In this document: positions 1 to 44,436 of the stretch, piece by piece
How the letters are laid out: every line of letters begins with the position of its first letter
Position numbering within the stretch: the first letter of the stretch is position 1
NCBI GenBank assembly: GCA_018897105.1
Contig: JAHILF010000147.1
Span: forward strand, 1-44,436
Reading direction: 5' to 3'
Source: Pseudomonadota bacterium
GTDB taxonomy: Bacteria > Desulfobacterota > Desulfobulbia > Desulfobulbales > SURF-16
DNA length: 44,436 nt
The notes under the pieces: model-generated
Database searches by the model: none
The model's input: the letters and a program-made list of their open reading frames with translations, nothing else
Told to the model about the DNA's origin: nothing
Translations under genes and position numbers: made by a program

Positions 1-179
1 CTTTGTATTTTCAAACACATAGTACCATATACACATCTTAATGTCCCGCGAAAAATGAAGCAATTCTCAGAATCTTCGTTTTTAAAAATCGCACTAACTA
101 ACTGATTGCTCGTAGCTAATATCTTTCCGTCCAAGCACTAGTTAAATAGCAGAGGGGAAATTACCTTAACTTGAGCATT
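1..179. other. Intergenic leader with no recognised feature
   Basis: AT-rich DNA upstream of the stop of the first gene. I see no convincing reading frame, strong hairpin or RNA gene. There is no clear rho-independent terminator for the minus-strand operon ending at 180, only a T-rich stretch near 187-210 that lies inside the coding sequence. A neighbouring gene may begin beyond the left edge. Confidence 0.5.
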
Positions 180-1223
180 CTACAGTTTCCAATTTTTTTT
201 TGCAATTTTTTGTGCGGTTTCAAGGCCCGGTACGGCCACAGAGGAACAGCTCAATCTGGCAAAAGTCTCCTCCTGCAGAAATTTCCTGCCCACAAGTTCC
301 GCGAGGACGGCCAGCACCCCGTCACGCTGCCCGATAAGATGATAGCCTCCTTCCAGGGTCAACAGCAGGCGTCCCCGGCAGACTTCATCTACCAGTTCAA
401 GCAACAGGCGGGTCATATAGGCAAAGCCGTCAGCTGTGACATGCATGGTTCCCAGCGGATCACCCTTATAAATATCAAATCCGGCGGAAACCATGATCAT
501 ATCGGGTTGATATTGTCTGGCAACGGGCACAAGCAGGGAATTAAAAATCCTGGCAAAGGCATCATCCCCCTGTCCGCCGGGCAGGGGCACGTTGATCGTA
601 AACCCCAGGCCTGCTCCATCTCCATTCTCCAAGGCCGCCCCGGTCCCGGGATAATAAGGGTATTGGTGGGTGGAAAAATAGAGCACCTGATCCGTAGCAT
701 AAAAGCTATGCTGGGTGCCGTTGCCGTGATGCAGGTCCCAGTCGATGATCAGCACTTTTTTTAATTTTAACTCGGTAAGGGCATACTGGGCGGCGATGGC
801 AACATTGTTGAAGAGACAGAAGCCCTTGCCGTGGGTGCTCTCCGCATGGTGACCCGGTGGCCGCACCAGGGCGAAGCAGTTATCCACCTCACCGGCAACA
901 AGCAGCCGGGTTCCTTCCACCACAGCACCGGCAGCCAGACAGGCGGCATCGTATGAGCGGGGCGATGTTGTGGTATCCGCATCAAGCAGATCAAATCTCT
1001 TGCCGCTCGTTGCCGCCACCCTGGCGATATGGGCCTCAGTATGAATAAGCCTTAACATCTCATGACTGGCCGGTCCAAAAGGAGGGAAAAGAAAATTTTC
1101 CTTGATTTCCGGCTTGTCAAGCTGTTCATAAATCACCCGCAGGCGCTCCGGCGACTCAACATGTCCGTGGCCCGGGTCATGTTTCAGAAACAGATTGTCT
1201 GTCATTACAGCGGTTTTTCTCAT
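180..1223 (-). CDS. Histone deacetylase family / acetoin-utilisation-like amidohydrolase
   Basis: Predicted 347-residue zinc amidohydrolase of the arginase/deacetylase fold. Family hallmarks are visible: PPGHHAE (about residue 125), DWDLHHGNGTQ with the zinc-binding Asp/His (about 160), SAGFDIYKGDPLG (about 245) and a C-terminal LEGGY. Bacterial members deacetylate acetyl-lysine, acetylpolyamines or small amides; the substrate cannot be read from sequence. Length is normal for the family. It is the last gene of the minus-strand run rnr, trmJ-like, cyclo-ligase, deacetylase, starting 3 bp after the preceding stop, so it is probably co-transcribed. Family assignment is strong, substrate unknown. 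Confidence 0.9.
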   Translation of the reverse strand: MRKTAVMTDNLFLKHDPGHGHVESPERLRVIYEQLDKPEIKENFLFPPFGPASHEMLRLIHTEAHIARVAATSGKRFDLLDADTTTSPRSYDAACLAAGAVVEGTRLLVAGEVDNCFALVRPPGHHAESTHGKGFCLFNNVAIAAQYALTELKLKKVLIIDWDLHHGNGTQHSFYATDQVLYFSTHQYPYYPGTGAALENGDGAGLGFTINVPLPGGQGDDAFARIFNSLLVPVARQYQPDMIMVSAGFDIYKGDPLGTMHVTADGFAYMTRLLLELVDEVCRGRLLLTLEGGYHLIGQRDGVLAVLAELVGRKFLQEETFARLSCSSVAVPGLETAQKIAKKNWKL

Positions 1224-1226
1224 GGC

Positions 1227-1826
1227 TTATCCTACTATTTTTCGAATCTCCTTTTCCGTTACCAGGTAATGCAGTCTTTCATCATGATCCAGAACTGGCA
1301 CCCGTTCAACAACTTGCATTGCAAAGGCCAGCCCGACGCGCAGAGCCTGAGGAGCGTCCTGGGCAAGAAAGCGGTCATAATAGCCGCCACCATATCCCAG
1401 CCTGCCGCCCTGCAGGTCAAAAACTGCCCCCGGTACCAGCACTACATCAATTTCGGCCGGATCAACCGGCACCGCCCGAGCGGTATCAGGTTCCGGGATC
1501 CGACAATAGCCCGGCCGCAGATCCTGGGCCGGATCTGTGATGAGACAGGCTGTCAGACGATGATCTTTAACAAGAGTCAATGGGGCGCTCGTCAGGATAT
1601 TTCTTTGGTGCAAGGCGGCAAACAGGGCAAATGTCTCGACCTCGCTTCTGAAATTCACATAGAGCATGACATGTTTCGCCTGTCTGACCCTGTCAATCTG
1701 CAGGACGTTTTCCCGGATCAGCCTGCTTTTCTCCGCCCGCAGGCCCGGGGCAAGGCTTTCTCTTGCCGCCAGTATTCGGCGACGCAAGGAACTTCGCTCT
1801 TCATCCGTATTTACGGTTTTATGCAT
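1227..1826 (-). CDS. 5-formyltetrahydrofolate cyclo-ligase
   Basis: 199-residue homologue of the ATP-dependent enzyme that converts 5-formyl-THF to 5,10-methenyl-THF (MTHFS/YgfA family). Supporting features are the basic N-terminal RRRILAARESL segment, the central LVPGAVFDLQGGRLGYGGGYYDRFL block holding the nucleotide/folate signature G-GGGYYDR, and normal length. Its start overlaps the 3' end of the upstream methylase gene by 8 bp, which points to translational coupling in a housekeeping operon. In the cell it recycles formyl-folate in the cytosolic one-carbon pool. Confidence 0.93.
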   Translation of the reverse strand: MHKTVNTDEERSSLRRRILAARESLAPGLRAEKSRLIRENVLQIDRVRQAKHVMLYVNFRSEVETFALFAALHQRNILTSAPLTLVKDHRLTACLITDPAQDLRPGYCRIPEPDTARAVPVDPAEIDVVLVPGAVFDLQGGRLGYGGGYYDRFLAQDAPQALRVGLAFAMQVVERVPVLDHDERLHYLVTEKEIRKIVG

Positions 1827-2598
1827 CTTTTTCTTTTGCCAGGCTTACCACCTGCCGGCAAAATCCCCTGACAAATTTCACTTCCCTGGAACGCAAACCA
1901 ACGCGTCCGAGAAAATTACGGATATTATGCATCCAGTAGCCGTAGTCCATTTCCTTTAAAAAATCCATTTTGTGCAGGGTCAGCTCAATCTGGTCATACA
2001 TGCCTTCCAGCTCGCCGGACTGCGCCAGTTTTGCAGAGGACTTTCCAGCACTCTCGCTCTGAAATTGCACAACTCCCGTGTAAAGCTCATAGGAGAGAAT
2101 GGCCACGGCCTGGGCCAGGTTAATTGAGGCGAAATCCGCCGTGGGAATGCATGCCACACTATTGCAGAATTTCAGCTGGTCATTGGTGAGGCCGCAGTCC
2201 TCCGGACCAAATAGTAAAGCGACCTGGTTTTCGGCAAGTTTCGGCAGCAAATCGGCAACCATTCGCCGCGGGCTGGTCAGCAGACGTCGCTGCCGGCCCT
2301 GGCGGGCGCTGGTGCCCACCACCCAGTTGAAGGTGGCAAGGGCCTTGCCGATATCGGCATACATCTGCATCGTATCAATCAGCCGGCTGTTATGATGGGT
2401 GGCCGTTTTGCTCATCCTTTCCTGATCAAAGGGCTCATCGCTGACCACAATCAACTGGTTGATGCCCATATTGGCGGCAATACGGGCCGCGGCGCCGATA
2501 TTTTCAGGATATTTCGGGCCGACCAGAACAATTGCCACATTGTCCATCAGTTGCCGGATGCTTTCTGAGGTTTTTTGGTCATCGGGATCGATTTTCAT
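1819..2598 (-). CDS. SPOUT-class RNA 2'-O-methyltransferase, TrmJ-like
   Basis: 259-residue SpoU/TrmH superfamily protein. Motif 1 is LVGPKYPENIGAAAR (about residue 26), motif 2 is LLFGPEDCGLTND (about 130) and motif 3 is IPTADFASINLAQAVAI (about 155), the trefoil-knot SAM site. The N-terminal placement of the SPOUT domain and the roughly 90-residue helical C-terminus fit TrmJ, which methylates the 2'-OH of nucleotide 32 in tRNA anticodon loops. Another SpoU-family target is possible. It starts 20 bp after the rnr stop and overlaps the cyclo-ligase gene, so it sits in an RNA-metabolism operon. Confidence 0.88.
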   Translation of the reverse strand: MKIDPDDQKTSESIRQLMDNVAIVLVGPKYPENIGAAARIAANMGINQLIVVSDEPFDQERMSKTATHHNSRLIDTMQMYADIGKALATFNWVVGTSARQGRQRRLLTSPRRMVADLLPKLAENQVALLFGPEDCGLTNDQLKFCNSVACIPTADFASINLAQAVAILSYELYTGVVQFQSESAGKSSAKLAQSGELEGMYDQIELTLHKMDFLKEMDYGYWMHNIRNFLGRVGLRSREVKFVRGFCRQVVSLAKEKDA

Positions 2599-2618
2599 GC
2601 TGATACTGCCTGCTTCAG

Positions 2619-4892
2619 TTACTGCTCAGAGCCAGTTTCCTGTTCATCCTCAGCAATGGTAAAATTTATCCTCCGAGCCCGTTTATCCACACTGAGCAGA
2701 CGAACCGTAACCAGATCACCCACCTGATAACTTTTACCGGTCAGCCTGCCGATCAGGGTATGGCGTTTTTCATGAAACTCATAGCCGCCCCGAGGCAGGT
2801 CGCCCATTGACACCGCCCCGCTGATCATGGTTTTTGTCAGTTCGATAAAGAGACCAAAGGAGGTGATACCGGAAATAATGCCGCTAAAAGTCTCGCCGAT
2901 TTTATCCTCCAGGTAACGAACCTTGAGCCGGTCAAGCATTTCCCTTTCGGCATCCACTGCCACCCTTTCCCTTTTGGAGAGAAATTCGCCTGCCTCTTGC
3001 AGTTTAGCTGACGGGGCCTTTTTTTTGTCATCCGGCCAGAGCAGACGCTTTAAACTGCGATGCACGATCAAATCAGGATAGCGCCTGATGGGTGAGGTGA
3101 AATGGGTGTAATACTGCGCGGCCAGACCGAAATGGCCGACATTTTCCGGCGAATACCGGGCCTGCTGCATAACCCGCAGGATCAGATTGCTGATCAGATA
3201 CTCCCGCGCAGTGCCCCGGGTCAGGTTGATCATTTTGTTAAACCATTTGGACGACAGGTTTTCCCGGTCACGGGGAACCTCATAACCCATTGATTGCATG
3301 AACTCGGCAAACTCCGCCACTTTGAGCGGATCCGGACTCTGATGAATTCTATAGAGTGCGGCAAACTGCCGGTCGGCAAATGTTTCCGCCACGGCTTCAT
3401 TGGCCGCCAGCATGAACTCCTCGATAATTTTATGGGCCTGATTGCGCTCGCGTAATTTAATGGCAGCAATGGTATCGTCCGGACCGAATTCCACATAGGG
3501 CTCGGGAATCTCAAATCCCATGCTGCCCCGGGCGATGCGTTTTTTTTCGAGTTCCACCCCGAGTTCTGCCATCCACTTGAGAGGGGTCAGCAATGGCTTG
3601 TAATTTTTACGAATTTCCTTGTCCGGATCCACCAGAATCTGCCGCACCAGGGTATAGGTCAGTCTGTATTGACTACGAATAACGCTTTTGACAAAGTGTA
3701 CTTTCTGCCGATTGCCGCTGCGATCAAAATCTAGAACAGCGGTAAAGGCGTAACGGTCAACTTCTGGATTGAGGCTGCAGAGATCATTTGACAGTCTCTC
3801 CGGCAGCATGGGCACCACACCGGTGGGGAAATAAACGCTGGTCCCCCGCGCCCAGGCATCCAGATCCAAGGCGGTACCGGGTTTTACATAATGGCTGACA
3901 TCAGCGATGGACACATAAAGGCGATAGCCTTTTTTCGTCTTGACGACCGACACGGCATCATCAAAATCCCGGGCCGTTTCGCCATCAATGGTCACATGGA
4001 AAATATCCTGCATATCCGTGCGATCAGGGGTAAGCTCCACCTTGTCGCTGAAACTGTCAGTCTCTGCAAGACTTTGTTTGGTAAACACATGTGGCAGTTC
4101 AAATTTACCGATAACCATCTGCATCTGCACGGCAGAGGAATCCGGATTGCCAAGCACCTTCGTGATGGTCCCTTTTGCCTGGGCGCCTTCCAGGCCGAAT
4201 TCGGTGATTTCGACCAGCACGGCTTCCCCATCAACCGCTCCGCCGGACTGCTTTACACCAATAGCGATGGTAAAGGGAAAACGGTCATCATCAGGGGTCA
4301 CCAAACCGCCCTCGCGGCCGGACGTAAAAATACCCACCAACTGCTTGACGGCCCGGCCCAGAACCTTCACCACCCGCGCTTCAAAGCGTCCCCGATGACT
4401 GTCGGTAATCTGCAGCAGCACATGATCCCCGTGCAGAGCCGAGCCCAGTTCACGGGCCGGGATAAACAGATCCTTACCAGCAGGCACCAGCTCATTCTCC
4501 GTCGATGGGGTCACAAAACCGAATCCCCGGGGATTGACCGTAAGGGTGCCTTCGATGAAATTCTGGGTATTCAACCTGAACTGCTTTTTAGCAACCTTAT
4601 GCACGATTTTATGATGAGAGAGATCATCCAGCATGCTCTCAATCTCTTTTCTCTGGCCACGGGTCATCACCAGTGCATTAACAATCTCTTTAAGCTCTCC
4701 TTCGCCGCCCTGCCCATAGAGAAAGGCGATAATTTCATCCACCAGCCGCCCTCCTCCACCCTCCGCCGTGGTGATCGGGGTTTGCCGTCCTGCCTCATAC
4801 TTGCGGGCAAACTGCCTGGAATGCCTGACTTTCTGTATTCTCCGACTCTGTCTTTTGCTTTCTTTTATTTTACTTATTCGCCTTGGCGCCAT
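2619..4892 (-). CDS. rnr: Ribonuclease R (RNase II/R family 3'-5' exoribonuclease)
   Basis: About 757 residues, typical of RNase R. Order of domains: basic N-terminus and winged-helix-like region (to about 110), cold-shock/OB domains (about 115-270) with NPRGFGFV, the RNB catalytic core with ARDFDDAVSV near 308 supplying the metal-binding Asp cluster, and a C-terminal S1 domain (about 650-735) containing GETFSGIISGITSFGLFIEL. It degrades structured RNA processively. I chose ATG at 4892 because GGAG lies 5 bases upstream; the GTG at 4898 would touch that site. First gene of the minus-strand operon and divergent from the RelA/SpoT homologue. Confidence 0.95.
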   Translation of the reverse strand: MAPRRISKIKESKRQSRRIQKVRHSRQFARKYEAGRQTPITTAEGGGGRLVDEIIAFLYGQGGEGELKEIVNALVMTRGQRKEIESMLDDLSHHKIVHKVAKKQFRLNTQNFIEGTLTVNPRGFGFVTPSTENELVPAGKDLFIPARELGSALHGDHVLLQITDSHRGRFEARVVKVLGRAVKQLVGIFTSGREGGLVTPDDDRFPFTIAIGVKQSGGAVDGEAVLVEITEFGLEGAQAKGTITKVLGNPDSSAVQMQMVIGKFELPHVFTKQSLAETDSFSDKVELTPDRTDMQDIFHVTIDGETARDFDDAVSVVKTKKGYRLYVSIADVSHYVKPGTALDLDAWARGTSVYFPTGVVPMLPERLSNDLCSLNPEVDRYAFTAVLDFDRSGNRQKVHFVKSVIRSQYRLTYTLVRQILVDPDKEIRKNYKPLLTPLKWMAELGVELEKKRIARGSMGFEIPEPYVEFGPDDTIAAIKLRERNQAHKIIEEFMLAANEAVAETFADRQFAALYRIHQSPDPLKVAEFAEFMQSMGYEVPRDRENLSSKWFNKMINLTRGTAREYLISNLILRVMQQARYSPENVGHFGLAAQYYTHFTSPIRRYPDLIVHRSLKRLLWPDDKKKAPSAKLQEAGEFLSKRERVAVDAEREMLDRLKVRYLEDKIGETFSGIISGITSFGLFIELTKTMISGAVSMGDLPRGGYEFHEKRHTLIGRLTGKSYQVGDLVTVRLLSVDKRARRINFTIAEDEQETGSEQ

Positions 4893-5018
4893 GCTCACTC
4901 CAAAATATCCATTTTTCCGCTTTCATTTTTTGAAATATAATTTTAATAATAAGAAATGTTTACACATCACTCCTGAAAACCTTACCATTTTAACCGACAA
5001 ACCTGAAACTTTTTTCAT
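4893..5018. promoter_or_regulatory. Divergent intergenic region between rnr and the RelA/SpoT gene
   Basis: 126 bp of AT-rich DNA separating two divergent genes, so it must hold the promoters of both. Several TATTAT/TATATT-like hexamers lie on the rnr strand near 4935-4955, but I could not pair any with a confident -35 element. The SpoT-side start ATG (5019) lacks an obvious Shine-Dalgarno sequence. Confidence 0.45.
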
Positions 5019-7127
5019 ATGTCCGCAAACAAATTTGACATAGCTGCCTATTGCAAACGCATGGAAAAAATCATCGGCGGGCAAGACGGCAAAGCCTCTC
5101 TGTTCTGGAAAGCCTTATCCTTTTCCGTTGATGCCCACCAGAACCAGAAGAGGAAATCCGGCGAGGCCTATGTCAGCCACCCCTGTCAGGTGGCGTTGAT
5201 TTTGGTTGACGAACTGGGCGTCAAGGACCCTGTTACCCTGGCAGCCGCCATGCTGCACGATACCATAGAAGATGTGCCGGAGGTGACCTCCGAGGTCATC
5301 AGCTCCATCTTCGGCAAACATGTGGCGGAAATTGTGGATGGCTGCACGAAAATCAGCCATTTTGCCGGTGATCGCCAGACTTTTTATAAACTGGTGCACC
5401 GCAAAATTTTTTCAGGCGCCGCCTCCCGGGTGGAGATTATGCTGATCAAGCTGGCCGACCGGCTGCATAATCTTCGCACCATGGACTCCATGCCAAAACA
5501 TAAACGGCAGAAAATCGCGGACGAAACATTAAGTGTGTACGCGCCCATGGCCGGAGTCATGGGCCTTTTTGGCTTAAAACGCGAATTATACGACCTGGCT
5601 CTTGCCCATAAATTCCCCCGCCAAAGCCAGAAGGTCAAGTCCCTGATATCCCATCTCGAAAGCCGGGAGGAGGCCTTAAGCATCCTGAAAACCTTACGGG
5701 AGGCTTTTGAAGAGGCGTGGATATCAGCGGACATCAGGCTCAAGGCAAAAGGACTCTGGGCCTATTATGATTTCGCCAAGAATATCCTGGTCAAACAAAT
5801 TGAAAATCCGCTTGAAATCATCATTGTTGTTGAGGATCTGCAAACCTGCTACCGGGCGCTTGGCATCATCAATCAACATTTTCCGCCCATTCCCCGCACC
5901 ATCCGCGACTTTATCGCCAATCCCAAGCCCACCGGCTACCAGAGCATGCACGCCAGAGCCAACATCAGGGGACAAAATTATCTTTTTAAAATCAGAACCC
6001 TGCAAATGGTCAACGATGCCAAGAGGGGCATTATCAGGGAATGGCTTTCCTCCGGCACAATCCCTTCCAGTTTTGAACAGGACATCCGGGAAATGTTCGG
6101 AATTCTGGGTACCGATGATGCGATCTCTTACCGGGAGATGATAGCCGCCAGCGGCAAAAAAGAAATATACACGTACACGCCGAAGGGGAAACGCATCTGT
6201 CTGCCAAGCCAGAGTATCGTCCTTGATTTCGCCTTTAAGGTGCATACAGAGGTTGGACTTCATTGCCAATCTGCCAAAGTCGGCTCCAAAATTGTCCCGC
6301 CGTCCCATGTGATAAGGGATGGGGACCGGATCAAAATTATCACCCAGGAAAAACTGGTAAAATTTGACCCGGATATCATCCGTCTCTGCCAGACGCCGCG
6401 GGCACGATCTGAACTGTCCAGAGTCTTTCGTTTAAAACGGGAAGCGTTGGCCATTGAAATCGGCCAGTCCCTCATCTGGCAGGAGCTGAAACGTTATGGG
6501 GTGCCCTTGGCCATATTGGAATCAGACGAAACCACCCATATTCTGGAATATTTCGGTAAAAACACGATTGAAGAGCTCTATCAGGATGTGGGACAGGGCC
6601 AGCTTCGCCTTAAAGAGCTTATTTATGAGATCAAAAACGGTCTTTATGCCGGCAAACAAACTCTGCAGCCGCCTACCGGCGCCTTAAACAGCATCGAGCT
6701 TGACACCCTGGACCAGGACAGGGTCAAATTTTCCCAATGCTGCCATCCTCTGCCCATTGAAAAAGGCCTGCTGGGCTTGCTCAGCGAACGAGGTCTCTCC
6801 ATCCACAAAAAGGAATGCCCTAAGCTGAATACCTTAAAGTTGCAGCGGGAAGATGTTGTTGCTGTCCGCTGGCACTTAAAAAATACCAGGGTGGAAAAAC
6901 CACAGACCCTGCTGATATTTAAGAATGTGCCCAGGAACCGTATCTTTATGCTGCTCAGCGTTGCCCCGGTTGCCATGAAAATCGATGAAGTCATCGCTCT
7001 GTCCAAACGGCCGGACGTGACTGCCTGGGAAATCAATTTTGAGGTGGAAACCCTCCAAGGACTGAAAAATATCCTGCAGCACTTCTCTAAGAGCAAACTC
7101 GAATATGAATTTGTTCTTGACCAGTAA
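5019..7127 (+). CDS. RelA/SpoT family protein, hydrolase site intact, synthetase site degenerate
   Basis: 702 residues with the full long-RSH layout: HD hydrolase (about 25-190), synthetase-like domain (about 225-345), TGS (about 385-445), conserved Cys-Cys region (about 575) and C-terminal ACT-like region. Hydrolase residues are present: RKSGEAYVSH (His54), HDTIED (80-85) and KLADRLHN (Asp147). The synthetase domain keeps the fold-like CYRALGI and KPTGYQSMH but departs from the catalytic consensus: the usual YD-[VI]-A-R segment reads NPLEII (263-268), RFKD reads TIRD (294-297) and EIQIRT reads LFKIRT (322-327). I infer a (p)ppGpp hydrolase lacking synthetase activity. Transcribed alone, ending 12 bp from the convergent Crp-like gene. 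Confidence 0.9.
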   Translation: MSANKFDIAAYCKRMEKIIGGQDGKASLFWKALSFSVDAHQNQKRKSGEAYVSHPCQVALILVDELGVKDPVTLAAAMLHDTIEDVPEVTSEVISSIFGKHVAEIVDGCTKISHFAGDRQTFYKLVHRKIFSGAASRVEIMLIKLADRLHNLRTMDSMPKHKRQKIADETLSVYAPMAGVMGLFGLKRELYDLALAHKFPRQSQKVKSLISHLESREEALSILKTLREAFEEAWISADIRLKAKGLWAYYDFAKNILVKQIENPLEIIIVVEDLQTCYRALGIINQHFPPIPRTIRDFIANPKPTGYQSMHARANIRGQNYLFKIRTLQMVNDAKRGIIREWLSSGTIPSSFEQDIREMFGILGTDDAISYREMIAASGKKEIYTYTPKGKRICLPSQSIVLDFAFKVHTEVGLHCQSAKVGSKIVPPSHVIRDGDRIKIITQEKLVKFDPDIIRLCQTPRARSELSRVFRLKREALAIEIGQSLIWQELKRYGVPLAILESDETTHILEYFGKNTIEELYQDVGQGQLRLKELIYEIKNGLYAGKQTLQPPTGALNSIELDTLDQDRVKFSQCCHPLPIEKGLLGLLSERGLSIHKKECPKLNTLKLQREDVVAVRWHLKNTRVEKPQTLLIFKNVPRNRIFMLLSVAPVAMKIDEVIALSKRPDVTAWEINFEVETLQGLKNILQHFSKSKLEYEFVLDQ

Positions 7128-7139
7128 CCCCAGGCCCAG

Positions 7140-7826
7140 CTAAAGACGGATTTCCCCCTCCGCCAGCGCAGCCAAACCCTCTCGATCAAGAATGGTGATG
7201 GTCGAACCATCAATTTCAATCAGCCCCTGTTTGTTCATTTTTGCCAGAATACGCGACAATGTCTCCGGAATGGTGCCGAGCAAGCTGGCAAGCTGCGTTT
7301 TGGACACAGCAAGCTTGATTGATTGCTCTGTGCTGTTTTGTTCTCGGTCCACCAAAATATAGGCTGCAAGCCTTCCCGGCACTTCCTTCAGGGATAAGGC
7401 CTCGATCATATGGGCAAACTGTTTCAGCCGTAAAGAGAGGGTGGCAAGCATATTCATGGCTAATGCCGGCTGCTTTGCTATCAGCTCGACAAAGGCCTTG
7501 CGCGGAAAAAAGAAAAGCCGGCTTTTTTCCAGGGCAATGGCATTGGCAGGATAGGTGGAACCGGTGAAAACGGCAACCTCTGCAAATGGTTCGCCAGGTC
7601 CGAGGATGTGAAGGATCTGTTCTTTCCCGTCAAAGGAAAGTTTGAAAATTTTTACCTTACCCTCAATAATGACATAGAAACCATTGCCCGCATCTCCTTC
7701 CGAGAAGACAAGTCCTCCACGTTGAAACTCCTGATCCACGACAATCATGGCAAGCTCGTCATAGTATTGCTCGCTCAGCCCTTGAAAGAGGGGGATAGCG
7801 GCGATATGTTCCGTTATTCTTTTCAT
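7140..7826 (-). CDS. Crp/Fnr family transcriptional regulator
   Basis: 228 residues: N-terminal cyclic-nucleotide-binding-like beta barrel (about 10-125, with GDAGNGFYVIIEGKVKIF), dimerisation helix, and C-terminal winged helix (about 150-225) with recognition region SLLGTIPETLSRILAKM. There are no cysteines at all, so it cannot bind an FNR-type [4Fe-4S] cluster. The TIPETLSR recognition helix resembles DNR/HcpR-type regulators; haem/NO, cAMP or another ligand are all possible. Its ATG overlaps the stop of the upstream phosphopantetheinyl transferase gene by 4 bp (ATGA), so the two are translated together. Confidence 0.88.
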   Translation of the reverse strand: MKRITEHIAAIPLFQGLSEQYYDELAMIVVDQEFQRGGLVFSEGDAGNGFYVIIEGKVKIFKLSFDGKEQILHILGPGEPFAEVAVFTGSTYPANAIALEKSRLFFFPRKAFVELIAKQPALAMNMLATLSLRLKQFAHMIEALSLKEVPGRLAAYILVDREQNSTEQSIKLAVSKTQLASLLGTIPETLSRILAKMNKQGLIEIDGSTITILDREGLAALAEGEIRL

Positions 7827-8608
7827 ATTCTACCCTGATTTTGAGTTGTCACCGCATAGGAAAAGCCGTCAAGCAATCTCACCCAGACGAGTTGGCTCAC
7901 CTTTTGTCCGCTCTCTTTGTCTTTCACCTGAACTTCGAAGCGATAGTCATCCTCCGACTTCTGCAAAGAATTGAGACTGATGTCAAGAAAACCCGGCAGT
8001 ATTGCTCCGGCGGAGGTTTTTTTCACCGCCTCTTTTGCTGACCAGAGAAGAGCCAAAGCAGCCTGTTTCCCGTAAAGAGAGACAATTTCCGCGAGGATAT
8101 TTTTCTCCCCTGCGTTGACAAAGCGCTCCTCGACCCGTTCGACTGCTGCCGTAACCTGCTGGATATCAATACCGCAATTTTCCCAGGCGGCCATGGCGAT
8201 AGCCCATTGTCTGCTGTGCGAGATGGAAATACTCACCACCTGTTTGCGGCTTTCCAGGGCAGACCAGCTGAGAAAAGGCTTACCCGCACTTTCGGCCGAG
8301 ACCCGCAATTGATGCCATTGGTTCTTCCCATGGCAGATTTCATCATCGTTATTACGCAGCAGCAATCCTGCACATTTTGCAGCAATACGGCCGGCCAGCC
8401 ATTCAACTTTTCTTTTTTCATAACGAAAAGAATGAAATCGCTCCCGCTCTTGCCGACGAAGATAAAACAAGGCAATATTATCATTTCCCCGGTCCGCCAT
8501 GTGCATCTTGAGCAAATCGAGGTTAACCCTGATAATTTTAACAGGAGAAGGGAAATCAGGCCGTGTGAGGAATCCACCTTTACCCGGCGCGGTCAGATTT
8601 TCTATCAT
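7823..8608 (-). CDS. 4'-phosphopantetheinyl transferase superfamily protein (Sfp type)
   Basis: About 261 residues. The two signature motifs are GIDIQ (metal-binding Asp) and WSAKEAVKK (Glu/Lys), with the spacing of Sfp/EntD-like enzymes that move 4'-phosphopantetheine from CoA to carrier proteins. No PKS, NRPS or acyl-carrier gene is nearby, so its partner is elsewhere. The start is uncertain: I used ATG 8608, but an in-frame TTG at 8635 would add nine residues, and neither has a strong ribosome-binding site. Followed with ATGA overlap by the Crp/Fnr gene, an uncommon pairing. Confidence 0.82.
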   Translation of the reverse strand: MIENLTAPGKGGFLTRPDFPSPVKIIRVNLDLLKMHMADRGNDNIALFYLRRQERERFHSFRYEKRKVEWLAGRIAAKCAGLLLRNNDDEICHGKNQWHQLRVSAESAGKPFLSWSALESRKQVVSISISHSRQWAIAMAAWENCGIDIQQVTAAVERVEERFVNAGEKNILAEIVSLYGKQAALALLWSAKEAVKKTSAGAILPGFLDISLNSLQKSEDDYRFEVQVKDKESGQKVSQLVWVRLLDGFSYAVTTQNQGRI

Positions 8609-8686
8609 GGGATTTTTTTCTTTGTGATTCCTCAAACTTTATGGTTTATGGGGAAAACATCAAAATCGGATCAAGGACATTCATCC

Positions 8687-9250
8687 ATGTCAATATTAGA
8701 TGCTGTTATTATCATAACCATCGTTATCTTTTTAGCCCGGGGAATCTGGATAGGCTTCGTCAGACAGATTGCCTCCATAGCAGCCCTTATTATCGGCTTT
8801 GTCGTGGCAGGTCGCTTTTACGGTGAATCGGCAAATTTTGTCATTCCCTTTATCAACAACCAGCAAGCCGGTTTCTTTATCGCCTACATCTTCCTCTTTG
8901 TAGTCGCTTTTGCCACAGTGATTCTGCTCGGCTTCATTTGCAAGAAAATCATGTCCATCTCTCTTCTCGGCTGGTTTGATAGATTATTAGGTGCCCTTCT
9001 GGGACTTGCCAAAGGATCTTTTGTCTCCTGCCTTCTTTTTATGGGTCTTGCCCTCTTTATCTCCGGCTCAAGCCCAATTTTTTGCCAGTCCTTTTTCTTT
9101 CCATATCTGGAAAATGGTTCCAAGATCATTCTTTCTATTGTCAAAGACAAGGAACTTCGTGACAATCTGCTGCCTAAGCAACCGGCCATATCATCATTTA
9201 TGGACAACACCATAGATTTTGGCAAGAAAATCAAGAGGCAAGCCGAGTAA
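8687..9250 (+). CDS. CvpA family inner-membrane protein
   Basis: 187 residues with four predicted membrane segments (about 3-20, 25-45, 63-85, 103-125) and the CvpA pattern LDAVIIITIVIFLARGIWIGFVRQ followed by GWFDRLLGALLGLAKG. CvpA proteins are needed for colicin V production or envelope stress tolerance in enterics; the molecular role is unsettled. The open frame continues upstream, but ATG 8687 is the family-typical start because the extra upstream residues are antisense to the transferase gene. Its 3' end overlaps the convergent glycosyltransferase by 57 bp. Confidence 0.88.
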   Translation: MSILDAVIIITIVIFLARGIWIGFVRQIASIAALIIGFVVAGRFYGESANFVIPFINNQQAGFFIAYIFLFVVAFATVILLGFICKKIMSISLLGWFDRLLGALLGLAKGSFVSCLLFMGLALFISGSSPIFCQSFFFPYLENGSKIILSIVKDKELRDNLLPKQPAISSFMDNTIDFGKKIKRQAE

Positions 9251-9898
9251 CCCCCCCCCGATCATCAATTGATTGATGAGTGTCGTGCGAATCACCCCCA
9301 ACCGCAGCCAGCGCCGTGCCGAGGTGGTCACCTGCTGATCCAGGATATGAATGCGTCCTTGCCTTCTTAATAACTGCACCAGGTAAAAATCTTCCATCAC
9401 CGGCACTTCCGGGAAGCCTCCCAACTCCCGGAAAAGAGCAGCGCGCAGAAAAATGGCCTGATCGCCGTAAGGAAATTGCAAGAATCGTGACCGCAGATTC
9501 GCTGCTCCGGCAACCCATTTTAATCTTTTTTGCGGTGAATCAATGGCAAGCCTGAATGCTCCTGCCACGATGTGCCGCTGTGCCATGGTTATCCGCACAT
9601 AACGGGCATATTCATGGGGTAATCGTGTATCGCCGTGCAAAAAAAGAAAAACTTCACCCTGCGCCTCTGACGCCCCTCTGTTCAACTGCCTTGCCCGACC
9701 AGGAGGTGACAACACAACCTTTGCCCCGGCATTACGAGCAAGCACCACGGTATCATCCCCGCTTCCGCCGTCAACGACCACTTTCTCTACATAATCATCA
9801 CCTTCTGTTGAGTGAAGAGTTTCTTTGATGTATTTGGCCTCATTCAGTGCAGGGATGATAATGGATAGATAAGGTGTGCTCCGGGAATAATTTTTCAT
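9194..9898 (-). CDS. TIGR04283-type glycosyltransferase family 2 protein (arsenosugar-type)
   Basis: 234 residues, GT-A fold. It begins with LSIIIPALNEAKYI, then DGGSGDDT, HGDTRLP (DXD equivalent), YGDQAIF, VMEDFYL and a C-terminal TSARRW. This set marks the family named TIGR04283, originally linked to arsenosugar biosynthesis loci; the actual substrate is unproven. The start overlaps the stop of its TIGR04282 partner (ATGA), the usual pairing of these families. The codons for residues GGG near the C-terminus fall in a run of nine C on the plus strand (9251-9259), a slippage-prone tract close to the convergent cvpA stop. Confidence 0.87.
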   Translation of the reverse strand: MKNYSRSTPYLSIIIPALNEAKYIKETLHSTEGDDYVEKVVVDGGSGDDTVVLARNAGAKVVLSPPGRARQLNRGASEAQGEVFLFLHGDTRLPHEYARYVRITMAQRHIVAGAFRLAIDSPQKRLKWVAGAANLRSRFLQFPYGDQAIFLRAALFRELGGFPEVPVMEDFYLVQLLRRQGRIHILDQQVTTSARRWLRLGVIRTTLINQLMIGGGLLGLPLDFLAKIYGVVHK

Positions 9899-10551
9899 TC
9901 GCTGCTTGTAGGAAAATGTAAGGCGAAGCTGGAACCGTCAAGGTTTTGCAGATCCTCGGGACGGTCTATATCGGCAAGTGTTGGCAAAAGAGCAAGGGCT
10001 AATCCTCTTTTTCTTGCAATTTCAATTGTTTGCGAAAGAACATTTTCGGTTCCCCAGTCAATATCCGCCCACAGCAAATGATCAGCTTTACTTAAACCGA
10101 TGAGATAATAGCCGCCGTCATACGCCGGTCCGAGGACAAGATCATTTTTCTGCAGCAGATCAAACCCGTATGCGAGAATTTCCGGAGTGAGAAATGGACA
10201 GTCTGATCCGACTATGATAACGTGTTCCATGCCTGCGTTAAAGCTGCTGGCAAAGGAATGGGCCAATCGTTCTCCCAGGCTGCCCTTACTTTGCGGCAGA
10301 CAGATCATCGACGACGGAATCCATCTCTGCAACTCCTGCTCATTACCGCCTTCGTAATGAACGGCAATTGACAGATTTCTTTTATTGGCCAGTTCACAGC
10401 ACTGGGCAAAGGTATATTCTGCCATCATTCTCTGGAGATCGGCAGCCCCCGTCATACCCAAGGCAGGTATCAATCTTGTTTTTGTCTGACCCGGTTTCGG
10501 AAACCTGGTGAACACAATAAGAATCTCTCTGATCAAATCGGCCTGTGCCAT
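9895..10551 (-). CDS. TIGR04282-type (DUF2064) glycosyltransferase/nucleotidyltransferase
   Basis: 218 residues of the DUF2064/TIGR04282 family, a GT-A-like nucleotide-sugar fold. Visible motifs: FTRFPKPGQTKTRL (N-terminal nucleotide-binding loop), VGSDCPFL (metal-binding Asp), LGPAYDGGYYLIGL and TLADIDRPEDL. Members occur next to TIGR04283 proteins and, in some genomes, next to ArsM/ArsS arsenosugar genes, but many hosts lack those, so the role is only suggested. It is the first gene of the two-gene minus-strand unit. Confidence 0.87.
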   Translation of the reverse strand: MAQADLIREILIVFTRFPKPGQTKTRLIPALGMTGAADLQRMMAEYTFAQCCELANKRNLSIAVHYEGGNEQELQRWIPSSMICLPQSKGSLGERLAHSFASSFNAGMEHVIIVGSDCPFLTPEILAYGFDLLQKNDLVLGPAYDGGYYLIGLSKADHLLWADIDWGTENVLSQTIEIARKRGLALALLPTLADIDRPEDLQNLDGSSFALHFPTSSE

Positions 10552-10583
10552 CCCGTAGAAATCTTTGTTGTCAGTACTGGTGA

Positions 10584-10611
10584 TTGTCAGTTATTTTGCG
10601 TCCATTACTAT
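10584..10611 (+). promoter_or_regulatory. Candidate sigma70 promoter for the UPF0280 gene
   Basis: TTGTCA (10584-10589) is separated by 16 bp from TACTAT (10606-10611), about 60 bp upstream of the ATG at 10675. An AGGA Shine-Dalgarno sequence sits 6 bases before that ATG. Matches to consensus are partial and it was judged by eye only. Confidence 0.3.
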
Positions 10612-10674
10612 GCCATTTATGACCTGCCTTGACCAGTATAAACCTTCAGCACAAGGCTTTTAACAGGATATGCT

Positions 10675-11445
10675 ATGAAATCTAAACGCAAGAGGAAGAA
10701 TCCTGATCCCCTCTCCTACCGGCAAAGAGATTATCGAGGCATCATTGCTCCCAAGGCAATGACCCGATGTCACGTTTCAATCCTCGAAACTGATCTTCTC
10801 ATCCTTGCCAATAGTGATGTCACGACTCAGGCCGCTCACCTCGTGATGCAATACAGAAGTCACCTGGAAACCTATATCAGTAGACATACCGATTTTCTTA
10901 CCTCACTTGTTCCCCTCGATAAGGACCCTCTTGCCCCGCCCATCGTCAAAGAGATGCTGAATGCCGCCACGCTCACTGGCGTAGGTCCTATGGCTGCAGT
11001 TGCAGGCGCGATTGCCGAATTTGTAGGTCGCGATTTACTGAAAACAGTTACAGATGAAATTATCATTGAGAATGGGGGGGATATATTCATGCACAGGCAT
11101 CAGGACAGTATTGCCGCAATTTTTGCCGGAGCCTCACCTCTCAGCAATAAAATCGGCATCAAAATTCCTAAAAGCTTTATGCCACTCGGAATTTGTACTT
11201 CTTCAGGAACGATCGGTCACTCACTCAGCTTTGGCCAGGCCGATTCAGTCACGGTTCTTGCAGCATCAGCATCAGTAGCTGATGCTGCTGCAACTCGCCT
11301 CGGGAATGAGTTGACAAAAAAAACTGATATGAATCATGCGTTGGCTGTTGCCAGGAATCTGTCTGGACTGCGGGGAGTTGTCATTGTTAAAGACGATCAT
11401 CTCGGGGTATGGGGAGACATAGAACTGGCACCATTGCATGGGTAA
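10675..11445 (+). CDS. UPF0280 family protein (ApbE-like fold)
   Basis: 256 residues matching the UPF0280 pattern: YRQRDYR near the N-terminus, TGVGPMAAVAGAIAEFVG (about 100), IENGGDIF (about 135) and LGICTSSGTIGHSLSFGQADSVTVLA (about 180). This family shares the fold of ApbE flavin transferases and is widespread in anaerobes and methanogens; its reaction is not established. It stands alone on the plus strand with its own ribosome-binding site and converges on the terminator of the large exoprotein gene. Confidence 0.85.
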   Translation: MKSKRKRKNPDPLSYRQRDYRGIIAPKAMTRCHVSILETDLLILANSDVTTQAAHLVMQYRSHLETYISRHTDFLTSLVPLDKDPLAPPIVKEMLNAATLTGVGPMAAVAGAIAEFVGRDLLKTVTDEIIIENGGDIFMHRHQDSIAAIFAGASPLSNKIGIKIPKSFMPLGICTSSGTIGHSLSFGQADSVTVLAASASVADAAATRLGNELTKKTDMNHALAVARNLSGLRGVVIVKDDHLGVWGDIELAPLHG

Positions 11446-11495
11446 TGCAAATAATTTTTCGGGGGCAGGCATCCTGTTTAATTTTGCATGGAACC

Positions 11496-11534
11496 AAAAA
11501 AAAGAGAGGACCTGCAGATAAGAGGCCCTCTCTT
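11496..11534 (-). terminator. Rho-independent terminator of the large exoprotein gene
   Basis: AAGAGAGG (11502-11509) pairs with CCTCTCTT (11527-11534), with a further CC/GG pair after one mismatch and an 11-base loop. Read on the minus strand the stem is followed by a run of eight T. It lies 22 bp beyond the stop codon at 11556. Confidence 0.85.
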
Positions 11535-11555
11535 GCGGATGAACCCGTTCCCTTT

Positions 11556-14500
11556 TTACTGAACCGAGCCAAACTGTGCAGCTATTTCCTCAAGAGGCAA
11601 ACTTGACACTCCATTGATATAATTAATTAAATCATTTCCATCTATATCGTTATCATGATCATCATCGGCCGTCAACCCGCCAATCGTTTTCTCCAGAGTA
11701 CCAAGTGCGATAAAACCAACATTTTCTCCCAAATGACTTGTATCGTTATCAACCGATTTTTCTTCATCGACTCTCAGTTGCACCCCTGTTGCCGTCAAAA
11801 GCTCATAGCGTAAACTTGCCGGATCATCATCCTCCGCTGTCTGCATACCCGCCAACATGACCGGTGACAAGCCAAACAGGGTATTAAAATTAATGCCAAG
11901 CCATTGATCGGTCACGGCCTGTTCAGTTTTTCGTACTTCATAAACAAGATCACCCAATGTACCGGCTGATGGCTCCCAGGCAACATAACTTATCGTTTCC
12001 TGCTGGTGGAACGGCTCACTGCTGCTGCTTTGTTCCTGCAGCTTGTATTCAAATCCTGTTGCGGTTACATTACGTACTCTTCCCGTTACGGCACTGCTTT
12101 CATTAGCCGTGTTTACTGAGGTGAATACCACTGGGGCTGTGCTGAACTGACGCGCAAAAGCTGTTTGTGCAAAACCTTGTGTGTTGGCAGTTGTAAAGGT
12201 TCCCGCCTCCACTCTTGCTCCGTTTTCTAGCACATAACTGCCTGATTCCATGGCAATATAACCGATATTTTCATTTGCGTGCTCGGCAATCTGTTGATAT
12301 TCCCAGTTCTGGAAGCGAATATTAAAGCCTGTGCGCTGCACATCGACGATGCGTATCACCCCTGCAGTTTTATCGTTATCACTGGCCGGTTCGGCGACAA
12401 CAATAGGATTTTCTATCGGCTCTGAGAATTCAACCCATTGCCAATCTCCACCCACGCTTACTTCACCCGTTTCCATGATAAATGGAGGTACAGTTACCTC
12501 TATATCCACTACCTTCTTTGCCGTCTCGCCATTGTTATCTAAAACAATTAATGTAACTGAATAGACACCACTGATGAGGAATCGGTGTTGGGTTAATGCT
12601 CCGGCAGCAATTTCTCCATCACCGAAGTTCCATGAGTAGGTGACAATTTCTCCATCCGGGTCATCCGATCCTGTTCCATCAAATATCCATTGCGCTGAAT
12701 TATCCGGGGAAACGGTTGCGACAAATGCTGCCACAGGCGGCATATTTTCAATATCTCCTATTATCGTTATACTCGCAACATCCTGGGAGACTGCTCCACT
12801 GTTATCTGTTACAATAAGTGACACGGTGTATTGCCCAATTACCGAATAGGTGTGATTGAATGATGGTCCACTTGCTATGGTTCCATCACCAAAATTCCAT
12901 TGGTAGCTGACAATTTCACCGTCAGGATCGCTTGATGACATTCCGCTTAATTCTGCTGTATATGGGGAATCAGCTGGCACCTGATATTGAATGACCGCCA
13001 CCGGAGGCAAGTTTGCTGGCTTTTCATCTATCATGACCGACACAGTTGCCAGATTTGACTCATAATTACCGTCACTTGCCTGGAAGGTGAAGCTGTCCGC
13101 CCCTAACGCATTGGTATTTGGTAAGTAAACAAATTCACCTGTGGCTGCATTCGTTATAACCGCAGATCCCAAGCTCCCATTGCTGGTTATTGAATAAGTT
13201 AAGGAATCACCATCAGGATCTGTAGCGCTGAGTGTTCCACCGGCGGAATTCCCCTGTGTTGTTTCTAAACTGCCATTTGTCGCCACTGGCGGGTTATTGC
13301 TGATCTGGGCAGTCCAAACTACTTCTGTTGAATAGTCACTTTCGAACGTCTCACTGTCATATGCTGTTGCGGCAAAGTAGTAAGTTTTGCCGAGGGTCAA
13401 CCCTTTGATTGAAGCAGTTGTCTCAGTTTTGGGGACTTCTACAACTTGTGTGTAATTCCTACTCGCCAGCCCATAATGGATCCGATAACCAGCTAGGTTA
13501 GCTTCTGTATTTGCTGTCCAGGTAAATGTTGCAATTGCATTCCCAGCGGTTGTGATATCTATGGTTATGCTTGCTATATTTGAATCTGCTTTGCCGTCAT
13601 TTACCTTAAATGTAAAACTGTCGGAACCGGTTGCCTGCGGATTAGGCGTATAGGTAAATGTTCCACTGGTCGAGTCATTTATTACTGCTGTGCCCAGACT
13701 TCCGTTGCTCGCGATTGCATACGTTAATGGGTCGTTGTCAGCGTCGATTGCCGAGAGCTTGCCAGTGGCGGATATTTCCTCTGTTGTGGTGATGTGCATT
13801 CCTGAAGCTATCGGAACTGCATTAATTTGTTGTATTGTAACAAGAACAGTTGCTATGTTCGAATCTGTTTTGCCGTCATTTACCTTAAAGGTAAAGCTGT
13901 CGGTTCCGATTGCCAGAAGGTTCGGCGTAAAGGTGAATGTTCCTCTGGATGGATCATTTATTATTGCTGTACCCAGGCTACCGTTACTTACGATAGTATA
14001 AATTAGAGGGTCATTATCACCATCCGCAGCTGACAGTTGTCCTCCGATGGTAATACCCATATCAGTCGTTATACTTGCACTTGAAGCGATCGGTGCCGTG
14101 TTGACTACTAACGTATCTATAGTGACTGTGACAACAGCCTCATTTGAGTCAGAGGACCCGTCATTTGCTTTGAAGGAAAAGCTGTCCGTACCTGTTGCCT
14201 GATTGTTCGGAATATAGGTGAATGCACCTGTTGTGGCATTGATTATGACTGCTGATCCTAAATTACCATTGCTTACAATTGAATATGTCAACGTATCGTT
14301 ATCGACATCAATTGCGCTGAAATTTCCTGAAACTGGATTCCCTTCAGTTGTTTGTATAATAGACCCTGTTGCCACAGGTGCAGTGTTGGAATTTTCTGCT
14401 GCAGCCCAAACTACCTCTGTCGAATAGTCGCTCTCAAAATTATCAGCATCATAGGCAGTTGCTGCAAAATAATATGTTATTCCGGGGGCTAAATCAGTTA

Positions 14501-14714
14501 CAGTGGCAGTGGTTTCTGTTTTTGGGACCAAGAGGACACTGTCGTAATTTCTGCTGGTTGTCCCATAATGGATTTTGTAACCAGCCAGATTTGTTTCTGT
14601 GTTCGCGGTCCATGTAAAAGTCGCATCAGCCGCGTACAGATACTCCCATCCTGTAAATAGAAATAATGCCGTAAAGATCAACGCAAGCAACCCTTCCCGC
14701 CGCTGCTTCATCAT
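11556..14714 (-). CDS. Large secreted modular protein (FN3, tandem-95/cadherin-like, PKD, lectin-like, EF-hand-like)
   Basis: 1052 residues from the ATG at 14714, chosen because it gives an immediate signal peptide (MMKQRREGLLALIFTALFLF, cleavage near 29-30); the frame remains open upstream to 14822. Modules: FN3 (about 30-105), three tandem-95/cadherin-like repeats (about 110-200, 206-295, 300-387), a second near-copy of the FN3 (395-470), a fourth cadherin-like repeat (475-565), two PKD domains with WNFGDG (568-652, 658-742), three H-type-lectin-like modules (about 750-1005) and a dockerin/EF-hand-like DHDNDIDGNDL (1019-1029). Likely an extracellular, calcium-dependent adhesive or polysaccharide-binding protein. 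No sortase or autotransporter anchor is visible. Ends in a strong terminator. Confidence 0.85.
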   Translation of the reverse strand: MMKQRREGLLALIFTALFLFTGWEYLYAADATFTWTANTETNLAGYKIHYGTTSRNYDSVLLVPKTETTATVTDLAPGITYYFAATAYDADNFESDYSTEVVWAAAENSNTAPVATGSIIQTTEGNPVSGNFSAIDVDNDTLTYSIVSNGNLGSAVIINATTGAFTYIPNNQATGTDSFSFKANDGSSDSNEAVVTVTIDTLVVNTAPIASSASITTDMGITIGGQLSAADGDNDPLIYTIVSNGSLGTAIINDPSRGTFTFTPNLLAIGTDSFTFKVNDGKTDSNIATVLVTIQQINAVPIASGMHITTTEEISATGKLSAIDADNDPLTYAIASNGSLGTAVINDSTSGTFTYTPNPQATGSDSFTFKVNDGKADSNIASITIDITTAGNAIATFTWTANTEANLAGYRIHYGLASRNYTQVVEVPKTETTASIKGLTLGKTYYFAATAYDSETFESDYSTEVVWTAQISNNPPVATNGSLETTQGNSAGGTLSATDPDGDSLTYSITSNGSLGSAVITNAATGEFVYLPNTNALGADSFTFQASDGNYESNLATVSVMIDEKPANLPPVAVIQYQVPADSPYTAELSGMSSSDPDGEIVSYQWNFGDGTIASGPSFNHTYSVIGQYTVSLIVTDNSGAVSQDVASITIIGDIENMPPVAAFVATVSPDNSAQWIFDGTGSDDPDGEIVTYSWNFGDGEIAAGALTQHRFLISGVYSVTLIVLDNNGETAKKVVDIEVTVPPFIMETGEVSVGGDWQWVEFSEPIENPIVVAEPASDNDKTAGVIRIVDVQRTGFNIRFQNWEYQQIAEHANENIGYIAMESGSYVLENGARVEAGTFTTANTQGFAQTAFARQFSTAPVVFTSVNTANESSAVTGRVRNVTATGFEYKLQEQSSSSEPFHQQETISYVAWEPSAGTLGDLVYEVRKTEQAVTDQWLGINFNTLFGLSPVMLAGMQTAEDDDPASLRYELLTATGVQLRVDEEKSVDNDTSHLGENVGFIALGTLEKTIGGLTADDDHDNDIDGNDLINYINGVSSLPLEEIAAQFGSVQ

Positions 14715-14858
14715 GTGGCATTTTTTGTTGTCTCCATGTAATATTTTTGTTGCCGCATGGGAGATCAGACAATTAAAAGGATTGCTTCCGGCTTTCTTAT
14801 TTTCTATTGGTTGTGTTCGCATAAGTGTTACTTTATTGGCCTTTTGCTTCCTTTGGCC

Positions 14859-15662
14859 TCAACTCGTTTTTAATGGATTTTGTTTCAATACCCATGCCAG
14901 CCAGTTCATCTGCTTTTCTGAAAATTTATCTTTCTTCTTTTCCAAGAAGCTGAGGAATGACTCTTTGTTATTAAACAAAACTGCATAATATCCTTCTGCG
15001 TAGGCTCCATGGCCAAGGAGTGATATTTTTCCTTCCTTCTCAAAACTTACGATCAAATCCAAGTTTCTATAAATTGTCGCATTTTCCTGTTTGGAAATGA
15101 CCCCGTACTTTTCTCTTTCAAAATAGTTAGCAACAAACCAGATGGTCACCAAGGCAAGGATGAGGGCGACAATTGATGCTATCTTTGTTATTAAATTGTA
15201 TGTCTGCTGGTTAAATATATCTTTGAATGTGAACGGAATATATTTAGCAATTGCCTTCTCAATTTCTCTTGCCGGGGCAGGTATTCCCAGTACGGCTTTA
15301 CCTGTGTAATTTTCCACATCACTTATTGCGACTTCATCCAGCGGGTCAACCATTGCGAGTTTTAGTATTTTTTTCTTTTCTTCAGTTGCAAGTGGCATTA
15401 CACCGTATTTCTTGCATAAATATTTGGGCAATATCCTTCTCACTTCAGGATCAAATTCCGTTTCAATTTTTATACGTGGCACTCCTTGCTGTTTTGCTAA
15501 GATATCGATGAGCTGTTCATCACTGATAACCCCCATTTTCAACAGAATCGTACCCAATCTTCTATTGCCTGTGACCTGAATCCGCAATGCATCCTCAACA
15601 TCCCTTTGACTTATCAATCCATTTTCTATTAAGAGCTCTCCAAGTCGATATCTCGTAGTCAT
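14859..15662 (-). CDS. MshEN (GspE N-terminal) domain protein with one membrane segment
   Basis: 267 residues. Two consecutive 24-residue-type MshEN motifs are seen: RLGELLIENGLISQRDVEDALRIQ (6-29) and RLGTILLKMGVISDEQLIDILAKQ (35-58), followed by the rest of a T2SSE_N domain to about 140. In MshE these motifs bind cyclic di-GMP. The secretion ATPase domain is absent; instead there is a transmembrane helix (about 159-180) and a roughly 85-residue C-terminal domain I do not recognise. The start at 15662 is supported by AGGAGG eight bases upstream. It lies 144 bp upstream of the large exoprotein gene on the same strand, which suggests a shared function. Confidence 0.8.
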   Translation of the reverse strand: MTTRYRLGELLIENGLISQRDVEDALRIQVTGNRRLGTILLKMGVISDEQLIDILAKQQGVPRIKIETEFDPEVRRILPKYLCKKYGVMPLATEEKKKILKLAMVDPLDEVAISDVENYTGKAVLGIPAPAREIEKAIAKYIPFTFKDIFNQQTYNLITKIASIVALILALVTIWFVANYFEREKYGVISKQENATIYRNLDLIVSFEKEGKISLLGHGAYAEGYYAVLFNNKESFLSFLEKKKDKFSEKQMNWLAWVLKQNPLKTS

Positions 15663-15783
15663 GTTCAATCCCTCCTGCTTCACCTTTTCATTTTTATCTG
15701 GCCAGATCACTAAAGCTTCTAAGCAAGTTATATGCCTTGCTTTATCTCTGTTCTTATTGTGCTGACTTCTTTTTCATTATATC

Positions 15784-15820
15784 AAAAAAAATCCGGGAAT
15801 ACTGATGTATTCCCGGATTT
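15784..15820 (-). terminator. Strong rho-independent terminator after the HAD phosphatase gene
   Basis: A perfect 14-bp stem, AAATCCGGGAATAC (15789-15802) with its complement at 15807-15820 and a TGAT loop. On the minus strand the stem runs into eight T. It lies about 40 bp beyond the HAD gene stop at 15862 and insulates the MshEN/exoprotein pair. Confidence 0.92.
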
Positions 15821-15861
15821 GATTTTACCCGATTTATAATTATATATTTTTTATCAAAATT

Positions 15862-16542
15862 TTAATGAGTTGCGATTAATTCCTTGAAAAAAATAATTGA
15901 TGGAAATTTTTTCGAATAGGCAACCGGTTTTTTACTGCTTGATTTTGCAACAAATATCAATTGCTTAATCCCATATTTTTCTGCGCTTTCCAAGACAAGT
16001 TCATTATCATCGGCAAGTATACATTTATTTCTGTCAAAGTTAAGCATTTTTTCTAGTTTTTCCCAGAACATAGGGTCTTCCTTGGCAACACCAATTTCTT
16101 CAGAACATATTATCCTGTCAAAATATTGCTCAATATCCGTATTAGCCATTTTAATAGCAAGTGTTTTACTATGTGCATTTGTCACTAAGTAAATTTTTTT
16201 AACATTTTCTTTGCAGAATTTTAAAAAATCTATGACGTATGGATGCATCTGAATAAGATGGTTCATTTTTGCTTTCATCTCGGCAATATTGATTCCAAGT
16301 TCCTTTGACCAGTAATTGATGTCAGTCCACTCTAATGTACCCTCCTTGCTTTTATATTTTCCCATTAATTCTTCATAAGCATCCCCAAAATTCATCCCAT
16401 GCAGTTGTGCATATACTGTGGGGACATGTTCCTCCCAGAAATAATCGTCAAAATGTTTATCAAGCAGAGTCCCGTCCATATCGAGCAGAACGGTTTCTAT
16501 CTCATTCCAGTCCATTTCAGTCTCAATTTTTTTCTTATTCAT
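15862..16542 (-). CDS. HAD-superfamily hydrolase, YrfG-like (GMP/IMP nucleotidase type)
   Basis: 226 residues with HAD motifs: LLDMDGTLLD (nucleophile Asp, about 18-27), LVTNAH (motif II), a lysine before EDPMFW (motif III) and ILADDNELVL (motif IV). The HFDDYFWEEHVP segment and overall length match YrfG, a purine 5'-nucleotidase of enterobacteria; a different phosphate monoester is possible. Its start lies 4 bp after the stop of the Cys-cluster gene, so the two are likely co-transcribed and end in the strong terminator. Confidence 0.85.
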   Translation of the reverse strand: MNKKKIETEMDWNEIETVLLDMDGTLLDKHFDDYFWEEHVPTVYAQLHGMNFGDAYEELMGKYKSKEGTLEWTDINYWSKELGINIAEMKAKMNHLIQMHPYVIDFLKFCKENVKKIYLVTNAHSKTLAIKMANTDIEQYFDRIICSEEIGVAKEDPMFWEKLEKMLNFDRNKCILADDNELVLESAEKYGIKQLIFVAKSSSKKPVAYSKKFPSIIFFKELIATH

Positions 16543-16546
16543 TTTT

Positions 16547-17323
16547 TTACTTATTGTTGAAGATTTCCTCGATGGTTTTTAAGCCTATCTTTGCAGAAAG
16601 AACAGTTTGCAGATATAGGTTTACTTCATTTTCCTCTTCCGGTTTCAGTAAAAATCCAGGAATCGGTTCTGCTGTTAATGTATTACTTATTGCACTGTTA
16701 ATCATTTCATCATCACTGATATATTTTTTTACACCACCGTTCGCTTTGTGATTTGCTAGTGCCAATAGCACATCAAGCATATTACCCCAATATCCTTTTT
16801 GCCCCAAATGTTCAATTAACTGCATTGTTACCGTATTGATAACTAATAGCCTTTCGTCGAGACATGCAGATCCGTAATCGTGACAATCTCTTGTTGAAGC
16901 AAAACTCCTGCAGATAAATGGCCGTACGGCATATATATTACAACAATTTTCCTCTAAAAATGGACATATCCCGTTTTGTTGCGGCTGTTCTACCTCTCCA
17001 TACTCAGTGTTTTTTTCAAGGCACAGCCGTGCAAAGTCGTTTGTTGTCAGTTTGACATACTGTGCCTGTCTCTTGTGTAACAGTTTTCCCGCAAACCACG
17101 TTTCTTTCTTCTGCTGCACAATATAATTATAAATATGTTGGCCTTCAACTGCAGTGATCATGACGTTTTGCGTGCAGCACAGAGAACAACCACGATGACA
17201 GTGAAATGTTTCGTTTTCAATCCACTGTTGGTATTTCTCGAAAATTGATTCTAATATTTTATTTTTTAATCCATTCATTTTTACGACCGCTTCGCAATTG
17301 TTTTTAATTGGATTCAACATCAA
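16547..17323 (-). CDS. YkgJ-type cysteine-cluster protein
   Basis: 258 residues. A CHRGCSLCC cluster (about 42-50), a CPFLEENCCNIYAVRPFICRSF segment (about 120-140) and CHDYGSAC form the family signature thought to bind a metal, zinc or an Fe-S cluster, by analogy with the YkgJ/FliB group. Some members are linked to lysine methylation of flagellin, but nothing here proves that role. No signal peptide. First of a two-gene unit with the HAD phosphatase; 170 bp separate it from pyrD upstream. Confidence 0.72.
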   Translation of the reverse strand: MMLNPIKNNCEAVVKMNGLKNKILESIFEKYQQWIENETFHCHRGCSLCCTQNVMITAVEGQHIYNYIVQQKKETWFAGKLLHKRQAQYVKLTTNDFARLCLEKNTEYGEVEQPQQNGICPFLEENCCNIYAVRPFICRSFASTRDCHDYGSACLDERLLVINTVTMQLIEHLGQKGYWGNMLDVLLALANHKANGGVKKYISDDEMINSAISNTLTAEPIPGFLLKPEEENEVNLYLQTVLSAKIGLKTIEEIFNNK

Positions 17324-17492
17324 CCCATTGACAATATTTTGGGAGGGTTAGCGCAGATAATAAACTTATTATGAGAAAGGAAGGAGATGGAGCTGTGACA
17401 GTTTTGACTAGCCCGCAGACCATTATTATGCCGTGAGGTGAAAAACCAGGTAATGGGCAATCCAAGGCGGCTATACACACTATGTTACCACA

Positions 17493-18413
17493 TCAGCTAA
17501 TCAACCCATTGATCAACTCTTTAACTGAAGCAATCTTATTTTCAAGAAGATATTTGTCGAGCCCGTCAACTAGCTTTTCAGCGACCTGGGGATTTACTAA
17601 ATTTGCTGTGCCGATCTGGACTGCAGTCGCACCAGCCAGCAGAAATTCAACCACATCTTCAACTGTGCTGATTCCTCCAATACCGATCACCGGCACCTTA
17701 ACCCGTTGCGCTACTTGCCAGACCATGCGCAAAGCGATTGGCTTTATGGCCGGCCCGGATAAACCACCAACCTTGTTTGCAAGTTTAGGTCTTCTGGTTC
17801 TTATATCAATCGCCATTCCCAACATCGTATTAATAAGGGAAACAGCACTCGCCCCACCTGCCTCGGCAGCTGACGCCATAGCAGTAATATCTGTTACATT
17901 GGGAGACAGCTTCACGATAATTGGCTTATTACTTCTTTCGCGCACACACTTGGTTACATCATAAACCATTTTTGCATCCGTGCCGAAAGCAACACCACCT
18001 TTTTTCACGTTCGGGCAAGAAATGTTCACCTCGATTGCCGCGATATCCGCGTCATTCAGGCGTTCAGCAAGCGTACCGTATTCTTCCAGAGAATCACCAA
18101 GGATATTTACGACAATCCCGCAGGTGAATTTCTTTAATTGCGGCATTTTATCCGAAAGAAATCTATCTATTCCCGGGTTTTCCAATCCTATGGCATTCAA
18201 CATGCCACATGCTGTCTCGACAATCCTTGGCGGTGGATTACCAACCCGGGGTTTTAGAGATATCCCTTTCACTACAATGGCACCGAGCCTGTTCAAGTCA
18301 ATGAAATCAGAAAATTCGACACCATAGCCAAATGTTCCAGAGGCTGTCATGATGGGATTAGCTAATTGCCAATCCCCAATCTTCACCGTTAAATCCGACC
18401 TGCTTACAACCAT
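17493..18413 (-). CDS. pyrD: Dihydroorotate dehydrogenase, class 1B catalytic subunit
   Basis: 306-residue FMN-dependent TIM barrel. Family landmarks: NPIMTASGTFGYG, the catalytic-Cys loop EVNISCPN (about 134), IVKLSPNVTDI, GGLSGPAIKPIALR and IGIGGI followed by LLAGATAVQIGTA. A Cys rather than Ser as catalytic base, with adjacent pyrK, identifies the NAD-linked heterotetrameric class 1B enzyme that oxidises dihydroorotate to orotate in pyrimidine synthesis. The start overlaps the pyrK 3' end by 10 bp, indicating coupling. Confidence 0.95.
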   Translation of the reverse strand: MVVSRSDLTVKIGDWQLANPIMTASGTFGYGVEFSDFIDLNRLGAIVVKGISLKPRVGNPPPRIVETACGMLNAIGLENPGIDRFLSDKMPQLKKFTCGIVVNILGDSLEEYGTLAERLNDADIAAIEVNISCPNVKKGGVAFGTDAKMVYDVTKCVRERSNKPIIVKLSPNVTDITAMASAAEAGGASAVSLINTMLGMAIDIRTRRPKLANKVGGLSGPAIKPIALRMVWQVAQRVKVPVIGIGGISTVEDVVEFLLAGATAVQIGTANLVNPQVAEKLVDGLDKYLLENKIASVKELINGLIS

Positions 18414-19210
18414 ATCTTTTCCGCCTCGAATACTGGCCCATCTTTACAAACGTGCAGATACCCATCGCCAATCACCTCAGAACCGGAAACCGCACACCCC
18501 AGGCATGCACCAACTCCGCAAGCCATTATTGTTTCAAGTGATACCTGGCAAGCCATCTTTTTATTGCTACAATACATGGCAATCGCTTTCATCATTGGCC
18601 ATGGCCCGCAGCAATATACTGGACCCAACCCCTTCTCAGTTACGGATCGCTCAAGCAGATCAATAACCAGGCCATGATGCCCAGCCGTACCATCATCGGT
18701 TGATATGGCTACTTGCATAAAGTTCAATGAATTAATATGGGCAAACGCATCCAGTTCTTTGGCTGTTCTGGCACCAAGCAGAGCGACAATCTCACTTTCC
18801 GGATTGTACCTATATATGCTTTCAGCGAGAAAATGCAGGGGTGCTATTCCCACCCCCCCGCCAACCAAATAGTGCCTCTGCCCATTGGCTATATGAAATC
18901 CCTTTCCCAGAGGCCCTATTACATCAAGCATCTCTGCAGCCTTCATTTTCGCCAATTTTTTTGTTCCGCGGCCGACAATTTTAAATATAATGGTCAGCCA
19001 TCCATCAGCAACTTGATGAATTGAGAAAGGCCTCCGGAACAAAGGATCATTACTCTTTTCTTCAGATGCCTTGACCATAACAAACTGGCCAGGTGTAGCA
19101 ACATGGCAAATCGCCGGAGCCTCTATTGTTATTCGGCAATAACCGTCTCGGCAGGTAATATTTTTTATCTCACCTTTCAGCTGGTGTTTCGTTTTTTCGT
19201 AATTTATCAT
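18404..19210 (-). CDS. pyrK: Dihydroorotate dehydrogenase electron-transfer subunit
   Basis: 268 residues: N-terminal FAD-binding barrel (FRRPFSIHQV), NAD-binding domain with GGGVGIAPLHFLAE, and a C-terminal [2Fe-2S] cysteine set (ACGVGACLGCAV then HVCKDGPVF). It passes electrons from PyrD FMN to NAD+. It begins where parB ends, sharing one base (TAATG), so pyrK-pyrD is apparently co-transcribed with parAB, an unusual link between segregation and pyrimidine synthesis. Confidence 0.95.
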   Translation of the reverse strand: MINYEKTKHQLKGEIKNITCRDGYCRITIEAPAICHVATPGQFVMVKASEEKSNDPLFRRPFSIHQVADGWLTIIFKIVGRGTKKLAKMKAAEMLDVIGPLGKGFHIANGQRHYLVGGGVGIAPLHFLAESIYRYNPESEIVALLGARTAKELDAFAHINSLNFMQVAISTDDGTAGHHGLVIDLLERSVTEKGLGPVYCCGPWPMMKAIAMYCSNKKMACQVSLETIMACGVGACLGCAVSGSEVIGDGYLHVCKDGPVFEAEKIWL

Positions 19211-20112
19211 TATTTATCAACCTGCAAACTGGTGAGGAGCCGATGAATTCTTTCCAGGTCTTCCAAAGAAAAATATTCTATTTCAAGTCTCCCACGATTT
19301 CCATTCTGGATGATTTTACTTTTTGTCCCCAAGGTTCGAGACACATCCTCTGCAAGAGTTTTGCAGTATGATTCCGGAATCGCTTTCTTACTTTGTAAAG
19401 CAATTTTGTTCTTGCTTCCCTGCTTATTTTTTTGGGACGAGACTATTTTCTCTATTTCTCTTACTGATAATCCTTGTTCAATAATCCTGTCACGCAAGCC
19501 TCTCAATATTTCTTCATCGGCAATGCCTAGGAGAACTCTGGCATGGCCCATGCTGATTCGCCCATTAGCAACGTCTATTTTGATATATTCCGGCAATTGC
19601 AGGAGACGCATAATATTTGATACAGTTGAACGCTCCTTGCCAACCTTTTTAGCGACCTCTTCCTGAGTCATGTTAAACTCGTCTGTAAGTCGTTTGTATG
19701 CTGCGGCCTCATCGACAGGATTCAAATTCTGTCGCTGAATATTTTCAATAAGCGCTATCTCAAGGCGGGCTTCAGGCGATGCCTCCTTCAGCAGCACAGG
19801 CACCTCTTCAAGCCCAGCTAGCCTTGCTGCACGCAATCTCCTCTCACCTGCTATCAATTCATATTGATTCTCCCCATCTATTGCGCGAACCACAAGCGGT
19901 TGCAGGATGCCTCTTTTCTTTATCGATTCGGCCAATTGCGATAATGCATGGTCATCCATTTCCTTTCTTGGCTGATATGGATTTGGCCTGATATCCGCTA
20001 TATTGCATCTAAAAAATTCCCCTCGCGGCCGATTTACATCTTCCTCTTCCAGATCAAAATCCCCGGATAGCAAGGACTGCAAACCTCTACCCAATCGATC
20101 TCCGTTTTTCAT
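19210..20112 (-). CDS. parB: Chromosome-partitioning protein ParB (parS-binding CTPase)
   Basis: About 300 residues. It has the short N-terminal GRGLQSLL segment typical of chromosomal ParB, the N-terminal CTP-binding domain with IRPNPYQPRKEMDD and the GERRLRAARLAG box (about 90-101), the HTH with TQEEVAKKVGKERSTVSNIMRLLQLP (about 145-170), and a C-terminal dimerisation segment. I prefer ATG 20112 over 20127 because GGAG lies 5 bases before it. It follows parA by 29 bp, and its likely parS site is at 21154-21169. Confidence 0.94.
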   Translation of the reverse strand: MKNGDRLGRGLQSLLSGDFDLEEEDVNRPRGEFFRCNIADIRPNPYQPRKEMDDHALSQLAESIKKRGILQPLVVRAIDGENQYELIAGERRLRAARLAGLEEVPVLLKEASPEARLEIALIENIQRQNLNPVDEAAAYKRLTDEFNMTQEEVAKKVGKERSTVSNIMRLLQLPEYIKIDVANGRISMGHARVLLGIADEEILRGLRDRIIEQGLSVREIEKIVSSQKNKQGSKNKIALQSKKAIPESYCKTLAEDVSRTLGTKSKIIQNGNRGRLEIEYFSLEDLERIHRLLTSLQVDK

Positions 20113-20141
20113 ACCATCTCCAGTCAATAACCCCTTTGCAT

Positions 20142-20918
20142 TCAGGCAATCTGCCTTTTAATGAACTCCCTGCCGAGATTCATATAGCTGAGCGCCCCCA
20201 CAGACCTGCTGTCATATTCCATCACCGGTTTGCCGTAGCTGGGACATTCACTTAAGCGCACATTTCGTGGAATAACTGTTTTATAAACCTTATCTTGAAA
20301 ATGCTGCTTAACTTCCTTAGCAACCTGAAAAGTGAGCCTATTTCTTCTGTCGTACATTGTCAGCAGCAACCCTTCAATTTTTAAATTTTTGTTATATGAT
20401 CTTTTAACCAGTCGAATTGTGCGAACAAGCTGGCTCAAACCTTCCAAGGCAAAATACTCACACTGCAAAGGTATAATCACAGAATCAGCCGCTGTCAGAG
20501 CATTTAATGTCAACAAACCAAGCGAAGGAGGGCAATCGATAAAAACATACTCATATAATTCCACAAGCGGCTCAAGCAGACGGGAGAGATACCGTTCCCT
20601 TTTCATGGCGGACATCAACTCAACTTCTACACCTATCAAATCAATATGAGTTGGCAAAACATCCAGATTTTCGAGACTTCTCGATCGCCTGATACTCTTT
20701 GCCACCTGGTCTTTATCCAAGTAGCAATGATACAGATGCTTCTCCATTCCTTTTACGCTCACCCCCAATCCGCTGGACGCATTACCCTGGGGGTCTGAGT
20801 CAACAACAAGAATTTTATGCCCAAGCTTGGCCAGTGCTGCGGCAAGATTCACCGTAGTTGTTGTCTTCCCTACTCCACCCTTCTGATTCGCCAATGTAAT
20901 AATCTTTCCCTTTGCCAT
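20142..20918 (-). CDS. parA: Chromosome-partitioning ATPase ParA (Soj)
   Basis: 258-residue Walker-type ATPase. The deviant Walker A is KGGVGKTTTTVNLAAAL at about 11-27, followed by VDSDPQGNASSGLG, FIDCPPSLGLLTLNAL and IPLQCEYFALEGLSQL. These are typical of chromosomal Soj/ParA rather than plasmid ParA, which usually carry an extra N-terminal HTH. It acts with ParB-parS to move origins. Gene order is parA, parB, pyrK, pyrD on the minus strand. Confidence 0.95.
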   Translation of the reverse strand: MAKGKIITLANQKGGVGKTTTTVNLAAALAKLGHKILVVDSDPQGNASSGLGVSVKGMEKHLYHCYLDKDQVAKSIRRSRSLENLDVLPTHIDLIGVEVELMSAMKRERYLSRLLEPLVELYEYVFIDCPPSLGLLTLNALTAADSVIIPLQCEYFALEGLSQLVRTIRLVKRSYNKNLKIEGLLLTMYDRRNRLTFQVAKEVKQHFQDKVYKTVIPRNVRLSECPSYGKPVMEYDSRSVGALSYMNLGREFIKRQIA

Positions 20919-21134
20919 CTTAAGATGATTCCCCTATTAACCTTCAATCAAGAGTTGCGCAAGAAACAGCATGCCGTGCTATATTGGCCTTCGCATATTA
21001 TGCGCCAACAAATTTCTTAATATTCTATTTACTGAATCAAGCCTGCTTAAACAAGTTAGTATTTTAAAAATCTCTCTTTTTCTCTTTTTTTCTACTCAAA
21101 ACACTTAGCCTTTTTGCTTTTGCCACAGGCTTTT
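20919..21134. other. AT-rich intergenic region upstream of parA
   Basis: 216 bp with no reading frame of note. It must contain the parA promoter on the minus strand, but no hexamer pair stands out. I looked for DnaA boxes (TTATNCACA) and saw none, so there is no evidence that this is oriC itself even though parAB-parS usually lies near it. Confidence 0.45.
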
Positions 21135-21188
21135 TTGTTTTTGTTTTCCATGATGTTCCACGTGGAACATCATGGAAAACAAAAACAA
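21135..21188. repeat. parS: 54-bp perfect palindrome containing a parS site
   Basis: The core TGTTCCACGTGGAACA at 21154-21169 is a fully symmetrical version of the 16-bp bacterial parS consensus. Symmetry continues for 27 bp on each side of the centre between 21161 and 21162, ending with AT-rich arms. It lies 216 bp from parA and 3 bp from the M20 peptidase stop. As RNA it would form a very long hairpin at the end of the peptidase message, but without a T-run after the stem. The ParB-binding role is inferred from the established motif and the nearby parAB. Confidence 0.9.
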
Positions 21189-21190
21189 TT

Positions 21191-22330
21191 TCAAGATGTT
21201 AAGATAGAATAAACGAGTTCAGCGGTGCGAAGCATATCCGAAAGTTTGATATTTTCAGATACAGAATGGACATTTTCCATTCCAATGCCAAGAATTGCAG
21301 TGGGAAGACCGTATGCATTAAAAAAATTGGCATCACTACCACCACCCGCCTGTATAAATCGCAGAGAACGAGATAAGGAAGAGGCTGCATGCCGAGTGCG
21401 GACAACGGGAAGGCTATCAGGCTCTAATTTCATAAGGGGATATTGTTCAGAGAAAGAAAAACCAAGGGAAGGTCGGGAGGTTATCAAATCATAAGGGTCA
21501 TGCCAGCTTGAAACAACATCTTGGAAAGTTTTTTTGAATAGATCTAGAGTTGAATAGAGTTTAGAGAGGTTATGACTTCGAACTTCACCATCAGCACAAA
21601 CATAATCGGGGATAATATTCGTCGCAGTGCCTCCGGTAATAAGGCCGATATTGGCAGTTGTTTCACCGTCTATCTGACCTAATGGTAAGCGAGAAACTGC
21701 ATGAGCGGCAAGCTGGATAGCATTAATCCCATGCAGCGGACGTAAGCCGGCATGGGAAGCAAGACCATGAATCTCAACAGAAATGCCGTAGGAGGCAGGT
21801 GCACCAATAATAACGTTATCTATCCCAGTTGAATCAAGGGAATAACCATATTTTGCAACTAGCAACGAAGGGTCGAAGGCCTTAGCACCGAGAAGGCCAA
21901 TCTCCTCGCAAGTTGTGAACACAAACTCAACGGGGACAAAAGGTATATTTTCCAGAATAATTGCAATAAGAACTTCTATAAGGATAGCAATGCCAGCCTT
22001 GTCATCGGCCCCAAGAACAGTATCTCCTGCACTATAGAAAATATCGTTAATTTTACAAACTTTAACCCCTAGGCAAGGTTTAATGACATCTAAATGACAA
22101 TTAAAAAAAAGAGGTGAAACATCACGGCGAGTGCCAGCGAAACGAGCTACAAAATTACCACAATCGGAACCGGTGACACGAGATGAGTCATCTTCAAAAA
22201 CAAGATCAGCACCTAAATCATTGAACAGGTCCTGAAGATAACTGGATAATTTCGATTCACCTTTTGAGGGACTGTCAATTTCGCAAAGTGTCGTAAAATA
22301 ATAAGTAAGCCGATCTGAATTAAATTGCAT
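21191..22330 (-). CDS. M20-family zinc aminopeptidase (peptidase T-like)
   Basis: 379 residues. Metal-ligand motifs: FFNCHLDVI (first His/Asp), GADDKAGIAIL (bridging Asp), TCEEIGLLGA (catalytic Glu pair), YSLDSTG, and ENVHSVSENI (last His), with an inserted dimerisation domain of the M20 type (about 185-290). This order fits PepT or PepT-like tripeptidases acting in the cytosol; no signal peptide is visible. It starts 10 bp after the NIL-ferredoxin stop, so those two form a transcription unit ending at the parS palindrome. Confidence 0.85.
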   Translation of the reverse strand: MQFNSDRLTYYFTTLCEIDSPSKGESKLSSYLQDLFNDLGADLVFEDDSSRVTGSDCGNFVARFAGTRRDVSPLFFNCHLDVIKPCLGVKVCKINDIFYSAGDTVLGADDKAGIAILIEVLIAIILENIPFVPVEFVFTTCEEIGLLGAKAFDPSLLVAKYGYSLDSTGIDNVIIGAPASYGISVEIHGLASHAGLRPLHGINAIQLAAHAVSRLPLGQIDGETTANIGLITGGTATNIIPDYVCADGEVRSHNLSKLYSTLDLFKKTFQDVVSSWHDPYDLITSRPSLGFSFSEQYPLMKLEPDSLPVVRTRHAASSLSRSLRFIQAGGGSDANFFNAYGLPTAILGIGMENVHSVSENIKLSDMLRTAELVYSILTS

Positions 22331-22340
22331 TGATTTAATC

Positions 22341-22775
22341 TTAATCAGATAATGTATTCACAGTCTGCAGCAGAGAAACCTCCATGGCGCGAACCGGACA
22401 AGCAGTAACACATAAGCCGCATCCAGTACACTTATCAGGATCAAATAGTACTGCCATATCAGGTCGGCTTATAAATAAGGCTTGAGTAGGGCAAATTCCT
22501 GTACAGGCACCACATTGAAAACATTTATCATCATCTCTTCTGATAATCGTTGACAATGATTCAATTTTAACACCAAATCCCTTCAGATAATCTAAAGCAT
22601 CACGTACATGTTGTTTATGGCCAAGCAACTCAAGAACCATCAAACCTTCGTGTTGAGGGAGAATAGTTGCTTTAAGTATATTGAACTCAACTCCATATTT
22701 CTGCACAAGCTTGCAAATGATTGGCTTATCACTCGTTTCTTTAGGAAATCGTAAAACATAAATTCTTGAATACAT
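22341..22775 (-). CDS. NIL-domain ferredoxin-like protein with two [4Fe-4S] motifs
   Basis: 144 residues from ATG 22775, chosen because AGAGG lies just upstream; the open frame extends to 22865 without a ribosome-binding site. An N-terminal NIL domain (about 1-75), known from methionine ABC importers and as a small-ligand sensor, is followed by two ferredoxin motifs: CFQCGACTGICP and CTGCGLCVTACP. Such NIL-ferredoxins are common in sulfate reducers and methanogens and are suspected to act in sulfur or homocysteine metabolism; the role is unproven. Co-directional with the M20 peptidase. Confidence 0.85.
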   Translation of the reverse strand: MYSRIYVLRFPKETSDKPIICKLVQKYGVEFNILKATILPQHEGLMVLELLGHKQHVRDALDYLKGFGVKIESLSTIIRRDDDKCFQCGACTGICPTQALFISRPDMAVLFDPDKCTGCGLCVTACPVRAMEVSLLQTVNTLSD

Positions 22776-22929
22776 ACTGTTACCTCTAAAAAAATTAAAA
22801 AAGGCTGGGCGATCTAACTTATTGAATTTTAAAGAAAAAAATGGCACGACAAAATCTAGACTCAAAAGCGTATTGAATTTAGCAACGAAATTGGTTAACT
22901 ATTAGTAATTAAATAAGAAAAAATTATAC

Positions 22930-23190
22930 ATGCATGAAGGAAAAATACGAGTGAACGATGAAATAGATACCAAAGAACTCATTAAAACAATAGCCGATTT
23001 TATTGAAATGGGCCATATAGAAAACATCGTTGCCATGTTCAAACAGGATAAAGAATATTATCAATTCTCAGGCGAACTCATCAAAGATGAACGCTTTATC
23101 GTCAGGATGGGAATGGCAGTTCTCTTTGAGCAACTTGCTGAAATCAGTATGAGACCGTTCACGATAATTGATGGCACATTCGTCACATAG
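22930..23190 (+). pseudogene. 5' part of a HEAT-repeat-type gene, apparently interrupted
   Basis: 86 codons. The segment from IADFIEMGHIENIVAMFKQD through RFIVRMGMAVLFEQLAEI resembles the N-terminal half of small HEAT-repeat proteins in related anaerobes. After residue 72 (about 23145) the sequence stops resembling that family and reaches a stop at 23190. The continuation, SDFQLAIPSLIPVL and onward, is found about 490 bp downstream in another frame. I infer that an insertion split the gene; the truncated product could still be made. Confidence 0.6.
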
Positions 23191-23641
23191 TTTGATGGAT
23201 GGAAATCGTCCATCCTGGTGTTCTGTCCCAGACCCCGAGGTTTTAAAGGCATGAAGGTTCCTCAGAAATATCACCTATTTTTTCACTTTGATGGAAAATG
23301 TGGGCAACATGAACAAGAATAATGTCATTTTTGCACAATTTTGATCACAAAATACAAATGAAAAGTTTGGGTTTTCTTTTTGCAAATTGCGCTAACTAAA
23401 TTTTATTTCACAAAACATCATTTTCTGTGATCGGTTTTGGAGCACACTTTTGCGGGAAACCAACATGCTCACACTTTTTTTTGAAAATGGCGAGATAACA
23501 GCATGATAAGCTCGCCCACTGACGCGGACGAGCTTATCGCCGCTGTTGAGGCTCAACAGCGGCGTTAGCCAGATGCCCATCAATTGTCGAGCTTTAAAAA
23601 AGGCATTTTTCCATCATGTTATGTGCTCAGGCACACGTAAA
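23146..23641. mobile_element. Probable inserted non-coding element with hairpins, inside the HEAT gene
   Basis: About 490 bp between the two halves of the HEAT-type gene with no convincing reading frame. It contains a small hairpin (GGATGGA/TCCATCC near 23196-23214), two perfect tandem hairpins (23505-23563), and a possible imperfect terminal inverted repeat: CACATAGTTTGATGGA at 23184-23199 against the reverse complement of 23610-23625, 13 of 16 matching. No transposase and no clear target duplication were found, so MITE-like is only a working description and the boundaries are approximate. Confidence 0.4.
23505..23563. repeat. Two tandem perfect hairpins
   Basis: First stem GATAAGCTCG (23505-23514) pairs with CGAGCTTATC (23529-23538) over a 14-base loop. 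Immediately after, GCCGCTGTTGAG (23539-23550) pairs with CTCAACAGCGGC (23552-23563) with one base between arms. The pair is followed by GTTAGCC. Such adjacent stems suggest a REP/MITE-type or recombination-site structure rather than a terminator, as there is no T-run. Confidence 0.75.
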
Positions 23642-23830
23642 AGCGATTTCCAATTGGCTATTCCCTCACTCATACCGGTTCTTGAGGGAAAAATTCTTTA
23701 TATGAGAGAAGATGCCGCAACTTTGCTCGGTATAATAAGCACTGACGAGGCAAAAAAATTTGTTCGTTGTTTGCTTAATGACAGTGATTCGCATGTTCAA
23801 GAAATAGCGAAAGATATTATAACTAGATGA
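23546..23830 (+). pseudogene. 3' part of the interrupted HEAT-repeat-type gene
   Basis: From about 23642 the frame encodes SDFQLAIPSLIPVL, a MREDAATLLGIISTDEAKKF helix pair and a C-terminal DSDSHVQEIAKDIITR, the typical last HEAT repeat. Residues encoded before 23642 look unrelated and probably derive from the inserted DNA, so the open frame from 23546 is likely not an independent gene. It completes the protein begun at 22930 when the intervening segment is removed. Confidence 0.55.
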
Positions 23831-24217
23831 AATAAAAACATATTTTTAAAAATAAAAAAGAACGCCTCCAAAAACCTTCCAGATAATCATCCCGGCTACA
23901 TAAAATCAATACACGAATACATAGAATCTTGTTCATAACCAGGGTTAACTAATGTAGCAATAAACATTAAAAATGTTGGGATGTAAATGCCTCAGAAGTT
24001 TTTATGCGGTAATCTGTCAGATTGTTTTTTTTGGTAAAAATTTAAATTCTTGCATTGGAAAATGAAGAGCTACAACAAGTTGAAACATGATTGTGATAAT
24101 ATACTATGAACAGAAACATCTGAATATCATGGGCTCAAAAAAATGGAATACCATGTTGTTTGTTTAATCAAAAAAAGTACATGCAAAACAAATTAGGACA
24201 AGCAGGCTGGCTGACAA
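23831..24217. other. AT-rich intergenic region with weak terminator and promoter candidates
   Basis: 387 bp without a credible gene. AATCT-GTC-AGATT at 24011-24023 followed by eight T (24025-24032) could be a weak plus-strand terminator for the HEAT gene. TTGAAA (24080-24085), a 16-bp spacer and TACTAT (24102-24107) could be the promoter for the YrdC gene at 24218. Both are judged by eye only and are weak. Confidence 0.35.
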
Positions 24218-24832
24218 ATGAGAATATTACAAATAAATCCGATAAACCCTCAGCAACGGCTTATTGATCAGGTTGTAGACTCATTGAGACAGGGAGCGGT
24301 AATTGCGTATCCCACGGATACAATGTACGGTATTGGATGTGATATTTTCAATCAGAAGGCTGTTAAAAGGATCTATCAAATCAAGAGAAGAGATAAAAGC
24401 AAACCCTTTAGCTTTATCTGCAGTAGTTTGAAGGATGTGAGCCAGTATTGCTTCCTTTCGAATTCTGCATATCGGCTGATGAAAAAATGTCTCCCAGGAC
24501 CATATACATTTGTGCTGCCCGCAATGAAAATTGTACCGAAAATAATGATGAGTAAACAGAAGACGGTTGGAATCAGGGTACCGGAGAATAAAATTTGCCA
24601 GCAAATTGTAAACAGCTTAGGGAATCCAATACTAACTACAAGTGCAAACCTCGAAGAAGATATCTATCTTTCAGAAGCTTTTGATGTGGAAGAAAGCCTA
24701 GGAAGCCAGATTGACATTATTATTGATGGCGAACCCATAACGCCAGCCCCATCAAGTGTCATTTCACTCATAGGAGAGGAGGTCCTGATAATTCGTGCGG
24801 GTAAAGGAGACATCTCTGATTTTCTCTTGTAA
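24218..24832 (+). CDS. YrdC/Sua5-family L-threonylcarbamoyladenylate synthase
   Basis: 204 residues of the YrdC fold. Signature stretches: VIAYPTDTMYGIGCDIFN (about 31-48), RIYQIKRRDKSKPFSFICS, LPGPYTFVL (about 92-100), VGIRVPENKIC and PILTTSANL (about 142-150). The enzyme makes threonylcarbamoyl-AMP from Thr, bicarbonate and ATP for t6A37 in tRNA. It is shorter than full Sua5 (no SUA5 domain), as expected for YrdC/YciO; the YciO subgroup of uncertain function cannot be excluded. A stem TCTCTTG/CAAGAGA around its stop codon (24823-24842) separates it from the convergent IHF gene. Confidence 0.85.
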   Translation: MRILQINPINPQQRLIDQVVDSLRQGAVIAYPTDTMYGIGCDIFNQKAVKRIYQIKRRDKSKPFSFICSSLKDVSQYCFLSNSAYRLMKKCLPGPYTFVLPAMKIVPKIMMSKQKTVGIRVPENKICQQIVNSLGNPILTTSANLEEDIYLSEAFDVEESLGSQIDIIIDGEPITPAPSSVISLIGEEVLIIRAGKGDISDFLL

Positions 24833-24847
24833 GATCAAGAGAACACA

Positions 24848-25147
24848 CTATTTATCGTTTGATGTACTGTTTTTCACAAGAGGGTCTTTTATTGATTTGC
24901 TCATCGTGAAATGAACCGTTTTTCGTGCAGGAATATGCATCATTTTCGAAGTTCTCGGATTCTTCGTCGAACGTGATTTTCTCATTCGAACACACAAACT
25001 GCCAAAACCCCTTATCTCGACTCGCCTCTCTTCGGCTAAAGCATCAGTTATCGACTCAAGAATAATATCTATCGCCTGGCTGATATCCTTTTTTAAGTGA
25101 CCATCAATCTTATCTGAAACAGAATTAACAAGATCCCGCTTGAGCAT
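24848..25147 (-). CDS. HU/IHF family DNA-binding protein, IHF-beta-like
   Basis: 99 residues. It has the histone-like arrangement with LVNSVSDKIDGHLKKDISQAID at the N-terminus, ERRVEIRGFGSLCVR (beta platform) and STKNPRTSKMMHIPARKTVHF (DNA-binding arm). In the arm, NPRTSK replaces the usual NP-TG, and the IEIRGFG-type motif is closer to IHF beta than HU. It bends DNA in replication and transcription. It follows the sppA stop by about 147 bp on the same strand as rpsA and sppA, the common rpsA-ihfB neighbourhood with sppA inserted between. Confidence 0.87.
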   Translation of the reverse strand: MLKRDLVNSVSDKIDGHLKKDISQAIDIILESITDALAEERRVEIRGFGSLCVRMRKSRSTKNPRTSKMMHIPARKTVHFTMSKSIKDPLVKNSTSNDK

Positions 25148-25294
25148 TTTAATATCCTAATATAATATTTAAAACAGCTAGTTATAATAAAAGAAAATCA
25201 GAAATTAATTACCTGCGCAAAAAAAACTAAGGAATGTAAACTTAACGCAGGAAAAAGCAGATCAAAAAACGTGAAATAAGGAAACTTACTCAAG

Positions 25295-26206
25295 TTACTC
25301 GAAGGAAAGAATAGGATTTCGAGAGACAATCCCGCGAATAAAGGATGAAGCATTCTGTTCTGCTAACATCTTAAAAAAAGAAAGACCATCGTCTTCAGGA
25401 TATACAAGAGTCGGAGTTTCAGTATCCATCCCTGCAAGGTTTGCCGCGAGGGATACAGCATCATTAAAATTACCAAGTTGATCAATCAACCCAAGATTTT
25501 TAGCAGTTTCTCCGCAGAATATACGCCCATCAGCAACTTTTCTGACATCCTCATCAGGCAAATTACGACTTTTCGCAATATCTCTGATAAACTGATCATG
25601 AACTTCATCAAGAAGCCCCTGCAACAACACACGTTCTTCTGTAGTTAAAGGTCGACTCGGTGATCCGATGTCTTTCAACTTGCCGCTTTTAATCACCTCA
25701 TCCCTATAGCCGATTTTTTGAAAAATTTCCTCAAGATTAGGAAATTTAAAGATAACTCCCATACTGCCTGTCAGAGTACCGGGACTGGCTACTATCTTAC
25801 CTGCGCCTATGGCAGCATAAAAGCCACCAGATGCGGCAACTGACCCCATGGAAGCAACTACAGGCTTCACCTTATTCAACCGTGCTATCTCACGAAATAT
25901 TTCCTGAGAAGCGCCAACCGCTCCACCGGGACTATCAATACGCACCACAACCGCTTTAACGGATTTTGACAACCTAAACTGGAGAAGTTGATCAAGAACC
26001 GGTTCGGCGTCTGATATAAGACCTTTTATCTCAACAACACCTACACTATCATTACCCGTACCCAAAAAATGAGATTTACCGACCTGGTGCCCCATGTTGA
26101 CAACAAAAAAGGTTATTCCGAACCCAAAAAACATGAGCAGAACTCCCAGGATAAAAAAACCCGTGAGTAAGGGATGTTTTTGGCGAAATAACCTTTCTTG
26201 CGACAT
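25295..26206 (-). CDS. sppA: Signal peptide peptidase SppA (S49 serine protease)
   Basis: 303 residues: one N-terminal membrane anchor (about 13-35, LTGFFILGVLLMFFGFGITF), then the short-form SppA domain. The nucleophile Ser lies in ASMGSVAASGGFYAA (about 118-132), and the general-base Lys in SGKLKDIGSPSRPLT (about 172-186). It cleaves leftover signal peptides in the membrane with the active site on the periplasmic side. It starts 40 bp after the rpsA stop and is probably co-transcribed with it. Confidence 0.93.
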   Translation of the reverse strand: MSQERLFRQKHPLLTGFFILGVLLMFFGFGITFFVVNMGHQVGKSHFLGTGNDSVGVVEIKGLISDAEPVLDQLLQFRLSKSVKAVVVRIDSPGGAVGASQEIFREIARLNKVKPVVASMGSVAASGGFYAAIGAGKIVASPGTLTGSMGVIFKFPNLEEIFQKIGYRDEVIKSGKLKDIGSPSRPLTTEERVLLQGLLDEVHDQFIRDIAKSRNLPDEDVRKVADGRIFCGETAKNLGLIDQLGNFNDAVSLAANLAGMDTETPTLVYPEDDGLSFFKMLAEQNASSFIRGIVSRNPILSFE

Positions 26207-26246
26207 ATCAAGAAGCTTCAGCTAAATAATAACGATTCAGCGTCTC

Positions 26247-27971
26247 CTATTTTTCCTGGTTATCAAACTCTTCTTTCAACAAGTCACCAAGGGTTGAAGG
26301 ACCAGAAGAGAGTTGTTGTTTTTTGTACTCATCAATCTTCATCTCGGAACTATCTTCACTCATTGCCTTGATGGAAAGGCCGATCTTCCTGTCCTTGGCG
26401 GAGACACTGATAACCTTAGTGTCCAGGGTATCACCGACATTGTACATGCCAACAGGTGTGTTAATTTTTTCTTTACTAATCTCAGAAACATGAACAAGAC
26501 CCTCGATGCCTTCCTCTACTTCGACAAATATACCGAAATCAGTGACATTGGTAATTTTACCGGTTACCAAGGCGCCGACAGGGTATTTCTCAATTGTCTG
26601 CTGCCATGGATCAGGGGTCAACTGTTTAATACCTAAAGAGAATCTTTCATTTTCGCGGTCTATTTTCAAAACAACAGCCTGAATCGTTTGACCTTTTGAA
26701 TATTTTTCAGAGGGATGTTTAATCCGCTCGGTCCATGAAAGATCAGACACATGAATCAGGCCGTCAATGCCTTCTTCGATGCCGATAAATATACCAAAAT
26801 CAGTAATATTCTTGATTTTTCCTTCAATGATTGATCCAACCGGGTAGTTCTCTGTAACAAGATCCCATGGATTAGGCTGTAATTGCTTCATGCCAAGGGA
26901 AATCCTCTTGGCGTCGACATCGATATTGAGAATGGAAATTTCAATCTCGTCACCGACAGAAACAATTTTTGAGGGATGACGGGTTTTCTTGGACCAAGAC
27001 ATTTCTGAGACGTGGACCAAACCTTCAACCCCTTCTTCGAGTTCGGCAAAAACACCATAATCGGTGATACTGACAACTTTGCCCATTGCTCGAGAACCGA
27101 TCGGGTATTTCTGTTCAACAGTTGACCAAGGATCAGATTTAAGCTGCTTGACCCCAAGGGAAACCTTATCGGTTTCCTTGTCATATTTGAGCACCTTTAC
27201 CTCAATTTCCTGTCCAACCTTGAATAGTTTGGATGGATGGGAAACACGTCCCCACGAGAGGTCGGTAATATGACAAAGACCGTCAAGACCGCCAAGATCA
27301 ATAAAGACACCATAATCGGTGATATTGGTAATAGAACCCGAAACAACAGCACCTTCCTCAAGTGAAGAACGCATTTCCTCACGGAGTTTCTGACGGTCGG
27401 CTTCTAGAATTGCCCTGCGAGATATAACTACATTGTTGCGTTTGCGATTAAATTTAAGAATCTTGAAATCGTAGGTTTGACCTATCATATTATCGAGATC
27501 CTTGACAGGACGTAGATCAATCTGTGAATATGGCAGAAATGCAGGTACGCCGATATCTACGGAAAGACCACCCTTGACGCGACTCTCTATGCGACCCTGG
27601 ATGGTACCATCTGCTTCCTGAATATTGGCAATATCTTCCCAGACTTTGATACCGATCGCCTTTTCACGGGACAACCGCAATCCGCCTTCAGCTTCACGTT
27701 TTTCAACATAAACGTCAAAGATATCACCAACCTTTACTTCAACATCAACACCTTCGTTTTTAAATTCACTCAAAGGTATTTCACTTTCTGACTTGTCACC
27801 GATGTCGATGACAGCGAAATTATCGCTTACATCGATTATCGTACCCTGTACGACATCTCCTACATTTGCGACAGTTAATTGCTCGTCATTGAAGAGCTCA
27901 GCAAAGCTCATTCCTTCTTCGATGGCCTGATAGTCATCGTGTTGTTTGGTTTCTGTTACAATGTTTCCCAT
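26247..27971 (-). CDS. rpsA: 30S ribosomal protein S1
   Basis: 574 residues with six S1 repeats; repeats 3 to 6 are nearly regular at about 87 residues each, marked by GVFIDLGGLDGLCHITDLSWGR, GVFAELEEGVEGLVHVSEMSW, GIFIGIEEGIDGLIHVSDLSW and GIFVEVEEGIEGLVHVSEIS. It is slightly longer than the E. coli protein. It binds mRNA leaders for translation initiation. A strong AAGGAGG lies 10 bases upstream of ATG 27971, with a candidate promoter at 28008-28036. Confidence 0.97.
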   Translation of the reverse strand: MGNIVTETKQHDDYQAIEEGMSFAELFNDEQLTVANVGDVVQGTIIDVSDNFAVIDIGDKSESEIPLSEFKNEGVDVEVKVGDIFDVYVEKREAEGGLRLSREKAIGIKVWEDIANIQEADGTIQGRIESRVKGGLSVDIGVPAFLPYSQIDLRPVKDLDNMIGQTYDFKILKFNRKRNNVVISRRAILEADRQKLREEMRSSLEEGAVVSGSITNITDYGVFIDLGGLDGLCHITDLSWGRVSHPSKLFKVGQEIEVKVLKYDKETDKVSLGVKQLKSDPWSTVEQKYPIGSRAMGKVVSITDYGVFAELEEGVEGLVHVSEMSWSKKTRHPSKIVSVGDEIEISILNIDVDAKRISLGMKQLQPNPWDLVTENYPVGSIIEGKIKNITDFGIFIGIEEGIDGLIHVSDLSWTERIKHPSEKYSKGQTIQAVVLKIDRENERFSLGIKQLTPDPWQQTIEKYPVGALVTGKITNVTDFGIFVEVEEGIEGLVHVSEISKEKINTPVGMYNVGDTLDTKVISVSAKDRKIGLSIKAMSEDSSEMKIDEYKKQQLSSGPSTLGDLLKEEFDNQEK

Positions 27972-28007
27972 TAAACTTAATCCTCCTTAGCCAATTTAGA
28001 AAAAAAA

Positions 28008-28036
28008 TATATACCAGAGACAAGGAGTAAAAACAA
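28008..28036 (-). promoter_or_regulatory. Candidate sigma70 promoter for rpsA
   Basis: On the minus strand, TTGTTT (28031-28036) precedes TATATA (28008-28013) with exactly 17 bp between them, leaving a leader of about 30 bases to the AAGGAGG and ATG of rpsA. Position and spacing are good; hexamer matches are partial. Confidence 0.4.
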
Positions 28037-28141
28037 CATTAAATAAAAGAGTTTGCGAAAATTTTGAAGCCCGGAAGGGTGGAAAGTAGCGAGAGGCAAA
28101 AAAGGCTAAATACAGAATAAGAACACGGGAAAAAAGGACTA

Positions 28142-28591
28142 TTAAAAACAAATTGGTGAATTACCCGTTTCCCCTCTTCCATTGAAATAATCCTCAAGGA
28201 TTTTTGCATGGTCGAAGGCAAGCGTTGGCAGACTGCCCCTGGTGAAAATCCCGACTTCAACTGCATCATCAGCCGCATGGGGCGTACCAGAAGCTTGCGC
28301 AATAAAAACCGTGGTTATGGTATGGAGGCGTAGGTCCCGACTGGGATCAGAGTAGCTGTGCATTTGGCAGCGCAGTGTAACATCAAGCCCCGTTTCTTCC
28401 TTTGCTTCACGTATCGCAGCTGCTTCAAGCGTCTCACCGTAATCAACGAAACCGCCTGGAATTGCCCAGCCGAATGGCGGGTTCTTACGCTTGATAAGAA
28501 CAATGCCTCCATCAATTTCAATAATGATATCGACAGTTGGCACGGGATTTCTCCGGCCGGAAAGAAAAGTGTCGTTATGAGACGTATTCAT
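28142..28591 (-). CDS. NUDIX hydrolase
   Basis: 149 residues with a canonical Nudix box: [24 protein letters not shown] at about 45-68, giving the G-5x-E-7x-REUXEE pattern that binds Mg2+. The protein starts [34 protein letters not shown], typical of ADP-ribose pyrophosphatase-like or nucleotide-pool-cleaning members; the substrate is unknown. The ATG overlaps the stop of the upstream HAD gene by 17 bp, so they are translationally linked. Confidence 0.9.
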
Positions 28592-29180
28592 TTATGAATA
28601 TCCTCTGTTTGATGTCAAGCCAGCTGTCGATTGAGGCAAAAGAATGACGCCCCCGGTTCCAGGGGTGCGCAAAAACTATGGGAGAAATGCCGGCCAGCGC
28701 CAGTTCGATGCAGGTTTCCACCCGATCATCTACAAAATATTGCAGTCCGAGTTCTCTTACATATTGAGCTTTACCATCATGTTTACCCATGGCAACAAGG
28801 CGAGAATTGCGGTAAACATCTTGAGGGAAATTGCTCTCCAGCCATCTGTCAACAGGTTCTCTTTCCGGACGGGCCGTGATAAAAGTTACAGGCGCGCAAG
28901 CTGACATCTCTGTCAAAACCGCAACCGCATGGGCCATGGGTTTAAGACCATTTTCCACCGGAGCCAAAAGCAACCTCGAAAAAATTTCATCGATAATGCT
29001 AGGTGGAACAGCAAGGCAGCTCTCTACCTGAAATGACGTGATATCCTCCGGCAAAACCTTGATGCCATAATCAATCATGGCTAGACGTATAAAGGCTTCC
29101 ATGGTATCGGCCACAACACAGTCGATATCAAAGCCGATCAAACCGGGATGAATTCCCTTATCTCCTTCCAAAAAAATCAC
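28575..29180 (-). CDS. HAD-superfamily protein, NT5C/5'-nucleotidase-like
   Basis: 201 residues. [12 protein letters not shown] (about 16-27) gives the DxD nucleophile motif, FITARPERE is motif II and [10 protein letters not shown] is motif IV, followed by a conserved HPWNR. This resembles the NT5C family of deoxyribonucleotidase-like proteins and bacterial YqfW-type proteins. One notable point is that the second Asp of the DxD motif is followed by CVVADT rather than GTL. It overlaps the NUDIX gene, suggesting a nucleotide-cleanup pair. Substrate unproven. Confidence 0.78.
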
Positions 29181-29255
29181 CTGCGGCTAAAGCGTTTCGA
29201 TATCTCATCATCATCGCAAAATAACATAATCATGGGGACAAAGACAACGCTTCTC

Positions 29256-29284
29256 TTGACAAAACAAGGCAAGAAAGGCATAGT
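29256..29284 (+). promoter_or_regulatory. Candidate sigma70 promoter for pcnB-bioB-bioF
   Basis: A consensus TTGACA at 29256-29261 is followed after 17 bp by CATAGT at 29279-29284. The predicted transcript would have a leader of about 135 bases before the pcnB ATG at 29426, containing the hairpin at 29315-29339. Confidence 0.45.
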
Positions 29285-29314
29285 CGCAAAAAATTATAAG
29301 TAATTTATTAAAAG

Positions 29315-29339
29315 TCTGCCGGGCGAAATCCCCGGCAGA
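29315..29339. other. Stable hairpin in the pcnB leader
   Basis: TCTGCCGGG (29315-29323) pairs perfectly with CCCGGCAGA (29331-29339) over a 7-base loop, in otherwise AT-rich DNA. No T-run follows on the plus strand, so it does not look like a terminator in the pcnB direction. It may be a leader structure or an attenuation element. Confidence 0.6.
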
Positions 29340-29425
29340 AATGTACAAAACCGCAGCATTTTTTCCGAAATGATATTCACCACGGACCTCCATATCCAAT
29401 TTTTTTTCTCATAATTTAAAGAGAC

Positions 29426-30757
29426 ATGGCACAAAAAACTCAGAAAATTCCTGTTACCGCCGATGAACCCGCACCACTTGTTATTCCCAGATCAGCCCAC
29501 TCTCTCTCCAGCAAAGATATTGACAGAGACGCGCTGAAAGTGCTTTCGTTGCTGCACAAAGAGGGACATAACGCATATCTCGTGGGCGGGGGTGTCCGTG
29601 ATCTCTATCTTGGTAAAACCCCCAAGGATTATGACATCAGCACCGATGCCAAGCCGGGGCAGATCCGCAAACTATTCCGCAACAGCCGGACCATCGGCCG
29701 CCGCTTCCGTCTTGTCCAGATTTTTTTCTCTGACAACAAGATCATTGAAGTCTCCACCTTCCGCTGCCGCAGCGAGTATGACATTGAAGGAGAAATCAAT
29801 GTGCTGCCGGCCAACAACACCTTCGGTTCTGAGGCGGATGACGCCTTTCGCCGTGATCTGACGATCAACTCACTGTTTTATGACATTGAAAATGAAACTA
29901 TCATTGATTATACAGGCGGGGTGGCAGATCTCAACCACCGCATCATCCGCATGGTCGGAGATCCGGAGAAAAGAATCACCAGAGATCCCGTACGGATGCT
30001 GCGAGCCATTCGCCATGCCGCACGCATCGGTTTTTCCATTGAAGAAAACACCTGGCAGTCCATTATTCGTCACCGGTCGGAGCTGAAGCTCTGCCCGGTT
30101 TCCCGCATCCGCGACGAACTGCTGAAAGACCTGCGCGGCGGAGCAAACCGCCAATGGCTGCAGCTTTTACTCGACAGCGGCGTCTTCTATGTGCTGTTCC
30201 CCTTTTATCAGGGGGTTTTCGCCGACGACGACGCAGAACGGCAAGAACTGCTCGCCAGGATTTTTGCCGTTATTGAACGTGTGCAAAACAACAAACAGCA
30301 ATTGTCAGAGGCTTTCCTGCTGGGACTCTTTTTGATTCCCTGGACGCAGAAAAACTTCCCTGAAATGCAGGAGCAGCTAAAAAACAGCCAACTTTTTTCC
30401 CTGTCGGGCAAGATTAAAATCGCCCTTGACACCAACCTCAATCATCTCAATATCAAAAAGGCTACCATCGAGTATATTGCCTCCCTTCTCGCCCGCCTCA
30501 CCCTGTTCATTGCCCATGACACTGACGGTAAATGGCCGTCATGGCTGAAAAAGAAGAGCTATTTTCGCGAGAATTCGCAATTTTATATGATTTACCGGGA
30601 AGCTGCCGGCGGAGAAGCGGCTGACGAGATTGAACTTCCCGCCCCGGAAATAAAATCGCGCCAACGCAGACAGGCACCGCGGCACAGTGGGCGGACTCCG
30701 GCCTTCACACGGCAAAAAAGCAAGGGAGGAGTTTTCGGTCTAAGGAAGACCAAATGA
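29426..30757 (+). CDS. pcnB: Poly(A) polymerase I (class II nucleotidyltransferase)
   Basis: 443 residues. The catalytic head contains YLVGGGVRDLYLGKTPKDYDIST (nucleotide-binding GG and the metal Asp pair DYD, about 50-73), followed by RTIGRRFRLVQIFF, the signature that distinguishes poly(A) polymerase I from CCA-adding enzymes. RRDLTINSLFYD and DPVRMLRAIRHAARIGF complete the neck, and the C-terminus is Arg/Lys-rich as in PcnB. It adds 3' A-tails that promote RNA decay. Its stop overlaps the bioB start (ATGA), an unusual coupling with biotin synthesis. Confidence 0.93.
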   Translation: MAQKTQKIPVTADEPAPLVIPRSAHSLSSKDIDRDALKVLSLLHKEGHNAYLVGGGVRDLYLGKTPKDYDISTDAKPGQIRKLFRNSRTIGRRFRLVQIFFSDNKIIEVSTFRCRSEYDIEGEINVLPANNTFGSEADDAFRRDLTINSLFYDIENETIIDYTGGVADLNHRIIRMVGDPEKRITRDPVRMLRAIRHAARIGFSIEENTWQSIIRHRSELKLCPVSRIRDELLKDLRGGANRQWLQLLLDSGVFYVLFPFYQGVFADDDAERQELLARIFAVIERVQNNKQQLSEAFLLGLFLIPWTQKNFPEMQEQLKNSQLFSLSGKIKIALDTNLNHLNIKKATIEYIASLLARLTLFIAHDTDGKWPSWLKKKSYFRENSQFYMIYREAAGGEAADEIELPAPEIKSRQRRQAPRHSGRTPAFTRQKSKGGVFGLRKTK

Positions 30758-31677
30758 GCCTCTTCTCCCCGGCTGACATAGTCTCCTTGCGTGCCCTGCC
30801 CTGCCGGGAACTGATCTCCAGGGCGCTTGAAACTAAACTTGCCCGCAGGGGCAAAAGCCTCTCCCTCTGTTCCATTATCAATGCAAAATCCGGACAGTGC
30901 AGTGAAGACTGCCGGTTCTGCACCCAATCCGTCCATTTCAAAACAGACACCCCGGTCTACCCACTCAAAACCTCAGAACAAATTATTGCCGCAGCCAGGC
31001 AGGCCAAAGAAGATGGCGCCTCACATTTCTCCATTGTCACCAGCGGCAGAGGCATAACAGACAGGCTCCTGCCGGCTGTGGCCGATATCATCGCGGCAAT
31101 CAAAGACCAGGTTGACATTCATGTCTGCGCCTCACTGGGCATCGCAAGCCAACAGGACCTGCAGGCGCTGAAACAGGCGGGACTGAGCCGTTATCATCAT
31201 AATCTCGAAACGTCACGGGAGTTCTTCCCCAACATCGTCACCACCCATACCTTCGACGAACGCGTGTCCACGATTCAGGCGGCTCAGCAGGCGGGTCTTG
31301 AAGTGTGCGCCGGCGGCATTATCGGTTTGGGCGAGAGCGAAACAGACCGCATCTCCATGGCTGTAACTCTTGCGGAACTGCGGGTGGAATCAGTGCCGAT
31401 CAACATCCTCATTCCACTGGCCGGCACCCCGCTGGCACAAACCAAACCACTGGGAATTCAAGAAATCCTGCGGGCTATCGCCCTCTTCCGGCTCATTTTA
31501 CCGGATGCGGCCCTGCGGCTGGCAGCAGGGCGGGAATCGGCCTTGCACGATTTTCTCAGCTCAGCCTTCATGGCTGGGGCCGACGGCATGATGATCGGCG
31601 GCTACCTGACCCAGCGGGGCAGGAGTCCTGAAATGGACCGACAATTCGTGCAGGCGATACGAGACCTCTGGCAATAA
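30754..31677 (+). CDS. bioB: Biotin synthase (radical SAM)
   Basis: 307 residues. The radical SAM cluster motif is CSEDCRFCTQS (about 49-59), preceded by SLCSIINAKSGQ. Later landmarks are HHNLETSREFFPNIVTTHTFDERV and CAGGIIGLGESETDR (about 186-200), with LIPLAGTPL. It inserts sulfur into dethiobiotin using a sacrificial [2Fe-2S] cluster. Length is normal. It is translationally coupled to pcnB upstream, and the bioF start follows its stop by a single base; bioA and bioD are not in the window. Confidence 0.95.
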   Translation: MSLFSPADIVSLRALPCRELISRALETKLARRGKSLSLCSIINAKSGQCSEDCRFCTQSVHFKTDTPVYPLKTSEQIIAAARQAKEDGASHFSIVTSGRGITDRLLPAVADIIAAIKDQVDIHVCASLGIASQQDLQALKQAGLSRYHHNLETSREFFPNIVTTHTFDERVSTIQAAQQAGLEVCAGGIIGLGESETDRISMAVTLAELRVESVPINILIPLAGTPLAQTKPLGIQEILRAIALFRLILPDAALRLAAGRESALHDFLSSAFMAGADGMMIGGYLTQRGRSPEMDRQFVQAIRDLWQ

Positions 31678-31678
31678 C

Positions 31679-32839
31679 ATGGACATCCGGAACTGGTTGA
31701 CCGAGCAAAAAAAGAAAGACCTGCTCCGGCAGCTGACCCCGGTTAAAAGGCTGCCGCAGGGGCAACTGGTTGTTCCGGGCCATGCCGGCCGCCGGCTGCT
31801 TGATTTTTCCTCCAATGACTACCTCGGCCTTTCCTGCCATCCAGAGCTGATGGCGCAAAGCAGGCATTTTCTCGACATGGCCGGCTGCGGGGCAGGCGCG
31901 GCGCGGCTCATGAGCGGGGACCTGGCCATGTACCACCAACTGGAAACGGAGGTGGCCGAACTCAAAGGCCAGGAGGCGGCCCTGCTGTTTGGCAGCGGCT
32001 ATCTGGCAAACTGCGGGGTGATCCCGGCCCTGGTCGGCCGTAACGATGTCATCTTTACCGACCGCTTGAACCATGCCAGCATCTATGACGGCTGCAGCCT
32101 GTCCCGGGCAAAGTTAGTCCGTTTTCACCACAATGATCTGAACCACCTGGAAGAACTCCTGCATAAACAGCGGGGCAAGGGTGAGGCCTTGATTGTGGTG
32201 GAATCCCTCTACTCCATGGACGGCGACCGCTGTCCCTTACGTGACCTGGTACAGCTTAAGGAGAGATTCAACTGTCTGCTCATGGTGGACGAGGCCCATG
32301 CCACCGGGGTTTTCGGCAAAAATGGCGGCGGCATTATCGAGGAGGAGGGGGTGGCGGGCCGGGTTGACCTGGCCATGGGCACCTTCGGCAAGGCCCTGGG
32401 CAGCTACGGGGCCTATATCGCTTCCACCAAAAACATGATCGATTTTCTCATCAACCGGGCCAGAACCTTCATCTTCTCAACCGGCCTGCCGCCGGCGGTC
32501 ATCGGCGCCTCGCTCGGGGCCACCAGAATCATCCGCCGGGAGCCCGAACTGCGGCGGGATCTCTTTGCCAAGGTGGACTGTTTCAAGGCCGCCTTAGCAG
32601 AAATTGGACTGACCAGCCTCGGCCCGTCCCAGATCGTGCCGATCATGATCGGCGACAGCAGCCGGGCGCTGCATATCGCCCAGTCCCTGCGCGGTCAGGG
32701 AATTTTTGCCACCGCAGTCCGGCCGCCCACCGTGCCGGAGGGCACGGCGCGCCTGCGCTTTTCCATCACCCGCCATCTCGAGCGCGAGGCCTTACAAAAA
32801 GCGGCATCCCTGATCGGTGCGGCCCTGCAGGCCAGCTGA
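31679..32839 (+). CDS. bioF: 8-amino-7-oxononanoate synthase
   Basis: 386-residue alpha-oxoamine synthase (PLP fold type I). Supporting motifs: LLDFSSNDYLGLSCHPEL at the N-terminus, GAGAARLMSGD, SLYSMDGDRCPL, the cofactor Asp/His in LMVDEAHATGVFG, and the PLP lysine in TFGKALGSYGAYI (about 240). It condenses alanine with pimeloyl-ACP/CoA, the first ring-forming step of biotin synthesis. It could be a related synthase such as KBL, but adjacency to bioB favours BioF. It converges on mutM with a 28-bp gap. Confidence 0.93.
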   Translation: MDIRNWLTEQKKKDLLRQLTPVKRLPQGQLVVPGHAGRRLLDFSSNDYLGLSCHPELMAQSRHFLDMAGCGAGAARLMSGDLAMYHQLETEVAELKGQEAALLFGSGYLANCGVIPALVGRNDVIFTDRLNHASIYDGCSLSRAKLVRFHHNDLNHLEELLHKQRGKGEALIVVESLYSMDGDRCPLRDLVQLKERFNCLLMVDEAHATGVFGKNGGGIIEEEGVAGRVDLAMGTFGKALGSYGAYIASTKNMIDFLINRARTFIFSTGLPPAVIGASLGATRIIRREPELRRDLFAKVDCFKAALAEIGLTSLGPSQIVPIMIGDSSRALHIAQSLRGQGIFATAVRPPTVPEGTARLRFSITRHLEREALQKAASLIGAALQAS

Positions 32840-32867
32840 TATCTCCGGCCCCAGGCTGGCAGGATAA

Positions 32868-33692
32868 TTATTTCTGGCAGTTGGGACAGAAGAAGGTGCT
32901 TCGGCCGCCGATTACCAGCCGCTCAATGGTGGCTGAACAGCGAGTGCACCCCTGCCCTGCCCGCCCATAAACCGTTAATTCCAGCTGAAAGTATCCTTTC
33001 TGGCCGGAACTGTTGACAAAATCGCTGATGGAACTGCCGCCGCAGGCAATGGCGCGCAGTAAGACCTCCCTGGTCTTTTCGGCCACCGTATTCCACCTGG
33101 GCAGGGTCAGGAAACCAATGGGCTTAGCCGGGTGAATGCCGGCATGAAAAAGGATCTCATTGGCGTAGATATTGCCGATGCCCGCCACCATATGGTTATC
33201 CATGAGAAAATTCTTCACCGGCTGCAGCCGGCTGCCGGCCATTTTTTTCAGGTAGCGACCGGAGAAATCCTTTTCCAGCGGCTCACAGCCCATATCCCTG
33301 AACGGATCATTGTCTCGGAACTGTTCCGGGGTCAGCACCCGGATAATGCCGAAACGCCGAATATCGTTGTAGCGCATCTGCATCCCGTCCCGCAGTCTGA
33401 ACACCACATGATCGTGCAGGGCCGGCGGGGCCGCGGCAGGGAAAATACCGAGTTTGCCGGTCATGCCCAGATGAACGATCATGGCCGCGCCGCTCTCCAG
33501 CAGAAAAATAAGATATTTGCCCCGACGCTTAATGGCGCTGATCCTGCCGCCCTTGAGCCAGCGTTCAAGATCTTTTTGCGGGATGTCCATCCGCAGTTTT
33601 TTGGCCGAGCAGGCAATGGAGACAATCTCCCGGTCAACCACATGGGGTATGAGCCCCTGGCGGATAACCTCAACCTCAGGAAGTTCAGGCAT
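32868..33692 (-). CDS. mutM: Formamidopyrimidine-DNA glycosylase
   Basis: 274 residues from ATG 33692. The mature enzyme begins MPELPEVEVI, where Pro1 after Met removal is the catalytic nucleophile and Glu2 assists. GKYLIFLLESG carries the beta-Lys, and the C-terminal zinc finger CTRCSATIERL...FCPNCQ closes the protein. It excises 8-oxoguanine and FaPy. The open frame continues upstream through the neighbouring fusion gene, but those residues are not part of the family. It starts 2 bp downstream of the fusion gene stop, suggesting co-transcription. Confidence 0.95.
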   Translation of the reverse strand: MPELPEVEVIRQGLIPHVVDREIVSIACSAKKLRMDIPQKDLERWLKGGRISAIKRRGKYLIFLLESGAAMIVHLGMTGKLGIFPAAAPPALHDHVVFRLRDGMQMRYNDIRRFGIIRVLTPEQFRDNDPFRDMGCEPLEKDFSGRYLKKMAGSRLQPVKNFLMDNHMVAGIGNIYANEILFHAGIHPAKPIGFLTLPRWNTVAEKTREVLLRAIACGGSSISDFVNSSGQKGYFQLELTVYGRAGQGCTRCSATIERLVIGGRSTFFCPNCQK

Positions 33693-33694
33693 GG

Positions 33695-36600
33695 TCAGAT
33701 CACCAGGGCAAGCGACTGCACGGTTGCCGCATTCTGATCCCGCTGTTCCCAGAGCATGCAGGCCTGGCGGATACACTCGCGGTTCAGGGCATACTGGCTG
33801 CAGGCCAGGGAATCTGCGGCCAGCAGGGGGACCGGCAGAATTTCTGCTGATAAGTCCGCCGCCTCCTGCAGGGCGATCATCGTCTCCCGCTGGCAGCAGC
33901 GGCCGGCCTGAAAACAGGCGATTTTTTCCAGAATCCTGGCCGTAACCTGCTGGGCCATCTGCCGCTTTTTCGGGGTCAGGGGCGTTGCCCCAAGAATGAC
34001 GGAAAAGGCGATGCCCGCCCCAACCGCCGCGCCGCAGCTGCCCCAGAAACCGCACACCCCGCCCGGCACCTTGCTGCCGCGCTCAATAGCCGCCAGGATA
34101 TCCTTGTTGCCCACCTTGCCCCCCCGGGCCCGGTAGGTGGAGAGAATGATGCCCGGCACCAGGGCATGATGCTCCGGGCCATGCATGGAGATGGCCGGCA
34201 GGGATCTGATTTTTTTCATCAGCGTCACCATGTCTTCGATGGCCGATTCCGTGCAGATCTTTCTGATCACCGCCACCCCCTTATGCTGGTGACAGGCATC
34301 GCAGACAAAATGGCCGCCCAGGCAGGAGGCATTGGCTGCTTTCTTCTCGCCGCAGTAATAACAGGCCTTTTCCCGTTCAGTGGTGAAATAACGCAACTCG
34401 CTGCCGCACACCAGGCAGTCGGCATGTTGCCGTTTTTTTTCGCTGGGTGCCGGGCAGCAGGACAAATCAGCCGATGAGGCAGTCTCAGGCGGCACGCCGC
34501 AGCAGCCTCCCGTTTGGGCAATATTGGTCACCGCGCCGTTGGCATCAACTACAAAGACGGAATCATCAAGTGCCTCAATATCGCTCAGGGCGACTCTGGT
34601 TTTTTTGCCTTTGAGCAGCAGCTCGCCGCTTTCCGTGTAAACCGCGGCAAACGGGCCGCGATAGATGGCATCAACCATCTCTTGGGCCGCAGGCTTGCAG
34701 ACGGCAAAGGTCAGAGAATAAAAGGAGGTGGCGTCCAGCTGCCGATAGGGAAACCGCTTGACCAGTTTCATGGCGGTAAAGCCTGTGGCCTGAAGCATGG
34801 CCATGAGGTCCACCTGCTGCATGGCCCCGCCCAGACATTCACCCCGCAGTTTCGCATTATTTTTGATGTGGACCGGAATCGGCTCATCGGTGACGATATC
34901 GGAGACCACAAGCCTGCCGCCGGGCCGTAAAATACGGAAGGCCTCATGCAGGGTCCGCCGCTTGTCAGGGCTCAGATTAATCACACAGTTGGAAATCACC
35001 ACGTCGGCCGCGCCGTCTGGCAGCGGGAGGGCCTCCAGAAAGCCCTTTTTGAACTCCATATTGTCATAGCCGAGCTCCCGGGCGACCTGTTCCTGGGATG
35101 ATCGGGCCAGGCTCAGCATCTCATCGGTCATATCAATGCCATAGACCTGCCCCGTCTCCCCCACCATCCTGGCTGCCTGGAAACACTCCACCCCGCTGCC
35201 GCTGCCCAGATCCACCAGGGTTTCCCCCGGCTGCAGCCCCGCATCCTGCACCGGGCTGCCGCAGCCGTAGGAACGCTGCCGGGAAACGGTGGGAATAAAC
35301 AGCGCCTCGGCCTGCTGGGGGGCAAAGGGGTTGACAATATCCTCATTGGCCAGGGTGGCGGCCCGGGCATAAAACTCCCGCACCGTGCCATGACCGCCGT
35401 CCGCTGCCAGGGAAACGACGCAGTTGCAGTGGGTCAGCGCCACCCCCTGCTCACCGTCGGCGCAGTCATAACGGACATCGCCCATTTTCAACAGAAAAGC
35501 CGTGCCGTCCGCCTGGGGGTAGCTGCCGGCCTGGCGGCCAATGAGCCAGAGGGCAATGCGGTTATAAAGGGGAACATAGGGATCATGGCCCGTGAATTTC
35601 CCGGCGGCAACATAACTGTGATCGATATCCCCGCCGCCCACCAGAAAGCGCAGAGCGTTCCGCTCATAGGCGCTGCCCGCCAGGGTGGCGGCGCGCAAAT
35701 CCTGCAGCACAGGGCTGGTGCGCCACCCCTGTTCAAGGCCCTGATCAAGAGAACCGCAGCAAAGCGCCGCGATGCCCACCAGGGCCGGCGAGGGATAGAT
35801 ATTGCCGTCAGGCCCCACGGTCAGTGATTCCCAACCGCTGTTGCTTAAATCATGACGGGTGCCCGGGGTGGAAAATACCTGGCCTTTGATGGTCTCCACA
35901 TTATCAATGGCTACGCCCTTTTCCTCGGCGATTTCCAGGCAGCCCGCCAGATGCATCCAGATTTCCTCGGGCGGCACAAACTGCTCGTCACTGCCCTTGC
36001 CCCGGACAAAATGCCAGAGCAGATGCATATTGCCGATACCCTGCTCAGCCGCAAAACCGATCATGGCTGGCAGATCATGAATATTTTCCCGATTGACGGC
36101 AACGGAGAGGGTGGCGGTGAGCCGCGTCTGCCGCAGGGCAATGAGATTGGCCAGCAGCCGGGCAAAGGTCCCCTTGCCCCGCAGGGCGTCATGGCTCTCT
36201 TCCATGCCGTCCAGGCTGATCTGCAGATGCAGGCGCTCGGCCGGGACGCGCTGCAGGAAATCGATATTTGCCGCGAGCAGCAGGCCGTTGGTCAAAATCA
36301 CGGCATGGACTTCCCGGTCCTCAAGCAGATTTTGAATGATTTCCGAAAATTGCGGGTAGACAAATGGTTCTCCGCCGGTAAAATAAAAAAGCGTGCAGCC
36401 CAGCGTCCTGGCCTGGGCGATGCCTTTTTCAAGCTGCTTGCGGCTGAGTGAACTGGACTGGGCCGGAGAAGCGGAAAAAAGACAGTGCCGGCAGGCGAGA
36501 TTGCACTGATTGGTCAGATGAAACCAGCATTCTTTTAATGAGGAGAGGGTAAGAAAATTTTCCCGGCCAGGGTAGGCCTCGGTCCCCGAATTTGCCAGAT

Positions 36601-36808
36601 GGGAAAAAATAAGGGCCCGGTCAAGCACGTCTTCACCAGCCCCAGATACCCAGGACCCATGATCGGGGGATGGAAAATCATCCGTCATGGCCCGCTGCAA
36701 CAGGTTATCAGCCTTGATGCCGGCCACAAACCAGTCCGGCTTCTGCGCATTAATGTAAATCGCCAGTCCGTTGCTTGCAAACCTCTGCCAGTATTTTAAT
36801 GATTGCAT
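33695..36808 (-). CDS. Fusion of radical SAM, ArsM-type arsenite methyltransferase and Cys-rich DUF5714-like domains
   Basis: 1037 residues in one frame. N-terminal region (1-85) followed by a radical SAM core with CNLACRHC (Cys102, 106, 109), TGGEPF (144-149), ISLDG and a SPASM-like spacer region. A second block (about 460-705) is a SAM methyltransferase with LVDLGSGSG (531-539) and all three positions of the ArsM cysteine set: SYGCGSP (Cys516), SNCVINLS (Cys608) and GECLGG (Cys658). The C-terminal block (about 765-1020) is cysteine-rich (CC at 769-770 and 784-785, CLVC, CYYC, CDAC) and matches my recollection of DUF5714. Product probably modifies arsenic or another thiophilic substrate; not established. 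It precedes mutM and diverges from rph. Confidence 0.8.
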   Translation of the reverse strand: MQSLKYWQRFASNGLAIYINAQKPDWFVAGIKADNLLQRAMTDDFPSPDHGSWVSGAGEDVLDRALIFSHLANSGTEAYPGRENFLTLSSLKECWFHLTNQCNLACRHCLFSASPAQSSSLSRKQLEKGIAQARTLGCTLFYFTGGEPFVYPQFSEIIQNLLEDREVHAVILTNGLLLAANIDFLQRVPAERLHLQISLDGMEESHDALRGKGTFARLLANLIALRQTRLTATLSVAVNRENIHDLPAMIGFAAEQGIGNMHLLWHFVRGKGSDEQFVPPEEIWMHLAGCLEIAEEKGVAIDNVETIKGQVFSTPGTRHDLSNSGWESLTVGPDGNIYPSPALVGIAALCCGSLDQGLEQGWRTSPVLQDLRAATLAGSAYERNALRFLVGGGDIDHSYVAAGKFTGHDPYVPLYNRIALWLIGRQAGSYPQADGTAFLLKMGDVRYDCADGEQGVALTHCNCVVSLAADGGHGTVREFYARAATLANEDIVNPFAPQQAEALFIPTVSRQRSYGCGSPVQDAGLQPGETLVDLGSGSGVECFQAARMVGETGQVYGIDMTDEMLSLARSSQEQVARELGYDNMEFKKGFLEALPLPDGAADVVISNCVINLSPDKRRTLHEAFRILRPGGRLVVSDIVTDEPIPVHIKNNAKLRGECLGGAMQQVDLMAMLQATGFTAMKLVKRFPYRQLDATSFYSLTFAVCKPAAQEMVDAIYRGPFAAVYTESGELLLKGKKTRVALSDIEALDDSVFVVDANGAVTNIAQTGGCCGVPPETASSADLSCCPAPSEKKRQHADCLVCGSELRYFTTEREKACYYCGEKKAANASCLGGHFVCDACHQHKGVAVIRKICTESAIEDMVTLMKKIRSLPAISMHGPEHHALVPGIILSTYRARGGKVGNKDILAAIERGSKVPGGVCGFWGSCGAAVGAGIAFSVILGATPLTPKKRQMAQQVTARILEKIACFQAGRCCQRETMIALQEAADLSAEILPVPLLAADSLACSQYALNRECIRQACMLWEQRDQNAATVQSLALVI

Positions 36809-37012
36809 CGTATTCGTCTCAAAAATAGTTTACATTGGGGGATATTTCAGGCAAAGGTCAGCACCTTAGCATAAATATACGGATATGAAAACAGATGCTC
36901 CAGGAAAAAGATAACCGCCTCTTCCCGCCTTGCAGGCGACCGGCGAAATATGCTGAAAAAAATAGCCCGATGCTGCGGCAGAACTCATTGCCCGGCAAAT
37001 AAAAAGAAAAAT
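36809..37012. promoter_or_regulatory. Divergent intergenic region between the radical SAM fusion and rph
   Basis: 204 bp that must carry promoters in both directions. No confident hexamer pair or ArsR-type operator was recognised by eye. Part of it is open in the rph frame (from 36950), but those codons do not resemble RNase PH. Confidence 0.4.
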
Positions 37013-38841
<1,829 letters not shown>

Positions 38842-38862
38842 CATCCATCAAGGAGTGAAGTT

Positions 38863-39210
38863 ATGACATCTCTCGCCTATGCTGCTGATGCGGCGGCATC
38901 CCCTGCAGCAAATCCATTAACCGGCTTTCTGCCGATGATTCTGATCTTTATAGTCTTTTATTTCCTGCTTATTCGCCCGCAGCAGAAAAAGGCCAAGGCC
39001 CTGCAGGAATTTCTGAGCAACCTGAAAAAAGGAGACGAGGTCATCACTGGCGGCGGATTGCACGGAAAAATCACCGGCATCACCGATTCGGTTGTGACCC
39101 TGGAAATCGCCGACAATGTCCGGGTCAAGGTCGCCCGCCAGTACATCCTGTCTTCCGCGTCAGGCGCGAGCTGCTCCAAACAGGACCAGTCCTGCAGCAC
39201 CTCCAGCTGA
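38863..39210 (+). CDS. yajC: Preprotein translocase accessory subunit YajC
   Basis: 115 residues: a hydrophobic span at about 22-39 (FLPMILIFIVFYFLLIRP) followed immediately by RPQQKKAKA and the KKGDEVITGGGLHGKI fold, the YajC signature. The C-terminus has a short Cys/Ser-rich tail. A GGAG ribosome-binding site lies about 8 bases before the ATG. YajC associates with SecDF and SecYEG in the inner membrane. The secDF genes normally found next are absent here. Confidence 0.93.
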   Translation: MTSLAYAADAAASPAANPLTGFLPMILIFIVFYFLLIRPQQKKAKALQEFLSNLKKGDEVITGGGLHGKITGITDSVVTLEIADNVRVKVARQYILSSASGASCSKQDQSCSTSS

Positions 39211-39423
39211 GGATTCGGACGATAGTTCCACCGGTGGTGAAACAACAAGGGCCCGTCGATTGTGACCCGAATATGCCTGCTCACCCTGATAGAGATTTTT
39301 CCGGGCTGAGCAGCTCTTTCATGTGTCGCAACGATGGGCTTGCCCGGCGGTTTATGTTGCCCGACAGGGCAGGCGGGTTTTACTGCGCCTCTTTTACATA
39401 CTCCATTTCCCAGCCAGACAATC
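39211..39423. other. Intergenic region after yajC
   Basis: 213 bp. It contains a CCACCGGTGG palindrome near 39229-39238 and no typical terminator. Open frames continue into it from the downstream HDOD-kinase gene, but the translated residues are not family-like. This is where secDF would be expected in many relatives. Confidence 0.4.
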
Positions 39424-42180
39424 ATGCCTGAAAATCTTCTTGAGTGCACTTTCTCTCTTGATAGTCTTCCCACTCTGCCCTCGGTGGCAATTGAGGCCAT
39501 CCGCCTCATGGAGGGGGAACATTCCACCTTTGACTCCATCGCTGATCTGCTGAAAAACGATCAGGTGCTCACCGGTAAAATTCTCCAGTACGCCAACTCC
39601 GCCCATGTGGGTGCCAGAAAGGAAATTGACACCATTCCCCAGGCAATTTCAGCCACAGGCTTCAATGCCCTGCGCAGTATCATTCTTTCGGTCTCCATTT
39701 TTGACACCTTTTCGGCAAAAATCGCACCCCACCAGACCAAGCTGGTGAATTTCTGGCTGCACTCCATCGGGGTAGCCGCCACCGCCGAGGCCCTGGCCCG
39801 GAAGCTTGATTTCCCTTCCCCGGACCAGGCCTATCTGGCCGGACTGACCCACGACCTGGGCAAACTCGTCTTTTTTCAGCAGTTTCCCGACAAATTCAAC
39901 CAGATCTGCCGGGAATTGTCCGATTATGCCCCCCACAGCAGCAGAAATGAATTCCTGCCCCTTGATGTGGAGCAGGCCATTGCCGGCTTCAACCATATCG
40001 ATGTGGGAAAAACAATCGGCGAACGCTACGGTTTTCCTGAAAGTTTAACCAGATCAATGTGGCTGCACCACCAGCCGGTGATCGAACCCATCCGCCCGGA
40101 GCTGGACCATCTGCCCCAGCTCATCCGCTTTGCCGATGTGCTGTGTGTCACCCATAACGTGGGTTCAAGTTACTTTCTCACCGAAACGCCGGTGTGCCAT
40201 GACCATTTCCATTTTGCCCTGGAAAACCTGATCCGGCTGCACCAGCTCAGCACGGAGGATATCGACAACATCATGGCCGATGTCCATCTGCGGGTTGCCG
40301 AGGTGTGCAAGATCCTCGGTTTCTGGAATGAGGATGATTATCAGAAACTGGTGCGCTCGGCCAATGTCAGTCTCGGCAAAATGAGCATGGAGCTTGATGA
40401 AAACAATCAGCTGCTGCTAGCCACCAATCAGGTTCTTGCCGCCACCTGCGACATGCACCGGAAACTCCATTCCAACATCACCCTGACGGAGGCCGCCGAG
40501 GTGGTGGCCGATTCGGTATGCCGGGCCTTTGACGTAAAACGCTGCCTCTGCCTGATCCGCGACCCGGCGGCCCATCGTTTCGTCGGTTCCCTGGCCGACC
40601 ACCAGGTCTTCCAGAATGTGGAGCTGCCCAGCCGTCTTGCCGATCTGGATAACAGACGCAATTACGCCACCAACGATATCGAGGTGGAAGCGGCAAACAG
40701 GCTGGAACAGGTCACCCATGACCTGCTGCACGGCCGGATTGCCGAGTCGCGCATGTTCAGCATCATGACCGGCTCCAAGTTCCTCGCCACCTTTTTTATG
40801 GCCGACCATTATTCCCGCTGGCGCAAAGAGCAGCTGCTGGGCCAGCTGGTGGTCGATTTCAGCAGCGGCCCGGATTTCATCCGCAACGGTTTTGCCGCTC
40901 TGCAGAAAAACTTCGAGGCCATGACCTCGGCCGCCGGCATGGCCATTGAGCGCCTGCTCCTGCATCAGGACATCACCCGGCAGGCGCGCAAACTGACCGA
41001 AACCTCCCGCAAAATGGAAGAAAACCAGCGACAGCTCTTTTCTTCCCATCGTCTGGCCACGGTGGGCAGGCTCGCCGCCGGCGCGGCCCATGAGATCAAT
41101 AATCCCCTCACCATCGTTTCGCTGAACCTGCAGATCCTCAAACGGCTGATCAATCAATTACCTGAAAACGAGACGCTGATGGAACGCCTGCAGATCATCT
41201 CGGACCAGGAAACCAGGATCTCCAATGTCATCCAGGATCTCATGGGTTTTGCCAAACCCACGGAACCGAAATTTTGCCCGGTGGAGATTGGGGAGATCGT
41301 GGCCAAGGCCCTCGCTCTGGCCAAAAGCAGAGCCCCGCTGGTCAATATCCGCATTGACAACCAGCTGCCCAAAACCCTGCCCCAGGTGATGGTGGATCCC
41401 CAGCAGATCGAGCAGGTTTTTTTAAATCTGTTCATGAATGCCTGTCAGGCCATGCCCCAGAGCGGCACCTTGACCATCACCGGAGTCACCGGCGATGATT
41501 TCATCGAGATTACCATGGTCGATACCGGCACCGGCATCGCCAAAAAGGATCTGCATAAGATCTTTGATCCCTTTTTCACCACCAAACTGGAAGGGGAAGG
41601 CACGGGCCTGGGCCTGGCGGTCTGCCACGCCATTGTGGAACACAACCAGGGCACCTTGCGGGCGGAAAGCAAGCAAGGAGAGGGTGCCACCTTCATCATG
41701 CGTCTGCCCCAGGACAAGAGCGGCAGGCTGCGCCAGATGAAAAACATCCTGAAGACAAAGAAAAAAACGAATACAGCCAAAGCGACGCCGGAAAAATGCA
41801 AAATTCTGGTGGTGGATGATGAACGCATCCTAAACGAAATCATGCAGGAATTCCTCAAGGCCGCAGGTTTTGCTGTTGACGGGGCTTATGATGGGGTCGA
41901 GGGCTTGGAAAAACTGCGCCACGGTAAATATCACGTGGTGCTGCTCGACATCCGCATGCCGCGCAAAGACGGCCTGGAGGTGCTGGAATTCATCAAAAAG
42001 GAATACCCGGAAGTGCAGGTCATCATCATCACCGGGCTGGCCTCCCTGGACGAGATCAAGGAAACCGTAAAAAAAGGCGCCTTTGCCTGCCTGAAAAAAC
42101 CGTTCATGCTGGACAAGGTGCTGGATACCATTGAACGGGCGGTGAAGGACCAGAAGTGTAAAATCGCCCCTGATGCCTGA
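39424..42180 (+). CDS. HDOD - histidine kinase - receiver hybrid signalling protein
   Basis: 918 residues from ATG 39424. HDOD domain (about 10-300) with LTHDLGKL retaining the His143-Asp144 pair; a GAF-like region (about 355-515); HisKA with phospho-acceptor His556 in GAAHEINNP; HATPase_c (about 655-765) with the N-box NLFMNACQA, the DTGTGI box and GEGTGLGLAV; and a C-terminal receiver (about 793-905) with VVDDE and the phospho-acceptor Asp842 in LLDIRMPRKDG. No membrane segments, so it is a soluble sensor. The receiver has no output domain, implying phosphotransfer to another protein or self-control. It overlaps the FlhG gene by 8 bp. Confidence 0.92.
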   Translation: MPENLLECTFSLDSLPTLPSVAIEAIRLMEGEHSTFDSIADLLKNDQVLTGKILQYANSAHVGARKEIDTIPQAISATGFNALRSIILSVSIFDTFSAKIAPHQTKLVNFWLHSIGVAATAEALARKLDFPSPDQAYLAGLTHDLGKLVFFQQFPDKFNQICRELSDYAPHSSRNEFLPLDVEQAIAGFNHIDVGKTIGERYGFPESLTRSMWLHHQPVIEPIRPELDHLPQLIRFADVLCVTHNVGSSYFLTETPVCHDHFHFALENLIRLHQLSTEDIDNIMADVHLRVAEVCKILGFWNEDDYQKLVRSANVSLGKMSMELDENNQLLLATNQVLAATCDMHRKLHSNITLTEAAEVVADSVCRAFDVKRCLCLIRDPAAHRFVGSLADHQVFQNVELPSRLADLDNRRNYATNDIEVEAANRLEQVTHDLLHGRIAESRMFSIMTGSKFLATFFMADHYSRWRKEQLLGQLVVDFSSGPDFIRNGFAALQKNFEAMTSAAGMAIERLLLHQDITRQARKLTETSRKMEENQRQLFSSHRLATVGRLAAGAAHEINNPLTIVSLNLQILKRLINQLPENETLMERLQIISDQETRISNVIQDLMGFAKPTEPKFCPVEIGEIVAKALALAKSRAPLVNIRIDNQLPKTLPQVMVDPQQIEQVFLNLFMNACQAMPQSGTLTITGVTGDDFIEITMVDTGTGIAKKDLHKIFDPFFTTKLEGEGTGLGLAVCHAIVEHNQGTLRAESKQGEGATFIMRLPQDKSGRLRQMKNILKTKKKTNTAKATPEKCKILVVDDERILNEIMQEFLKAAGFAVDGAYDGVEGLEKLRHGKYHVVLLDIRMPRKDGLEVLEFIKKEYPEVQVIIITGLASLDEIKETVKKGAFACLKKPFMLDKVLDTIERAVKDQKCKIAPDA

Positions 42181-43231
42181 CCAGCTGCTGAGCATAGATG
42201 ATGTTGTCCGCCTGACCGGGCTTGAAGAGAGCCTGATCCGTTTCTACGAGTCCGAATATCCCGCTGAACTGCCGAAAAAAATCCTGCTGGGCGGCGCCCT
42301 GTTTTTTGCTCCGGCAAGTATCGCCGCTTTTGCCGGCATCCATGCCCGGCAGCAGGGGGCGGAGAGCGGCCAGCAGAGGAAAAAAGAGCGCTTTGCCAGG
42401 GTGATTACCGTCACCTCGGGCAAGGGCGGGGTGGGGAAAACCAATCTGGCCCTGAACCTGGCCATTGAGTTCCAGCGCCTGGGCAAGATGAGCGTGGTGC
42501 TGGATGCGGATATGGGCCTGGCCAATGTCCATCTGCTGGCCGGCCTGACCCCGCGCCACAATCTGACGGATCTGCTCTCGGGCCGGGTGGAGATGGCCGA
42601 ACTGATCGAGGCGGGCCCGGAGGGCATCGGCATCATTGCCGGGGGCAGCGGCATCCTGGACCTGGCGGACAGCAGAGCGCAGGACCGCTGCCGCATCATC
42701 GAATCCCTGGTGCAGCTGGAAAGGGCGGCGGAGATCATCCTGGTGGACACCGGCGCCGGCATGGGCCGCAGCGTGCGGGACTTTCTGCAGGCAGCCGACG
42801 AGATCCTCTTTGTCATCACCCCGGATATCACCTCGCTTACCGATGCCTACGGCCTGCTCAAGGCCCTGCACCAGGAAAACCTGCCCAACCTGCCCATTCA
42901 CCTGGTGGTCAACATGGTGCAGTCCCTGAAACAGGCGGCGGACGTCAGCCTGCGTTTCTCCTCCTGCGCCCGGGAATTCCTGGGCCGGGACATCATTGAC
43001 GCCGGCTACATTCTCAAAGACAACACGGTGTCCCAGGCCACGGCCCGCCGCACGCCCCACAGCATCTACCGCCCCAATGCCCGGGTCAGCAAAAATACCC
43101 GCACCATTGCCGCAAATCTTCTGCAAAAGGAGCAAAAACACTCTTCCGCCAGCTCCGCCTTTGCCCGCTACCTCAATCTCATCAAAAACGGGCAGCAGCC
43201 ACTGCCGCAGCCCCGGAGGAAAACCGCATGA
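42173..43231 (+). CDS. FlhG/MinD-like ATPase with N-terminal MerR-type HTH
   Basis: 352 residues. An N-terminal MerR-like helix-turn-helix (about 6-60, LLSIDDVVRLTGLEESLIRFYE) precedes a MinD/FlhG ATPase: deviant Walker A TSGKGGVGKTNLALNLA (about 82-98), VVLDADMGLANVHLLAGL, and ILVDTGAGMG with VITPDITSLTDAYGLLK. FlhG/YlxH proteins govern flagellar number and placement; the fused HTH is not part of the standard FlhG. No flagellar genes are in the window, so a polar role in another machine is possible. It overlaps both neighbours (8 bp and 4 bp). Confidence 0.9.
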   Translation: MPDQLLSIDDVVRLTGLEESLIRFYESEYPAELPKKILLGGALFFAPASIAAFAGIHARQQGAESGQQRKKERFARVITVTSGKGGVGKTNLALNLAIEFQRLGKMSVVLDADMGLANVHLLAGLTPRHNLTDLLSGRVEMAELIEAGPEGIGIIAGGSGILDLADSRAQDRCRIIESLVQLERAAEIILVDTGAGMGRSVRDFLQAADEILFVITPDITSLTDAYGLLKALHQENLPNLPIHLVVNMVQSLKQAADVSLRFSSCAREFLGRDIIDAGYILKDNTVSQATARRTPHSIYRPNARVSKNTRTIAANLLQKEQKHSSASSAFARYLNLIKNGQQPLPQPRRKTA

Positions 43232-44091
43232 GTCACGCCGGCTGGACGGAAAACTTCGGGCTGAAGCAGAATCCCTTCAAGGACACCCTGGATACGGACC
43301 TCTTTTACCGCACCCGGCAGCATGAGGAGGCCCTGGTGAAGATCCGCATCGGCATGGATGACTGCCATGCCCTCATCCTGCTCACCGGCCAGTCCGGCAC
43401 CGGCAAGACCCTGCTCTCCCAACTGGTCATCCGCAGCCTGGACCTTGGCCGTTTTGTCCCGGTTTTCGTGCCGGTCTACCCCGGCATGGGCAAAGGCATG
43501 CTGCTGGCCCAGATTCTGGCCGAGACGGACCAGCCCAACGCAGCCTGCCGCTTCACCCATGAACGTCTGAACCTGCTGCAGGAGGCCGCCCTTCACCTGC
43601 ACGCCAAAGGCCGGCGACTGGTGGTCATCATCGACGAGGCCCATTTCCTCAAAGCCGACGCCCTGCACATCCTGCGCACCCTGTCCAATCTCGAAACCGA
43701 AAAAGAAAAACTGGTGACCGTGCTGCTCATCGCCGAAAACAGCCTGGCCCGGCGTCTCAACAGTCCGTCCTACGCCTCATTGCGGGGCCGCATCACCTTT
43801 AGCGTGAACCTTGCGCCGCTGACCCGGGCCGAGACCGAACAGTTCATCAAGTTCCGGCTGCTCAAATGCGGCGGCCCGCCCCAGTTGCTCACCGCCGACG
43901 GCTATGACGCGGCGCACCGCATGAGCGGCGGCATTCCGCGGGAGATCAACCGCCTGCTCTATAACGGCTTTCTCGAGGCCCTGAGCCGCAACCAGCAGAT
44001 CGTAAGCGGCGCCCAGATCGAGAGCGCCGGCCACAAACTTGGAATTCCCCATGGGCAAACTCAGCAGACTGCGGCTCAAGCAGCCGAGTAA
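43228..44091 (+). CDS. ExeA/GspA-like AAA ATPase
   Basis: 287 residues. It begins WTENFGLKQNPFKDTLDTDLFY, the ExeA/TniB-like lead, followed by Walker A TGQSGTGKT (about 53-61) and Walker B VVIIDEAHFLKADAL (about 131-145). The sensor and arginine region is RGRITFSVNLAPLTRAE, and HRMSGGIPREINRL comes near the C-terminus. In Aeromonas ExeA helps insert the type II secretin through peptidoglycan; those proteins are longer and have a periplasmic domain, which this one lacks. A soluble ATPase partner for a cell-envelope or pilus machine is likely. Overlaps the FlhG gene (ATGA). Confidence 0.88.
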   Translation: MSHAGWTENFGLKQNPFKDTLDTDLFYRTRQHEEALVKIRIGMDDCHALILLTGQSGTGKTLLSQLVIRSLDLGRFVPVFVPVYPGMGKGMLLAQILAETDQPNAACRFTHERLNLLQEAALHLHAKGRRLVVIIDEAHFLKADALHILRTLSNLETEKEKLVTVLLIAENSLARRLNSPSYASLRGRITFSVNLAPLTRAETEQFIKFRLLKCGGPPQLLTADGYDAAHRMSGGIPREINRLLYNGFLEALSRNQQIVSGAQIESAGHKLGIPHGQTQQTAAQAAE

Positions 44092-44251
44092 GGATAAAAA
44101 GAGAGAGGAAGGGGTTGTTGCTGCGGAGCTTGCCGTACTGAGCGGGGGCGTGTTGCCCGGGAATGGCAAGGAAGGCGGGGCGCAGGCCGATGGCAAGGAT
44201 GTCTCCCCTGCCCCCTCTGTTTCCCGTGGAAAACGGCAATCAGGCAGATAA
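44051..44251 (+). CDS. Possible small basic protein overlapping the ExeA-like gene
   Basis: 66 codons from an ATG at 44051 inside the 3' end of the ATPase gene, ending 160 bases later. It begins MGKLSRLRLKQPSKDKKREE, strongly basic, then low-complexity Gly/Ala-rich residues. No family is recognised. It could be a chance frame or the start of the next operon gene; the tight overlap resembles the coupling seen for its neighbours. Confidence 0.33.
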   Translation: MGKLSRLRLKQPSKDKKREEGVVAAELAVLSGGVLPGNGKEGGAQADGKDVSPAPSVSRGKRQSGR

Positions 44252-44338
44252 CAACAGGGTGATTATTTCACTTAGAGACCCGGCAATTACAACTAGCTGT
44301 TCAATGCCGTTAACTTAAGAAAAACTGACTACACTCGT

Positions 44339-44409
44339 CGTCACCCCGGCGAAGGCCGGGGTCCAGAATTGTCGTAACTACCTGGATTCCGGCCTTCGCC
44401 GGAATGACG
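44339..44409. repeat. Dispersed inverted repeat of the CGTCACCCCGGCGAAGG type
   Basis: Two 28-base arms at 44339-44366 and 44382-44409 pair with 24 of 28 matches (CGTCACCCCGGCGAAGGCC against the reverse complement of CTGGATTCCGGCCTTCGCC). This family of REP-like palindromes is known from many proteobacterial genomes. It lies about 90 bp past the last predicted gene. Confidence 0.88.
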
Positions 44410-44436
44410 AACCTGGGCTCAGGCAACCGGCGAAAA

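Follow-up and report, generated by a model that had tools for sequence, protein, structure and literature searches.

A radical SAM-ArsM-DUF5714 fusion protein as a probable one-chain replacement for the ArsM and ArsS pair of arsenosugar biosynthesis

In the 44,436 nt of DNA analysed here (the window), an earlier reading made from the sequence alone had noted one frame of 1037 codons joining a radical SAM (rSAM) enzyme, an ArsM-type methyltransferase and a cysteine-rich C-terminus. Is this a genuine protein, and if so, which chemistry do the two enzyme halves carry out together? The frame is real and lies on the minus strand: between 33695 and 36808 the plus-strand reading is interrupted by stops, and the minus-strand reading gives 1037 codons followed by a stop. 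The gene and the parts of its product are as follows:

33695..36808, minus strand: entire fusion gene, encoding 1037 aa, from an ATG start to a TGA stop
36584..36796, minus strand: predicted RRE/PqqD-like N-terminal part, residues 5-75, three strands, then helices (AF2 model; VIA alignment to CteB)
36053..36517, minus strand: radical SAM core, residues 98-252, with CxxxCxxC at 102-109 and TGGEP at 144-148 (Pfam, alignment)
35489..35857, minus strand: SPASM-like region, residues 318-440, without the usual cysteines, with invariant WES, PSPAL and GGxDxDHS motifs (alignment, predicted model)
35420..35464, minus strand: cysteine linker, residues 449-463, with C449 and HCNC at 460-463 (alignment)
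34688..35329, minus strand: ArsM-type methyltransferase, residues 494-707, with C516, C608 and C658 (profile, alignment, predicted model)
34499..34687, minus strand: ArsM C-terminal extension, residues 708-770, with CC at 769-770 (tblastn alignments, conservation)
34289..34417, minus strand: Cys/His-rich ribbon, residues 798-840, common to four solo DUF5714 proteins (alignment)
33752..34267, minus strand: DUF5714, residues 848-1019 (Pfam)

The domain search that the sequence-only reading had proposed matched Radical_SAM (98-252, 70.7 bits), Methyltransf_31 (527-675, 114.3 bits) and, within the cysteine-rich C-terminus, DUF5714 (PF18978; 848-1019, 200 bits against a gathering cut-off of 26.2). 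The motifs stand at the positions it had given: CNLACRHC at 102-109, YGCG (C516), SNCVINL (C608) and GECLGGA (C658).

That reading had also allowed for a sequencing frameshift joining two genes, and had called for a survey of fusion frequency. A genome scan found the full protein encoded without interruption at 73 of 80 loci (L063, L082, L097, L106, L107, L108 and L109 were not full length); rSAM and methyltransferase shared a single frame in 46 of 97 related genomes and occurred in fragments in 6 more. Because the frame is kept so widely, a frameshift artefact is ruled out. The fusion is a conserved protein, and its occurrence is far beyond chance. No plasmid among the 363 matching records covered more than 80% of it.

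An alignment (n = 47) combined the window protein with 46 relatives 44-84% identical to it: 45 taken from the 73 full-length loci, plus L107, which is nearly full length. C102, C106, C109, C516, C608 and C658 were present in all 47 sequences, as were C449 and C463 of the linker, with C461 in 45; HCSC replaces the HCNC motif in a second fusion type (L114). C769 was kept in 45/47 and C770 in 46/47.

C516, C608 and C658 align with C72, C174 and C224 of CmArsM (positions counted from the alignment), which we take to be the As(III) ligands of that enzyme. The ArsM half of the predicted model superposes on CmArsM (4fr0) with a Z score of 27.6 and an rmsd of 1.8 Å over 213 residues, and tblastn alignments to several ArsM-type genes extend to the end of the C-terminal extension (residue 770). 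The NCBIfam ArsM model PRK11873 gave 233.4 bits, below its cut-off of 263; a solo ArsM adjoining a true ArsS (L192) likewise fell short, at 238 bits. In the methyltransferase tree the fusion forms a clade of its own (97/99) and the ars-operon ArsM proteins another (93/98), the join between them not being resolved and the outgroup not being clean (L164, intended as an outgroup row, and L128 turned out to be one gene, and the outgroup has very long branches). The sequence-only reading had stated that a methyltransferase outside the ArsM clade would speak against it: the fusion does stand apart from the ars-operon clade, but it keeps all three arsenic cysteines.

The rSAM half is a different case. 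An ArsS-type identity, as the sequence-only reading had suggested, was rejected: identity to a cyanobacterial ArsS is 25% and confined to 179 core residues, the ArsS rows are set apart at 100/100 in the rSAM tree, and a search of the window's whole genome with the ArsS model (TIGR04167) gave nothing at E<=1e-30. The nearest fold of the predicted rSAM half is that of the peptide maturase CteB: residues 5-430 of the model align to 5wgg (VIA) with a Z score of 30.6 and an rmsd of 3.6 Å over 402 residues. By sequence, the first 93 aa had no Pfam match at E<=1; the second fusion type, L114, matches PqqD at 3.8e-6 and reaches 21.2 bits for SPASM, just below Pfam's 21.5. The best explanation, judging from the predicted model, is that the rSAM half goes back to a peptide-maturase-like scaffold (RRE-rSAM-SPASM) rather than to ArsS. 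Its chemistry may differ, since the SPASM cysteines are lost: C351, in 45/47 sequences, is the sole conserved cysteine between 318 and 440. The rSAM tree does not resolve the three non-ArsS fusion types and therefore does not distinguish one fusion event from several.

The loss of the SPASM cysteines would also suit a protein that simply detoxifies arsenic by methylation, with a vestigial or regulatory rSAM half. We regard this as very improbable, given that CxxxCxxC is present in 47/47 sequences and TGGEP is invariant in the alignment. Moreover, of the 46 single-frame fusion genomes found among the 97 relatives, at least 16, that of the window included, carry an ArsM-like gene apart from the fusion and uninterrupted by a stop, and would have no need of another plain ArsM.

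In 296 genomes drawn evenly across the phylum, the fusion was found in 25, ArsS in 91 and both in none (7.7 expected; Fisher p 1.3e-4, ignoring kinship), counts that overstate independence because carriers of the fusion belong largely to related families. The 25 include one fragment (G054) and three genomes whose matches cross one stop codon (G024, G101, G166); DUF5714 lies in a separate frame in two (G037, G227) and on another contig in one (G251). A profile search of 80 hand-picked genomes found ArsS in 0/46 with the fusion, 0/4 with other non-ArsS rSAM-ArsM fusions, 12/14 with a solo sister-group ArsM and 8/16 others. These 46 fusion genomes are a different set from the 46 single-frame genomes above, 31 being common to both. 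ArsS was also absent from all 50 further genomes behind fusion loci.

Exchanges were seen within narrow groups. At one locus in the same family, G423 carries arsS-arsM-guaA and G108 carries the second rSAM-SPASM-ArsM fusion adjoining guaA, the ArsM parts being 80% and the GuaA proteins 84% identical. In genus g139, G257 has the fusion without ArsS, and G295 has ArsS without a fusion match at 1e-60; a VTT gene lies alongside in both.

The immediate neighbours of the fusion are fpg and a divergent rph, and no arsenic operon was found beside it in the window. Among the 80 loci fpg is the commonest neighbour cluster (24/80); it is probably co-transcribed with the fusion and is not part of its function. 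Looking at immediate neighbours alone misled: housekeeping genes masked the connection to arsenosugars, which emerged only from sister and distant members. The window itself holds a pair of glycosyltransferase genes 24 kb from the fusion, both over cut-off; "arsenosugar" in their names is NCBI's label. The positions of fpg and of this pair are:

32868..33692, minus strand: fpg (mutM), beginning 2 bases past the stop codon of the fusion
9194..9898, minus strand: TIGR04283 arsenosugar biosynthesis glycosyltransferase (235.9 bits, cut-off 182)
9895..10551, minus strand: TIGR04282 arsenosugar biosynthesis glycosyltransferase (209.3 bits, cut-off 134), overlapping the TIGR04283 gene by 4 bases

Elsewhere such glycosyltransferase genes lie close to the fusion. 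At L208 (G160) and L206 (G257) it is accompanied by TIGR04282, TIGR04283, a VTT-domain (TVP38-type) gene and a MerA-like gene, at L124 (G227) by both glycosyltransferases and a VTT gene, and at L107, from Atribacterota, by both and a MerA-like gene; the glycosyltransferases of these clusters are all over cut-off and the MerA-like genes under the MerA cut-off. Only 12 of the 80 loci had an arsenosugar-type neighbour by BLAST of the flanks examined, and several of these are weak: two are a distant PiT-like match only and one a partial TIGR04283 match far below cut-off. Across the hand-picked genomes TIGR04283 was over cut-off in 42/46 with the fusion (two of the remainder lacking it and two being under its cut-off), 18/20 with ArsS and 4/10 with neither. 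Of the 46 fusion genomes, only 16 have TIGR04283 and the fusion on one contig and so yield a distance; it was 25 kb or less in 11 (expected: about 0.7) and 4 kb or less in 5.

The fusion takes the place of ArsS in genomes that keep TIGR04283, which suggests the same product class. ArsL transfers a 3-amino-3-carboxypropyl group from SAM. It is an rSAM enzyme distinct from ArsS and likewise paired with ArsM (PMC8552651). This precedent, together with an rSAM half that is not ArsS and whose predicted fold is peptide-maturase-like (CteB, as above), leaves some room for another radical step on arsenic: transfer of a different SAM fragment, or linkage of the arsenic with a peptide or small molecule, so that the product would be not the arsenosugar precursor but another arsenical. 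The replacement of ArsS where TIGR04283 is kept argues against it, and we hold it to be unlikely. The "new arsenical" of the sequence-only reading is likewise less likely than an ordinary arsenosugar precursor, because glycosyltransferases named for that pathway accompany the fusion.

DUF5714 is not essential: 3 of the 46 fusion genomes lack it. Modelled alone it reached a pLDDT of 86.6 and a pTM of 0.81; searches for fold relatives gave none that was convincing (Foldseek best E 0.79, VIA best Z 4.8), which does not make the fold new. The domain also adjoins a TrsS rSAM enzyme, in a cluster where a DVU_1556-type methyltransferase lies close by and where none of the proteins scored was recognisable as belonging to an arsenic gene. 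Such a setting and the RRE-rSAM-SPASM-like predicted fold could indicate a substrate other than arsenic (selenium, antimony, tellurium, mercury or a Cys-rich peptide), the protein being a RiPP-type maturase or metal-cofactor enzyme with an acquired ArsM-like domain. The invariance of the three arsenic cysteines, the arsenosugar-type clusters and the exclusion with ArsS make this improbable.

The best explanation as a whole, to which we give a probability of about 0.72 on genome evidence, is that one chain replaces the ArsM and ArsS pair that starts arsenosugar biosynthesis. What is observed is the domain make-up, the conservation of the cysteines, the gene clusters and, within the genomes searched, the mutual exclusion of the fusion and ArsS. 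The core of the earlier proposal, that ArsM-type methylation is paired with an rSAM step and that both are directed at arsenic, is upheld by the cysteines, the ArsM fold, the lack of co-occurrence with ArsS and the clusters. ArsS adds a 5'-deoxyadenosyl group to arsenic. For the fusion we infer substrate, step order, group transferred and the role of DUF5714 as follows: the ArsM half would bind As(III) via C516/C608/C658 and methylate it, presumably to dimethylarsenite; the rSAM half would then add a SAM-derived group to arsenic, most likely 5'-deoxyadenosyl; the TIGR04282/TIGR04283 glycosyltransferases would act later; and DUF5714 with the Cys/His ribbon may be an accessory domain binding metal or arsenic.

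We found no description of an rSAM-ArsM-DUF5714 fusion in the open literature (most subscription journals lay outside the search), in line with the sequence-only reading, which knew of no characterisation. With somewhat less confidence than for the replacement itself, we favour a separate lineage of C-As bond-forming rSAM enzymes, built on an RRE-rSAM-SPASM scaffold and not on ArsS, which fused to ArsM and ousted ArsS from many relatives of sulfate reducers, from cable bacteria (Electrothrix) and from a few further phyla. ArsM would then have gained different rSAM partners on more than one occasion, all serving one pathway, and DUF5714 would be a new arsenic- or metal-handling domain. If true, arsenosugar-type arsenic chemistry reaches anaerobic sulfur-cycling bacteria that seem incapable of it because they lack ArsS, and the second kind of C-As bond can be made by a different rSAM scaffold. 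DUF5714 gains a testable context, and surveys using ArsS as marker would overlook organisms bearing the fusion.

Among known systems, the RRE-rSAM-SPASM peptide maturases (CteB 5wgg, SkfB 6efn) resemble the fusion in the predicted fold of residues 5-430 (CteB), but it lacks their SPASM cysteines, just C351 being kept. With MbdU and the solo DUF5714 proteins (NF045648, PF18978) it shares the C-terminal ribbon and DUF5714, including the key Cys/His residues of four solo proteins; unlike MbdU, a double selenoprotein, it scores 124 bits against the NF045648 cut-off of 600 and has no in-frame TGA. ArsM (PRK11873/NF008823; CmArsM 4fr0, CrArsM 5evj) has the same fold and three arsenic cysteines, whereas the fusion scores under the curated cut-off, forms its own clade and is joined to an rSAM domain.

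True ArsS-ArsM fusions were also met (L207, 679 aa; L212, 668 aa; L213, in reversed order, 688 aa), for which no description was found. They too hold rSAM and ArsM in one chain, with TIGR04282 near L207 and both glycosyltransferases near L213, but their rSAM part is ArsS, over the TIGR04167 cut-off, and they have no DUF5714 match. From the separate ArsM and ArsS of arsenosugar biosynthesis (NF038099 / TIGR04167) the fusion differs in being one chain with a non-ArsS rSAM half and an extra DUF5714, never together with ArsS in the genomes searched; it resembles them in coupling ArsM-type methylation to an rSAM enzyme, in the VTT/TVP38 and MerA-like genes seen near ArsS examples, and in the presence of TIGR04282/TIGR04283 in the same genomes.

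The fusion gene reads in one frame of 1037 aa from 36808 to 33695, which confirms the single-frame fusion proposed from sequence alone, but on the minus strand. Its parts are, in order:

Residues 5-75: RRE/PqqD-like part, visible in the predicted model only
Residues 98-252: Radical_SAM, with CNLACRHC at 102-109
Residues 318-440: SPASM-like region, with C351 as sole conserved cysteine
After the SPASM-like region: cysteine linker, with HCNC at 460-463
Residues 494-770: ArsM-type methyltransferase and its C-terminal extension
Between methyltransferase and DUF5714: Cys/His ribbon
Residues 848-1019: DUF5714

The AlphaFold2 model of the chain had a mean pLDDT of 84.0 and a pTM of 0.69, so that the single domain folds are more trustworthy than their mutual placement. 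Four neighbouring genes span a third-position GC of 0.59-0.77, and three stretches of the fusion gene lie within that span (0.66, 0.72 and 0.75), which gives no sign of a recent join.

The radical SAM (rSAM) domain and the methyltransferase were found in one frame in 46 of 97 relatives, and fragments in 6 more. Two exact peptide patterns, run against a collection of 84,980 species genomes, yielded 122 relatives, of which 80 were kept; these loci are mostly Desulfobulbales-type by label (Desulfurivibrio, Desulfocapsa, Electrothrix, unnamed deltaproteobacteria), two being labelled Atribacterota and one Eisenbacteria, and the fusion was full-length in one frame in 73. An alignment of 47 sequences, the window's among them, showed complete conservation of the cysteines of the rSAM domain, the three of ArsM, those of the ribbon and, in DUF5714, C919, C925, C971, C972, C1003, C1012 and C1017.

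The predicted fold of the rSAM half was nearest to that of the sactipeptide maturase CteB (Z 30.6, 402 residues). The sequence-only reading had likened this half to ArsS, the arsenosugar-pathway rSAM; that identity was ruled out, the core being 25% identical to cyanobacterial ArsS and the ArsS rows splitting off at 100/100 in the tree.

The methyltransferase half could be aligned with CmArsM and CrArsM, C516, C608 and C658 corresponding to CmArsM C72, C174 and C224, and its predicted model superposed on CmArsM at 1.8 A over 213 residues. In the methyltransferase tree the fusion type formed its own clade (23 rows, 97/99), Atribacterota and Eisenbacteria members inside. Of the eight ArsM-type plasmid proteins fetched, six lie in a separate clade (25 rows, 93/98); the tree did not resolve the positions of the remaining two, one from a Staphylococcus plasmid and one a cyanobacterial arsenosugar ArsM, or how the two clades join. 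The window's genome also carries, on contig C24 (locus L128, ~6091-6804, minus strand), a methyltransferase with an in-frame TGA within the match, resembling other TGA-bearing ArsM relatives among the matches listed.

The ArsS profile TIGR04167 was searched in 80 hand-picked genomes and in 296 genomes drawn evenly from the phylum. In the hand-picked set it matched none of the 46 genomes with a window-type fusion and none of the four with other non-ArsS fusions (G108; G414, G418 and G419, proteins of 593-617 aa); it matched 12 of 14 genomes with a solo sister ArsM and 8 of 16 others. In the phylum sample the fusion occurred in 25 genomes (15 families; one a fragment), ArsS in 91 and both in none, where 7.7 joint occurrences were expected (p 1.3e-4 by Fisher's test without regard to kinship). 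The genomes behind all these exclusion counts share ancestry. ArsS was found in 0 of 50 further genomes reached via fusion loci, a set that may overlap the earlier ones and that includes three genomes outside the phylum by label. Family f45, family f53 and genus g139 each contain both states, in different genomes.

A second fusion type, PqqD-rSAM-SPASM-ArsM (828 aa, without DUF5714), adjoins guaA in genome G108 (locus L114, 5456-7942, minus strand); it has SPASM-type cysteines, with a Pfam SPASM score slightly below cut-off. In G423, of the same family, arsS-arsM adjoins guaA, and the two genomes are 80% identical in the ArsM parts and 84% in GuaA. This comparison indicates that a non-ArsS rSAM-ArsM fusion occupies the place of a relative's arsS-arsM. 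The first lead from gene context came from the solo methyltransferases nearest to that of the fusion: in G423 and G422, also of this family, they overlap a true ArsS gene by 4 bases. Other fusions were observed at these loci:

L194, 4272-6050, plus strand: ArsM with another non-ArsS rSAM
L195, 1864-3669, minus strand: the same
L196, 3800-5653, plus strand: the same
L207, 221-2260, plus strand: single-frame true ArsS-ArsM, 679 aa
L212, 4796-6802, plus strand: single-frame true ArsS-ArsM, 668 aa
L213, 3201-5267, plus strand: single-frame, reversed order, ArsM-ArsS, 688 aa

The first three (593-617 aa) retain C-terminal cysteines in the rSAM domain, and TIGR04167 was absent from all three genomes; MerA-like genes lie near L194 and L196. 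TIGR04282 was found near L207, while L213 has a VTT-domain gene close by as well as TIGR04283 and TIGR04282.

It is mostly housekeeping genes that flank the fusion: fpg occurs in 24 of the 80 kept loci and, in the window, starts 2 bases past the fusion stop. Arsenosugar-type BLAST matches were found nearby in 12 of the 80, several of them weak, most immediate neighbourhoods being without an arsenic gene. Matches to TIGR04282 and TIGR04283, whose arsenosugar names are NCBI labels, were arranged as follows:

L208 (G160): TIGR04283, TIGR04282, fusion, VTT, MerA-like
L206 (G257): fusion divergent from VTT, MerA-like, 239-aa protein, TIGR04282, TIGR04283
L124 (G227): VTT gene, TIGR04282 and TIGR04283 ahead of a split fusion
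L107 (Atribacterota): TIGR04283 and TIGR04282 3-4 kb upstream of the fusion, MerA-like gene downstream
Window, 9194-9898, minus strand: TIGR04283, over cut-off
Window, 9895-10551, minus strand: TIGR04282, over cut-off

The window pair lies 23.8 kb from the fusion, on its strand; the gap between TIGR04283 and fusion is 60 bases in G376 and 80 in G342. TIGR04283 scored over cut-off in 42 of the 46 hand-picked fusion genomes, 18 of 20 ArsS genomes and 4 of 10 with neither, and lay within 25 kb of the fusion in 11 of the 46, against ~0.7 expected, both being on one contig in only 16. The window also encodes a 1088-aa protein with tandem-95 repeats (11556-14822, minus strand), which partially matched a myxosortase-dependent M36 metallopeptidase model, far below cut-off.

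DUF5714 is probably an accessory domain binding metal or arsenic: its cysteines are invariant, but it was wholly absent from three of the 46 fusion genomes, all of family f15, whose fusions without it are ~790 aa long (L130, 3822-6182, minus; L131, 3235-5610, minus; L132, 6260-8611, minus); a PF18978 search of G049, G056, G063 and G069 gave no match. At L120 (6311-8417, minus) and L121 (4177-6295, plus) an rSAM gene, which at L121 scores as family TrsS, is followed a few bases on by a solo DUF5714 gene. A DVU_1553 CoA ligase lies nearby, as do a DVU_1556-type methyltransferase and a molybdopterin aldehyde oxidoreductase, each below its cut-off. With TrsS-type rSAM beside two solo DUF5714 genes and this methyltransferase in the vicinity, the pairing of DUF5714, rSAM and methyltransferase recurs.

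According to PMC8552651, ArsM adds as many as three methyl groups to As(III), and ArsS acts together with it at the start of arsenosugar synthesis; PMC12159101, citing Cheng 2021, has arsenic adenosylated by a radical SAM enzyme in this synthesis. Most likely, the fusion performs both steps, ArsM methylation and a radical SAM step, in one chain; we infer the order of the two, the group transferred and any channelling within the fusion. The arsenic-directed reading was strengthened by the invariant ArsM cysteines, the lack of co-occurrence with ArsS in the genomes searched and the arsenosugar-type clusters. The new arsenical suggested earlier fared less well, a known arsenical being the more likely product.

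Another of the solo methyltransferases nearest to that of the fusion belongs to a gene set in G408 (L192): a phosphate transporter of the PHO4 family, arsM, arsS, a MerA-like oxidoreductase (below the cut-off for MerA) and a protein with a VTT domain. This set resembles one on a cyanobacterial plasmid, where arsM and arsS are annotated together with TVP38/TMEM64 and mercuric reductase.
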